A stretch of DNA of 38,425 bases from a virus, in IMG/VR virus record IMGVR_UViG_3300024264_000082, positions 1-38,425 of that record. One strand, written 5' to 3'. Position numbers and translations under genes: made by a program. Below the pieces are notes generated by a model. That model was not told the DNA's origin. It saw only the letters and a program-made list of their open reading frames with translations, and made no database searches. Positions within the stretch are counted from its first letter, which is position 1, and each line of letters opens with the position of its first letter. This document shows, piece after piece, positions 1 through 38,425 of the stretch.

Positions 1-1
1 T

Positions 2-301
2 GATGAAAATTTATTCTTTAAAGCATATTATACCAAAGGACAAAAAGAATTTGAAATCAAGTCAATTTATTCTGAAAAAAACAGTAACTATGTTCACTTA
101 TATAATGAATCAGTAGTTACTGAAGCTGAAGTTAATTCAGATGAAGAATTTGAAGAATATGCGGTAACTGTTTTACAAAAAGCATTTGGAGAAGATTTTG
201 ACGAAGCTAAATCTAAAAAAGTTATAGACGGTATTTTATCTAAAGCAGATGGAGATTATGGTACTGCAGTTGGTATGTTAACTAGCTCGTTAGGACAATA
301 A
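2..301 (+). CDS. C-terminal end of an unidentified protein (5' truncated)
   Basis: An open frame enters from the left edge and stops at TAA 299-301, leaving 99 codons. The visible part has a segment reading LYNESVVTEAEVNSDEEFEE, which resembles the capsid-targeting/cleavage peptides of the downstream proteins. It is followed by a helical, charged tail ending in GDYGTAVGMLTSSLGQ. The next gene starts 20 bases later on the same strand. I do not recognise the family. Its position before a run of putative internal head proteins suggests a phage structural or packaged protein, which is inference. The start lies outside the window. Confidence 0.75.
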   Translation, partial: DENLFFKAYYTKGQKEFEIKSIYSEKNSNYVHLYNESVVTEAEVNSDEEFEEYAVTVLQKAFGEDFDEAKSKKVIDGILSKADGDYGTAVGMLTSSLGQ

Positions 302-309
302 TAAAATAA

Positions 310-317
310 GATAAATA
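310..317 (+). promoter_or_regulatory. possible T4-type late promoter box
   Basis: GATAAATA, followed by CC, resembles the T4 late promoter TATAAATA and lies 12 bases before the ATG at 322. At T4 spacing, transcription would begin almost exactly at the ATG, giving a leaderless or near-leaderless message. Only one site is exact in this form, so support is weak. Confidence 0.35.
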
Positions 318-321
318 CCTT

Positions 322-1596
322 ATGAAGATCTTTACTAATTTCAATGAATTTATAACTGAGAGTGTATTTACTAATACAACTGAGTCCCTTATTTTAGAAG
401 GTGGAGCAGCGGGCCATATGTCACATCCATTTGATGAAAAAGATTTAACATTCGGTGACTTTAAAAAAATTGTTGAAGCTGGTCTTCAAGGAGAATTAAA
501 CTTTGAAGAAGTTGCAACTGAAAAAACAGATGGCCAAAATCTTCTTGCAACTGTAAAGGATGGAGTGGCAATGTTTTCAAGAAACAAGGGTCAATTAATT
601 AGCCCAGTAGATTTACAAGGAATTATTAAAATGTTCACAGACCACGCTTCTAAATTAGTAGAAGAAACATATATTTTTGCTGCAACTGATTTAGCAGATG
701 CTCTACCAAAAATTAAAGATCAGTCTGTGTTTAATAATGGTAAGGATTTCGTAAATATAGAATTAATCTATTCTAAAAATCCAAATGTAATTTATTACGA
801 AAGAGATGTTCTTCAATTCCATGACATTCAAGAAACTGATGGTAACGGTAATATAACAGGCAGTAGAAAAATTGCAGGAGAATTAGTTAAAGCTTTAAAA
901 GAAGTAGATGCTGATGTTCAAAAAACATTTACAATAATCCCGCCTCAGGTTTTAAAACTGGGTAAAGATCTTAATTTTGAAGAAAATAAAAATAAATTCA
1001 TCAAAAAGATCGAAGCACTGAGAGATCGTTATGGTTTATTAGATGCTGATTCGGTTTCAAGATATCACGAAATGTGGTGGAGAGAAACTATAGATAGAAA
1101 CTTTCCAGATACAGAACAAGATTATAAAGAAGGTTTATTATTAAGATGGGCTTATGGTGATAAGAAGACTTTAAACATGAGATCTTTAGATAAATCGTTA
1201 GGTAAAGATAAAGCATCTCTTATTAAGAAATTTGATAAAGAAGATGTTAAAAAGAAATATAAAGAAAACATTAGACCGTTTGAAGATTTATTCTTAGAAC
1301 TAGGATCTATAATTCTTAAAAATGCTTCTAATTTTGTAGCAGCAAATCCAGACAAGGAAATGCAAAGATTACATAATCAAATAAGAACAGAAGCTGAAGC
1401 TATTATAAAAACAGGAGGTGAAGCTCAAATTGCAAAAGTAGAAGCTGAACTTGCCAGATTAGATAGAATTGGAGGAATAGAATCTATTATACCAACTGAA
1501 GGAATAGTTTTTGTGTACAAAGGAAAAACAATGAAATTAACAGGTACATTTGCAGCCATTAATCAATTAATGGGTATCATAAAATACGGAAGATAA
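322..1596 (+). CDS. RNA/DNA ligase-like nucleotidyltransferase with N-terminal capsid-targeting peptide
   Basis: This 424-residue protein has the covalent nucleotidyltransferase signature. Motif I is KTDGQN with the nucleophile candidate at Lys68. A motif III-like NIELI has its Glu near 147. A motif IV-like EGLLLR lies at 270-275, followed by lysines near 281-291 where motif V would fall. Such enzymes form a lysine-AMP or GMP intermediate and join or cap nucleic acid ends. Residues 1-14 (MKIFTNFNEFITES) match the peptide on several neighbouring proteins and resemble the T4 capsid targeting sequence, with ITE as a plausible gp21-type cleavage site. It overlaps the next gene, a second ligase-like enzyme, by one base (TAATG). 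The substrate cannot be told from sequence. The enzyme class is fairly secure and packaging is inference. Confidence 0.7.
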   Translation: MKIFTNFNEFITESVFTNTTESLILEGGAAGHMSHPFDEKDLTFGDFKKIVEAGLQGELNFEEVATEKTDGQNLLATVKDGVAMFSRNKGQLISPVDLQGIIKMFTDHASKLVEETYIFAATDLADALPKIKDQSVFNNGKDFVNIELIYSKNPNVIYYERDVLQFHDIQETDGNGNITGSRKIAGELVKALKEVDADVQKTFTIIPPQVLKLGKDLNFEENKNKFIKKIEALRDRYGLLDADSVSRYHEMWWRETIDRNFPDTEQDYKEGLLLRWAYGDKKTLNMRSLDKSLGKDKASLIKKFDKEDVKKKYKENIRPFEDLFLELGSIILKNASNFVAANPDKEMQRLHNQIRTEAEAIIKTGGEAQIAKVEAELARLDRIGGIESIIPTEGIVFVYKGKTMKLTGTFAAINQLMGIIKYGR

Positions 1597-3443
1597 TGGC
1601 ATTACAAAATTTAAGAAAATATTTTCAATCAACTAACATTAATGACTTTAATTCAATGTTGAAATTAACATGTGTTGTATCTGAAAAAATACAAGCATCT
1701 TCGTTTCATGTTAAAAGTACTAGTACCGGTTATGAATATTTTAAAAGCGGTTCTAAACATAAAATGGATAAAGTAGATAGAACTATGGTAAGATACTATG
1801 AAAATGGTATTAATTACTTTAAGGCTATTCCTAAAGATGTAAAAGAAGATATGCCACATGATTGGAAATTCGGATTTGACTACATGATAGACAACAAAAC
1901 AGTAGATATCGAATACGAAAGTCTTCCTAAAAACCATCTAATACTAACACACATACAAATATTAAATCCTAAAAACCCTACACAAATTAAAAAAGTTATT
2001 AGAGATCCACAGATCTTAAATAAGTGGGCAGAATTATTAGGGGTACAAAAACCACCTGTTATATTTCAAGGAGTTTTACAATCAAATCAAAAAGATGACT
2101 TAATTAGATTACTAGAACTTTCTGATTCTGATTTTAAAATCAAATTCAAAGATCAATCTTTTACAAGAGCCATATTTAATATATTCAACATAGGTCTTAA
2201 TAATCCAACTTTAAATTCTAATTTAGATAATGACATAGACGGTTTAATAGTAAACTTCTATGAAGGTAAAAATCCAAAAAGTTTTAAACTTGAAAGATTT
2301 GACAGAAAGGATATTCAAAAAAGAGAGCCATCTGACATGTATCAGATCGCTATATTAGATTTAGTAGAGTATATTACAGAGTTTAATCTTGAAGAAATTT
2401 CTTTAGAATCAGAAGATTCAGCAGAAAGATATATTGAATTAATTTCACACATCTTCAATGCATACATTGAAAAGAATGCTTCTAAATATGTAGGAGCTAG
2501 CTTTAATTCTGCAGATTTTTCAGAAAACAAAGGTTTTAAATTAAATCCAGCATTTATCACAAATGAAAAAACACTATCATTAATACAAAATGAAGTTTTA
2601 TCAGAATTGTATAAAATAGCTTTAGGTAGTTTTAGAAAAAAGAGAAACAAAGAAACAGATATTATTAATAAAGATTTAATGTCACAGATCAATGAAATAG
2701 TTGATAGTATAGATGCAATAGTAATGGCAAAAACAAATGAAAATGATGTTCTTAATTTTAAATCATATTTGTTAAATCAAAAATTGCAATATAATGAATC
2801 TCCTGTTTTAGAAGCGTTAAAGGTAGATTATCCAGAACACGGTAAGAAATTAGTAAATATGTTTGTTGGTAGATTCCAGCCCTTTACATTGGGTCATGCT
2901 AAAGTAGTTGAAACTATTCATAAGCAAAATGGCCACCCGGTTGTAATCTTATTAGTAAAAGCCAAGAACAAGAAAAAAGAAGATGCATTTAAGAGACCTT
3001 ATGATGAGGAAACTCAAGTTGAAATGATCAATAGATTAAAATCTAAATATCCAATTGAAGAAGTTTTCGTAATTCCAACAGGTGGTATTGACACTATGTT
3101 TAATGCAATGAGGCCAAAATATGAACCAGTATTATGGGGAACCGGAAGCGATAGAATGAAAACTTATGGATTTCAAGTAGATAAACCAGAATATAGAGAA
3201 GATCTTGGTGTTAGAACTGATTTTGGACTTTATGAAATACCAAGAACTGGTAAGAATATATCAGCAACACAAGTAAGAAACGCAATGCTAGATGGCGATG
3301 AGAAGCTATTTAAGAAGCTAACACCTAAGCCAGTACATGATATGTATAATGAATTAAAATCTAAACTGGAAGATTCTATGGGGGTTTTAGAAGAGGCTGA
3401 AACAGCAACATTAACATTCGATCAATTTATCAAGAATATATAA
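1596..3443 (+). CDS. Ligase-like domain fused to NMN adenylyltransferase-like domain
   Basis: This 615-residue protein has two parts. The N-terminal ~250 residues look like a nucleotidyltransferase (RNA ligase) fold. EKIQASSFHVK near residue 30 sits where motif I should be, but KIQA replaces KxDG. DGLIVNF at 215-221 fits motif IV and FKLER at 230-234 fits motif V. The C-terminal domain from ~422 has GRFQPFTLGH (425-434) and ISATQVR (555-561), the nucleotide-binding signatures of archaeal-type NMN adenylyltransferases, with Thr for the first His. That domain transfers AMP to a mononucleotide such as NMN to make NAD. The C-terminus ends TFDQFIKNI, which resembles the neighbouring targeting peptides. 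It is probably co-translated with the upstream ligase-like gene, suggesting joint nucleic-acid end or NAD chemistry. The true substrate is unknown. Confidence 0.7.
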   Translation: MALQNLRKYFQSTNINDFNSMLKLTCVVSEKIQASSFHVKSTSTGYEYFKSGSKHKMDKVDRTMVRYYENGINYFKAIPKDVKEDMPHDWKFGFDYMIDNKTVDIEYESLPKNHLILTHIQILNPKNPTQIKKVIRDPQILNKWAELLGVQKPPVIFQGVLQSNQKDDLIRLLELSDSDFKIKFKDQSFTRAIFNIFNIGLNNPTLNSNLDNDIDGLIVNFYEGKNPKSFKLERFDRKDIQKREPSDMYQIAILDLVEYITEFNLEEISLESEDSAERYIELISHIFNAYIEKNASKYVGASFNSADFSENKGFKLNPAFITNEKTLSLIQNEVLSELYKIALGSFRKKRNKETDIINKDLMSQINEIVDSIDAIVMAKTNENDVLNFKSYLLNQKLQYNESPVLEALKVDYPEHGKKLVNMFVGRFQPFTLGHAKVVETIHKQNGHPVVILLVKAKNKKKEDAFKRPYDEETQVEMINRLKSKYPIEEVFVIPTGGIDTMFNAMRPKYEPVLWGTGSDRMKTYGFQVDKPEYREDLGVRTDFGLYEIPRTGKNISATQVRNAMLDGDEKLFKKLTPKPVHDMYNELKSKLEDSMGVLEEAETATLTFDQFIKNI

Positions 3444-3444
3444 T
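3434..3444 (+). promoter_or_regulatory. putative late promoter, variant
   Basis: GAATATATAAT differs from the GATATATAWW motif by one extra A. It lies 32 bases before the ATG at 3466, the same spacing as at the portal, nrdB and protease genes. It overlaps the stop region of the preceding gene. Confidence 0.4.
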
Positions 3445-3465
3445 AAAAAACAATAATATTATCAC

Positions 3466-5067
3466 ATGGATATTAACGAAGAACCATTAGAAGAAAGAAA
3501 CATCACAGTTAAGAGAAAATATACTGAAAACCATCCTGCAAGAACTGTTGGTAAAGCAGCTAAAATTAGAAATAAAGTATTAGAAGCTATTAAAGATGGT
3601 AAAATTTCCCAAGAAGAATTTAAAAGTATTGTTAAGGAAATGACAACTGATTCTACAAGATGGTTAAGAAGAAACACACCATATTTTAATGTAAGCGAAG
3701 ATGGTATCTCTCTTACTAAAACAGGTATGAGAATCTTAAAATCAATTACTCCATCAACAGAAGTTACACTTAATGAAAAGGCAACTCCTTTTAAAATTGC
3801 AAATGCAATGGCAGAAGAAATGTTTGGAGAATTTGGAGTAGCAACTTTAGATTACGATGATTTAGCTAGAGTGATAGATATTAAAAAAGCAGATAAATTA
3901 TCTAAAAAGTATGGAGAAAATAGTTTTATGTCATTAACTGAAATAGACATGGAAGAGCTTTTGAATAAAAATCCAAAATTAGTAAAAGAAAATACATCAA
4001 ATATAAAAATGGAAACACCAAAAAACAAAACAATATTTATTTATGAAAGCTTTAGTGAATTCGTAAATTCATTATCTAACGAATTAGTTACTGAAGCATT
4101 TGGTTCACAGAGACTTGCTCAATTATTTATGGGAACTAATGGCAAACTAGATAAAAATTTAGCTAAAGCATTTTACGGTTCTACTAAAGTCGCTATGGAT
4201 AAAGTACAAGATGAAGACATTATCAGTACCGATCCACAAACAGCGTATAAGGCAAAACAAACAAACACTATTGTTTTTTATATCTCAGATAATGAAAAAG
4301 AAAATCCACATGCACCTTATGATGCATATCAAGGCAATAAAGTTATTCCAGGTGGAGGTTATTTATTAGCTGTTACTTCTGGTGGTAATAAATTCTATGA
4401 TCAAGTTTGGTCATCATCTAGTAGATATAGTAGTAGAAAAAACAATGATAGAAACCTTAAAATGGTGGATAATAATCCAACTGACTCTATTGGTATTGGT
4501 AAAAAATACAAAGGATGGGATGCAACTGGACTTTACAATGTAAAAAGAATTGCTGAAGTTGCAGATAGAGCTATTGTTATTAATGTTGATTTATTACAAC
4601 AAAAGTATTCAACTGTAAACAAAAGAAATGATAGACACGCTGCAAAATCAGGAGCTGTTGCATTCAAATCACATGCTGATTTTAAACAAGAAAACAAGAC
4701 AAGATACGAACAGATATTATCAACTAAAGCTGCTGCATTACCATTAGATAAAATGGTCGCAGATGCTATTGACACATTAACTCAACAAATTAAAGATGGT
4801 TTATCTAAAGGTGAAAAGACCAAATACGGAGAAATCTCCATTGGAACTAACAGAAAAGGTAACCACGTAAAAATGAAGGATGCTTCTAACCACATGTCAA
4901 GTATTTTAGATGATTATTCTAGATATTGCGATTATGTTCAACAAGATGCAGAATCTGAAAAAAGATTTGGTTCATCTGAATCATGGTACCAAAGAGAAGT
5001 TAAAAACTATGCAAAACGCATCAAAGATGGGGTTAATAAAATTGAATCTTTCGATTACGCTTGGTAA
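3466..5067 (+). CDS. Hypothetical head-associated protein with an internal targeting-like peptide
   Basis: This 533-residue protein belongs to no family I recognise. Residues 1-180 are charged and helical and contain a Lys/Arg-rich opening. At about 182-206 is METPKNKTIFIYESFSEF followed by VNSL, which resembles the capsid-targeting peptide at the N-terminus of neighbouring proteins but lies inside the frame. The remainder (207-533) is rich in Gly, Ser and Asn, with an IPGGGYLLAVTSGG segment and a Lys-rich C-terminal region. The ATG at residue 182 may be a second start, so the frame may encode two products or be a fusion of two genes. Its neighbours are putative internal head proteins. Confidence 0.7.
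   Translation: MDINEEPLEERNITVKRKYTENHPARTVGKAAKIRNKVLEAIKDGKISQEEFKSIVKEMTTDSTRWLRRNTPYFNVSEDGISLTKTGMRILKSITPSTEVTLNEKATPFKIANAMAEEMFGEFGVATLDYDDLARVIDIKKADKLSKKYGENSFMSLTEIDMEELLNKNPKLVKENTSNIKMETPKNKTIFIYESFSEFVNSLSNELVTEAFGSQRLAQLFMGTNGKLDKNLAKAFYGSTKVAMDKVQDEDIISTDPQTAYKAKQTNTIVFYISDNEKENPHAPYDAYQGNKVIPGGGYLLAVTSGGNKFYDQVWSSSSRYSSRKNNDRNLKMVDNNPTDSIGIGKKYKGWDATGLYNVKRIAEVADRAIVINVDLLQQKYSTVNKRNDRHAAKSGAVAFKSHADFKQENKTRYEQILSTKAAALPLDKMVADAIDTLTQQIKDGLSKGEKTKYGEISIGTNRKGNHVKMKDASNHMSSILDDYSRYCDYVQQDAESEKRFGSSESWYQREVKNYAKRIKDGVNKIESFDYAW
4009..5067 (+). other. possible nested start giving a 352-residue product
   Basis: The in-frame ATG at 4009 follows an A-rich stretch (aaatataaaa) like other starts here. 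It places YESFSEFVNSL near the new N-terminus, as expected for a capsid-targeting peptide. No other evidence separates the two products. The alternative is a single fused protein whose internal peptide is a remnant of gene fusion. Confidence 0.3.
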
Positions 5068-5087
5068 TCAAAAAAACATTTATAAAA

Positions 5088-5744
5088 ATGAAACATATTA
5101 AATTACTTGAATCTTTTTTAAATGAATCAATTTCTTTTAATAAAAAAGGAATTAAAGTTAAACTAGAAGACAAACTTAGAATTGCCAAAATAGCAGTAGA
5201 AAAATGGGGAGATTCATATAGCAGAGTTTTAAACGACGTTGAATCTATTTTAAAATCAGGCAAATTACCAAGTTATAAAGAACCATTAAGGGTACAAGGT
5301 GATACTGCAAAAGATTCTTACGATATATTTCAAGGAAGAAATGCTGTAAAACTTGCAGAAGCTATTTCTAAAGTAATTAAGAAATATAAGAAATATGAAG
5401 TAGCTCAATCTTCTGTTGGTGCTGCAGGTGGATGGTCAGGAACAATGAGATCAACCGTTGGTGGAGAAATCGAAGGTAGAGCAAACTTTAATCCAGGAGG
5501 TAGAAGAACATTTTTAATCGCAGTTACATGTGGCGGTGGAATTGACTCAAATGTTAAAGATAAAATGTTTCAAGAAATTTACGAATTAATGTTTGTATTA
5601 GATGAATATAATTCATCAGACGGCGGAATTATGTTTGATCATTCATCAGGTACTAATTATAGTACAATTGGATTAGCAAACTCAAGCTATTCTTTTAATA
5701 ACGGAACAGCTAACAGTTTAATAGATATAATGAACAATCACTAA
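5088..5744 (+). CDS. Putative internal head protein, unknown function
   Basis: This is a 218-residue protein. I start it at 5088 and not at the earlier in-frame ATG (5061), because 5088 begins MKHIKLLESFLNES, the peptide shared with 5746, 6231 and 7024, and 5061 lies inside the preceding gene. LNE fits the LxE cleavage rule of T4 prohead protease gp21. The body has a basic helical region (residues 20-60) and a Gly-rich segment (SVGAAGGWSGTMRSTVGGE), then a region rich in Gly, Asn and Ser. No enzyme motif was recognised. It is probably packaged with the DNA, by analogy with T4 internal proteins. Confidence 0.7.
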   Translation: MKHIKLLESFLNESISFNKKGIKVKLEDKLRIAKIAVEKWGDSYSRVLNDVESILKSGKLPSYKEPLRVQGDTAKDSYDIFQGRNAVKLAEAISKVIKKYKKYEVAQSSVGAAGGWSGTMRSTVGGEIEGRANFNPGGRRTFLIAVTCGGGIDSNVKDKMFQEIYELMFVLDEYNSSDGGIMFDHSSGTNYSTIGLANSSYSFNNGTANSLIDIMNNH

Positions 5745-5745
5745 A

Positions 5746-6189
5746 ATGAAGCACGTAAAGTTATTTAAACAATATATTAATGAGAAAATAGAATATTCAT
5801 ATTCTACGGTTAATGGTAAAAAGATAGAATCTTCATGGTCAGGTAGTGCAGATTCCCTTAAAGATTTTATCAAACTAATAAAAGGGATACCTGAAACTTT
5901 ACAATCTATTAAAGTTCAAACTGGAACTAGTTCTTTTAATCCAGAATCAACAGAAATCAATGGACCATTTAATTCTTCTAAAATAAATAAAATAATTAAA
6001 TTAGTCAAAGACGCAGATAAATCATTTGGTAAACAAGATGAAAAAATACACACATATTTGTTATCGTCTTATTATGGGGCAGGTGGTAAAAACCACAACT
6101 CTGATCCTGCATATATTTCATATAGAACTGAACGTAGCGATAATTTTGGAAAAGCAATGTCTTCAGGAAAACACGGATCATTAGATTGA
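5746..6189 (+). CDS. Putative internal head protein, unknown function
   Basis: This 147-residue protein starts one base after the preceding stop. Residues 1-13 (MKHVKLFKQYINE) are the shared targeting-like peptide, with INE as possible cleavage site. The mature part is basic, with about 20 lysines, and rich in Ser, Asn and Gly, without recognisable catalytic motifs. Basic character after cleavage is also typical of T4 IPI-IPIII, which bind DNA in the head. The family is not recognised. The role rests on the N-terminal peptide and the location. Confidence 0.65.
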   Translation: MKHVKLFKQYINEKIEYSYSTVNGKKIESSWSGSADSLKDFIKLIKGIPETLQSIKVQTGTSSFNPESTEINGPFNSSKINKIIKLVKDADKSFGKQDEKIHTYLLSSYYGAGGKNHNSDPAYISYRTERSDNFGKAMSSGKHGSLD

Positions 6190-6196
6190 TATTAAA

Positions 6197-6206
6197 GATA
6201 TATAAT
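6197..6206 (+). promoter_or_regulatory. putative late promoter GATATATAAT
   Basis: This is an exact copy of the GATATATAWW motif seen ahead of the structural genes. It lies 34 bases before the ATG at 6231. It has an AT-only leader ending in aaaacaact before the start, the same leader as at 7024. Confidence 0.55.
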
Positions 6207-6230
6207 AAAAATAATAAAAATAAAACAACT

Positions 6231-7004
6231 ATGAAACACGTAAAATTATTCGAAGCATTTGTAGCTTCACAGAAATTAAACGAAGGCTGGTACGGCCCAG
6301 TAATAGACGGATTTGAAGAACTTCTCAATACAGGTATCGGAGTTGAAAAAGCTTATGACCAAATGAAGAAATCCGGAGTTCTTAAAGGATTAGAAACTGA
6401 CTTTAATGGCTATTTACTTAGAATCAAAAAGAACTGGAACGAGGGAACTTCAATTAATATATGGGATAAAGAAAACGTGAAGAAAGCAGAAGAAACTCAT
6501 CAAAAGGAGCATGGTTTTCCATTAGATAGAGACAACGACTCAGTGATATTAAATAGTTATGAAGATGGAAAAGGGGGATGGTCAATCTACACCGGTCATT
6601 GGGAAAAACCTAAGAAAAATAAAGCTAAAAAATATAAGGTTAGTGATTTTACGCCTTTATCAGATAGTGGAGACAACGGTCTAGGTGGTGATGAAGCAGA
6701 CTCTAAATGGGAGTCAGTGTTAGACGCATTCGGTGTGTCATATCTAGACGATCTAGTCTGGTTAGGTGATTACTTCCCTGAAATAGTAGAGGAAGAAGGT
6801 AGATCGGTTAAATCTTTTTCACTAGACAGTTTTGGTGATGAAGACCCACATGGTGATGCCGAAGTTTCGATATATAAGTGGAAGGGTATGTTACTCGCAA
6901 TGCATGATGACGACTATCAATATTCCGCTACATTATGTAGAGCCAAAGATGTTGTAAAATTGGCTGGTCTTCTAGGAGATGATGAAGGTCTTGACATATA
7001 TTAA
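6231..7004 (+). CDS. Putative internal head protein, unknown function
   Basis: This is a 257-residue protein. The start at 6231 is chosen because it gives MKHVKLFEAFVASQKLNE and because the putative late promoter at 6197 lies between it and the earlier ATG at 6186. LNE-G at residues 16-19 matches the LxE cleavage rule for prohead proteases. The body is acidic towards the C-terminus, with Trp-rich patches (WSIYTGHWEKP) and a repeated-looking DDLVWLGDYFPEIVEEE segment. No known domain was recognised. The leader just before the ATG is nearly identical to that of the next gene, as though leader and peptide had been duplicated as a cassette. Confidence 0.65.
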   Translation: MKHVKLFEAFVASQKLNEGWYGPVIDGFEELLNTGIGVEKAYDQMKKSGVLKGLETDFNGYLLRIKKNWNEGTSINIWDKENVKKAEETHQKEHGFPLDRDNDSVILNSYEDGKGGWSIYTGHWEKPKKNKAKKYKVSDFTPLSDSGDNGLGGDEADSKWESVLDAFGVSYLDDLVWLGDYFPEIVEEEGRSVKSFSLDSFGDEDPHGDAEVSIYKWKGMLLAMHDDDYQYSATLCRAKDVVKLAGLLGDDEGLDIY

Positions 7005-7023
7005 ATAATAATATAAAACAACT

Positions 7024-7452
7024 ATGAAACGCTTACAATTATTTGAACAGTTTCTTAACGAAGCAAAATTAAAAGCTGGCAGAGATGAAGCATTAGCTAA
7101 CGCTATTCTTGCATATTATTATGCAGTTGATGGAACACCAGAAGGTGACGCTGTACAAGCATTGCCAGGAAATCCTATTAGATCTGACGGTAGTGTAAGT
7201 GAACAAGATGGTTTATCTGCATGGGGAAAAGACGTTGTAAAAGGTTTATCAGGCGCTAGAAGATGCCCTTCTGATTTTATGATGGGTGACGTTATAACAA
7301 TAGCAGCCAATAATGGTAACTCATATTACTTTGATGGTTCTGATTTTGTAGAAGGAGATAAAACTATTATTAGTAGAATTGATAAAATAAAAAAGAGAGA
7401 ATTTATAGATGAGCTTATTAAGTTAAAGATCATTGAAACTCCAAAATATTAA
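7024..7452 (+). CDS. Putative internal head protein, unknown function
   Basis: This 142-residue protein begins MKRLQLFEQFLNEAK, the shared targeting-like peptide with LNE-A as predicted cleavage site. After it come a helical stretch (residues 15-35) and a small globular part with YYFDGSDFV. I do not recognise the family. It is preceded by an AT-only gap holding ataaaacaact, as at 6231, and is followed three bases later by the DUF3008-like gene. That is consistent with one transcript ending at the terminator at 7856. Confidence 0.65.
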   Translation: MKRLQLFEQFLNEAKLKAGRDEALANAILAYYYAVDGTPEGDAVQALPGNPIRSDGSVSEQDGLSAWGKDVVKGLSGARRCPSDFMMGDVITIAANNGNSYYFDGSDFVEGDKTIISRIDKIKKREFIDELIKLKIIETPKY

Positions 7453-7454
7453 TT

Positions 7455-7829
7455 ATGCCTAGTACTTCAGTTGCACAACAAAAATTAATGGGAATGGCTT
7501 ACGCTTTAAAAAAAGGTGAACTAGATCCTAAAGATGCTAGCGCCGAAGTACAAGAATTAGCAGATTCAATGACGCTTAAACAACTTAAAGATTTTGCAAG
7601 TACAAAGCACGATGGACTTCCACAATATGTAGAAGAAAACATTGGAATAGCTAATGTTTCTGGAATGGGACCAATCGTATTACCTGGAAATGGAACTTTA
7701 GGTTCAGGCGATGTACCTGCAGGACAAGGTGATGCAGAAGAAGAATATAAGAAAAAGAAAAAGAGAAAGATGAAATATTTAAAAACATTTGAAGCATTTT
7801 CTTTTGACATAGTTAAGAAACGTAAATAA
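7455..7829 (+). CDS. DUF3008-like small phage protein with C-terminal targeting-like peptide
   Basis: This 124-residue protein opens with MPSTSVAQQKLMGMAYALKK, the pattern of DUF3008-type phage proteins of unknown function, and goes on with LADSMTLKQLKDFASTKH. A Gly/Pro-rich linker (VSGMGPIVLPGNGTLGSGD) leads to a run of lysines. The end reads MKYLKTFEAFSFDIVKKRK, a near-perfect copy of the N-terminal targeting peptide of its neighbours, but at the C-terminus. That Met (position 7770) could be a separate short start, or the peptide may be a decayed start of a lost gene. It is the last gene before the strong terminator at 7856. Confidence 0.65.
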   Translation: MPSTSVAQQKLMGMAYALKKGELDPKDASAEVQELADSMTLKQLKDFASTKHDGLPQYVEENIGIANVSGMGPIVLPGNGTLGSGDVPAGQGDAEEEYKKKKKRKMKYLKTFEAFSFDIVKKRK

Positions 7830-7855
7830 TTGTTCGTAACTTATTAAAATAATTA

Positions 7856-7885
7856 GCCAAACATTTTTTTGTTTGGCTTTTTTTT
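7856..7885 (+). terminator. Rho-independent terminator
   Basis: Perfect 7-bp stem GCCAAAC / GTTTGGC (7856-7862 with 7871-7877), 8-base loop, followed by eight T. It closes the internal-head-protein operon. Confidence 0.9.
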
Positions 7886-7890
7886 GGTAT

Positions 7891-7922
7891 ATTAGTAGTA
7901 TACTAATCGAGGTTAATACCTC
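7891..7922 (+). promoter_or_regulatory. Two adjacent inverted repeats ahead of the 7939 gene
   Basis: ATTAGTA-gta-TACTAAT (7891-7907) is followed directly by GAGGT-taat-ACCTC (7909-7922). Both are perfect and sit between the terminator and the next gene. TATACT inside the first repeat could be a -10 box. The site may be a promoter with operator or a structured leader; the sequence does not decide. Confidence 0.4.
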
Positions 7923-7938
7923 ATAAAACAATTAAAAC

Positions 7939-8157
7939 ATGAGTAATCCACACCATGAACACCAGTTATTTCTTAACAAAACGAGACATGGATCAGTAAG
8001 AGCATCCAGATATCCTAATGGCTACACACCAAAGATCGAATATTATCAAGCCCAATTGTCAAGTGCAGTTGATAGTCTTGATGTAGAACAAATAAAATAT
8101 TTCACTACCAAGTTAGAATGGTTTATAAAACGACAAGCCGAAAATAAACTATATTAA
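7939..8157 (+). CDS. Small hypothetical protein
   Basis: This 72-residue basic protein is rich in His, Tyr and Lys (SNPHHEHQLFLNKTRHGSVR at the N-terminus). A helical C-terminal half contains EQIKYFTTKLEWFIKRQAE. No known domain was recognised. It stands alone between the terminator region and a 163-base gap, with an A-rich leader before the ATG. It may be an early or middle small regulatory protein, but nothing in the sequence shows this. Confidence 0.6.
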   Translation: MSNPHHEHQLFLNKTRHGSVRASRYPNGYTPKIEYYQAQLSSAVDSLDVEQIKYFTTKLEWFIKRQAENKLY

Positions 8158-8280
8158 TACAAGTCCACCAGTGATCTGTAACACAGCAATGAATCTGATC
8201 ACTGTAGTATATGATTAAGTAATCATTAATCATGGGTGTATCTCTATGTTGCACCAGAATTAAACCGAATATATAATTAA
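8158..8280 (+). other. Structured non-coding gap
   Basis: No gene was found. It holds a perfect 8-bp inverted repeat, CAGTGATC / GATCACTG (8169-8176 with 8197-8204, 20-base loop). A cluster of ATGATT-aagt-AATCAT and a further TAATCAT lies at 8211-8232. There is no T-tract, so it is not a simple terminator. It could be a small RNA, a leader or operator sites. Confidence 0.4.
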
Positions 8281-8305
8281 ACAAATTTAAGTTTGTGTGT
8301 ATAAC
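8281..8305 (+). promoter_or_regulatory. putative early/middle promoter: inverted repeat plus TATAAC
   Basis: ACAAA-tttaag-TTTGT is followed three bases later by TATAAC (8300-8305), 21 bases ahead of the ATG at 8321. The arrangement matches that before uvsX, where ACAAAC-gatta-GTTTGT precedes TATAAT. Confidence 0.45.
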
Positions 8306-8320
8306 TATTAAACGTTTTAT

Positions 8321-8629
8321 ATGTCTAAAAAGAAAACAAATATCCTATCTGAAGCTAACGAAATAGTAAACAATCGCTCAGAAGAAAAATCACGTCAATA
8401 TGGACCATTCGAAGAAGGTATGCGAAGAGCAGCTATGATTTTCAATGGCATGACAGGTAAAGAACTAAACGGCTCAGATATGTATGCTGCACTCGTGGCA
8501 CTTAAACTAAGTCGACACTCTTATAACTATAAACAAGACAATCTATTAGATGCAGTTGCATATTTAGGTGCACTAGATAACTATGTTGAAAAGCACGGTT
8601 ATAAAGACAATGAAGATCCAATAAAATAA
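8321..8629 (+). CDS. DUF6378-like phage protein
   Basis: This 102-residue helical protein has the layout of the phage DUF6378 family: an ILSEANEIVNNRSEEKSRQY opening, then MRRAAMIFNGMTGKELNGSD, then a LVALKLSR segment and the end NLLDAVAYLGALDNY. These proteins are common in phages and their function is unknown. They resemble MazG-type all-alpha pyrophosphohydrolases in overall pattern, but a complete metal-binding E-x-x-E set is not visible here. It is followed three bases later by the SGNH-like gene and shares its promoter. Confidence 0.55.
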   Translation: MSKKKTNILSEANEIVNNRSEEKSRQYGPFEEGMRRAAMIFNGMTGKELNGSDMYAALVALKLSRHSYNYKQDNLLDAVAYLGALDNYVEKHGYKDNEDPIK

Positions 8630-8632
8630 ATT

Positions 8633-9694
8633 ATGGCAGAACTAACATTTTTTACAGAAAAGGAAACCGACAAATCGATTAGGGTAGGTATATGTGCCCT
8701 AGTTGGTAAGATTAGCCCTAAAATCTCATCACATAAAGGCGCATGGGCTCATATGCTATGTAATCAATTACAAAATGCAGGGTATTCTAATGCCGAAGTA
8801 ATCACATCTAATCAAACCGATTGGAACGACTATGATGCAATTCTCATTGATCACGGTATGGAATTTAAAGGCACGTTTAATATTTTTGGAGGCTCTAACG
8901 ATGATTTATATCATCAACTTATGAGGTTATTTTCCCCCGTTAAAAAATATTCCCTACATCATGATATGCCAGATATTGGTAATCTGATTCAAACTAGGCT
9001 TAAAGCAGGAACTGATTTATTTAAAACACTTGAAACTAGAATTGAAGAAGCAACAGAATTGTGTACGAATATACAAAGAGTAGATCATGTAGATAAAACA
9101 GAAAAACTATGTTTTGGCGATAGTCACTCTTTTGGAATGTATCAAGCTGGTTATATGTGTCAGCGACATGATGGACTAACAATGCACGGCGCACTAAAAA
9201 GAGGTTTACAAAGTTATGTATATCCTTGGATTAAAAGCTTAACAGTTTATATGGGTAATATTGACGTGAGACATCATTTGATGAGACAATCTAATCCATC
9301 TGATTCTGTAAAAACATTACTAAAAAGATATGAAGAAGAGCTTATCGGTTTAGGTATTAGTGATATTGAAATAGTAAATGTGTTACCTATTGAAAACGAA
9401 AGTAGACCATTACCAAAAACAGGCTATTATAAAGGAACGCCATTTGCTGGAACATGGTCAGAACGCAATGCTCTTGTGAATCAAATCAATTTAGGTATTG
9501 ATGATATGGCTAAAAGAAATAACTGGAAAGTTTATAAACACCCGGAAGTTTATTTTAATGCAAAAGAAGAATTAACATTCGATGTTATGGAAAAGCCTAA
9601 ATCTGTTCATATTTCTAGAGAGTATTACAGATGGAATATGGAAACAAATCAACCAAATAAAAATTTAATTAAACAAACACTATCCTTATTTTAA
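8633..9694 (+). CDS. SGNH-hydrolase-like protein with extra N-terminal domain
   Basis: This 353-residue protein has CFGDSHSFGM near residues 160-169, the block I signature of SGNH/GDSL hydrolases with nucleophile candidate Ser164. An MGNIDVRHHL segment near 207 fits the block with the oxyanion-hole Asn. Towards the C-terminus a KPKSVHISREY segment could supply the catalytic His. The first ~150 residues are a separate domain (VGICALVGKISPKISSHKGA, then a DAILIDHG segment). Such enzymes hydrolyse esters, often on sugars or lipids. It precedes a putative DNA-modification cluster, so a role in removing or adding a group on a nucleotide or surface sugar is possible but only inferred. Confidence 0.5.
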   Translation: MAELTFFTEKETDKSIRVGICALVGKISPKISSHKGAWAHMLCNQLQNAGYSNAEVITSNQTDWNDYDAILIDHGMEFKGTFNIFGGSNDDLYHQLMRLFSPVKKYSLHHDMPDIGNLIQTRLKAGTDLFKTLETRIEEATELCTNIQRVDHVDKTEKLCFGDSHSFGMYQAGYMCQRHDGLTMHGALKRGLQSYVYPWIKSLTVYMGNIDVRHHLMRQSNPSDSVKTLLKRYEEELIGLGISDIEIVNVLPIENESRPLPKTGYYKGTPFAGTWSERNALVNQINLGIDDMAKRNNWKVYKHPEVYFNAKEELTFDVMEKPKSVHISREYYRWNMETNQPNKNLIKQTLSLF

Positions 9695-9697
9695 TAT

Positions 9698-9853
9698 ATG
9701 AAAAAATATAAAATTAAAATCACACCATATCACACAGTAGGTGCATGGTACGTTTTAGAATTAGAAACAGAAAATCTTGAGTGGTCCATGGAACAATACC
9801 AAAGAAATAGAGATCCTTTTGAATGGGAAATATTAGAAGAAAATGCAGATTAA
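9698..9853 (+). CDS. Small hypothetical protein (51 residues)
   Basis: ATG at 9698, three bases after the previous stop, opens a frame of 51 codons beginning MKKYKIKITPYHTVGAWYVL and ending EWEILEENAD. It is acidic and rich in Trp and Tyr. The stop overlaps the next start within ATGCAGATTAA, an 11-base coupling also found between uvsX and its neighbour. Frame, spacing and composition agree with the surrounding genes, so I take it as real. No family was recognised. Confidence 0.6.
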   Translation: MKKYKIKITPYHTVGAWYVLELETENLEWSMEQYQRNRDPFEWEILEENAD

Positions 9854-11057
9854 AACCACAAAATATTATGATGAATTCATCAGATATTATAACTTAGCTT
9901 TAAAGCAACAAGAACTTTCTAATTTAGGAATGGTTCCTCATGTTGAAAGCGGCATGAATGACCCATTAATGGAACACATTGAATTATATGATGTTGTAGA
10001 AAGAAAATATGCAGGTTTTAGTCAAATAGTAAATGATTGCTTTTATGGATGGACAGATAAACATCCATACTGGGAGCACATGCAAGCAGGTAAAATTTAC
10101 CCTCAAAGAGAAGAGGTTGCAAAAAATTGGACTAGCCGACAGGATGTTTTTGGATTAGAAGAATGGCTTTATATTTTTATTTTACATAGAGTATGTGGCT
10201 CTGCAATTAATTACGCAACTAAGCCATCGGGTTATCATAACACAATCTTATTTGATTTATATGACTGCGATACTATTGAAGATATGTGTGAAAAGGTAAA
10301 ATATCATCCAACACCATTTTATACTTCAGTAGGATATCAATTTCCGGCTTTTCCAAAACCACCTAAACCAAATGTTAACGAAGATTCATTCGTAGGCATG
10401 TCTAATTTTACTGAACCAGAATATGTGTATAAAAGAGGCGGAGATTATTTCTTATGTGAATTTGCACCAAGAATGGCCAGAGATATGGCAAACTTCTTAA
10501 GAACAGATGGTAAAAAAGATTTAAGAGAATTAGGTGAATGGATGTTTAAGTGGAATGCCGACAATGGCTTAAGAGCTTATAGATTCCAGTATGCTGCAGT
10601 TATTGCAGATGTATGTGACTGGTATCCAGAATTTATGAATAGAGAATCGATGTTCTATTATGGCACTAACGCAGTAGAATGTATTGGTTATCTTGCAGAT
10701 CCTGTAGAAAAGAAGGGTAAGAAGTCTGAAGAGTTTTTAGATGCAGTAATGACAAAGATTTATGAAGATACAGGATCACTTCCATATAATGCAGAAGATG
10801 TAGCATGTGACTTTATTAGATGGATAGAAAACTATTTAAAACCAGGACCTGATTATGCGCATATAGATATGGATACTTTATGGAATTCATCTGTAATTAC
10901 AGACCATCCATATGGTAGACAAAAAGCTATGTTAGATCTAGGTTTAGTAAAAACATTTAATGATATGACTCAATTTCCATCCGATGACAAAGTTTTACAA
11001 AGCGCAGGAGTATCAGTTGAAGAGTATAAAAAAATGAATGAAGATTATGGAAACTGA
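9843..11057 (+). CDS. Putative amino acid:DNA transferase-like protein (paralogue 1)
   Basis: This 404-residue, mostly helical protein contains a segment LEEWLYIFILHRVCGSAINY (~105-124), then PSGYHNTILFDLYD. Later come APRMARDMANFL, RAYRFQYAAVIADVCDWYPE, ESMFYYGTNAVECIGYLADP and LPYNAEDVACDFIRWIENYL. This pattern recalls the phage AADT (formerly aGPT-PPlase) family, which replaces an activated 5-hydroxymethyluracil in DNA with an amino acid or amine. The assignment is from memory of family patterns and is not certain. The next gene is a diverged copy: MARDMANFL aligns with AAKDMAHIL and ESMFYYGTN with ESILFGGTG. A PLP enzyme lies two genes further on, as in known thymidine hypermodification clusters. 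Confidence 0.45.
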   Translation: MQIKTTKYYDEFIRYYNLALKQQELSNLGMVPHVESGMNDPLMEHIELYDVVERKYAGFSQIVNDCFYGWTDKHPYWEHMQAGKIYPQREEVAKNWTSRQDVFGLEEWLYIFILHRVCGSAINYATKPSGYHNTILFDLYDCDTIEDMCEKVKYHPTPFYTSVGYQFPAFPKPPKPNVNEDSFVGMSNFTEPEYVYKRGGDYFLCEFAPRMARDMANFLRTDGKKDLRELGEWMFKWNADNGLRAYRFQYAAVIADVCDWYPEFMNRESMFYYGTNAVECIGYLADPVEKKGKKSEEFLDAVMTKIYEDTGSLPYNAEDVACDFIRWIENYLKPGPDYAHIDMDTLWNSSVITDHPYGRQKAMLDLGLVKTFNDMTQFPSDDKVLQSAGVSVEEYKKMNEDYGN

Positions 11058-11088
11058 TATTAAAGAAAGAAAAAAAGAAAACAAAAAT

Positions 11089-12144
11089 ATGAGTGTACTA
11101 TTTACATTTGACGATGATCCACATTACGATCATGAAAACATAACGTATAGTGGAACAAACACAGATATTAAATTTAAAAAGAAAAAACCAGCTGAGAGTT
11201 GGATGAAAGATTGGACTGAAGAAGAAAGATTGGCTAAGTTCTTTGAATTTTGTACTGCGTTTGATAAAAGAGAAGATCAATTACTTTTAGAAGATTATCA
11301 AATATTTTCTCATAGATTACACTGGCATGAACACCCATATTGTTATATGATGCAACATGAAACTGATCTAGAAAAATTACTTTATTATACAATAGTCTTC
11401 TCATTTTCTAACGAACATTGGGGAACTATAACCAGATTAATAAAAGAAGGAGAAGAAAAAACTAGAGAACATTTTGTAGAAAATAGACATGCTAGAAATG
11501 ATTTATTTCAAATCTATTATCCCAAAGGTACAAAAGTTAAAGATTGGTTAATTGAAGGACCTAAGAAAGCGGCAAAAGATATGGCGCATATTCTTAAAGA
11601 TCTCGAAAGACCTTATACAATGATGGAGTTTGCTAAACTATTAGAAGCTTATTTTAAAGAACATCAAGGATTTAGATCACCCTTATATCCATGTAAAAAC
11701 ACAGCAAGATATGTTGCAATGAGTAGGCCAGATCTTGTTGATCCCGAATCTATTTTATTTGGTGGAACTGGACACTTTGATGGTATGCAACAAATATTTG
11801 GAGGAGTTAACTTAAATGGTAAAGTAAAATATTCAATAGATGATAATGGTCAGTTTGTCGCAGAAAACAAACATGCCGAAGAATGGATTAGACAAATGGA
11901 TTTATTAGTAAATCATCCAAATAATCCAATGGAAAGTCAAAAGTATTTAAACGTAGAAGATAAAACATGTTTCTTCTATAAGCATATTGCAATTAGTCAT
12001 GGGATAAAATCACCAACAAAAAGAATTCCATATACATGGATATTTGACGGAGATTTTAATTTAGCTAAACACCCTACTAAAGAAATTTTAGTTAATGCTA
12101 ATACGACAAAATATTTATGGGGTAGAGAATATCCAAACGAGTAA
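11089..12144 (+). CDS. Putative amino acid:DNA transferase-like protein (paralogue 2)
   Basis: This 351-residue protein starts at 11089. Earlier in-frame ATGs at 11038 and 11047 overlap the preceding gene and would add a low-complexity METDIKERKKENKN. The A-rich DNA there looks like a translation leader, so I prefer 11089. It shares the order of conserved segments with the preceding gene: a hydrophobic LLYYTIVFSFSNEHWG, then PKKAAKDMAHILKD, GFRSPLYPCKNTARYVAM, and ESILFGGTGHFDGMQQIF. A tandem duplication followed by strong divergence is the simplest reading. The function is inferred as for its paralogue. It may be a second transferase or a non-catalytic partner. Confidence 0.45.
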   Translation: MSVLFTFDDDPHYDHENITYSGTNTDIKFKKKKPAESWMKDWTEEERLAKFFEFCTAFDKREDQLLLEDYQIFSHRLHWHEHPYCYMMQHETDLEKLLYYTIVFSFSNEHWGTITRLIKEGEEKTREHFVENRHARNDLFQIYYPKGTKVKDWLIEGPKKAAKDMAHILKDLERPYTMMEFAKLLEAYFKEHQGFRSPLYPCKNTARYVAMSRPDLVDPESILFGGTGHFDGMQQIFGGVNLNGKVKYSIDDNGQFVAENKHAEEWIRQMDLLVNHPNNPMESQKYLNVEDKTCFFYKHIAISHGIKSPTKRIPYTWIFDGDFNLAKHPTKEILVNANTTKYLWGREYPNE

Positions 12145-12148
12145 AATA

Positions 12149-12817
12149 ATGAAGATGAAAAATAAGGCAGAAGACGCATGGCAAATACTTAGAATTCAAG
12201 GTGAATTCACTAAAGGATTTGACACATTTAATCAATTGGAAGGATCATATGTATCGGTTTTTGGAAGTGCAAGAACATTGAGTACTAATAAAATTTATAA
12301 AGAAGCAGAAAAACTAGGTAAACTCTTAGTAGAAGCTGGATTTGGTGTTATTACTGGTGGAGGTCCTGGAATTATGGAAGCTGCTAATAAAGGAGCGCAT
12401 AATGCCGGAGGACAATCGATTGGAGTTGGTATTGAATTACCGTTCGAAGCAAGCATGAATGAATATGTAGATTTAGGAGTAGAGAATAGATATTTCTTTA
12501 CTCGCAAGGTAATGTTCCTCAAATACTCACAGGCATTTGTGATATTTCCAGGCGGCGTCGGCACTTTAGATGAGTTATTTGAGGCCATTACTCTTGCGCA
12601 ATGTGGTCATAACGTAAAATATCCAATAGTTCTTGTTGGTAAAAAATACTGGGAAGGATTAATTGATTGGATGCAAAATACATTATGGGAACACGGAGCA
12701 ATAAGTCAAAAAGACTTTGATCTATTTAGAGTTGTCGATACCGCAGAAGAAGCCGTAGAAAAAATTACAGATTATCATAACAAATATAAAGATAATAATT
12801 CAAAAACAAACTTTTAA
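12149..12817 (+). CDS. LOG-family (TIGR00730) Rossmann protein
   Basis: This is a 222-residue protein, with the start at 12149 placed just after the previous stop. It has the two family signatures: GGGPGIMEAANKGA at about 70-83, and PGGVGTLDELFE near 134-145 with a FFTRK before it. LOG proteins cleave the N-glycosidic bond of nucleoside 5'-monophosphates, releasing base and ribose 5-phosphate; cytokinin monophosphates are the known plant and bacterial substrates. In a phage, between putative DNA-modifying proteins and a PLP enzyme, it may act on a modified or unwanted nucleotide, which is inference. The family call is secure. Confidence 0.8.
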   Translation: MKMKNKAEDAWQILRIQGEFTKGFDTFNQLEGSYVSVFGSARTLSTNKIYKEAEKLGKLLVEAGFGVITGGGPGIMEAANKGAHNAGGQSIGVGIELPFEASMNEYVDLGVENRYFFTRKVMFLKYSQAFVIFPGGVGTLDELFEAITLAQCGHNVKYPIVLVGKKYWEGLIDWMQNTLWEHGAISQKDFDLFRVVDTAEEAVEKITDYHNKYKDNNSKTNF

Positions 12818-12819
12818 AT

Positions 12820-13716
12820 ATGGCTCACGATAAACACACGACAAGTACGATGAATCAAGATTTAAATCTTATGATGCCAAATAGACAAGCATGGTTAGAT
12901 TTAGCAGGAGATTGGCAAGATCCATTAGATGATCCAATTATTATGAATCATGAAGGATTTAATGTAGTGAGAGATGATATGATGGGCTTTGGATCTAAAT
13001 GTAGATTTGGAGATATATTAGTACAAAAGGCTCCAACAGATACTTTGGTATACGTACAGCCCAGATTTGGTTTTGCAGGAATATCTCTTGCATATTTAGC
13101 CAAAAAATATAATAAGAAACTGGTATTATTTATGCCATCAGGCAAAGTAATATCAGATCATCAAGCCATATGTATTGAGAGAGGAGCAATACCTAAATTT
13201 AGAAGAATTGCAGCAATGCCTAATTTAAATAGAATTGCAAAACAATGGGCAGAAGATAACAATGCTACATTTATTCCTTTAGGTTTAAAACATGAATTGG
13301 TAACCGCTGCTGCAGTAAAAGTTGCATATGATGTAGCAGAAAAACATGGATATCCAGAAGAAGTATGGTCAGCAATATCAACTGGAGTTTTACAACGCTC
13401 TTTACAAATTGCATGGCCAGATGCTAAATTTAATGCAGTTGCAGTTTCTAGAAATATTCAAAATGGTGAATTAGGTAGAGCTAAAGTTTGGTCTCATCCT
13501 AAGGCATTTGCATCAGATGTAAAACCAGAATTTGCTCCCCCATTCCCATCAGCAATGAACTATGATGCAAAAGCTTGGGAATTTATGGTAAAACATGGAA
13601 ATCCAGGAGCATGGTTTTGGAATGTAGGCGGACAACCTTACCCAGATTCAGAAGAAACTAAAGAAAAAACTAATTCCCAGAGGGAGTGGGGAGAAGTTTT
13701 AGAAATGGATCAATAA
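12820..13716 (+). CDS. PLP-dependent enzyme, tryptophan synthase beta/ACC deaminase fold
   Basis: This 298-residue protein resembles fold-type II PLP enzymes. VVRDDMMGFGSKCRFGD (49-65) matches the R-x-D...G-S-K-x-R block in which the lysine (Lys60 here) binds pyridoxal phosphate in ACC deaminases and cysteine desulfhydrases. FGFAGISLAYLAKKYNKKLV follows, as expected for the next helix-strand unit. STGVLQRSLQ could form the phosphate-binding loop. Such enzymes do beta-elimination, beta-replacement or deamination of amino acids. In phages with hypermodified thymidine, PLP enzymes trim or rearrange the amino acid attached to the base. That role here is inferred from its neighbours. It ends just before the dUTPase promoter. 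Confidence 0.6.
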   Translation: MAHDKHTTSTMNQDLNLMMPNRQAWLDLAGDWQDPLDDPIIMNHEGFNVVRDDMMGFGSKCRFGDILVQKAPTDTLVYVQPRFGFAGISLAYLAKKYNKKLVLFMPSGKVISDHQAICIERGAIPKFRRIAAMPNLNRIAKQWAEDNNATFIPLGLKHELVTAAAVKVAYDVAEKHGYPEEVWSAISTGVLQRSLQIAWPDAKFNAVAVSRNIQNGELGRAKVWSHPKAFASDVKPEFAPPFPSAMNYDAKAWEFMVKHGNPGAWFWNVGGQPYPDSEETKEKTNSQREWGEVLEMDQ

Positions 13717-13718
13717 AA

Positions 13719-13749
13719 ACTGAAACTATCTCAAACTAAATCATATTAG
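13719..13749 (+). promoter_or_regulatory. putative middle promoter, twin of the one before the clamp gene
   Basis: TGAAACTATCTCAAA at 13721-13735 differs by one base from TGAAACTATTTCAAA at 18488. In both, a -10-like box follows 23 bases after the start of the motif: TATTAG here, TATAAT there. The dUTPase ATG lies 27 bases downstream of the box. It should drive dUTPase and the polymerase N-half. Confidence 0.5.
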
Positions 13750-13770
13750 TAATATAACAAACTTAAAAAA

Positions 13771-14238
13771 ATGGCAAACATAGACAACGAATGTAAAGAT
13801 CTAGAAGTAAACGATTTTTACAACAAATCAACAACACACCTAGAAGATATAATGTCTAATCAAAAGAAAATGCAAGAGGAAACATACGGCATTAATTTCG
13901 ATGATATGACAATTAGAGAGATTATGGATTTCTGGCATGTTAACACACACTCACTAATGGATGAAGTTCATGAAATGACAGATGCTCTTGGTGGAATTAA
14001 AGATGGTAGTGGAAACGCAGTATGGAAATACTGGAAAAAAGACTTTACTAAATATAATACATTAAAAATTTCTGATATGTCTGAAGGAGATAAGAAAGAA
14101 TTGTATATGGAATGGGTAGATATTCTACACTTCTTTATTAATTATGCATCTTCAATCGGTTTAGACGCTAAGACTGCATATAATTACTACTTCGCAAAAG
14201 CAGAAGAGAACGTTAACCGTCAGAAAAATAATTATTAA
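13771..14238 (+). CDS. dUTP diphosphatase, all-alpha (dimeric dUTPase/MazG-like)
   Basis: This 155-residue helical protein has the metal-binding pattern of dimeric dUTPases: E65-x-x-E68 in DEVHEMTD, K89/K90 near WKYWKKD, then E114-x-x-D117 in MEWVDILHFFINYA. It ends YNYYFAKAEENVNRQ, as is typical for the family. It converts dUTP to dUMP and pyrophosphate, keeping uracil out of DNA and supplying dUMP for thymidylate or modified thymidylate synthesis. It overlaps the polymerase N-half by one base (TAATG), so the two are probably translationally coupled. Confidence 0.75.
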   Translation: MANIDNECKDLEVNDFYNKSTTHLEDIMSNQKKMQEETYGINFDDMTIREIMDFWHVNTHSLMDEVHEMTDALGGIKDGSGNAVWKYWKKDFTKYNTLKISDMSEGDKKELYMEWVDILHFFINYASSIGLDAKTAYNYYFAKAEENVNRQKNNY

Positions 14239-15641
14239 TGCTATTAGATATAGAACAAACCAGTAATGAGTTAATTATATCTTACTATAATAAAGAAGGT
14301 AAAGTCTCATTCAAAAGATATGGTGTAAATCAATTTCAGAATTGGGTAGTCACTAAAGAAACAGACAAATACAAAGACAAAACATATAGAAACTGGGACG
14401 ATCGTCCACTTAAAAGAGGTATTGCTAAATCATTTAATAAATTTAGTTTACTTTATTTTATGGATTCTTTACCAGAAGCTGATAAAGAAGAGATATATGA
14501 GTTTAATATGCCAAGAACATACTTTGTCGATATTGAAACAGAAATAGTAGACGGCTTTCCAAAACCAGAAGAAGCTAAAAGTAGAATCCTATCATTTTCC
14601 ATTATCACACCCGAGCGTAAAGCAATCGTATTAGGTTTAGAAGATATGCCACATGATAAAGTGAAAAAGATCAATGATGATACTAATGAATACTTAAAAA
14701 ATTACGATCAAGACTGGGAATTCTCATATCATAAGTTTGATAATGAGTATAATATGTTATATACATTCCTTCATAAGTTTTTACCTAAATTCCCAATGAT
14801 GACAGGATGGAACTTTATAAACTATGACTGGCAGTATATAGTAAATAGATGTAAAAGATTACAAATCGACCTGAACGATGTGGCTATTACTGGATCACTT
14901 GATAGAAATGATAGCAGACCACTTCACATGGGCATTCTTGATTATATGCAATTATATGATAAATATGATCGTTCAGTTGCAGTAAAAGAATCAAACTCAT
15001 TAGATTTTGTTTCAGGCGCAGTATTAGATATTAATAAAATTAAATATAGTGGATCATTACAAGATTTATATGAAAATGATTTTACTAAATATATTTATTA
15101 CAATGTAATCGATTCATGTTTAGTATACTATATTGATCAACAATTAAGATCGATGGAAGTTCTTTTAACATTGGCAACTATTACCAGAATGCCTCTCTAT
15201 AAAGCTTCTTCACCTGTGGCTATTACAGAATCTTTGTTGGCAAGAAAATTAGCTGAAACTAATAAGAAAATAGGTGTAGAATATGGAAAGGCAGATTCTC
15301 TTAAAGAAGGTAAATTTGAAGGTGCATTTGTAAAGCAACCAATTGTTGGGTATTATTCTGGAGTAAGTGCATTTGATTTCGCTTCGCTATATCCATCAAT
15401 AATGAGACAATTTAATATTTCACCAGAATCTTTTATTGAACAGGTAACTGAACCTGAAATTAATGAAAGAAGAAAAGATGAGAATGTAATTGTTTGTGAG
15501 AACGGCGTTGTCTATAAAAAGGAAGATTCAATCTTAAAAAAGATTTTAAGTGATTTATATTCCCAAAGAAAAAATTACAAAAAGACGTCATATGCGTATT
15601 ATGAGAAGGCATATGAACTAGAAAAAAAAATAAAAAAATAA
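14238..15641 (+). CDS. 43: DNA polymerase gp43, N-terminal half (exonuclease and start of palm)
   Basis: This 467-residue protein is the front half of a family B polymerase. The proofreading exonuclease is complete: DIE (Asp98, Glu100) for Exo I, MTGWNFINYDWQYI for Exo II, and YYNVIDSCLVY near 295 for Exo III. Motif A, DFASLYPSIMRQFNIS, lies near 380. It stops in the fingers, just after QRKNYKKTSYAYYEKAYELE, within an A-rich tract. Motifs B and C are missing; they are in the gene at 19296. The three frames after the stop close quickly, so a frameshift cannot join anything here. The two chains (467 + 402 residues) add up to about the 898 of T4 gp43, so they probably assemble into one enzyme. 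Confidence 0.9.
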   Translation: MLLDIEQTSNELIISYYNKEGKVSFKRYGVNQFQNWVVTKETDKYKDKTYRNWDDRPLKRGIAKSFNKFSLLYFMDSLPEADKEEIYEFNMPRTYFVDIETEIVDGFPKPEEAKSRILSFSIITPERKAIVLGLEDMPHDKVKKINDDTNEYLKNYDQDWEFSYHKFDNEYNMLYTFLHKFLPKFPMMTGWNFINYDWQYIVNRCKRLQIDLNDVAITGSLDRNDSRPLHMGILDYMQLYDKYDRSVAVKESNSLDFVSGAVLDINKIKYSGSLQDLYENDFTKYIYYNVIDSCLVYYIDQQLRSMEVLLTLATITRMPLYKASSPVAITESLLARKLAETNKKIGVEYGKADSLKEGKFEGAFVKQPIVGYYSGVSAFDFASLYPSIMRQFNISPESFIEQVTEPEINERRKDENVIVCENGVVYKKEDSILKKILSDLYSQRKNYKKTSYAYYEKAYELEKKIKK

Positions 15642-15654
15642 TTTAACAAGAGAC

Positions 15655-15683
15655 TAGTAATTCAACTGATATATAAATTACTA
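15655..15683 (+). promoter_or_regulatory. putative late promoter within an inverted repeat, ahead of nrdB
   Basis: GATATATAAATT at 15668-15679 is the late-type motif and lies 31 bases before the nrdB ATG. It lies between perfect arms TAGTAATT (15655-15662) and AATTACTA (15676-15683), the second of which overlaps its end. The repeat could be an operator or a weak end to the polymerase transcript. Confidence 0.5.
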
Positions 15684-15698
15684 AAAATAAACAACAAT

Positions 15699-16679
15699 AT
15701 GAATAAGAACATCTTTTCGCCTAGAGTCAACATTTTACCTTATGAGTACCCACAGTTATTAGCATACAAAGATGCTATTAGACATTCATATTGGATTCAC
15801 ACTGAATTTAATTTTACAACAGACATAGATGATTTTAAAACTAAAGTTTCTGATTCAGAAAGAGAAGTTATTAAAAGAGCTATGCTTGCGATTGCTCAAA
15901 TAGAGGTTAATGTAAAAACTTTTTGGGCTGATCTATATAAGAGAATGCCTATTACAGAAGTAGGTGATGTGGGTATGACATTTGCAGAATCTGAAGTAAG
16001 ACACAAAGATGCTTATGCACAATTACTCAGAGTCTTAGGATTAGAAAAAGAATTTCAAAATGTTGTAGAGATACCTGCAATAAAAGATAGAATATCTTAT
16101 CTAAAAAAATATTTAGACGGGACGAGATCTAGAGATGATAAAATGTATACTAAATCAGTATTGTTGTTTTCTTTATTTATAGAGCACGTTAGTCTATTTA
16201 GCCAATTTCTAATTATGATGTCATTTAACAAAGAGAAAAATCTATTCAAGGGTATTTCTAATGTAGTTGAAGCAACATCTAAAGAAGAAGAAATTCATGG
16301 TAATTTTGGATCTGAAATTATCAACATTATTAAATCTGAAAACCCAGAATGGTTTGATGAAGAATTTGAACAACTTATTGATTCTGCATGTAAAAAAGCA
16401 TATGCTGCGGAAGTTAAAATTCTAGATTGGATTTTTGAAAAAGGAGAATTAGAATTCCTTTCTAAAAAAACCATTGAAAACTTCATACAAAATAGATTTA
16501 ATAATTCATTAACAAGAATAGGAATGAAGCCCGTATTCGACGTTGACCTTAGTGAAATTGAAAAAACATTATGGTTTGATGTAGAAATTACAGCAACAAA
16601 AGAAGGAGACTTCTTTTACAAGAAACAAGTTGACTATAACAAGAAGAGTAAGTCAATTACAGAAGACGATTTATTTTAA
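15699..16679 (+). CDS. nrdB: Ribonucleotide reductase class I, small (beta) subunit
   Basis: This 326-residue protein carries the di-iron ligands of class Ia/b R2: Glu69 in AIAQIEV, Glu99 and His102 in SEVRHKDAY, Glu162 in LFIEHVS, and Glu197 with His200 in SKEEEIHG. Tyr106 stands seven residues after Glu99, as the radical-bearing Tyr122 does in E. coli NrdB. It generates the radical used by NrdA to reduce ribonucleotides for phage DNA synthesis. It is followed 19 bases later by nrdA, and the pair ends at a terminator. The cassette lies between the two polymerase halves. Confidence 0.9.
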   Translation: MNKNIFSPRVNILPYEYPQLLAYKDAIRHSYWIHTEFNFTTDIDDFKTKVSDSEREVIKRAMLAIAQIEVNVKTFWADLYKRMPITEVGDVGMTFAESEVRHKDAYAQLLRVLGLEKEFQNVVEIPAIKDRISYLKKYLDGTRSRDDKMYTKSVLLFSLFIEHVSLFSQFLIMMSFNKEKNLFKGISNVVEATSKEEEIHGNFGSEIINIIKSENPEWFDEEFEQLIDSACKKAYAAEVKILDWIFEKGELEFLSKKTIENFIQNRFNNSLTRIGMKPVFDVDLSEIEKTLWFDVEITATKEGDFFYKKQVDYNKKSKSITEDDLF

Positions 16680-16700
16680 ACTAATTAAACATTTTACAAT

Positions 16701-18380
16701 ATGAAAGAAGCCGGAACACCTCTCGCAGAGAAACCTGTCGCGATTAAAAGCGACGAACCAAGACCAAATTATTATTGGTTAAATGATGACAGTAGATTAT
16801 TCTTATCACGAGGATATATTACTGAAACACCAGAACAAAGAATCAAAGACATTGCAAACACTGCAGAAAAGTATTTAAAAGTTGAAGGATTTGCAAAGAA
16901 ATTTGAAGATTACATGGCAAGGGGTTTTTACAGTATGTCCACTCCGGTTTGGATTAACTTCGGCAAAGATAAAGGTCTTCCTATAAGTTGTTACGGTTCT
17001 AATGTAGATGACACATTAGACAGTATTCTAAATGGTTCAAGAGAAATCGGTATGATGTCAAAGTATGGTGGCGGAACTTCTATTTATTTAGGAAACATTA
17101 GAGAAAGAGGTGCTACTATTTCTACAGGAGGAACAGCTGACGGTCCAGTACATTATGCTAGAATGTACGATACGACAGTTGATGTATGTAAACAATCAGA
17201 AGCGAGAAGAGGTGCATGTGCAGCATGGTTGCCAGTTGAACATAATGATATTTTAGAATTTTTAGAAATAGGCACAGAAGGAAATCCTATTCAAAATCTA
17301 CAATATGGTGTTACAGTTACTGATCAATGGATTCAGGAAATGAAAGATGGTGATGCAGCTAAACGTAAAATTTGGGCTAAAGTTATTCAGAGAAGAAATG
17401 AATTTGGCTATCCTTACATTATGTTTAAAGATAACTCAAATAATAATTCCCCTTACAAAGAGTTAGGTTTAGAAATTACAGCTTCAAATTTGTGTTCTGA
17501 AATTCAATTACCAACTGATTCATTTAATTCATTTGTGTGTTGTTTAGGCTCTATTAACCTATTGCACTGGGACGAATTAAAAGATACAGATGCAATTGAA
17601 ACATATACATTATTTCTAAATGCAGTAATGGATGAATTTGTAAAAAAATCATATAATTTACCAGGAATGGCAAGAGCTCATAGATTTGCTGAACAACACA
17701 GAGCACTTGGAGTTGGCGTTTTAGGATATCATTCTTATTTTCAATCTAAAAGAGTTACATTTGAATCATTAGAGGCAAAACAATTAAATCACCAAATATT
17801 TAAAACTCTTAAAGAAAGAACAGAAGAAGCATCTAAGTGGTTACATGACGAAAAAGGATATAAATCATTAAGAAATGGATTTGCTAATACAACATTAATT
17901 GCAATTGCACCAACTAAATCAAGTTCATTTATTCATGGAGCAGTAAGTATGGGTATTGAACCAATTAAATCTAATTATTTTATTAAAGATTTAGCTAAAT
18001 CAAAAACTATCTATAAAAACCCATTTTTAGAAGAAGATTTAGAAAAGTATGGATTAAATACACCAGCGGTATGGGACGAAATTCTAAAAAAGGATGGTAG
18101 TGTACAACATTTGGATTTCCCAACTAAAGAAGTATTTAAATCTTTTATTGAAATTTCTCCAAGTGAATTGATTTTACAAGCAGGACAAAGACAGGAATTT
18201 ATTGATCAATCACAATCTTTAAATTTAATGATCCACCCTTCAGTATCTGCAAAAGACATTAATAAACTTTATTTAAATGCACATGAATCTGGTGTTAAAA
18301 CATTATACTATCAATTTAGTCAGAGTTCAGCACAATCATTTTCTAGAAATATTTTAGAATGTGCTTCATGTGAAGGTTAA
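16701..18380 (+). CDS. nrdA: Ribonucleotide reductase class I, large (alpha) subunit
   Basis: This 559-residue protein is clearly shorter than E. coli NrdA (761) because the N-terminal ATP-cone is absent, so dATP feedback inhibition is probably lost. Catalytic motifs are present: Cys97 in PISCYG, N263-x-C265-x-E267 in NLCSEIQ, and the second redox Cys at 280/281 in VCCLGSINL. The radical-relay pair is in TLYYQFSQ, and the C-terminal swinging CASC lies in ECASCEG. The SCYG-to-end order follows class Ia. It reduces ribonucleoside diphosphates together with NrdB. A strong terminator follows. Confidence 0.9.
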   Translation: MKEAGTPLAEKPVAIKSDEPRPNYYWLNDDSRLFLSRGYITETPEQRIKDIANTAEKYLKVEGFAKKFEDYMARGFYSMSTPVWINFGKDKGLPISCYGSNVDDTLDSILNGSREIGMMSKYGGGTSIYLGNIRERGATISTGGTADGPVHYARMYDTTVDVCKQSEARRGACAAWLPVEHNDILEFLEIGTEGNPIQNLQYGVTVTDQWIQEMKDGDAAKRKIWAKVIQRRNEFGYPYIMFKDNSNNNSPYKELGLEITASNLCSEIQLPTDSFNSFVCCLGSINLLHWDELKDTDAIETYTLFLNAVMDEFVKKSYNLPGMARAHRFAEQHRALGVGVLGYHSYFQSKRVTFESLEAKQLNHQIFKTLKERTEEASKWLHDEKGYKSLRNGFANTTLIAIAPTKSSSFIHGAVSMGIEPIKSNYFIKDLAKSKTIYKNPFLEEDLEKYGLNTPAVWDEILKKDGSVQHLDFPTKEVFKSFIEISPSELILQAGQRQEFIDQSQSLNLMIHPSVSAKDINKLYLNAHESGVKTLYYQFSQSSAQSFSRNILECASCEG

Positions 18381-18436
18381 AAATTCCGGTGGTATGAAAC
18401 AAGACCACATTTTAGGACCGTTTTAGTTAACGGGTT

Positions 18437-18474
18437 GGGCAGAGAAGTTTCGCTACTATCTCTGCCCTTTTTTT
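18437..18474 (+). terminator. Rho-independent terminator after nrdA
   Basis: Perfect 9-bp stem GGGCAGAGA / TCTCTGCCC (18437-18445 with 18459-18467), 13-base loop, then seven T. The gap before it (18381-18436) holds a smaller GTGGT / ACCAC repeat but no gene. Confidence 0.92.
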
Positions 18475-18486
18475 GTTCATTAATTA

Positions 18487-18516
18487 TTGAAACTATTTCA
18501 AATAACTCGGTATAAT
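18487..18516 (+). promoter_or_regulatory. putative middle promoter ahead of the sliding clamp
   Basis: TTGAAA (18487) and TATAAT (18511) are separated by 18 bases, a sigma70-like arrangement. The -35 box is half of a perfect repeat, TTGAAA-cta-TTTCAA. TGAAACTATTTCAAA is shared, with one change, with the promoter region before dUTPase. It should drive the clamp and the polymerase C-half. Confidence 0.6.
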
Positions 18517-18548
18517 ATTCAAATATCATTATCTAAAAATAACAAATT

Positions 18549-19292
18549 ATGAAATTAAAAATTGATCGCATTGACCAACATGCACTAACAGAGTTTATCA
18601 ATCGTGTTAAACTTATCGACTCTTTCATTTATATGAAAATTAAAGAGGGACAAATCCACTCAACTGTTTATCTACCACAAAGAGATGCCGTAAAGCACCA
18701 CTCTATCGCAGCAGATAAAATCTTTCAAGTAAGTGAATGGCCAGACACTGATAAAGAAATGAAAATCGCATTCTTTGAAGGTAACAAAGTTATTGAAGCA
18801 ATTAAGCATTTTGATCATGACGCAATTAAAGGTGAATTAGAATTTATTGAAAACGATGAAGAATTCGTTGCATCTACATTACGTATATTCAATGACGAAT
18901 TAGAAATTACACTTTCTTGTTCAGAGCCTTCATTAGGATTTAAAGATCTTTCACAAGATCAACGTGATGCAATCTTTGCAAGATCGGATTCTAAATTTGA
19001 TTTTACACTTGATACACATTCTATTGGTAAAGTTAAAAACCTATTCTCACTTGATAAAGATGAAACATTCGGTATCAATTCAGATGTGCAAGGAATCAAT
19101 GTAAATGGAAAATCATTTAACGTAGTTCTTACACCTGATACAAACGGAAATGGTAACGTTACTGTTTACAAAAAGTATTTAAATTTATTAGACAAAGAAG
19201 AGCAAACGGTATATGTGTCAGACTCGAAGGTTGTATTTGAATCAAACGATTCAGAAACTTTATTGACAATCTCAACTTGCCAAACTGCATAA
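18549..19292 (+). CDS. 45: Sliding clamp (DNA polymerase processivity factor), gp45-like
   Basis: This 247-residue protein is close to T4 gp45 (228). The opening MKLKIDRIDQHALTEFINRV fits the first strand-helix of gp45-type clamps. The repeated strand pattern IHSTVYLPQRDAVKHHSIAA, then FDFTLDTHSIGKVKNLF at the start of the second domain, also fits. It forms a trimeric ring that tethers DNA polymerase, and in T4 it also activates late transcription through gp33 and gp55. It starts after its own promoter and terminator-isolated gap, and is followed three bases later by the polymerase C-half. There are no strict sequence motifs in the family, so the call rests on pattern, size and neighbourhood. 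Confidence 0.7.
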   Translation: MKLKIDRIDQHALTEFINRVKLIDSFIYMKIKEGQIHSTVYLPQRDAVKHHSIAADKIFQVSEWPDTDKEMKIAFFEGNKVIEAIKHFDHDAIKGELEFIENDEEFVASTLRIFNDELEITLSCSEPSLGFKDLSQDQRDAIFARSDSKFDFTLDTHSIGKVKNLFSLDKDETFGINSDVQGINVNGKSFNVVLTPDTNGNGNVTVYKKYLNLLDKEEQTVYVSDSKVVFESNDSETLLTISTCQTA

Positions 19293-19295
19293 TAA

Positions 19296-20504
19296 ATGAC
19301 AATAGAAGAGTTAGAACAAAAATCAATTGAACAACTTACAGATGATGAGGCAAAGCTGCTTGTAGACCACTACAAGCAGCTGTCTGCCAAATTCACAGCA
19401 TATGAGCAAGCTGTTAAGTTAACTCTTAACTCTATTTATGGAGCATTTGGTAATAAGTGGTTCCACTTTTTTAATCTTGACATTGCTGAATCAATTACTA
19501 AACAAGGTAAGAATGCAATTCTTTATTCCGAAACAATTCTTAACAAATACGTTAATGATTTTTGGCACAAAGATACTGCAGTACATGATAAATTCAACAT
19601 CAAAGTAAAAGGTAAAATTGAAAAACCTGCAGTAATTTATATTGATACCGATTCATGTTATGTACAGTTTCAAGATTTATATGAATCTATAATTTGGCCA
19701 GACGAAGATAAAAAATTACCAATTGATGAATTTATTTTAGCGTTTTATGCATTTAGATTAAAAGATTACATATCTAAAACCATGGAAAAATACGCAGAGA
19801 AAAGAAACACAAATAATTTCTTATTCTTTGAATTAGAATCATTAGCGTATAATGGTATTTGGATGTCTAAGAAAAAGTATATCCAGAATATTGCATGGGA
19901 TGATAAACTAGAAGTAACTGAACGCCATCCTTCATTAAAAAAGGTAAAAACTATTGGATTTGATACAATTCAGTCTTCGACTCCTAAATTTGCCAGAGAA
20001 AAATTAGTAGAATGCCTTAGAATTTTATTTACATCAGAAATACAACCAACAGCAACTGAATTACAACAACTAGTTGAGTTTATGAAGCAATGTAAGAAAG
20101 AATTTAAATTAGCAGACATTGACGATATATCGTTTAATAAAAGAACTAATAATATTGACAAATATATCATCGATGATCAAGAAGAATTACAAATAGGTTT
20201 AAAGTGTCCAGCTAATGTAAAAGCTGCAGGATATTACAATTATATTTTAAATAACAATAAAAAATATAAAAATAAATATAAACTTATTGCTAATGGTGAA
20301 AAACTTAAAATATACAACTGTATAGGAACTATCAGTGAAGTATATGCTTTTATGCCAAATGAACATCCTTATGAAATAGCACCTAAAGTAGATTACGATA
20401 CTCAATTTGAGAAGGCAATGATTGATCCTCTGAATAGAGTACTCACGGCAATAGGTTTACAAACACTAGATACTAATCTAATATATGCTTCGGCATTATT
20501 TTAA
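19296..20504 (+). CDS. 43: DNA polymerase gp43, C-terminal half (fingers, palm, thumb)
   Basis: This 402-residue protein is the back half of the family B polymerase begun at 14238. Motif B is KLTLNSIYGAFGN (41-53). Motif C is YIDTDS (115-120) with the catalytic aspartates at 117 and 119. The KKKYIQNIAWDDK segment is the KKxY motif. The thumb follows, and the end YASALF may hold a clamp-binding tail. Residues 1-35 (MTIEELEQKSIEQLTDDEAK onwards) are helical and replace part of the fingers between motifs A and B. The start at 19296 comes three bases after the clamp stop. Clamp and polymerase half are thus made together. Confidence 0.9.
   Translation: MTIEELEQKSIEQLTDDEAKLLVDHYKQLSAKFTAYEQAVKLTLNSIYGAFGNKWFHFFNLDIAESITKQGKNAILYSETILNKYVNDFWHKDTAVHDKFNIKVKGKIEKPAVIYIDTDSCYVQFQDLYESIIWPDEDKKLPIDEFILAFYAFRLKDYISKTMEKYAEKRNTNNFLFFELESLAYNGIWMSKKKYIQNIAWDDKLEVTERHPSLKKVKTIGFDTIQSSTPKFAREKLVECLRILFTSEIQPTATELQQLVEFMKQCKKEFKLADIDDISFNKRTNNIDKYIIDDQEELQIGLKCPANVKAAGYYNYILNNNKKYKNKYKLIANGEKLKIYNCIGTISEVYAFMPNEHPYEIAPKVDYDTQFEKAMIDPLNRVLTAIGLQTLDTNLIYASALF
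19354..19381 (+). repeat. Perfect 12-bp hairpin inside the polymerase C-half
   Basis: AGCTGCTTGTAG (19354-19365), loop ACCA, CTACAAGCAGCT (19370-19381). It is GC-richer than its surroundings and lies about 20 codons after the start of the polymerase C-half, within the new N-terminal extension. It is not followed by T and lies in frame, so it is not a terminator. Confidence 0.85.
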
Positions 20505-20515
20505 AAAACATTATT

Positions 20516-20674
20516 ATGAATACACCAACATTTTACGAAACAATTAAAAGCCTAATAAAGCAATATCCTAACGATATGGAATTAGGAAGCGCAGTTAGAC
20601 ATTTAGATTGGAAAATTGAAGAATCAAATCAAAAAGATCCAAATCAATTAGAAATACAATTTCCAAATAATTAA
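20516..20674 (+). CDS. Small hypothetical protein (52 residues)
   Basis: This frame of 52 codons begins MNTPTFYETIKSLIKQYPND and ends QLEIQFPNN. It lies in the gap between the polymerase C-half and the next small gene, 3 bases before the latter. It is acidic and helical, with no recognised domain. Good packing between its neighbours and base composition like theirs support it. Confidence 0.6.
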   Translation: MNTPTFYETIKSLIKQYPNDMELGSAVRHLDWKIEESNQKDPNQLEIQFPNN

Positions 20675-20677
20675 TAT

Positions 20678-20875
20678 ATGGACATTAAGTTAACTCCAAA
20701 ACAACAAGAATATGTTGATGCATATAATGTGATTCTTAATAGAATAAATGGTATTCAATTAAAAATTGATAAACTTAAGGACGAAGCGGCTGAAGCTCTT
20801 ACTGAATTAAATAGACTTAGAAGAGAAGAGCAGTTGATGTTTCCAGAAAATAACACAGAAGAAACAAACGATTAG
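20678..20875 (+). CDS. Small coiled-coil-like hypothetical protein
   Basis: This 65-residue protein is almost all helix. LTPKQQEYVDAYNVILNRIN is followed by heptad-like GIQLKIDKLKDEAAEALTEL. It ends in a polar FPENNTEETND tail. No known domain was recognised. Its end overlaps the inverted repeat of the uvsX promoter, so transcription of uvsX may restart here. Confidence 0.65.
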   Translation: MDIKLTPKQQEYVDAYNVILNRINGIQLKIDKLKDEAAEALTELNRLRREEQLMFPENNTEETND

Positions 20876-20888
20876 TTTGTGGTATAAT
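20864..20888 (+). promoter_or_regulatory. putative middle promoter ahead of uvsX
   Basis: A perfect repeat ACAAAC-gatta-GTTTGT (20864-20880) is followed two bases later by TATAAT (20883-20888), 24 bases ahead of the uvsX ATG. The arrangement matches the site at 8281. Confidence 0.5.
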
Positions 20889-20906
20889 ATAAAAATACAA
20901 TAACAA

Positions 20907-22016
20907 ATGGCAAAGAAAGATTTTAGTTTTGACGATATAAATTCTGAATTAATGCAGTTGAACCCAATGGGATCAATTATGGCAGATTCTACATTTAGTG
21001 AAGTTACAGAGTGGATTGACACTGGTAATTATCATTTAAACGCATGTGTTAGTGGCTCACTATTTGGTGGATGGCCTAACAGTAGAACATGCTCAATAGC
21101 TGGACCATCAGGTACAGGTAAAACATTCTTAGTATTAAACTCTGTTAGAAAGGCAATTGAAATGGGTTACAATGTAATTTATTTTGATTCTGAAGCAGCA
21201 GTTGATAAAGATCAAATGGAAAAGTTTGGAATTGATGTAACGAAAGTTAATTACCAACCCATTAATACTGTTCAAGAATTTAGAACATCAGTTACTACAC
21301 TTACTAGCAAAATGCAAGAAGTAAAACGTAATGGTGGAAAAACACCAAAGATCATGATGATTCTTGATTCTGCAGGTAACTTAGCAACTCAAAAAGAAAT
21401 CGATGACGCTAGATCAGGATCTGAAAAAGCAGATATGACAAGATCTAAGGTTCTAAAATCTATTTTTAGAATCATCATGACACCATTGGCAGATCTTAAG
21501 ATACCTTTTATTTTTACTAATCATACATATCAAACACAAGACTTTATCTCAAGACAAGTCGCGGGTGGTGGAACTGGACCAGAATATGCAGCATCAATTG
21601 TTTTATATTTAGGAAAGGCACAACTTAAAGATACTGGTGGAGATAAAGCGGGTATTATTGTAACAGCTAAACCTAATAAGAATCGTTTTGCAAAACCAAC
21701 TAATATTAAATTTCATTTGCACTTTACTGAAGGTATGAATGCATATGTTGGATTAGAACAATACATTGATTGGGAAGACATTGGTATTACTAAAGGTATT
21801 ATTGAAAAAGGTGAGAAGATTCCTAAGTCAACTTCAAGAAATTGGATATGTAAACACTTAGACCACACTGTACCTAATAAAGAATTCTTCACAGATAAAG
21901 TATTTACACAAGAAGTTTTAGAGAAGATTGAGAAAAAGATAGAACATGTATTTAATTACAATACTGAAGAGAGAGAAATTGATTTAGAAGCTATATTAGA
22001 AACAGATGCAGATTAA
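20907..22016 (+). CDS. uvsX: UvsX, RecA-like recombinase
   Basis: This 369-residue protein (T4 UvsX is 391) has a Walker A GPSGTGKT at 66-73, Walker B IMMILDSAG near 149-157, and a TNHTYQTQDFISRQVAGGGT segment. The last fits the DNA-binding loop L2 region of UvsX/RecA. It coats single-stranded DNA and catalyses strand exchange for recombination-dependent replication and repair. The C-terminus ends ETDAD and overlaps the next gene by 11 bases in ATGCAGATTAA. It lies with helicase and gp46/47, its T4 partners. Confidence 0.9.
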   Translation: MAKKDFSFDDINSELMQLNPMGSIMADSTFSEVTEWIDTGNYHLNACVSGSLFGGWPNSRTCSIAGPSGTGKTFLVLNSVRKAIEMGYNVIYFDSEAAVDKDQMEKFGIDVTKVNYQPINTVQEFRTSVTTLTSKMQEVKRNGGKTPKIMMILDSAGNLATQKEIDDARSGSEKADMTRSKVLKSIFRIIMTPLADLKIPFIFTNHTYQTQDFISRQVAGGGTGPEYAASIVLYLGKAQLKDTGGDKAGIIVTAKPNKNRFAKPTNIKFHLHFTEGMNAYVGLEQYIDWEDIGITKGIIEKGEKIPKSTSRNWICKHLDHTVPNKEFFTDKVFTQEVLEKIEKKIEHVFNYNTEEREIDLEAILETDAD

Positions 22017-22305
22017 TGAGGATAAGTTGCCTATAAAATACGTATTAGGTATTGAAAAGGACTTACCAAATTATCCAAGTGCATTTGATATATTATTAGC
22101 TGAAATTAAATTATGTGTCAGAATGCCCGACAGACATAGGGGTAACTTTACTTTACATGCTTTAAAAACATATAGGTTTCCAGAAACAGAAGAAAATCAT
22201 TTATTAAAATCTATTAATGAGTTAATGGAATTGGATTTGGTAGAAGAATTAAATACCTCAGAAGGTAAAGAATCTTGGAAAATCAAAACTAATCCATTCG
22301 AATGA
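22006..22305 (+). CDS. Small hypothetical protein, possibly winged-helix-like
   Basis: This 99-residue protein has a helical first half (SAFDILLAEIKLCVRMPDRH), then YRFPETEENHLLKSINELME and LDLVEELNTSEGKESWKIKT. The last segment resembles the recognition helix and beta-wing of a winged helix. The fold is a guess and no family was recognised. It overlaps uvsX by 11 bases and the next gene by 4, so the three are translationally coupled. It is likely to assist replication or recombination. Confidence 0.65.
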   Translation: MQINEDKLPIKYVLGIEKDLPNYPSAFDILLAEIKLCVRMPDRHRGNFTLHALKTYRFPETEENHLLKSINELMELDLVEELNTSEGKESWKIKTNPFE

Positions 22306-22877
22306 TAGTAGTAATAGATAATTTCATTAAAGACCAAGATTTGTTAAGAGATATATCAAATGATATAAATTTCTTTTCAGATCCTGGTGTTTATTACTGG
22401 TGGGACGGTTGGTGGAACGGTGAAGCTAAGTCACTAAAACACAGATTAATAGAACATATTTGGGCAGATAATTGCCCACTTAGTGAAGCTATAGCAATTA
22501 GAGGTTTTGAATATTGGACAGGTATTCAAACGGCAGATCCAAATATGGGATTTGAAAATAATTTAGGAGGTCATTTCGATAAAGACGAAGAACTTTTTGA
22601 ATTAACAGGAAAAATAGTAACGCCTTCAATGGGAACTGTATATTATCCAGAACAATCAGAGTTTGAAGGTGGTATGTTAGAAATTTACAGTGAAGGTGAA
22701 GATAAGGAACCAGAGGTAGTGTATGCTAAACCAAATAGATTAGTAATTTTTGATGCAGGTAAATATGTGCATTCAGTTAGACCAGTAACTAAAGGCACTA
22801 GAAAGGCCATCGCTATTAATTTATGGTTAACATTACCATTAGGGAAACAAAATAACAATATGTCCATAGAAGGATAA
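22302..22877 (+). CDS. 2-oxoglutarate/Fe(II)-dependent oxygenase
   Basis: This 191-residue protein has the double-stranded beta-helix iron site HxD (His91, Asp93 in GGHFDKDE) and a distal His157 in GKYVHSVRPV. Arg167 or Lys168 follows as the 2-oxoglutarate contact in TKGTRKAIAINLWL. The GTVYYPEQSEFEGGMLEIY strand block is typical of prolyl-hydroxylase-like members. Such enzymes hydroxylate proteins, nucleotides or small molecules. The target is unknown. It sits between uvsX and the helicase gene, with a 4-base overlap (ATGA), inside the replication operon. That leaves open a role on DNA, on nucleotides or on a host factor. Confidence 0.75.
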   Translation: MIVVIDNFIKDQDLLRDISNDINFFSDPGVYYWWDGWWNGEAKSLKHRLIEHIWADNCPLSEAIAIRGFEYWTGIQTADPNMGFENNLGGHFDKDEELFELTGKIVTPSMGTVYYPEQSEFEGGMLEIYSEGEDKEPEVVYAKPNRLVIFDAGKYVHSVRPVTKGTRKAIAINLWLTLPLGKQNNNMSIEG

Positions 22878-22892
22878 AGTAATAAACAATAT

Positions 22893-24209
22893 ATGCAATT
22901 CGGACAAGACTTTGAAAAAATATTCTTTAGATTATCTTTAGTTAAAACTAAGTATCTAAAAAGCATCAAAACAGGATTTTACACATCACAAGAAATTGAT
23001 ATTCTAAGTCAGTTATCTAATAAATTCTTTGAAAGATTTAATGAAACTCCAACTAAGGATCAATTAGTTATGTTAGTTCAAAGAAGTGAAAAAGCAAAAG
23101 AAAAAATCACAGAAGATATTTTAAATCTAGTATTTGATGTTGATTTAGATCAATACGACGAAGAGTGGGTAACAACGACCGCTGAATCATGGATTAAATG
23201 GAGAACTTTTGACACTTCTCTAATAGATACTATTGAATTTATTAAAACTACACAGGTGACACCTGAGAATGTAGATAGCATAGTTACCAAAGTAAAGGGT
23301 CTTATTAATGATAGAAATAATTTATCATTTAATTCTGATTTAGGTCTTGATTTCTTTGAAGTAGATTCACATGATCAAAAAGATACAGAGAAAGTATCTA
23401 CTGGCTATAACTTTTTAGATAGAATGTTAGGTGGTGGTTATGACAAAGGAGGTAATTTAATTGTATATGCAGGTGAACAAAATATTGGTAAATCAATATA
23501 CTTAGCAAATGATGCAGCCAATTTTGTTAAAATGGGAACTAACACTGTAGTAGTTACTGCAGAAATGGCAGCACATAAATTTGTAAAACGTATAGGTTCA
23601 AATCTATTAACAATAGATATTAATGACTATGCAGATAAAGCTAAAAACAAAGAACACATTAAGCGTAGATTAGAAACTGTAGGTGATGGATTTACTCCAC
23701 CCGGTTCACTATTCGTTAAACAATTCCCAACATCGCAAGCAACAGTATTAGATATTGAAGCTTATGTTAATCAAATAGAAGAAGAAAAACAAATAAAAGT
23801 TGGTGCAGTCGTTATTGACTATATTAACATTCTTGCTAATTACAGAAATCAAAATACAGAAAACACTTACATGAAGATCAAGCAAATTGCTGAAGATCTT
23901 AGAGCAATGGGTATTCGTAATAATTGGTTAATTGTAACAGCAACACAAATTACTAGAAATGGATACAATTCATCTGACATAGGCATGACAGACATTGCAG
24001 AATCTGCGGGTCTTTCACACACAGCTGATGTTATGTTAGGTATTATTCAAGATGATTTAATGAGAGCTAATTCCGAATATTGGTTGAAAGTTTTAAAAAT
24101 CAGAGACGGTGAAGGTAAAGGAACTAAATGTAAATTAAACATTAATTGGAATTACATGAGGTTAATCGAAACAGAAGAAACTACTAATTCAAACTTACAT
24201 AGCATATAA
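22893..24209 (+). CDS. 41: Replicative DNA helicase, DnaB-like (gp41)
   Basis: This 438-residue protein (T4 gp41 is 475) has the RecA-like core of DnaB helicases. Walker A GEQNIGKS lies at 194-201 (a Q/N-rich variant), followed by VVVTAEMAAHKF. The Walker B region VVIDYINIL lies near 308, and IVTATQITRNG forms the sensor segment. The first ~150 residues are the helical N-terminal domain. It unwinds DNA ahead of the polymerase as a hexamer. No primase (gp61) gene is seen in this window. It is followed two bases later by the gp33-like gene. Confidence 0.85.
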   Translation: MQFGQDFEKIFFRLSLVKTKYLKSIKTGFYTSQEIDILSQLSNKFFERFNETPTKDQLVMLVQRSEKAKEKITEDILNLVFDVDLDQYDEEWVTTTAESWIKWRTFDTSLIDTIEFIKTTQVTPENVDSIVTKVKGLINDRNNLSFNSDLGLDFFEVDSHDQKDTEKVSTGYNFLDRMLGGGYDKGGNLIVYAGEQNIGKSIYLANDAANFVKMGTNTVVVTAEMAAHKFVKRIGSNLLTIDINDYADKAKNKEHIKRRLETVGDGFTPPGSLFVKQFPTSQATVLDIEAYVNQIEEEKQIKVGAVVIDYINILANYRNQNTENTYMKIKQIAEDLRAMGIRNNWLIVTATQITRNGYNSSDIGMTDIAESAGLSHTADVMLGIIQDDLMRANSEYWLKVLKIRDGEGKGTKCKLNINWNYMRLIETEETTNSNLHSI

Positions 24210-24211
24210 TT

Positions 24212-24649
24212 ATGGCAAAAAACGATAAAATTTTTAATAATAATTTTGAATCACCTGATACAGAATTCGGTAACATTAATTTTGAATTAGATCCTAACGT
24301 AAAAGACAATAAAGACGAAGAAGATAAAATTCACTTTGAATTAATAGCCAGAGAAATACATAGATTAATTGAACTTTCTAGATTTAAAGTTTTTAATAAA
24401 GTAGATGAGTTGGGTAAATGTACAACTCTTAAAAAGGCAGACATTAATAGTATATACGGATATATCATAGATGAAATGGCAGCTAAAAATAGCCGCATAG
24501 ATTTATTTAGTGAATTATGTGTATATTTCGATATTAATCCTACAAAATTTTACAGTTCTCTTTCTAATGTATACAAAGAAGATTTAATTCAAGAATTAGA
24601 TTTGCGCACGGGTATATTGAAGCAAAAGAATATAATGAAACTTTTTTAA
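24212..24649 (+). CDS. 33: gp33-like late transcription co-activator (tentative)
   Basis: This is a 145-residue acidic protein. The C-terminal ~70 residues (INSIYGYIIDEMAAKNSRID, then FDINPTKFYSSLS, YKEDLIQELDLRT) resemble the helical core of gp33 proteins of T4-like phages. Those proteins bridge the RNA polymerase beta-flap and the sliding clamp at late promoters. The very end, QKNIMKLF, is hydrophobic and could be the clamp-binding tail. Residues 1-45 are polar and probably disordered. Genes for gp45 and a gp55-like protein lie in the same window, which supports this reading. The similarity is short and I hold it as tentative. Confidence 0.45.
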   Translation: MAKNDKIFNNNFESPDTEFGNINFELDPNVKDNKDEEDKIHFELIAREIHRLIELSRFKVFNKVDELGKCTTLKKADINSIYGYIIDEMAAKNSRIDLFSELCVYFDINPTKFYSSLSNVYKEDLIQELDLRTGILKQKNIMKLF

Positions 24650-24650
24650 A

Positions 24651-25766
24651 ATGATTGAACCAAGTATCTTAAAAAAAGGTGCCAATCGTGTATGGGTGCT
24701 GGGAGATTTACATTTTGGTGTTAGAGCTAATTCTATAGAATGGTTAGACATACAAAAACAATTCTTCGAAGAAGTATTTATTCCAACACTAAAGAAACAC
24801 GTACAACCAGGTGATGTTTTAGTGCAAGTTGGTGATACCTTTGATAATAGACAAAGTATTAATATCAGGGTATTAAACTACGCTGTAAACCTTTTTGAAA
24901 GACTTGGTGAGATTTTACCAGTTCATATCATATGTGGTAATCATGATATATGGGCCAAGAATTCAAATGAAGTCACTTCTATTGATAGTTTAAAATGGAT
25001 TCCAAATGTTCAGATTTATAAAGAACCTGAGTTATTAAATTGGTCTGGCAAGAAAATCTTAATGATGCCATGGAGAAGAGATTCAGAACATGAAACAGAA
25101 ACATTAGCAGAATACCCTACGGCAGATATTGTATATTGTCACTCTGAAGTTAGAGGTATTTACCTTAACGCTAAAGTTAAGAATGAACACGGAACTGATT
25201 CTAATGTTTATGACAAGTATACAAGAGTTTATAGTGGACATATTCATTTTAGACAAGAACGTGGTAAATTATTAATGGTTGGAACTCCATATCAATTAAC
25301 AAGATCAGATGCTAATAATACAAAGGGATTTGATTTAGTAGATCTAAAAGATATGTCAGAAACATTTTTCCCAAATGAGGTTTCACCCAAATTTATGAAA
25401 TACAATATTATACAACTATACGATATTCCATTAGGTCAATTTAAAAATCAAATAAGAAATAATTTTGTAGATTTATTTGTACCTTCTAATATAGCTACAA
25501 CAAATGCGTTAAGCCAATTAATCAACAAAATACAAAATATTAGTAGAAAATTAGAACCAAATATTTATCAAGAAGAAAACTACATTGATAAAGATTTTTA
25601 TGACATGGAAGATGTAGAAGAAATGTATAAAAATTATAACATACTAAATTTATGTAACATGTATGTTGATGGTTTAAATGATGATGAGGAAACCAAAGGA
25701 AAGTTAAAAGAAAAACTAAAAATATTGTACACTCAATGTGCATATAATAATGGTGGAGAAATATGA
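24651..25766 (+). CDS. 47: Recombination endonuclease subunit gp47 (SbcD/Mre11-like)
   Basis: This 371-residue protein (T4 gp47 is 339) has all the metallophosphatase motifs: GDLHFG (Asp19, His21), GDTFDNR near 62, GNHD near 97, YCHSE near 163 and SGHIH near 196. It is the nuclease subunit that, with gp46, resects DNA ends for recombination-dependent replication and degrades host DNA. Its stop overlaps the gp46 start by four bases (ATGA), fitting equal production of the complex. Confidence 0.9.
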   Translation: MIEPSILKKGANRVWVLGDLHFGVRANSIEWLDIQKQFFEEVFIPTLKKHVQPGDVLVQVGDTFDNRQSINIRVLNYAVNLFERLGEILPVHIICGNHDIWAKNSNEVTSIDSLKWIPNVQIYKEPELLNWSGKKILMMPWRRDSEHETETLAEYPTADIVYCHSEVRGIYLNAKVKNEHGTDSNVYDKYTRVYSGHIHFRQERGKLLMVGTPYQLTRSDANNTKGFDLVDLKDMSETFFPNEVSPKFMKYNIIQLYDIPLGQFKNQIRNNFVDLFVPSNIATTNALSQLINKIQNISRKLEPNIYQEENYIDKDFYDMEDVEEMYKNYNILNLCNMYVDGLNDDEETKGKLKEKLKILYTQCAYNNGGEI

Positions 25767-27433
25767 GAATAGATTTTATAGAATTTAAAAACTTCGCTTC
25801 TTATGGTAATCAACTACAAAGAATTGAGTTTGATCCAGAACAATCAAAGTTATTCCTAACACTTGGTAAAAATGGTGATGGTAAAACAACTATCGCAAAT
25901 GCAATTATATATGCACTTTATGGTAGAGTTGAAGGTGTAAAACTTTCAGATTTGCCAAATAGAATTAATAAAGAACTGCATGTTAAAATAGGTTTAACAT
26001 GTGGGCCAATTGATGTAGAAATAGAAAGAGGTTTACTACCTAATAAGTTTAGTGTAAAACTAAATGGAGTTGAGTTTGACAAAGCAGGTAAAAAATCTGT
26101 ACAAGATTATTTAGAAGAAGAAATATTTGGGATACCATATCATGTATTTAAAAACATAATCATATTGTCTGTAAATGATTTTAAATCATTTTTAACAATG
26201 TCCAATCAAGATAAAAAACAAATCATTGACAAGATGTTTGGTTTCTCTATTTTAAACGATATGCAAATGTCAATTAAAACTGAAAGAAGAAATATAAAAA
26301 TGGACATTGATTCTTATGAGAGTGAATTAAATCAAATACTTGACTCTATTGCCTCGGTTAAGGGTAAACTTAATACTTTATTAGAAGAATCACAGCAAAA
26401 AAACAATTCTAAAATAGACGAGTTAAAATCTAATTTAGTAGAACTAAATGAAAGTGTAAAAGAATTAAATGTCAATAAACAACATATTGATACAAAACTC
26501 ACAGAAAACGCAGAAGAATATGAATCTAAAAGAACTGATGCATCTTCTTTAAAACATGAAATAGAATATCTTAAAAAGAAAGTAAAGTTATATGAAAGTA
26601 AAAAATGTCCTACATGTGAAACACAGTTAGATAGTGAATGGCATTTAGAACAAAAAGAACACTTTTGTACTAAAATAGAAGAAGACACATTGAGTATTAA
26701 ATCACTCAAGGAGGCATTAGATTCTATAAAATCTAATATTTCAAAATTAAGAAGCGAAAAAGGTGATATAGAAAGTAAAACATCAGATATCAAATATAGT
26801 ATGAAATCTTTTAAATCAGAACTTCTTAAAATAAAAGAAACGCCTGATGATTCTCAATTTGAACATCTTAAAAATTTAATAAAGGATTTTGAGAAAAAAG
26901 AAAGTGTTAAATCTATAAGCAAAGATAATTTAAATGCTGATTATAATTTCATGGAAATTGTAGAACAGGTTTTAGGTGAAGATGGTGTAAAGAATTTAGC
27001 AGTTAAAACCATTTTACCGGGACTTAATACTAATATTGCAGCAATGGCGCAAACAATGCACTTACAATTCCATATTAGATTTGATGAGAAGTTTAATTGT
27101 ATTATTAATCATTTAGGTGAAGATATTAATCCAATGACGCTTTCAACAGGTGAGCGCAAGAAGGCAGATTTTATTATCATCATCGCTATTATCAAAATAT
27201 TAAAATTAAGATTTCCACAATTAAACTTATTATTCTTAGATGAATTGTTATCTTCAGTTGACCATGATGGTGTTTATAACATATTGAAGATATTAAATCA
27301 AGTGATCAAAGAAAACAAGATAAATACATTTGTTATCAATCACTCTGTGCTTCCACATGAAATATTCGACAAGAAGCTACAGATCTATAGAGAGAACGGG
27401 TTCTCTAAGTTCACCATAGATACTATAGAGTAA
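25763..27433 (+). CDS. 46: Recombination endonuclease subunit gp46 (SbcC/Rad50-like)
   Basis: This 556-residue protein is nearly the T4 length (560). Walker A GKNGDGKT lies at 35-42. Two long coiled-coil arms flank a zinc-hook CPTC near 284. The ABC signature LSTGERKKAD and Walker B LLFLDELLSSVD are in the last 100 residues. It is the ATPase that controls the gp47 nuclease. It is the last gene of the replication block; a late promoter follows directly after its stop. Confidence 0.9.
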   Translation: MRIDFIEFKNFASYGNQLQRIEFDPEQSKLFLTLGKNGDGKTTIANAIIYALYGRVEGVKLSDLPNRINKELHVKIGLTCGPIDVEIERGLLPNKFSVKLNGVEFDKAGKKSVQDYLEEEIFGIPYHVFKNIIILSVNDFKSFLTMSNQDKKQIIDKMFGFSILNDMQMSIKTERRNIKMDIDSYESELNQILDSIASVKGKLNTLLEESQQKNNSKIDELKSNLVELNESVKELNVNKQHIDTKLTENAEEYESKRTDASSLKHEIEYLKKKVKLYESKKCPTCETQLDSEWHLEQKEHFCTKIEEDTLSIKSLKEALDSIKSNISKLRSEKGDIESKTSDIKYSMKSFKSELLKIKETPDDSQFEHLKNLIKDFEKKESVKSISKDNLNADYNFMEIVEQVLGEDGVKNLAVKTILPGLNTNIAAMAQTMHLQFHIRFDEKFNCIINHLGEDINPMTLSTGERKKADFIIIIAIIKILKLRFPQLNLLFLDELLSSVDHDGVYNILKILNQVIKENKINTFVINHSVLPHEIFDKKLQIYRENGFSKFTIDTIE

Positions 27434-27445
27434 GATATATAAATA
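27434..27445 (+). promoter_or_regulatory. putative late promoter GATATATAAATA
   Basis: It contains the full T4 late consensus TATAAATA (27438-27445), 26 bases before the ATG at 27460. It marks the change from replication to structural genes. Confidence 0.7.
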
Positions 27446-27459
27446 AAATAAAGAAATAG

Positions 27460-28560
27460 ATGGCAACATATAATCTTAAGTATAACAAAGACGATTCAGT
27501 TATTAGACACATCATAATTGGTCTATTAGCTGATCTTAATAGCAAGCTTAGTTTTTGGAGACAAATCTCTAATGAAGAGAGAGCTATAATTGATGTGCCA
27601 TTTTTTTACGCAGTATCAGGTGATGAAAACTTCATTAAAGATAATTTCTTATTTTCAAATGTAAACGGAGAAGGCTGTGATCCAGATGGTCAATATGCAA
27701 ATGGTAATTATGACAAAGTGCCAAGAGGTATAGTAAATCTAACTTCATTTTCTGTTGATCCTGGTAAATTAGTAAATAAAAGAAATTTAGGTAATTATAC
27801 CATGATGAATAATCAAGGTTTAATGGAAGGTTATGTAGCTGAATTTGAAATTATTCCATGTGTAATTGGCGTAGATATTGAAATATTAGTTTCTAGCCAA
27901 TTGGATATGTTTAAGGTCACAGAATCTATTATTAAAAACATGTATAAGGCAAACTTTTTCCATGTAGATGCAGGTCACCTTGAAGATGGTATGTATAGAA
28001 TTTCTTCAGAATACATGATGCCAGACGATTACACACAAGAACGTCCAATTGAATATGGATTTGATGATAAAGAAAATCATAAAATTACATTTAGTTTAGA
28101 GATCAACACATTTATACCTTCATTTGATTTTGAAGATGATATCTACACTAAATTTACAAGATCTGTTTATCCTTTAGGTGTTACTGGTAATTACGGAGAT
28201 CCAAATGGTGTAGCATTAGACCCTGCAATATTATATAGTGATTATGAGGGTGATATGCCACAACCTGTACAATACACAGACACTTCAGGTTCAATATGGA
28301 TGTGGGATTCAGAAACACAATCATGGATACAAAAAGAATCTCCAAAAGGAGATGATTTCATAGTAGATGACTCAGATATGGGTAAATTAATAACTAAGAA
28401 TTCACATTTAGTAAGAACTTCTAAAAGAAGAAAGAACTCAAATAGAATGTTTAAAATTGGTAATTCTCAAGAGTTTTCAGATGATGTTATGGAAAAAGAT
28501 AAACCTCTTTTTGGTGATAGTTTTGACGTCTCGTCGACAGATCTACCATTCAAAGAATAA
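27460..28560 (+). CDS. 15: gp15-like tail sheath stabiliser/tail completion protein
   Basis: This 366-residue protein aligns by eye with T4 gp15 (272). The opening DSVIRHIIIGLLADLNSKLS followed by VPFFYAVSG matches gp15's FRRYATLMGDLFSNIQIKRQ followed by VPITYAS. A central IGVDIEILVSSQLDMFKVTE and a later HKITFSLEINTFIPSFDFE match the gp15 segments ending FTRYEDDMFQIVE and IEWSLTFEVNGWMYP. gp15 caps the tail tube and sheath at the head-proximal end and joins tail to head. The C-terminal ~120 residues, from PQPVQYTDTSGSIWMWDSET on, are extra compared with T4. Confidence 0.65.
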   Translation: MATYNLKYNKDDSVIRHIIIGLLADLNSKLSFWRQISNEERAIIDVPFFYAVSGDENFIKDNFLFSNVNGEGCDPDGQYANGNYDKVPRGIVNLTSFSVDPGKLVNKRNLGNYTMMNNQGLMEGYVAEFEIIPCVIGVDIEILVSSQLDMFKVTESIIKNMYKANFFHVDAGHLEDGMYRISSEYMMPDDYTQERPIEYGFDDKENHKITFSLEINTFIPSFDFEDDIYTKFTRSVYPLGVTGNYGDPNGVALDPAILYSDYEGDMPQPVQYTDTSGSIWMWDSETQSWIQKESPKGDDFIVDDSDMGKLITKNSHLVRTSKRRKNSNRMFKIGNSQEFSDDVMEKDKPLFGDSFDVSSTDLPFKE

Positions 28561-28566
28561 ATTAAA

Positions 28567-28579
28567 GATATATATTAAA
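28567..28579 (+). promoter_or_regulatory. putative late promoter GATATATATTAAA
   Basis: An exact GATATATA core lies 28 bases before the ATG at 28595. Confidence 0.55.
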
Positions 28580-28594
28580 AATTAAATAATACAA

Positions 28595-29782
28595 ATGACA
28601 AATTTAAACAACGGAATTATTTCCCCATTTGTTGAAGCAAAACAAGGTTTTGTGTTTCATGCAGCTGGTCAAAATTTCAAAATGACAGGAAGTCATATAG
28701 AAAAAATTAGTAATGTTTCTGAAGATTTTAAATCATTAGTTAAAGCAAATGAACTTTTTTCAATAACAAACGAAGGCGTTTCTTTTTACTATGATTATAA
28801 TAATAAGAAATCTATTTCTAAAATTGAAGAATCTTCAGTAAAGAACTTTAACTCACTTGTAGCATTGAATGAAAAAATTGATTTTTTAAATAGTAGTCTT
28901 AAAAATTCAAATAAAGCTAGTAATAATTCAATTATAGTAGATGAGCTTAAAAATGAATTAGCAGTTTTAGAATCATCTAGAACCGATTTACTTAAGAATT
29001 CAATTACTATTGAAGTATCATATAAGGTAGAAGAAAACAAATTTTACACTGGTAATATAGAATTAGCAGTTTCTACTTCACTTCCTTTATCAGAATCTAT
29101 GTTTGCATCTGCATATATTAGATATGAAGATAAAGCATTGATTGATTTATTCGAATTTGCTTCTAAGAACTATAAACATTATGGACTTTTAGAATTTATT
29201 TCTGAATCAAAAGACGGAGACGTTAATGTATTGGCAATGAGAGCAGAAAATAATATGTTCATATACAAATATAACGAATCTACCAAAATAGATAAATTTA
29301 CTAAATTACTTGCAGACGCAGCCATCGAATATGTTGCTGAACAAACAGGTGCAGATATCACGCCAATGGTTGAAGATATTTTAGAATCTTATAAATCTAG
29401 AAGAGCAGCTAAAAACGAGAAGATGTTATTAATGCATGAAATGATTGCATTTTTAAAAGATCAAAAAGGTAGATTAGCTGAAGCTAATAGAAATTTACCA
29501 GACATCAAGGCAGCTGATCAATTATTAAACTCTGAAATCAAAAGAATTTCTGAAGAACTAGATAATATAGGAAATGAAGATATTCTTACTAAAGATGATG
29601 GTTATATTGACGCCTCTACTAAATATGAATCAGACGAAATACCTAAGGGTACCGTTGTAAAAGTAGATGCATTAGAATGGGCTGGACAAGGAAAAACAGA
29701 CATATTAACAGTATTCGTAGACAACGATCCATTAAGAATAGAGAAAAACAAGCTTCAGTTATCTGCTGAAGATTCTATTTAA
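28595..29782 (+). CDS. Hypothetical protein, probably structural
   Basis: This 395-residue protein is expressed from its own late-type promoter and closed by a terminator. It has a compact N-terminal part (GFVFHAAGQNFKMTGSHIEK) and a coiled-coil-like stretch near 95-130 (NEKIDFLNSSLKNSNK). The centre is mixed alpha/beta, with a second coiled coil near 290-320. A C-terminal beta-rich module (GTVVKVDALEW, then LTVFVDNDPLRIEKNKLQL) resembles an SH3-like barrel. No family was recognised. The late promoter and the neighbours suggest a virion or assembly protein. Confidence 0.7.
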   Translation: MTNLNNGIISPFVEAKQGFVFHAAGQNFKMTGSHIEKISNVSEDFKSLVKANELFSITNEGVSFYYDYNNKKSISKIEESSVKNFNSLVALNEKIDFLNSSLKNSNKASNNSIIVDELKNELAVLESSRTDLLKNSITIEVSYKVEENKFYTGNIELAVSTSLPLSESMFASAYIRYEDKALIDLFEFASKNYKHYGLLEFISESKDGDVNVLAMRAENNMFIYKYNESTKIDKFTKLLADAAIEYVAEQTGADITPMVEDILESYKSRRAAKNEKMLLMHEMIAFLKDQKGRLAEANRNLPDIKAADQLLNSEIKRISEELDNIGNEDILTKDDGYIDASTKYESDEIPKGTVVKVDALEWAGQGKTDILTVFVDNDPLRIEKNKLQLSAEDSI

Positions 29783-29803
29783 AATATTACACTATTTTAT
29801 TTT

Positions 29804-29835
29804 AAAGCCCATTTGGAAACAATTGGGCTTTTTTT
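29804..29835 (+). terminator. Rho-independent terminator
   Basis: Stem AAAGCCCA / TGGGCTTT (29804-29811 with 29824-29831), 12-base loop, T-run to 29835. It ends the 28595 transcript and isolates the gp55-like gene. Confidence 0.85.
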
Positions 29836-29863
29836 CGTATAAGTTTAAATACATCTAACAACA

Positions 29864-30241
29864 ATGGCAAGAAAGAAAAATTATTTAAATAACAAAGATC
29901 TTTATAACGAACTCGTAAAGTCAAAAGAATTAGACAAATTAACACCAACTGCAGAAAAAATGTTAGTGTTATTAGCAGAAAGAACTATTAACAAATTAAA
30001 CTATGTTAATTCAGATGATCGTAACGATTGTTTACAGTTTGCTCTATTAGATCTTTTAAAATATTGGAGAAATTTTAATCCAAAATATCCAAACGCATTT
30101 GCGTATTTTACAGAAATAGCAAAAAGAGGATATGCAAAAGGATGGAATAAAATTCATCCACAGAAATATAAAGGCACGTTATCGATTGATCGAATCTCTA
30201 CAGGAGGTGATAGTGAAAACGGCGGAATGTTTAACATATAA
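29864..30241 (+). CDS. 55: gp55-like sigma factor for late transcription
   Basis: This 125-residue protein is shorter than T4 gp55 (185). It keeps the region 2-like core: VNSDDRNDCLQFALLDLLKY followed by WRNFNPKYPNAFAYFTEIAK and GYAKGWNKIHP. This matches gp55's central region with [20 protein letters not shown] and PHAYITQACFNAF. It directs host RNA polymerase to TATAAATA-type late promoters, together with gp33 and the clamp. The C-terminal end GGMFNI may be a reduced clamp-binding tail. It lies after a terminator and one base before the gp4-like gene. Confidence 0.7.
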   Translation: MARKKNYLNNKDLYNELVKSKELDKLTPTAEKMLVLLAERTINKLNYVNSDDRNDCLQFALLDLLKYWRNFNPKYPNAFAYFTEIAKRGYAKGWNKIHPQKYKGTLSIDRISTGGDSENGGMFNI

Positions 30242-30727
30242 ATGTCAATAAAAAATCTTAAACCTACTAATAATTCAGGCTTTATACAAGGATATTTTAA
30301 TCCAAAAAATCCAGAAAAGTATATTGGCCCAATCCCTATTATTTATAGATCATCATGGGAAAGAAAGTTTATGATTATGTGTGACACAAGAGAAGACGTT
30401 ATTAAATGGTCAAGTGAGCCAGTAGAGATTAAGTATATTTGGTCTTTTGATAAAAGAGAACATAAGTATTATCCAGATTTCTACATGAAAACTAGAAGTA
30501 TTGATGAGGGTGTGGAAACGTATAAAGAATTTTTGGTTGAAATAAAACCAGAAGCACAAATTACAAAGCCATCTCCTCCTAAAAAGAATAGCCAAAAGGC
30601 ATTGAAGTCATATAAGTTTTTGGCAGAGCAGTATATAAAAAATAGAGATAAATATAAATATGCACAAGCATGGGCTGACAACAGAGGTTGGAGGTTTATT
30701 GTGTTGACTGAAAAATCTCTGAAATAA
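30242..30727 (+). CDS. 4: Head completion protein gp4-like (PD-(D/E)xK nuclease fold)
   Basis: This 161-residue protein (T4 gp4 is 150) has the TnsA-like nuclease pattern: SSWERKFM with Glu40, KYYPDF with Asp79, and LVEIKP with Glu100 and Lys102. WSSEPVEIKYIW precedes the catalytic strands, as in other gp4 proteins. In T4, gp4 acts late in head completion so that tails can join. It overlaps the next gene by one base (TAATG). Confidence 0.75.
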   Translation: MSIKNLKPTNNSGFIQGYFNPKNPEKYIGPIPIIYRSSWERKFMIMCDTREDVIKWSSEPVEIKYIWSFDKREHKYYPDFYMKTRSIDEGVETYKEFLVEIKPEAQITKPSPPKKNSQKALKSYKFLAEQYIKNRDKYKYAQAWADNRGWRFIVLTEKSLK

Positions 30728-31353
30728 TGGGTAAAATAAAAAAGGACATTAAGGATTTAAGTAAAGAAGCTGGTAGTAAAACTAAAGCACGAAGAAGTGC
30801 TGAAGAATGGTTTGAAAAAGCATCCAAATCTGTTAGAGACAATTCTGTTGCCAAATATAGTAAACCATTTAAAACGGGTATGATTCATGTATTTAGATAT
30901 GATAAACCTAAAAATATTAAAACTCTACCGTGGTGGGATAGAAATCCAGTAGTATTAGCACTGGATCCACATGAAAGCGGAACAGACGTTGGTATTAATT
31001 TAAACTTATTACCAGTACAAATGAAAGAAGATCTATTAGATATGATCTATGACAGAATGGAAGGGCAGATTAAATCAAAATCTGGAAGGGCATCAAAAGA
31101 CAATGCAATGACACAAGGTCAAATAAACCTAATTTATAAAGATGCTGTAAAATTTTTAAAACAATTTGGTTTTGATTTTGCAGTTAGACAATATATTCCA
31201 CAACTAAAAAAGAATCAAAAGGTAGTTTCTTATGAAAGTTGGGCAAAAATAGCACTATGCGACTTTGATGACTTAGATGGTATTGGAATTAACGAAGTAA
31301 AGCGTGCGTTTAGTGAACACCTTAAAACACGCGGAAAAAGAAAAGATATATAA
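30727..31353 (+). CDS. Head/DNA-end protein, possibly gp2-like
   Basis: This 208-residue basic protein has a Lys/Arg-rich N-terminal 45 residues, then MIHVFRYDKPKNIKTLPWWD, RNPVVLALDP and GINLNLLP. That block recurs in T4-like phages in proteins annotated as DNA end protector (gp2) or related structural proteins. In T4, genes 2 and 4 are adjacent, as this gene is to the gp4-like one. The block alone does not settle the function, so no symbol is given. It ends in a Lys/Arg tail that overlaps the portal promoter. Confidence 0.5.
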   Translation: MGKIKKDIKDLSKEAGSKTKARRSAEEWFEKASKSVRDNSVAKYSKPFKTGMIHVFRYDKPKNIKTLPWWDRNPVVLALDPHESGTDVGINLNLLPVQMKEDLLDMIYDRMEGQIKSKSGRASKDNAMTQGQINLIYKDAVKFLKQFGFDFAVRQYIPQLKKNQKVVSYESWAKIALCDFDDLDGIGINEVKRAFSEHLKTRGKRKDI

Positions 31354-31355
31354 AC
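31345..31355 (+). promoter_or_regulatory. putative late promoter GATATATAAAC
   Basis: Exact core, overlapping the stop of the preceding gene, 32 bases before the portal ATG. Confidence 0.6.
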
Positions 31356-31376
31356 AGAACATAATAATATAGTAAT

Positions 31377-32969
31377 ATGGCAGGATTTAACGATAGAAAC
31401 GGACCATTGAGTAATGGATCAAAGCCTTTTAGCATATCAAATGCATTAAAGTCTTTATCCTCGTTCGGTATGCGATATGATGATTTAGTCTTAAGACAAT
31501 CACAAGCAATTGGACCAATGGAAGCAGAAATTGGTTATGGTCAAATGAATCCATTTGGTGTTGACAACGACGACATCTATGGTGCATTTGCAGCAATGTC
31601 TATGACAGACACTAACCTAAGATCTAATATTCCGTTCTTTGATCAATCATATGAAGGTAAAAGAGAAGAACTTAGAAAGTTTTCATTAAACGATGAAGTA
31701 GAAGATATTTTAGATATTCTTTGTGATGAAACAATAGTGTATGATGAAAAAAACTTTTTCTGTTACCCTGAAATTTTAGGTATTGATATATCAGATGATG
31801 TTGATAAAGATCTTAACAAATATTTCAGACAAATTTATCACTATTTTGGTTTTAATTCTGATCAATCTGCATGGTACTTCTTTAGAAAATTTCTTATTGA
31901 TGGATATCTTGCTTTTGAAATAATTTATTCCCCTGACCAAAAAGAAATTATAGGTTTTAAAGAATTAGATCCTATTACTCTTATTCCAGGTTACAATCAC
32001 GATGATGGTAAAAAAGTTTGGGTACAATATAAAGATGATCCAGTAAAAGAAAGAAAATTATATGATTCACAAGTTATATACATTTCTTATTCATCTATAA
32101 CTACTGCATCTAGAGTTTCATATATAGAGAGATTAACAAGAGCATTCAACTTGTTAAGAATTATGGAACATACCAGAGTAATCTGGGCAGTGACTAATGC
32201 TTCATTTAGAATGAAGTTTGTAATTCCTGTAGGTGGTAAATCTAAAACTAGAGCTAAACAATCTTTGGCACAGTTAATGAATTCTTATAAGGAATCTGTA
32301 GATTTTGATTGGGAATCAGGTACTTTAGCAACAGACGGTAAACCAATGCTACAATTTAGTAAAGAATATTGGTTACCTTCTAAAGATGGTGATTCACCAG
32401 AAATAGAAACATTAAATAGTGAAGGGCCAGATCTTTCAGATACAGAAGCACTTAAATACTTCTCAGATAAATTAAAACATGTTTCTAAAATTCCTTACTC
32501 AAGATTCTTATATGAAGATGGAGGTGGAGATTTCAACTTAGCGGCTGATGGTATGATTAGGGATGAGATCAAGTTTGGTAAGTTTATCAAACGATTGAGA
32601 TCTATATTCATGGAAATTTTATCTAAGCCTTTATTTATTCAAATGTGTTTAAAATATCCTGAGTTTACAAATGATCCTCAGTTTAAATCACAAGTAGCTT
32701 TAAGGTTTAATGAAGAGAATGTGTTCTCGGAATTAAAAGACATGGAATTAATGGAAAAACGATTAGACTTTATTGGTACTATGAGAGATTCGTTAATGAC
32801 AACCAATCAAGAGACTATGGAAGAAGAATACTATTTCGATCAAGAATACTTAGTTAAAAAATATCTTAAACTAAGTGATGATGAAATTAGAGCAAATGAA
32901 GCCTTTAAATCTAAACTGGCAAAGAAGTCGGCTGAAGAACCAGAGGCTGAAGATCCATTCGCAATGTAA
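31377..32969 (+). CDS. 20: Portal vertex protein, gp20-like
   Basis: This 530-residue protein is nearly the T4 gp20 length (524). The pattern LRKFSLNDEVEDILDILCDE, then KYFRQIYHYFGFNSDQSAWY and FFRKFLIDGYLAFEIIYS, followed by ELDPITLIPG, is that of T4-like portals. So are SRVSYIERLTRAFNLLRIME and GGGDFNLAADGMIRDEIKFG. Twelve copies form the channel at one vertex through which DNA enters and leaves, and they nucleate the prohead. The order portal, core protein, protease, scaffold, capsid is the same as in T4. Confidence 0.9.
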   Translation: MAGFNDRNGPLSNGSKPFSISNALKSLSSFGMRYDDLVLRQSQAIGPMEAEIGYGQMNPFGVDNDDIYGAFAAMSMTDTNLRSNIPFFDQSYEGKREELRKFSLNDEVEDILDILCDETIVYDEKNFFCYPEILGIDISDDVDKDLNKYFRQIYHYFGFNSDQSAWYFFRKFLIDGYLAFEIIYSPDQKEIIGFKELDPITLIPGYNHDDGKKVWVQYKDDPVKERKLYDSQVIYISYSSITTASRVSYIERLTRAFNLLRIMEHTRVIWAVTNASFRMKFVIPVGGKSKTRAKQSLAQLMNSYKESVDFDWESGTLATDGKPMLQFSKEYWLPSKDGDSPEIETLNSEGPDLSDTEALKYFSDKLKHVSKIPYSRFLYEDGGGDFNLAADGMIRDEIKFGKFIKRLRSIFMEILSKPLFIQMCLKYPEFTNDPQFKSQVALRFNEENVFSELKDMELMEKRLDFIGTMRDSLMTTNQETMEEEYYFDQEYLVKKYLKLSDDEIRANEAFKSKLAKKSAEEPEAEDPFAM

Positions 32970-32985
32970 AACAATGATTAAAAAA

Positions 32986-32997
32986 GATATATAAAAC
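32986..32997 (+). promoter_or_regulatory. late-promoter motif directly abutting a start
   Basis: GATATATAAAAC ends immediately before the ATG at 32998. With T4-like spacing the transcript would start at or just inside the gene. Either the message is leaderless, or this site mainly serves downstream genes. Confidence 0.5.
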
Positions 32998-33336
32998 ATG
33001 AAAATTATCAAAACATTTAATGACTTCATATCTGAAGATGCTCTTAGAGCTGGAGAAGATTCTAAAGTCATAATCGACGATCTAAAGTTAGATTCTGGTC
33101 CTGAAATTAAATCTGCTGAAATTCTAGGAGCTATTACAGCAGCTTTAACTGATGAAGAATTTAAGCAGTATTTTTATGAAACATATAGCGAAGCTGCTTT
33201 TGCAGAAGGTGAAATGGATATTCTAGTAGGCTATTATTTAGATAAATCGGCAGAAGAAGCTGAAGCTGAAAAGGAAGCTGAAAAGGAAGAAGAAGGTGGT
33301 GAAGAAGACAGCGATGACCCGCTTGCTGGAATGTAA
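32998..33336 (+). CDS. Prohead core protein, gp67/gp68-like position, with targeting peptide
   Basis: This is a 112-residue acidic protein between portal and protease genes, where T4 has genes 67 and 68. Residues 1-13, MKIIKTFNDFISE, are the shared targeting-like peptide with ISE as probable protease site. The middle is helical, and the tail is Glu-rich (EEAEAEKEAEKEEEGGEEDS) and ends DDPLAGM. Core proteins fill the prohead during assembly and are cut to small peptides by gp21. The assignment rests on position and composition. Direct similarity to gp67 or gp68 was not seen. Confidence 0.6.
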   Translation: MKIIKTFNDFISEDALRAGEDSKVIIDDLKLDSGPEIKSAEILGAITAALTDEEFKQYFYETYSEAAFAEGEMDILVGYYLDKSAEEAEAEKEAEKEEEGGEEDSDDPLAGM

Positions 33337-33360
33337 TAAGATATTTCAATAATAAAGTAT

Positions 33361-33371
33361 GATATATATTA
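33361..33371 (+). promoter_or_regulatory. putative late promoter GATATATATTA
   Basis: Exact core, 32 bases before the ATG of the protease-scaffold gene. Confidence 0.55.
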
Positions 33372-33392
33372 AAAATACAAAAATAAAATATT

Positions 33393-35474
33393 ATGAATAA
33401 TAATAACGATTTATTGATCGTCGAGATGTCGTCATCTGCATTGAGTGTTACTCCATCGGATAATAAAGACTACATTCTGGAAGGTGTTTTTGGTCAAATT
33501 GATCAAAAAAATAAAAACAACCGTATTTACACAGAATCCGAATATGTTCCTCAAATAGAAGCATTGCAACAAAAAATCGGAGCTAGTAAATTACTGGGTG
33601 AATTAGATCACCCTGCACAATTTGATATTTCTTTAAAGAATGTATCTCACATTATTGAAGAATTAACTTATGACAAAGATTCTAAAGAAGTCAGAGGACG
33701 TATTAAATTATTAGATACAGATGCTGGTCGTCAAGCTAAAGCCTTAGTAGACGCTGGTGTACCTTTACAGATTTCATCTAGAGCTGCAGGTGCAGTTGAA
33801 TCTAATGGACAAGTAAAAATTAAGCAATTGTTTACATACGATTTAGTAGCTGACCCTGGTTTTGAAAACGCAGAGTTAAAGAGAGTTAATGAATCTTATG
33901 GTTTTTCAAACGACACAGGACTTTATATATATGAAGTTGGTCAAGCTAATTTAACTGAAAATATTGAAAATAAAACTACAAACACACAAATAAAAGAAAA
34001 TAAAAACATGGCAGAATTTGTAAAATCTGAGGATTTCAATAAGTACTCTGAGTATTTAGCGAATGAGATCAAGACACTAAAAGAGTCTATTGAAGCTAAA
34101 GACGAAGCAGCTTCAAGCGAAAACACAGTAGAAAATCTAACACAACACAATAACCACATTGTAGAATCAGTTAATGATTTAACAGAATATGTTGGGTATA
34201 TTGCTGAACAATTAGATGGTTCTATTCAGTATGCTGAACACATAGCTGAAAAAACAGATCAATCTATTTCTTATTCAGAAAGTATTGCTGAAAAACTAGA
34301 TCAAGGTATTTCTTATACTGAGCATTTAGCAGAATCAGTATCTAAAGTTAAAGATTTCGCTAATTATTTAGCAGAAGCACATAACGAAGGTGCTGAATCA
34401 AACAACACTTTATTAGAATACGTTGAATACTTAAAAGAAAACTTACAATCTGTCTCTGAATACGCAGAATACATTGCTGAATCTTTAAACGAAACTGTTG
34501 AAGAAGTTGAAGTTAATGTTGAAGCAGAAGAAGATAAAGAAGAAGATGTAGAAGCAGCTGATAACGTTGAAGGTGAAGAAGTTGCAAAAGAAGCAGGCGA
34601 AGATAACGAAGAAGTTACTGAAGAAGAAGATCCTGCAAAAGATAAAGACGAAGCTGAAGACACAGACGAAATAGAAAACATCGGTGATAATTCAGAAGAA
34701 GGTGCAGTTGCTGCAGATAGCGATGAAGCTGGAAAAGAAGTTGAAGAAATTGAAGACGAAGAAGTTGAAGCTGGAGATAATTCAGAAGAAGGCGACGTTG
34801 GAGGTGAAGAAGTTGCTAAAGAAGGTGACGAAGACGCTGACGATGCTGTAACATCAGATTCTGAAATCGAAGATGAAACTGAAGAAGCTGATGCTGGTGA
34901 AGGTGAAGAAGAAGCTGAAGGTGAAGATGGAGCACATGATCCATTAGAAGCTTATAAAGCAGATATCTCTTCTAAATTAGACGCACTAGTAGAAAATGCA
35001 ACTAAAAAAGAAAATGAAAATCCTTCATTCTTTAAAGTAGTATCATCTGCAACTAGAAATAAATATAACGAATTATCAGAATCTGCTAAAACAGATGTTA
35101 GAGGAATCGTTTCTAAAAGAGGATTTATGACAGAATCAGAAATTATGTCAGTAATGAATGAAGCACAACTTATTGTTGAAAGTGCAGGAGCACAACCTAC
35201 ATTCATTGCTCTTATGCCTTCTGAATATAAAGAAGCATGGACTAATCTATCTGAATCTAAACAAGATAATATCATCGCACAATCTAAATACCACACATTG
35301 AACACAGAATATCAAGTTGCTAATTTCTGGCAAACTAGAGACTTAAGAGACACTAAAGTGGAATTAGAAAAAGTTGCAATGGTAACTGAAGCTAAGAAAG
35401 AAGAAACTAAACCAACATTAGGATATGATGTATCAGGTATGGCAGATGCTTTCAAAAAAAGGTTCAATAAGTAA
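33393..35474 (+). CDS. 21: Prohead protease-scaffold fusion (gp21 + gp22)
   Basis: This is a single 693-codon frame. Residues 1-~165 are a gp21-type prohead serine protease: His73 in GELDHPAQF, Ser128/129 in QISSRAAGA, Asp154 in LVADPGF. Residues ~185-205 are low-complexity (NIENKTTNTQIKENKN). From 206 follows a gp22-like scaffold with coiled-coil repeats, a long acidic stretch, and a helical C-terminus. In T4 these are two genes (212 and 269 residues). Here no stop separates them. NLTE at ~190 fits an LxE self-cleavage site in the linker. An internal start at 34008 may also yield free scaffold. The protease matures the head proteins, including the targeting-peptide proteins of this window. 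Confidence 0.8.
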   Translation: MNNNNDLLIVEMSSSALSVTPSDNKDYILEGVFGQIDQKNKNNRIYTESEYVPQIEALQQKIGASKLLGELDHPAQFDISLKNVSHIIEELTYDKDSKEVRGRIKLLDTDAGRQAKALVDAGVPLQISSRAAGAVESNGQVKIKQLFTYDLVADPGFENAELKRVNESYGFSNDTGLYIYEVGQANLTENIENKTTNTQIKENKNMAEFVKSEDFNKYSEYLANEIKTLKESIEAKDEAASSENTVENLTQHNNHIVESVNDLTEYVGYIAEQLDGSIQYAEHIAEKTDQSISYSESIAEKLDQGISYTEHLAESVSKVKDFANYLAEAHNEGAESNNTLLEYVEYLKENLQSVSEYAEYIAESLNETVEEVEVNVEAEEDKEEDVEAADNVEGEEVAKEAGEDNEEVTEEEDPAKDKDEAEDTDEIENIGDNSEEGAVAADSDEAGKEVEEIEDEEVEAGDNSEEGDVGGEEVAKEGDEDADDAVTSDSEIEDETEEADAGEGEEEAEGEDGAHDPLEAYKADISSKLDALVENATKKENENPSFFKVVSSATRNKYNELSESAKTDVRGIVSKRGFMTESEIMSVMNEAQLIVESAGAQPTFIALMPSEYKEAWTNLSESKQDNIIAQSKYHTLNTEYQVANFWQTRDLRDTKVELEKVAMVTEAKKEETKPTLGYDVSGMADAFKKRFNK
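34008..35474 (+). CDS. 22: Scaffold gp22-like, nested in-frame product
   Basis: The in-frame ATG at 34008 follows an A-rich stretch (aaaagaaaataaaaac), the usual start context in this genome, and would give 488 residues beginning MAEFVKSEDFNKYSEYLANE. Residues ~55-170 hold repeated YxExIAExLDQxISY-type units about 14-16 residues apart. A Glu/Asp/Val-rich region follows for about 135 residues, then a folded C-terminus (SFFKVVSSATRNKYNELSES onwards). Scaffolds shape the prohead and are then removed by the protease. Whether this nested product is made is inferred from the start context only. Confidence 0.5.
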   Translation: MAEFVKSEDFNKYSEYLANEIKTLKESIEAKDEAASSENTVENLTQHNNHIVESVNDLTEYVGYIAEQLDGSIQYAEHIAEKTDQSISYSESIAEKLDQGISYTEHLAESVSKVKDFANYLAEAHNEGAESNNTLLEYVEYLKENLQSVSEYAEYIAESLNETVEEVEVNVEAEEDKEEDVEAADNVEGEEVAKEAGEDNEEVTEEEDPAKDKDEAEDTDEIENIGDNSEEGAVAADSDEAGKEVEEIEDEEVEAGDNSEEGDVGGEEVAKEGDEDADDAVTSDSEIEDETEEADAGEGEEEAEGEDGAHDPLEAYKADISSKLDALVENATKKENENPSFFKVVSSATRNKYNELSESAKTDVRGIVSKRGFMTESEIMSVMNEAQLIVESAGAQPTFIALMPSEYKEAWTNLSESKQDNIIAQSKYHTLNTEYQVANFWQTRDLRDTKVELEKVAMVTEAKKEETKPTLGYDVSGMADAFKKRFNK

Positions 35475-35484
35475 AAAATTAACA

Positions 35485-35495
35485 GATATATAAAT
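35485..35495 (+). promoter_or_regulatory. putative late promoter of the major capsid gene
   Basis: GATATATAAAT lies 102 bases before the gp23 ATG, leaving the longest leader of all sites with this motif. Confidence 0.6.
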
Positions 35496-35498
35496 TAA

Positions 35499-35542
35499 TC
35501 GACGATAAGGGTGACAGAAGCAGAAAACCCATTGAATGTCGA
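35499..35542 (+). promoter_or_regulatory. structured leader of the capsid message
   Basis: Nested repeats TCGAC (35499-35503) / GTCGA (35538-35542) enclose GGGT (35509-35512) / ACCC (35527-35530), followed by GTTTTT. The short T-run would allow weak attenuation. More likely it stabilises the abundant capsid mRNA. Confidence 0.4.
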
Positions 35543-35586
35543 GTTTTTAACTAAACAACAATAAACAAAAAAAACGATCATTAAAA

Positions 35587-36963
35587 ATGGCAAATTTATT
35601 AAACGAAGCTGAGATCAAGAATACATGGGCACCGATTATCTCGGAAGCTACAGGTATCAACGAATCTAGCAAATTAGCGTGGATGTCGACTTACTGTCAC
35701 AACCACAAACTTTATGAAGACGCGAACATCATGTCTTTATCTAACAACCCTGGCCCAATGAACTTAACAGGTATGGGTGCAGTATCTTTTCCTGCTGGCG
35801 CTCCTGCAAACGGTGCAGCTGGTGCAGCTCAAGGTTCTGGTGACAAAGCTCCAACATTATTGCCTTTGGCAATGCAAGTTGCTGCTCAAACTATCGGTTT
35901 AGACTTAGTACCAGTAGTACCAATGGCTGGACCAATGGGATTATTGTCTTACTTAGACTTTACTTATGAAGGTGGTACTGTTGCATTAGGTGCAACTGCT
36001 CCAACTTACATCAAATCAGCTTTAGCTAAAGCTGGTAATGACGAATTAGTAGGTACTTCAAGAATTGATGGTAAAAACATCATCAAGATTGTTGATCAGC
36101 CTGCTGCTGGTGAAACAATTGCTGACACATATGCTGACGCTGCATTAGTTGCTGCATTAGAAGACCACATTGCTGGATTCTCTGGTGCTGACGCTAACGG
36201 TAAGCCAATGTCAAGAGAAGTTGGTGAAAGAACTGCTGATAAAGTAATGGGTCTTTCTTTATTCTCTAAAAGTGTTGCTGCTGAAACTTTCCAAGTTGCT
36301 GCTGCAGTTACAAGAGAACAAGTACAAGATTTAAAACAATTCGGTGTAGATGCTGTTGCTCAAGTTGAGTCAGTATTAACTAACGAATTAACTCAATCTA
36401 TCAACAACCACATCTTAACTAAGATGAGAGCTATCGCTGAAGGAGGAATTTCTGAAGTTGCTTTAGATTACACTCAAGGTGGAAACACTTACGGTGATGT
36501 TAACAGAAGAATCCTTACTCACGTATTGGCTGCTGCTAACTTAATCGCTAACAGAGGTAGAAGAGGTGCTGGTAACTTCGCTGTAGTTGATGCTAAATTA
36601 GCTTCAGCTTTACAAGGTGTTGCTGGTTTCGTACCAAACCCAATGGCTAACACATTTAATCAAGTTGCAGGTGCAATCTACCCAGTAGGTTCTGTAGCTG
36701 GAATTAATGTTTACACTGATCCAAACTTATCGTTTGACGGTGATGCTGCTGGAAAGCACGAAATTCTAGTAGGTAGAAAAGGTGACGGTAACGGTGCTGG
36801 ATTAGTATTCATGCCTTACTTAATGGCTGAATCAGTTCAAATGATCGCTGAAGGAACTATGGCTCCTAAAGTAGCGGTTAAATCTAGATACGCTCTAGTT
36901 GAAGCTGGTTTCCACCCAGAAACTGCATACCAAAAATTCAAAGTATCTGGATTAAAACTATAA
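35587..36963 (+). CDS. 23: Major capsid protein, gp23-like
   Basis: This 458-residue protein (T4 gp23 is 521) has the gp23 pattern: an N-terminal ~65-residue region (MANLLNEAEIKNTWAPIISE...) to be cut off by gp21, then QVAAQTIGLDLVPVVPMAGP. Segments REQVQDLKQFGVDAVAQVES, LAAANLIANRGRRGAGNFAV and YKVYTDP-like INVYTDPNL follow. It forms the hexamers of the head shell. Codons differ from most of the window: many GCT, GGT, TCT and AAC, and higher GC, as expected for a very highly expressed gene. A UUCG-loop terminator ends it. Confidence 0.92.
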   Translation: MANLLNEAEIKNTWAPIISEATGINESSKLAWMSTYCHNHKLYEDANIMSLSNNPGPMNLTGMGAVSFPAGAPANGAAGAAQGSGDKAPTLLPLAMQVAAQTIGLDLVPVVPMAGPMGLLSYLDFTYEGGTVALGATAPTYIKSALAKAGNDELVGTSRIDGKNIIKIVDQPAAGETIADTYADAALVAALEDHIAGFSGADANGKPMSREVGERTADKVMGLSLFSKSVAAETFQVAAAVTREQVQDLKQFGVDAVAQVESVLTNELTQSINNHILTKMRAIAEGGISEVALDYTQGGNTYGDVNRRILTHVLAAANLIANRGRRGAGNFAVVDAKLASALQGVAGFVPNPMANTFNQVAGAIYPVGSVAGINVYTDPNLSFDGDAAGKHEILVGRKGDGNGAGLVFMPYLMAESVQMIAEGTMAPKVAVKSRYALVEAGFHPETAYQKFKVSGLKL

Positions 36964-36990
36964 TCTAAACACTTAGAATAATTGATATAA

Positions 36991-37016
36991 AAGGCTGCCT
37001 TCGGGCGGCCTTTTTT
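36991..37016 (+). terminator. Rho-independent terminator with TTCG loop
   Basis: AAGGCTGCC-TTCG-GGCGGCCTT (one G-U pair) is followed by six T. It lies 27 bases after the capsid stop. Confidence 0.93.
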
Positions 37017-37045
37017 ATTTCTAGAAATATTTAAAATATTGAGAG

Positions 37046-37055
37046 GATATATAAT
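37046..37055 (+). promoter_or_regulatory. putative late promoter GATATATAAT
   Basis: Exact motif after the capsid terminator, 45 bases before the ATG at 37091. Confidence 0.55.
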
Positions 37056-37090
37056 ATATTAACAAGGTAATTTAAAACAAAATAATAATT

Positions 37091-38425
37091 ATGAAACTTA
37101 AATCAAAATTAAAACTTTACGAAGAGTTCGTAAATGAATCAACTAAAGAAACTACAACAACGACAGACTCTGTTGCTATAGATCAGGTTAGTGTTGATGC
37201 AGCTGCAGATTCTGCAGAAGCGGTTAGAACTGAAGTTATTAGAGACGTAGATACTATTCTTAATAATCTAGCTGAATTATCAGATAGAATTGGAGAATCA
37301 GAATCTATTACTTTAGAAATGGATGAATTATTCGAAGAATTATTCGAACTAACTAATGTTACAGAACTTAACGAAGGTATATTAGATTTTATTAAATCTC
37401 CTATTAAGTTCATGAAAATTAAGAAAAATCTTAAATCATATCAAAAAGCCTTAGTACAAAAAGCAATTAACGATGTTGATTTCGCTAAGAAGAAACAGGC
37501 AGGTGATGCTGGTGAAAAGGGTAAAGACGATAAAAGAATAGAAACTTTGACGCAAGCTAATCAAGCTAAAAACAAAGCATTAGATGATCAATTATCTGCT
37601 ATCGGAGAGAGAATGACTGAATTGTCAAGTGGAGATGAAGGTTTAGGTAAAGTAGTTTCTATAGGAAAAACTAAATCTAAATTAGCCGCGGCTAAAATAG
37701 TAATGAAAGCAACTTCAGGTGAAGAAGCAAAACAACTTAAATTAGAAATTGATACTTTAGCAGATAGAATTGCAGATGATGAAAAATCTCTTAAAGATTA
37801 CGCTAAAAAAGCTGGTCCAGCTGATCATGCAGATTCTGATGATCAATCAGGTGATAATGATAATACGACTAGTCAAGATCAAATGGACGGTGTAGGTGGT
37901 GAAGGTAAACCAAAAACTACACCTAAGGCGACACCTAAGGCGACTTCAAAACCAGAACCAACACCTAAGGCGACTTCAAAACCAGAACCAACACCGGAGG
38001 AGACTTCAAAACCAGAACCTACTCCAAAACCAGAAACTGAAACTGAAGACACTGAAACTAAGGACACTGAAAAATTAGATGCAGCTGTAACTAAAGCTAA
38101 AGAAGCTAAAGATAAATTATCAGCAGACGCTAGTCCAAAAGATAAAGCTACTGCGGATATAGCAGTGTTTACAGCAGAAATTGCTGCAGCTAAAGCTAAA
38201 GGTGAAGATACTAAAGATCTTGAAGGAAAATTGGAAGCTGCTAAAAATACTGCAGCGTTACAAGTTCAAAAAATAGGTGGAGTAAAGGAAGAAGGTATGG
38301 AAATAGATTTATCATTTGACGCAGCACTTGTTGAGGCATCATTAAATGGTTTAATGGCATATGATGCAGGAGAAGATGAATATGAATATTTAAAGCAACA
38401 AGCTAAAAAATTAGGCGTTAATGTA
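37091..38425 (+). CDS. Large putative internal head protein with targeting peptide (3' truncated)
   Basis: This is an open frame of 445 codons running off the right edge. Residues 1-17 (MKLKSKLKLYEEFVNES) are a longer form of the targeting-like peptide. An acidic helical stretch follows to ~95, then NEGILDFIKSPIKFMKIKKN, a basic segment, and coiled-coil-like helices (150-240). A Pro/Thr/Lys/Glu repeat linker (about 276-320) and an Ala/Lys-rich helical region (about 325-400) come next, then an acidic DAGEDEYEYLKQQ. It has its own late promoter directly after the capsid terminator. No enzyme motif is seen in the visible part. It may be a core or packaged protein. Confidence 0.7.
   Translation, partial: MKLKSKLKLYEEFVNESTKETTTTTDSVAIDQVSVDAAADSAEAVRTEVIRDVDTILNNLAELSDRIGESESITLEMDELFEELFELTNVTELNEGILDFIKSPIKFMKIKKNLKSYQKALVQKAINDVDFAKKKQAGDAGEKGKDDKRIETLTQANQAKNKALDDQLSAIGERMTELSSGDEGLGKVVSIGKTKSKLAAAKIVMKATSGEEAKQLKLEIDTLADRIADDEKSLKDYAKKAGPADHADSDDQSGDNDNTTSQDQMDGVGGEGKPKTTPKATPKATSKPEPTPKATSKPEPTPEETSKPEPTPKPETETEDTETKDTEKLDAAVTKAKEAKDKLSADASPKDKATADIAVFTAEIAAAKAKGEDTKDLEGKLEAAKNTAALQVQKIGGVKEEGMEIDLSFDAALVEASLNGLMAYDAGEDEYEYLKQQAKKLGVNV
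37919..38020 (+). repeat. 30-bp tandem repeats coding TPKATSKPEP
   Basis: Three consecutive 30-base units at 37931-37960, 37961-37990 and 37991-38020 follow a partial unit at 37919. The first two are identical; the third has a few changes (GGAGGAG for AAGGCG, final T). The reading frame is kept, giving a flexible Pro/Thr/Lys/Glu linker that can gain or lose 10 residues per unit. Confidence 0.9.

Follow-up and report, generated by a model that had tools for sequence, protein, structure and literature searches.

A widespread cassette of T4-like phages that probably decorates phage DNA, most likely at 5-hydroxymethylcytosine

We conclude that hundreds of aquatic bacterial viruses share a gene cassette that very probably decorates their own DNA. 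The decoration would take place after replication and most likely on 5-hydroxymethylcytosine (hmC), a reading to which we assign a probability of roughly 0.58. With cytosine rather than thymine as its target, the cassette may make a modified DNA letter that has not yet been described. We studied it in a 38-kb stretch of viral DNA from IMG/VR (the window), which is part of the genome of a T4-like phage. An earlier sequence-only reading of the window had proposed a base hypermodification cluster in which AADT-like paralogues and a PLP enzyme act on 5-hydroxymethyluracil (hmU), as in phages with hypermodified thymidine. The hypermodification cluster is supported by fold similarity, by homology of the PLP enzyme to that of phage M6, by conservation of the cassette and by linkage to a nucleotide-modifying enzyme, whereas the thymidine chemistry is not.

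Results

The genes of the cassette and its surroundings are as follows:

8321-8629, + strand: DUF6378 small protein (PF19905, E=8e-12), directly upstream of the SGNH-like gene
8633-9694, + strand: SGNH/GDSL-like protein, 353 aa, core cassette member
9843-11057, + strand: ADT1, AADT-superfamily-like helical protein, 404 aa
11038-12144, + strand: ADT2, second AADT-superfamily-like helical protein, 368 aa
12095-12817, + strand: LOG-type nucleotide phosphoribohydrolase, 240 aa, optional (TIGR00730, Lysine_decarbox)
12820-13716, + strand: fold-II PLP enzyme, 298 aa, core cassette member (phrog_7093)
13771-14238, + strand: T4 gp56-like dCTPase-dUTPase (phmmer; phrog_173/18650)
22302-22877: 2OG oxygenase, a generic 2OG-FeII_Oxy_3 protein, 8.6 kb from the cluster and beside uvsX/dnaB genes

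A check of the open reading frames in the window confirmed four in tandem on the + strand at 9843-13716, and these are real genes, judged from the conserved gene order of their IMG/VR homologues. Comparison with homologues also indicates that LOG probably starts at about 12149, directly after the ADT2 stop. The SGNH-like gene, which the earlier reading had left out, belongs to the cassette. The 2OG oxygenase that it had mentioned is present but is not part of the cassette, and we rejected it as a pathway member because it sits among replication genes. The DUF6378 protein is 99% identical to its homologue in a close relative, G001, which is an association only.

The cassette, in the order SGNH, ADT1, ADT2, LOG (where present), PLP and gp56-like dCTPase, is kept in 317 loci and was recovered again in four metagenome-assembled genome contigs. 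At IMG/VR loci homologues of ADT1 (n=306) and ADT2 (n=279) stand in conserved order, with identities reaching down to ~60% and ~46%, respectively, and neither protein had a tblastn match among 50,697 phage records. The SGNH gene is linked to ADT1 in most cassette loci, and all 17 of 17 long ADT1-bearing contigs have both the PLP and SGNH genes, even where these are unlinked. In many type-A loci, the type to which the window belongs, the gp56-like gene lies directly downstream of the PLP gene. LOG, which the earlier reading had counted in the cluster, proves to be an optional passenger, present in ~42 of the 317 loci; in G001 an 89%-identical copy lies beside thyA, away from the cassette. For these reasons LOG was rejected as an essential step of the pathway.

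The resemblance of ADT1 and ADT2 to AADT proteins, as first proposed, is partly supported, by predicted fold neighbours and not by sequence tests. The AlphaFold models have pLDDT values of 87.9 (ADT1) and 82.7 (ADT2, whose first ~29 aa are of low confidence). In Foldseek searches of BFVD, ADT1 matched, after its own ortholog, the ADT2 ortholog, the SP10 5-hmdU kinase and PhiW-14 HMUDK_hel, while ADT2 matched the ADT1 ortholog, HMUDK_hel of phiRSL1 and PhiW-14, aGPT-Pplase1 and the SP10 kinase. High-probability non-self matches were few and mainly of the AADT/HMUDK_hel superfamily, with TM-scores of ~0.35-0.5 and E-values that, for non-orthologs, are weak (about 0.008 to 0.5). Foldseek against the PDB gave no significant match for ADT1; its top TM-scores there were to 8-oxoguanine glycosylases, at E ~3, and we do not take these as evidence. 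Sequence searches of the PDB returned no relevant match. With PF18724 (ADDT), none of 16 ADT1 and none of 46 ADT2 members passed the curated cut-off, although the M6 and ViI controls did, and across 25 records there was a single sub-threshold in-frame match (E=0.12), in a distant ADT2 ortholog. AADT membership also failed by hhalign and by a rank test among 477 ORFs against known AADTs; the hhalign failure says little either way, because the transferases of M6 and ViI, which share a Pfam family, fail against each other too. Clear membership in AADT was not found by sequence for either protein. Between ADT1 and ADT2 themselves the sequence relationship is weak (BLASTP E=0.04, hhalign P=0.02) and does not show that they are paralogous, a relationship that the predicted folds support.

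The fold-II PLP enzyme was recognised correctly at the outset: its match to PALP is below the cut-off (E=1.7e-4), but it matches phrog_7093 at E=4e-39 and aligns with the PLP enzyme encoded next to the M6 transferase over 201 columns (hhalign probability 96%, E=1.2e-9), and among 205 homologues the G-[ALST]-K motif is present in 205 and YD[AG]K in 200. The LOG family assignment likewise stands, at 166 bits to TIGR00730 against a cut-off of 96.35, below the cut-offs of the substrate-specific equivalogs; Lysine_decarbox scores 124.7 bits and the GGGPG and PGGxGT motifs are visible in the sequence. What had been called an adjoining dUTPase is more exactly a homologue of the T4 gp56 dCTPase-dUTPase (phmmer E=6.5e-17), although some T4-like phages that lack gene 42 have gp56 as well, so that it is not diagnostic on its own (PMC2993671). 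The SGNH-like protein has sub-threshold Pfam matches only, including that to PF00657 (best Pfam E=0.0097). Its family has an invariant GDSH (241/241 homologues), a conserved GNID (GNID[IV]R-H in 238/241) and a late His, and the canonical GxND and DxxH blocks are not clearly present. In the Aeromonas phages 44RR, UP87 and AS4 its homologue is fused to an HMUDK_hel-like domain. A resemblance of its N-terminus to T4 beta-glucosyltransferase was rejected as a weak local match only.

Which base is modified can be approached through the hydroxymethylases. The residue that selects dCMP or dUMP, numbered as E. coli TS position 177, was compared in 58 TS-like ORFs from cassette loci. It is the dCMP-type Asp in 57 of them, and the lone Asn belongs to an ordinary thyA (the G002 ThyA control row, being in the wrong frame, was left out of this comparison). 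Asp177 has been reported to mark modified-cytosine phage contigs (PMC8670742). In 27 of 28 distinct type-B loci (20 of 21 clusters), a gp42-like gene is found upstream of ADT1, at a distance of no more than 2 kb. Two contigs, G009 and G011, have the PLP gene far from SGNH, yet 2-3 kb from an Asp-type enzyme. In type-A loci, a hydroxymethylase is within 2 kb of ADT1 in just 1 of 63. Long type-A contigs have the enzyme in four cases (G001, G002, G007 and G025), and it was not detected in G003, G004, G006, G008, G015 and G021, which are possibly incomplete, nor in the 38-kb window.

That type-A contigs often have no detectable hydroxymethylase favors an alternative in which a DNA modification cassette targets a base other than cytosine, or targets cytosine by way of a different first step, such as a methyltransferase plus an oxygenase or a 5-hydroxy-dCMP synthase, with the type-A gp42-like enzyme incidental. 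TS homologues of the RB69 type do make 5-hydroxy-dCMP (PMC13390438). However, in sequence comparisons the enzyme of type-B loci falls with gp42 of T4 (52-63% identity), its identity to the RB69 enzyme being only 22-24%, and the 2OG oxygenase in the window is a generic member of its family. We consider this alternative unlikely.

Modification of hmU, of the kind found in M6 and ViI and relying on a hydroxymethylase and a kinase from other parts of the genome, appears more doubtful still. The PLP homology to M6 and the fact that the fold neighbours of the ADTs are proteins of hmU phages are in its favor, but the 5-hmdU DNA kinase (PF18723) was detected in 0 of 15 cassette contigs by a search that was positive in M6 and ViI. 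Moreover, no Asn-type (dUMP) hydroxymethylase is linked to cassette loci, the position 177 equivalent being Asn in ViI and M6 but Asp in the cassette phages, and several cassette contigs encode a canonical thyA or thyX. An APS-kinase-like gene was also considered as the cassette kinase and rejected, since it occurs in 9 loci only and is absent from the window.

The least probable explanation is that the cassette serves metabolism or host takeover, with small molecules or nucleotides and not DNA bases as substrates of its PLP amino-acid chemistry, LOG and pyrophosphatase. In favor of this, LOG and gp56 do act on nucleotides and the ADTs fail sequence membership in AADT. Against it, the ADT fold neighbours are mainly DNA-base-modification proteins, the SGNH homologue is fused to an HMUDK_hel-like domain in 44RR-type phages and the linkage to dCMP hydroxymethylase in type-B loci is constant.

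Discussion

If the cassette does act on hmC, its pathway can be outlined. By homology, a phage-encoded gp42-type enzyme would make 5-hydroxymethyl-dCMP and the gp56-like enzyme would drain dCTP, so that hmdC is incorporated in place of C. Next, ADT1 and ADT2 would bind the modified base, flipped out of the helix, and join its 5-methylene carbon to an amino acid or a comparable nucleophile. The PLP enzyme would trim or rearrange the attached group, and the SGNH-like protein may add or remove an ester-type group such as an acyl. In the loci that have LOG, this enzyme probably serves to cleave an unwanted nucleotide. The likely benefit to the phage would be escape from host nucleases. Against the hmC reading, gp42 may be present in a T4-like phage for reasons that have nothing to do with the cassette, and no kinase that would activate the hydroxymethyl group was found. 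To our knowledge, AADT-like proteins have so far been known only on hmU. The fuller proposal, that a widespread pathway of aquatic phages makes an amino-acid-derived hypermodified cytosine by means of AADT-like proteins working on hmC with PLP and SGNH-like enzymes and without the usual kinase, is one we advance tentatively, at somewhat less than even odds.

Were it true, amino-acid-type hypermodification would extend beyond thymidine, an undescribed modified cytosine would be present in a large group of T4-like phages from aquatic habitats that are still uncultured, a function could be predicted for two conserved families without a Pfam match here (ADT1 and ADT2), and the cassette enzymes could serve as hmC-labelling tools.

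Among known systems, the thymidine hypermodification of M6, ViI, PhiW-14 and SP10 (5-HMUDK, AADT and PLP) shares with the cassette AADT-like helical transferases adjoining a fold-II PLP enzyme. The cassette differs in that no 5-hmdU kinase domain was detected, its TS homologue is of the dCMP type (Asp), and it has two ADT paralogues, which are below Pfam detection, as well as an SGNH-like protein. The 5-hydroxymethylcytosine carbamoyltransferase found by MetaGPA is a precedent for decoration of hmC with something other than a sugar, and occurs with an Asp177 TS homologue, a dCMP deaminase and an NTP pyrophosphohydrolase; its transferase is unrelated, however, and we found no mention there of a PLP enzyme or AADT-like proteins (PMC8670742).

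In Aeromonas phage 44RR the fused SGNH-like homologue is ORF233c (phrog_17781), whereas ADT1, ADT2 and the PLP enzyme have no tblastn match in 44RR-type phages. These phages are reported to have gene 42 and no glucosyltransferase, and Petrov et al. (2010) asked what, if anything, decorates hmC in such phages, e.g., Aeromonas phages 44RR, 31 and 25 (PMC2993671). Our reading, if true, offers a concrete candidate answer to that question (PMC2993671), and cultured Aeromonas phages such as 44RR make part of it testable. With hmC synthesis and glucosylation in T4 (gp42, gp56 and agt/bgt), the cassette phages share a T4-like backbone, a gp42-like enzyme in many genomes and the gp56-like enzyme of the window. 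No T4 alpha- or beta-glucosyltransferase was found in G001, G003, G006 or the examined part of G005, and it is glucosylation that the ADT/PLP/SGNH cassette would replace.

The cassette and its relatives

The sequence-only reading had described a cluster for DNA base hypermodification, and a cluster of this type is indeed present: the four genes that it named stand in tandem on the + strand, with an SGNH-like gene upstream and a gp56-like gene downstream.

Genes of the cassette in the window
8633-9694, SGNH-like protein (353 aa), upstream of the four-gene tandem
9843-11057, + strand, ADT1 (404 aa), helical protein resembling amino acid:DNA transferases (AADTs)
11038-12144, + strand, ADT2 (368 aa), its AADT-like tandem partner
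12095-12817, + strand, LOG, a TIGR00730 protein scoring above the curated cut-off
12820-13716, + strand, fold-II PLP enzyme
13771-14238, gp56-like gene, downstream of the tandem, matching the T4 gp56 dCTPase-dUTPase (E=6.5e-17)

The window, a virus record of 38,425 bases, also has replication genes like those of T4: polB in two pieces, NrdA/B, UvsX, a DnaB-like helicase and SbcC/D. Between the two DNA polymerase B genes (14238-15641 and 19296-20504) lie genes for ribonucleotide reductase and a single ORF of 247 aa. Upstream of the cassette (1596-3443) is a gene whose 615-aa product carries a cytidylyltransferase-like domain at its C-terminal end (PF01467, E=1.9e-9).

The cassette is well conserved. 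From six of eight scans of IMG/VR we recovered 317 loci carrying ADT1 and/or ADT2, in several recurring gene orders: type A, that of the window, is SGNH-ADT1-ADT2-(LOG)-PLP-gp56, and type B is either ADT1-ADT2-PLP-SGNH or ADT1-ADT2-SGNH-PLP. SGNH-ADT1-PLP without ADT2, and ADT1-ADT2 alone, also recur. PLP and SGNH genes were each present in all 17 long ADT1-bearing contigs, sometimes tens of kilobases distant, and in all four extra cassette copies that we found by scanning GTDB genome contigs separately; two of these copies have a dCMP-type hydroxymethylase upstream. LOG occurs in only about 42 of the 317 loci; the sequence-only reading gave too much weight to it and to the 2OG oxygenase. In one subgroup (L324, L135, L355) ADT1 and ADT2 are separated by an extra gene encoding about 160 aa, and some other loci lack ADT2 entirely. 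In a close relative (G001:C1:7774-14811) LOG adjoins thyA; nearby are a PLP gene resembling cysteine synthase, Clp genes and a gp42-like gene that is broken into two frames.

Transferase-like proteins and the PLP enzyme

No sequence-based test placed ADT1 or ADT2 in the AADT family (PF18724), a weak test because hhalign also fails to relate the M6 and ViI transferases, both of which are PF18724 proteins. A single distant ADT2 gave a PF18724 match (E=0.12, in frame), covering the region aligned by eye with M6. The AlphaFold models are confident (pLDDT 87.9 for ADT1, 82.7 for ADT2), and the top BFVD match of each is its own ortholog, to which UniProt gives the name "Amino acid:DNA transferase domain-containing". 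The remaining matches include the ortholog of the partner paralogue, uncharacterised proteins from phages, HMUDK_hel (5-hmdU-kinase-helical) or aGPT-Pplase proteins from phiRSL1, PhiW-14 and SP10 and, for ADT1, an endonuclease III. Since the non-self E-values are modest, we take the models as fold-level support for AADT-likeness and do not claim membership.

The PLP enzyme is homologous to that encoded directly after the M6 transferase (hhalign probability 96.4, E=1.2e-9, 201 columns), and the motif G-[ALST]-K, which would contain the Schiff-base lysine, is kept in 205 of 205 homologues. A PLP relative in Erythrobacter phage ZS04 (L240:2326-4764) is fused on one side to a ParB-like and on the other to a DNA-methylase segment, and one in Microcystis phage Mae-JY30 (L241:7995-8705) is a separate gene adjoining ParB-like and methylase genes, which suggests another PLP-linked DNA modification.

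Which base would be modified?

Thymidine, the target first proposed, appears to be the wrong base. A search of 15 long contigs for thymidylate synthase (TS) homologues found a diverged copy in addition to ordinary thyA, immediately upstream of ADT1 in three of them (G005, G012, G013). Aligned with T4 gp42, the dCMP hydroxymethylase, this copy has Asp where E. coli has Asn177; ViI, canonical ThyA and the M6 tblastn match all have Asn. Mutational evidence indicates that Asn to Asp changes TS specificity from dUMP to dCMP, and in phage contigs Asp177 is a marker of modified cytosine (PMC8670742). Asp occurs in 57 of 58 TS-like ORFs of cassette loci, the sole exception being an ordinary thyA. A search of 15 cassette contigs for a 5-hmdU kinase domain, in which M6 and ViI score strongly, gave no match.

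Linkage to the Asp-type gene is well supported in type B, where it lies within 2 kb upstream of ADT1 in 27 of 28 loci with enough upstream sequence (20 of 21 clusters), although these are not 28 independent events because loci of one cassette type share ancestry. The type-B homologues share 52-63% identity with T4 gp42 and group with it (98/95); their identity with the RB69 enzyme, whose family produces 5-hydroxy-dCMP (PMC13390438), is only 22-24%. G009 and G011 have an Asp-type TS homologue of a different subgroup 2-3 kb away from the PLP gene.

Does this hold for type A? There is no hydroxymethylase gene in the window; among type-A long contigs one is present in G001, G002, G007 and G025 and was not found in G003, G004, G006, G008, G015 and G021. 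The cassette of G001 is very close to that of the window (PLP 96%, SGNH 95% identical), and the thyA/Clp genes that flank its split gp42-like gene are missing from G003 and G006, so the hydroxymethylase block may lie beyond those contigs or be truly absent. Because of this patchiness, we hold the probability that the cassette hypermodifies 5-hydroxymethylcytosine (hmC) at about 0.58.

The SGNH protein in Aeromonas phages

SGNH homologues in Aeromonas T4-like phages are 30-37% identical. In 44RR (L242:7968-10355), UP87 (L458:3432-5849) and AS4 (L459:3423-5840), where the proteins are annotated as hypothetical only, SGNH is fused to a domain of about 450 aa that matches HMUDK_hel in all three (E about 7e-4, short of the curated cut-off); the 44RR genome has no other such match. 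In phage 25 (L243:5764-9035) the SGNH gene follows two that by eye look like those for UDP-galactopyranose mutase and for a glycosyltransferase, a hint that hmC there may be modified with sugars. Phages 44RR, 31 and 25 have gene 42 without glucosyltransferases, and any further modification in them was stated to be unknown (Petrov et al. 2010, PMC2993671). The N-terminal part of the window's SGNH protein (8633-9000) shows weak, local similarity to T4 beta-glucosyltransferase; this part gave PF09198 at E=0.0024 in one member and an hhalign P of 6.6e-4.

A possible pathway

We suggest that hmC in DNA would be the substrate, that the modified base would be flipped out and an amino acid or other nucleophile transferred, and that the PLP enzyme would do the trimming, with the SGNH protein possibly contributing ester chemistry and LOG nucleotide clearance. 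AADT/PLP chemistry reportedly operates in M6 and ViI. The outline of a kinase step followed by a transferase step has been confirmed (PMC6449724). Most likely, the cassette is a new variant, a pathway of the AADT/PLP type that is coupled in T4-like phages to hydroxymethylcytosine.
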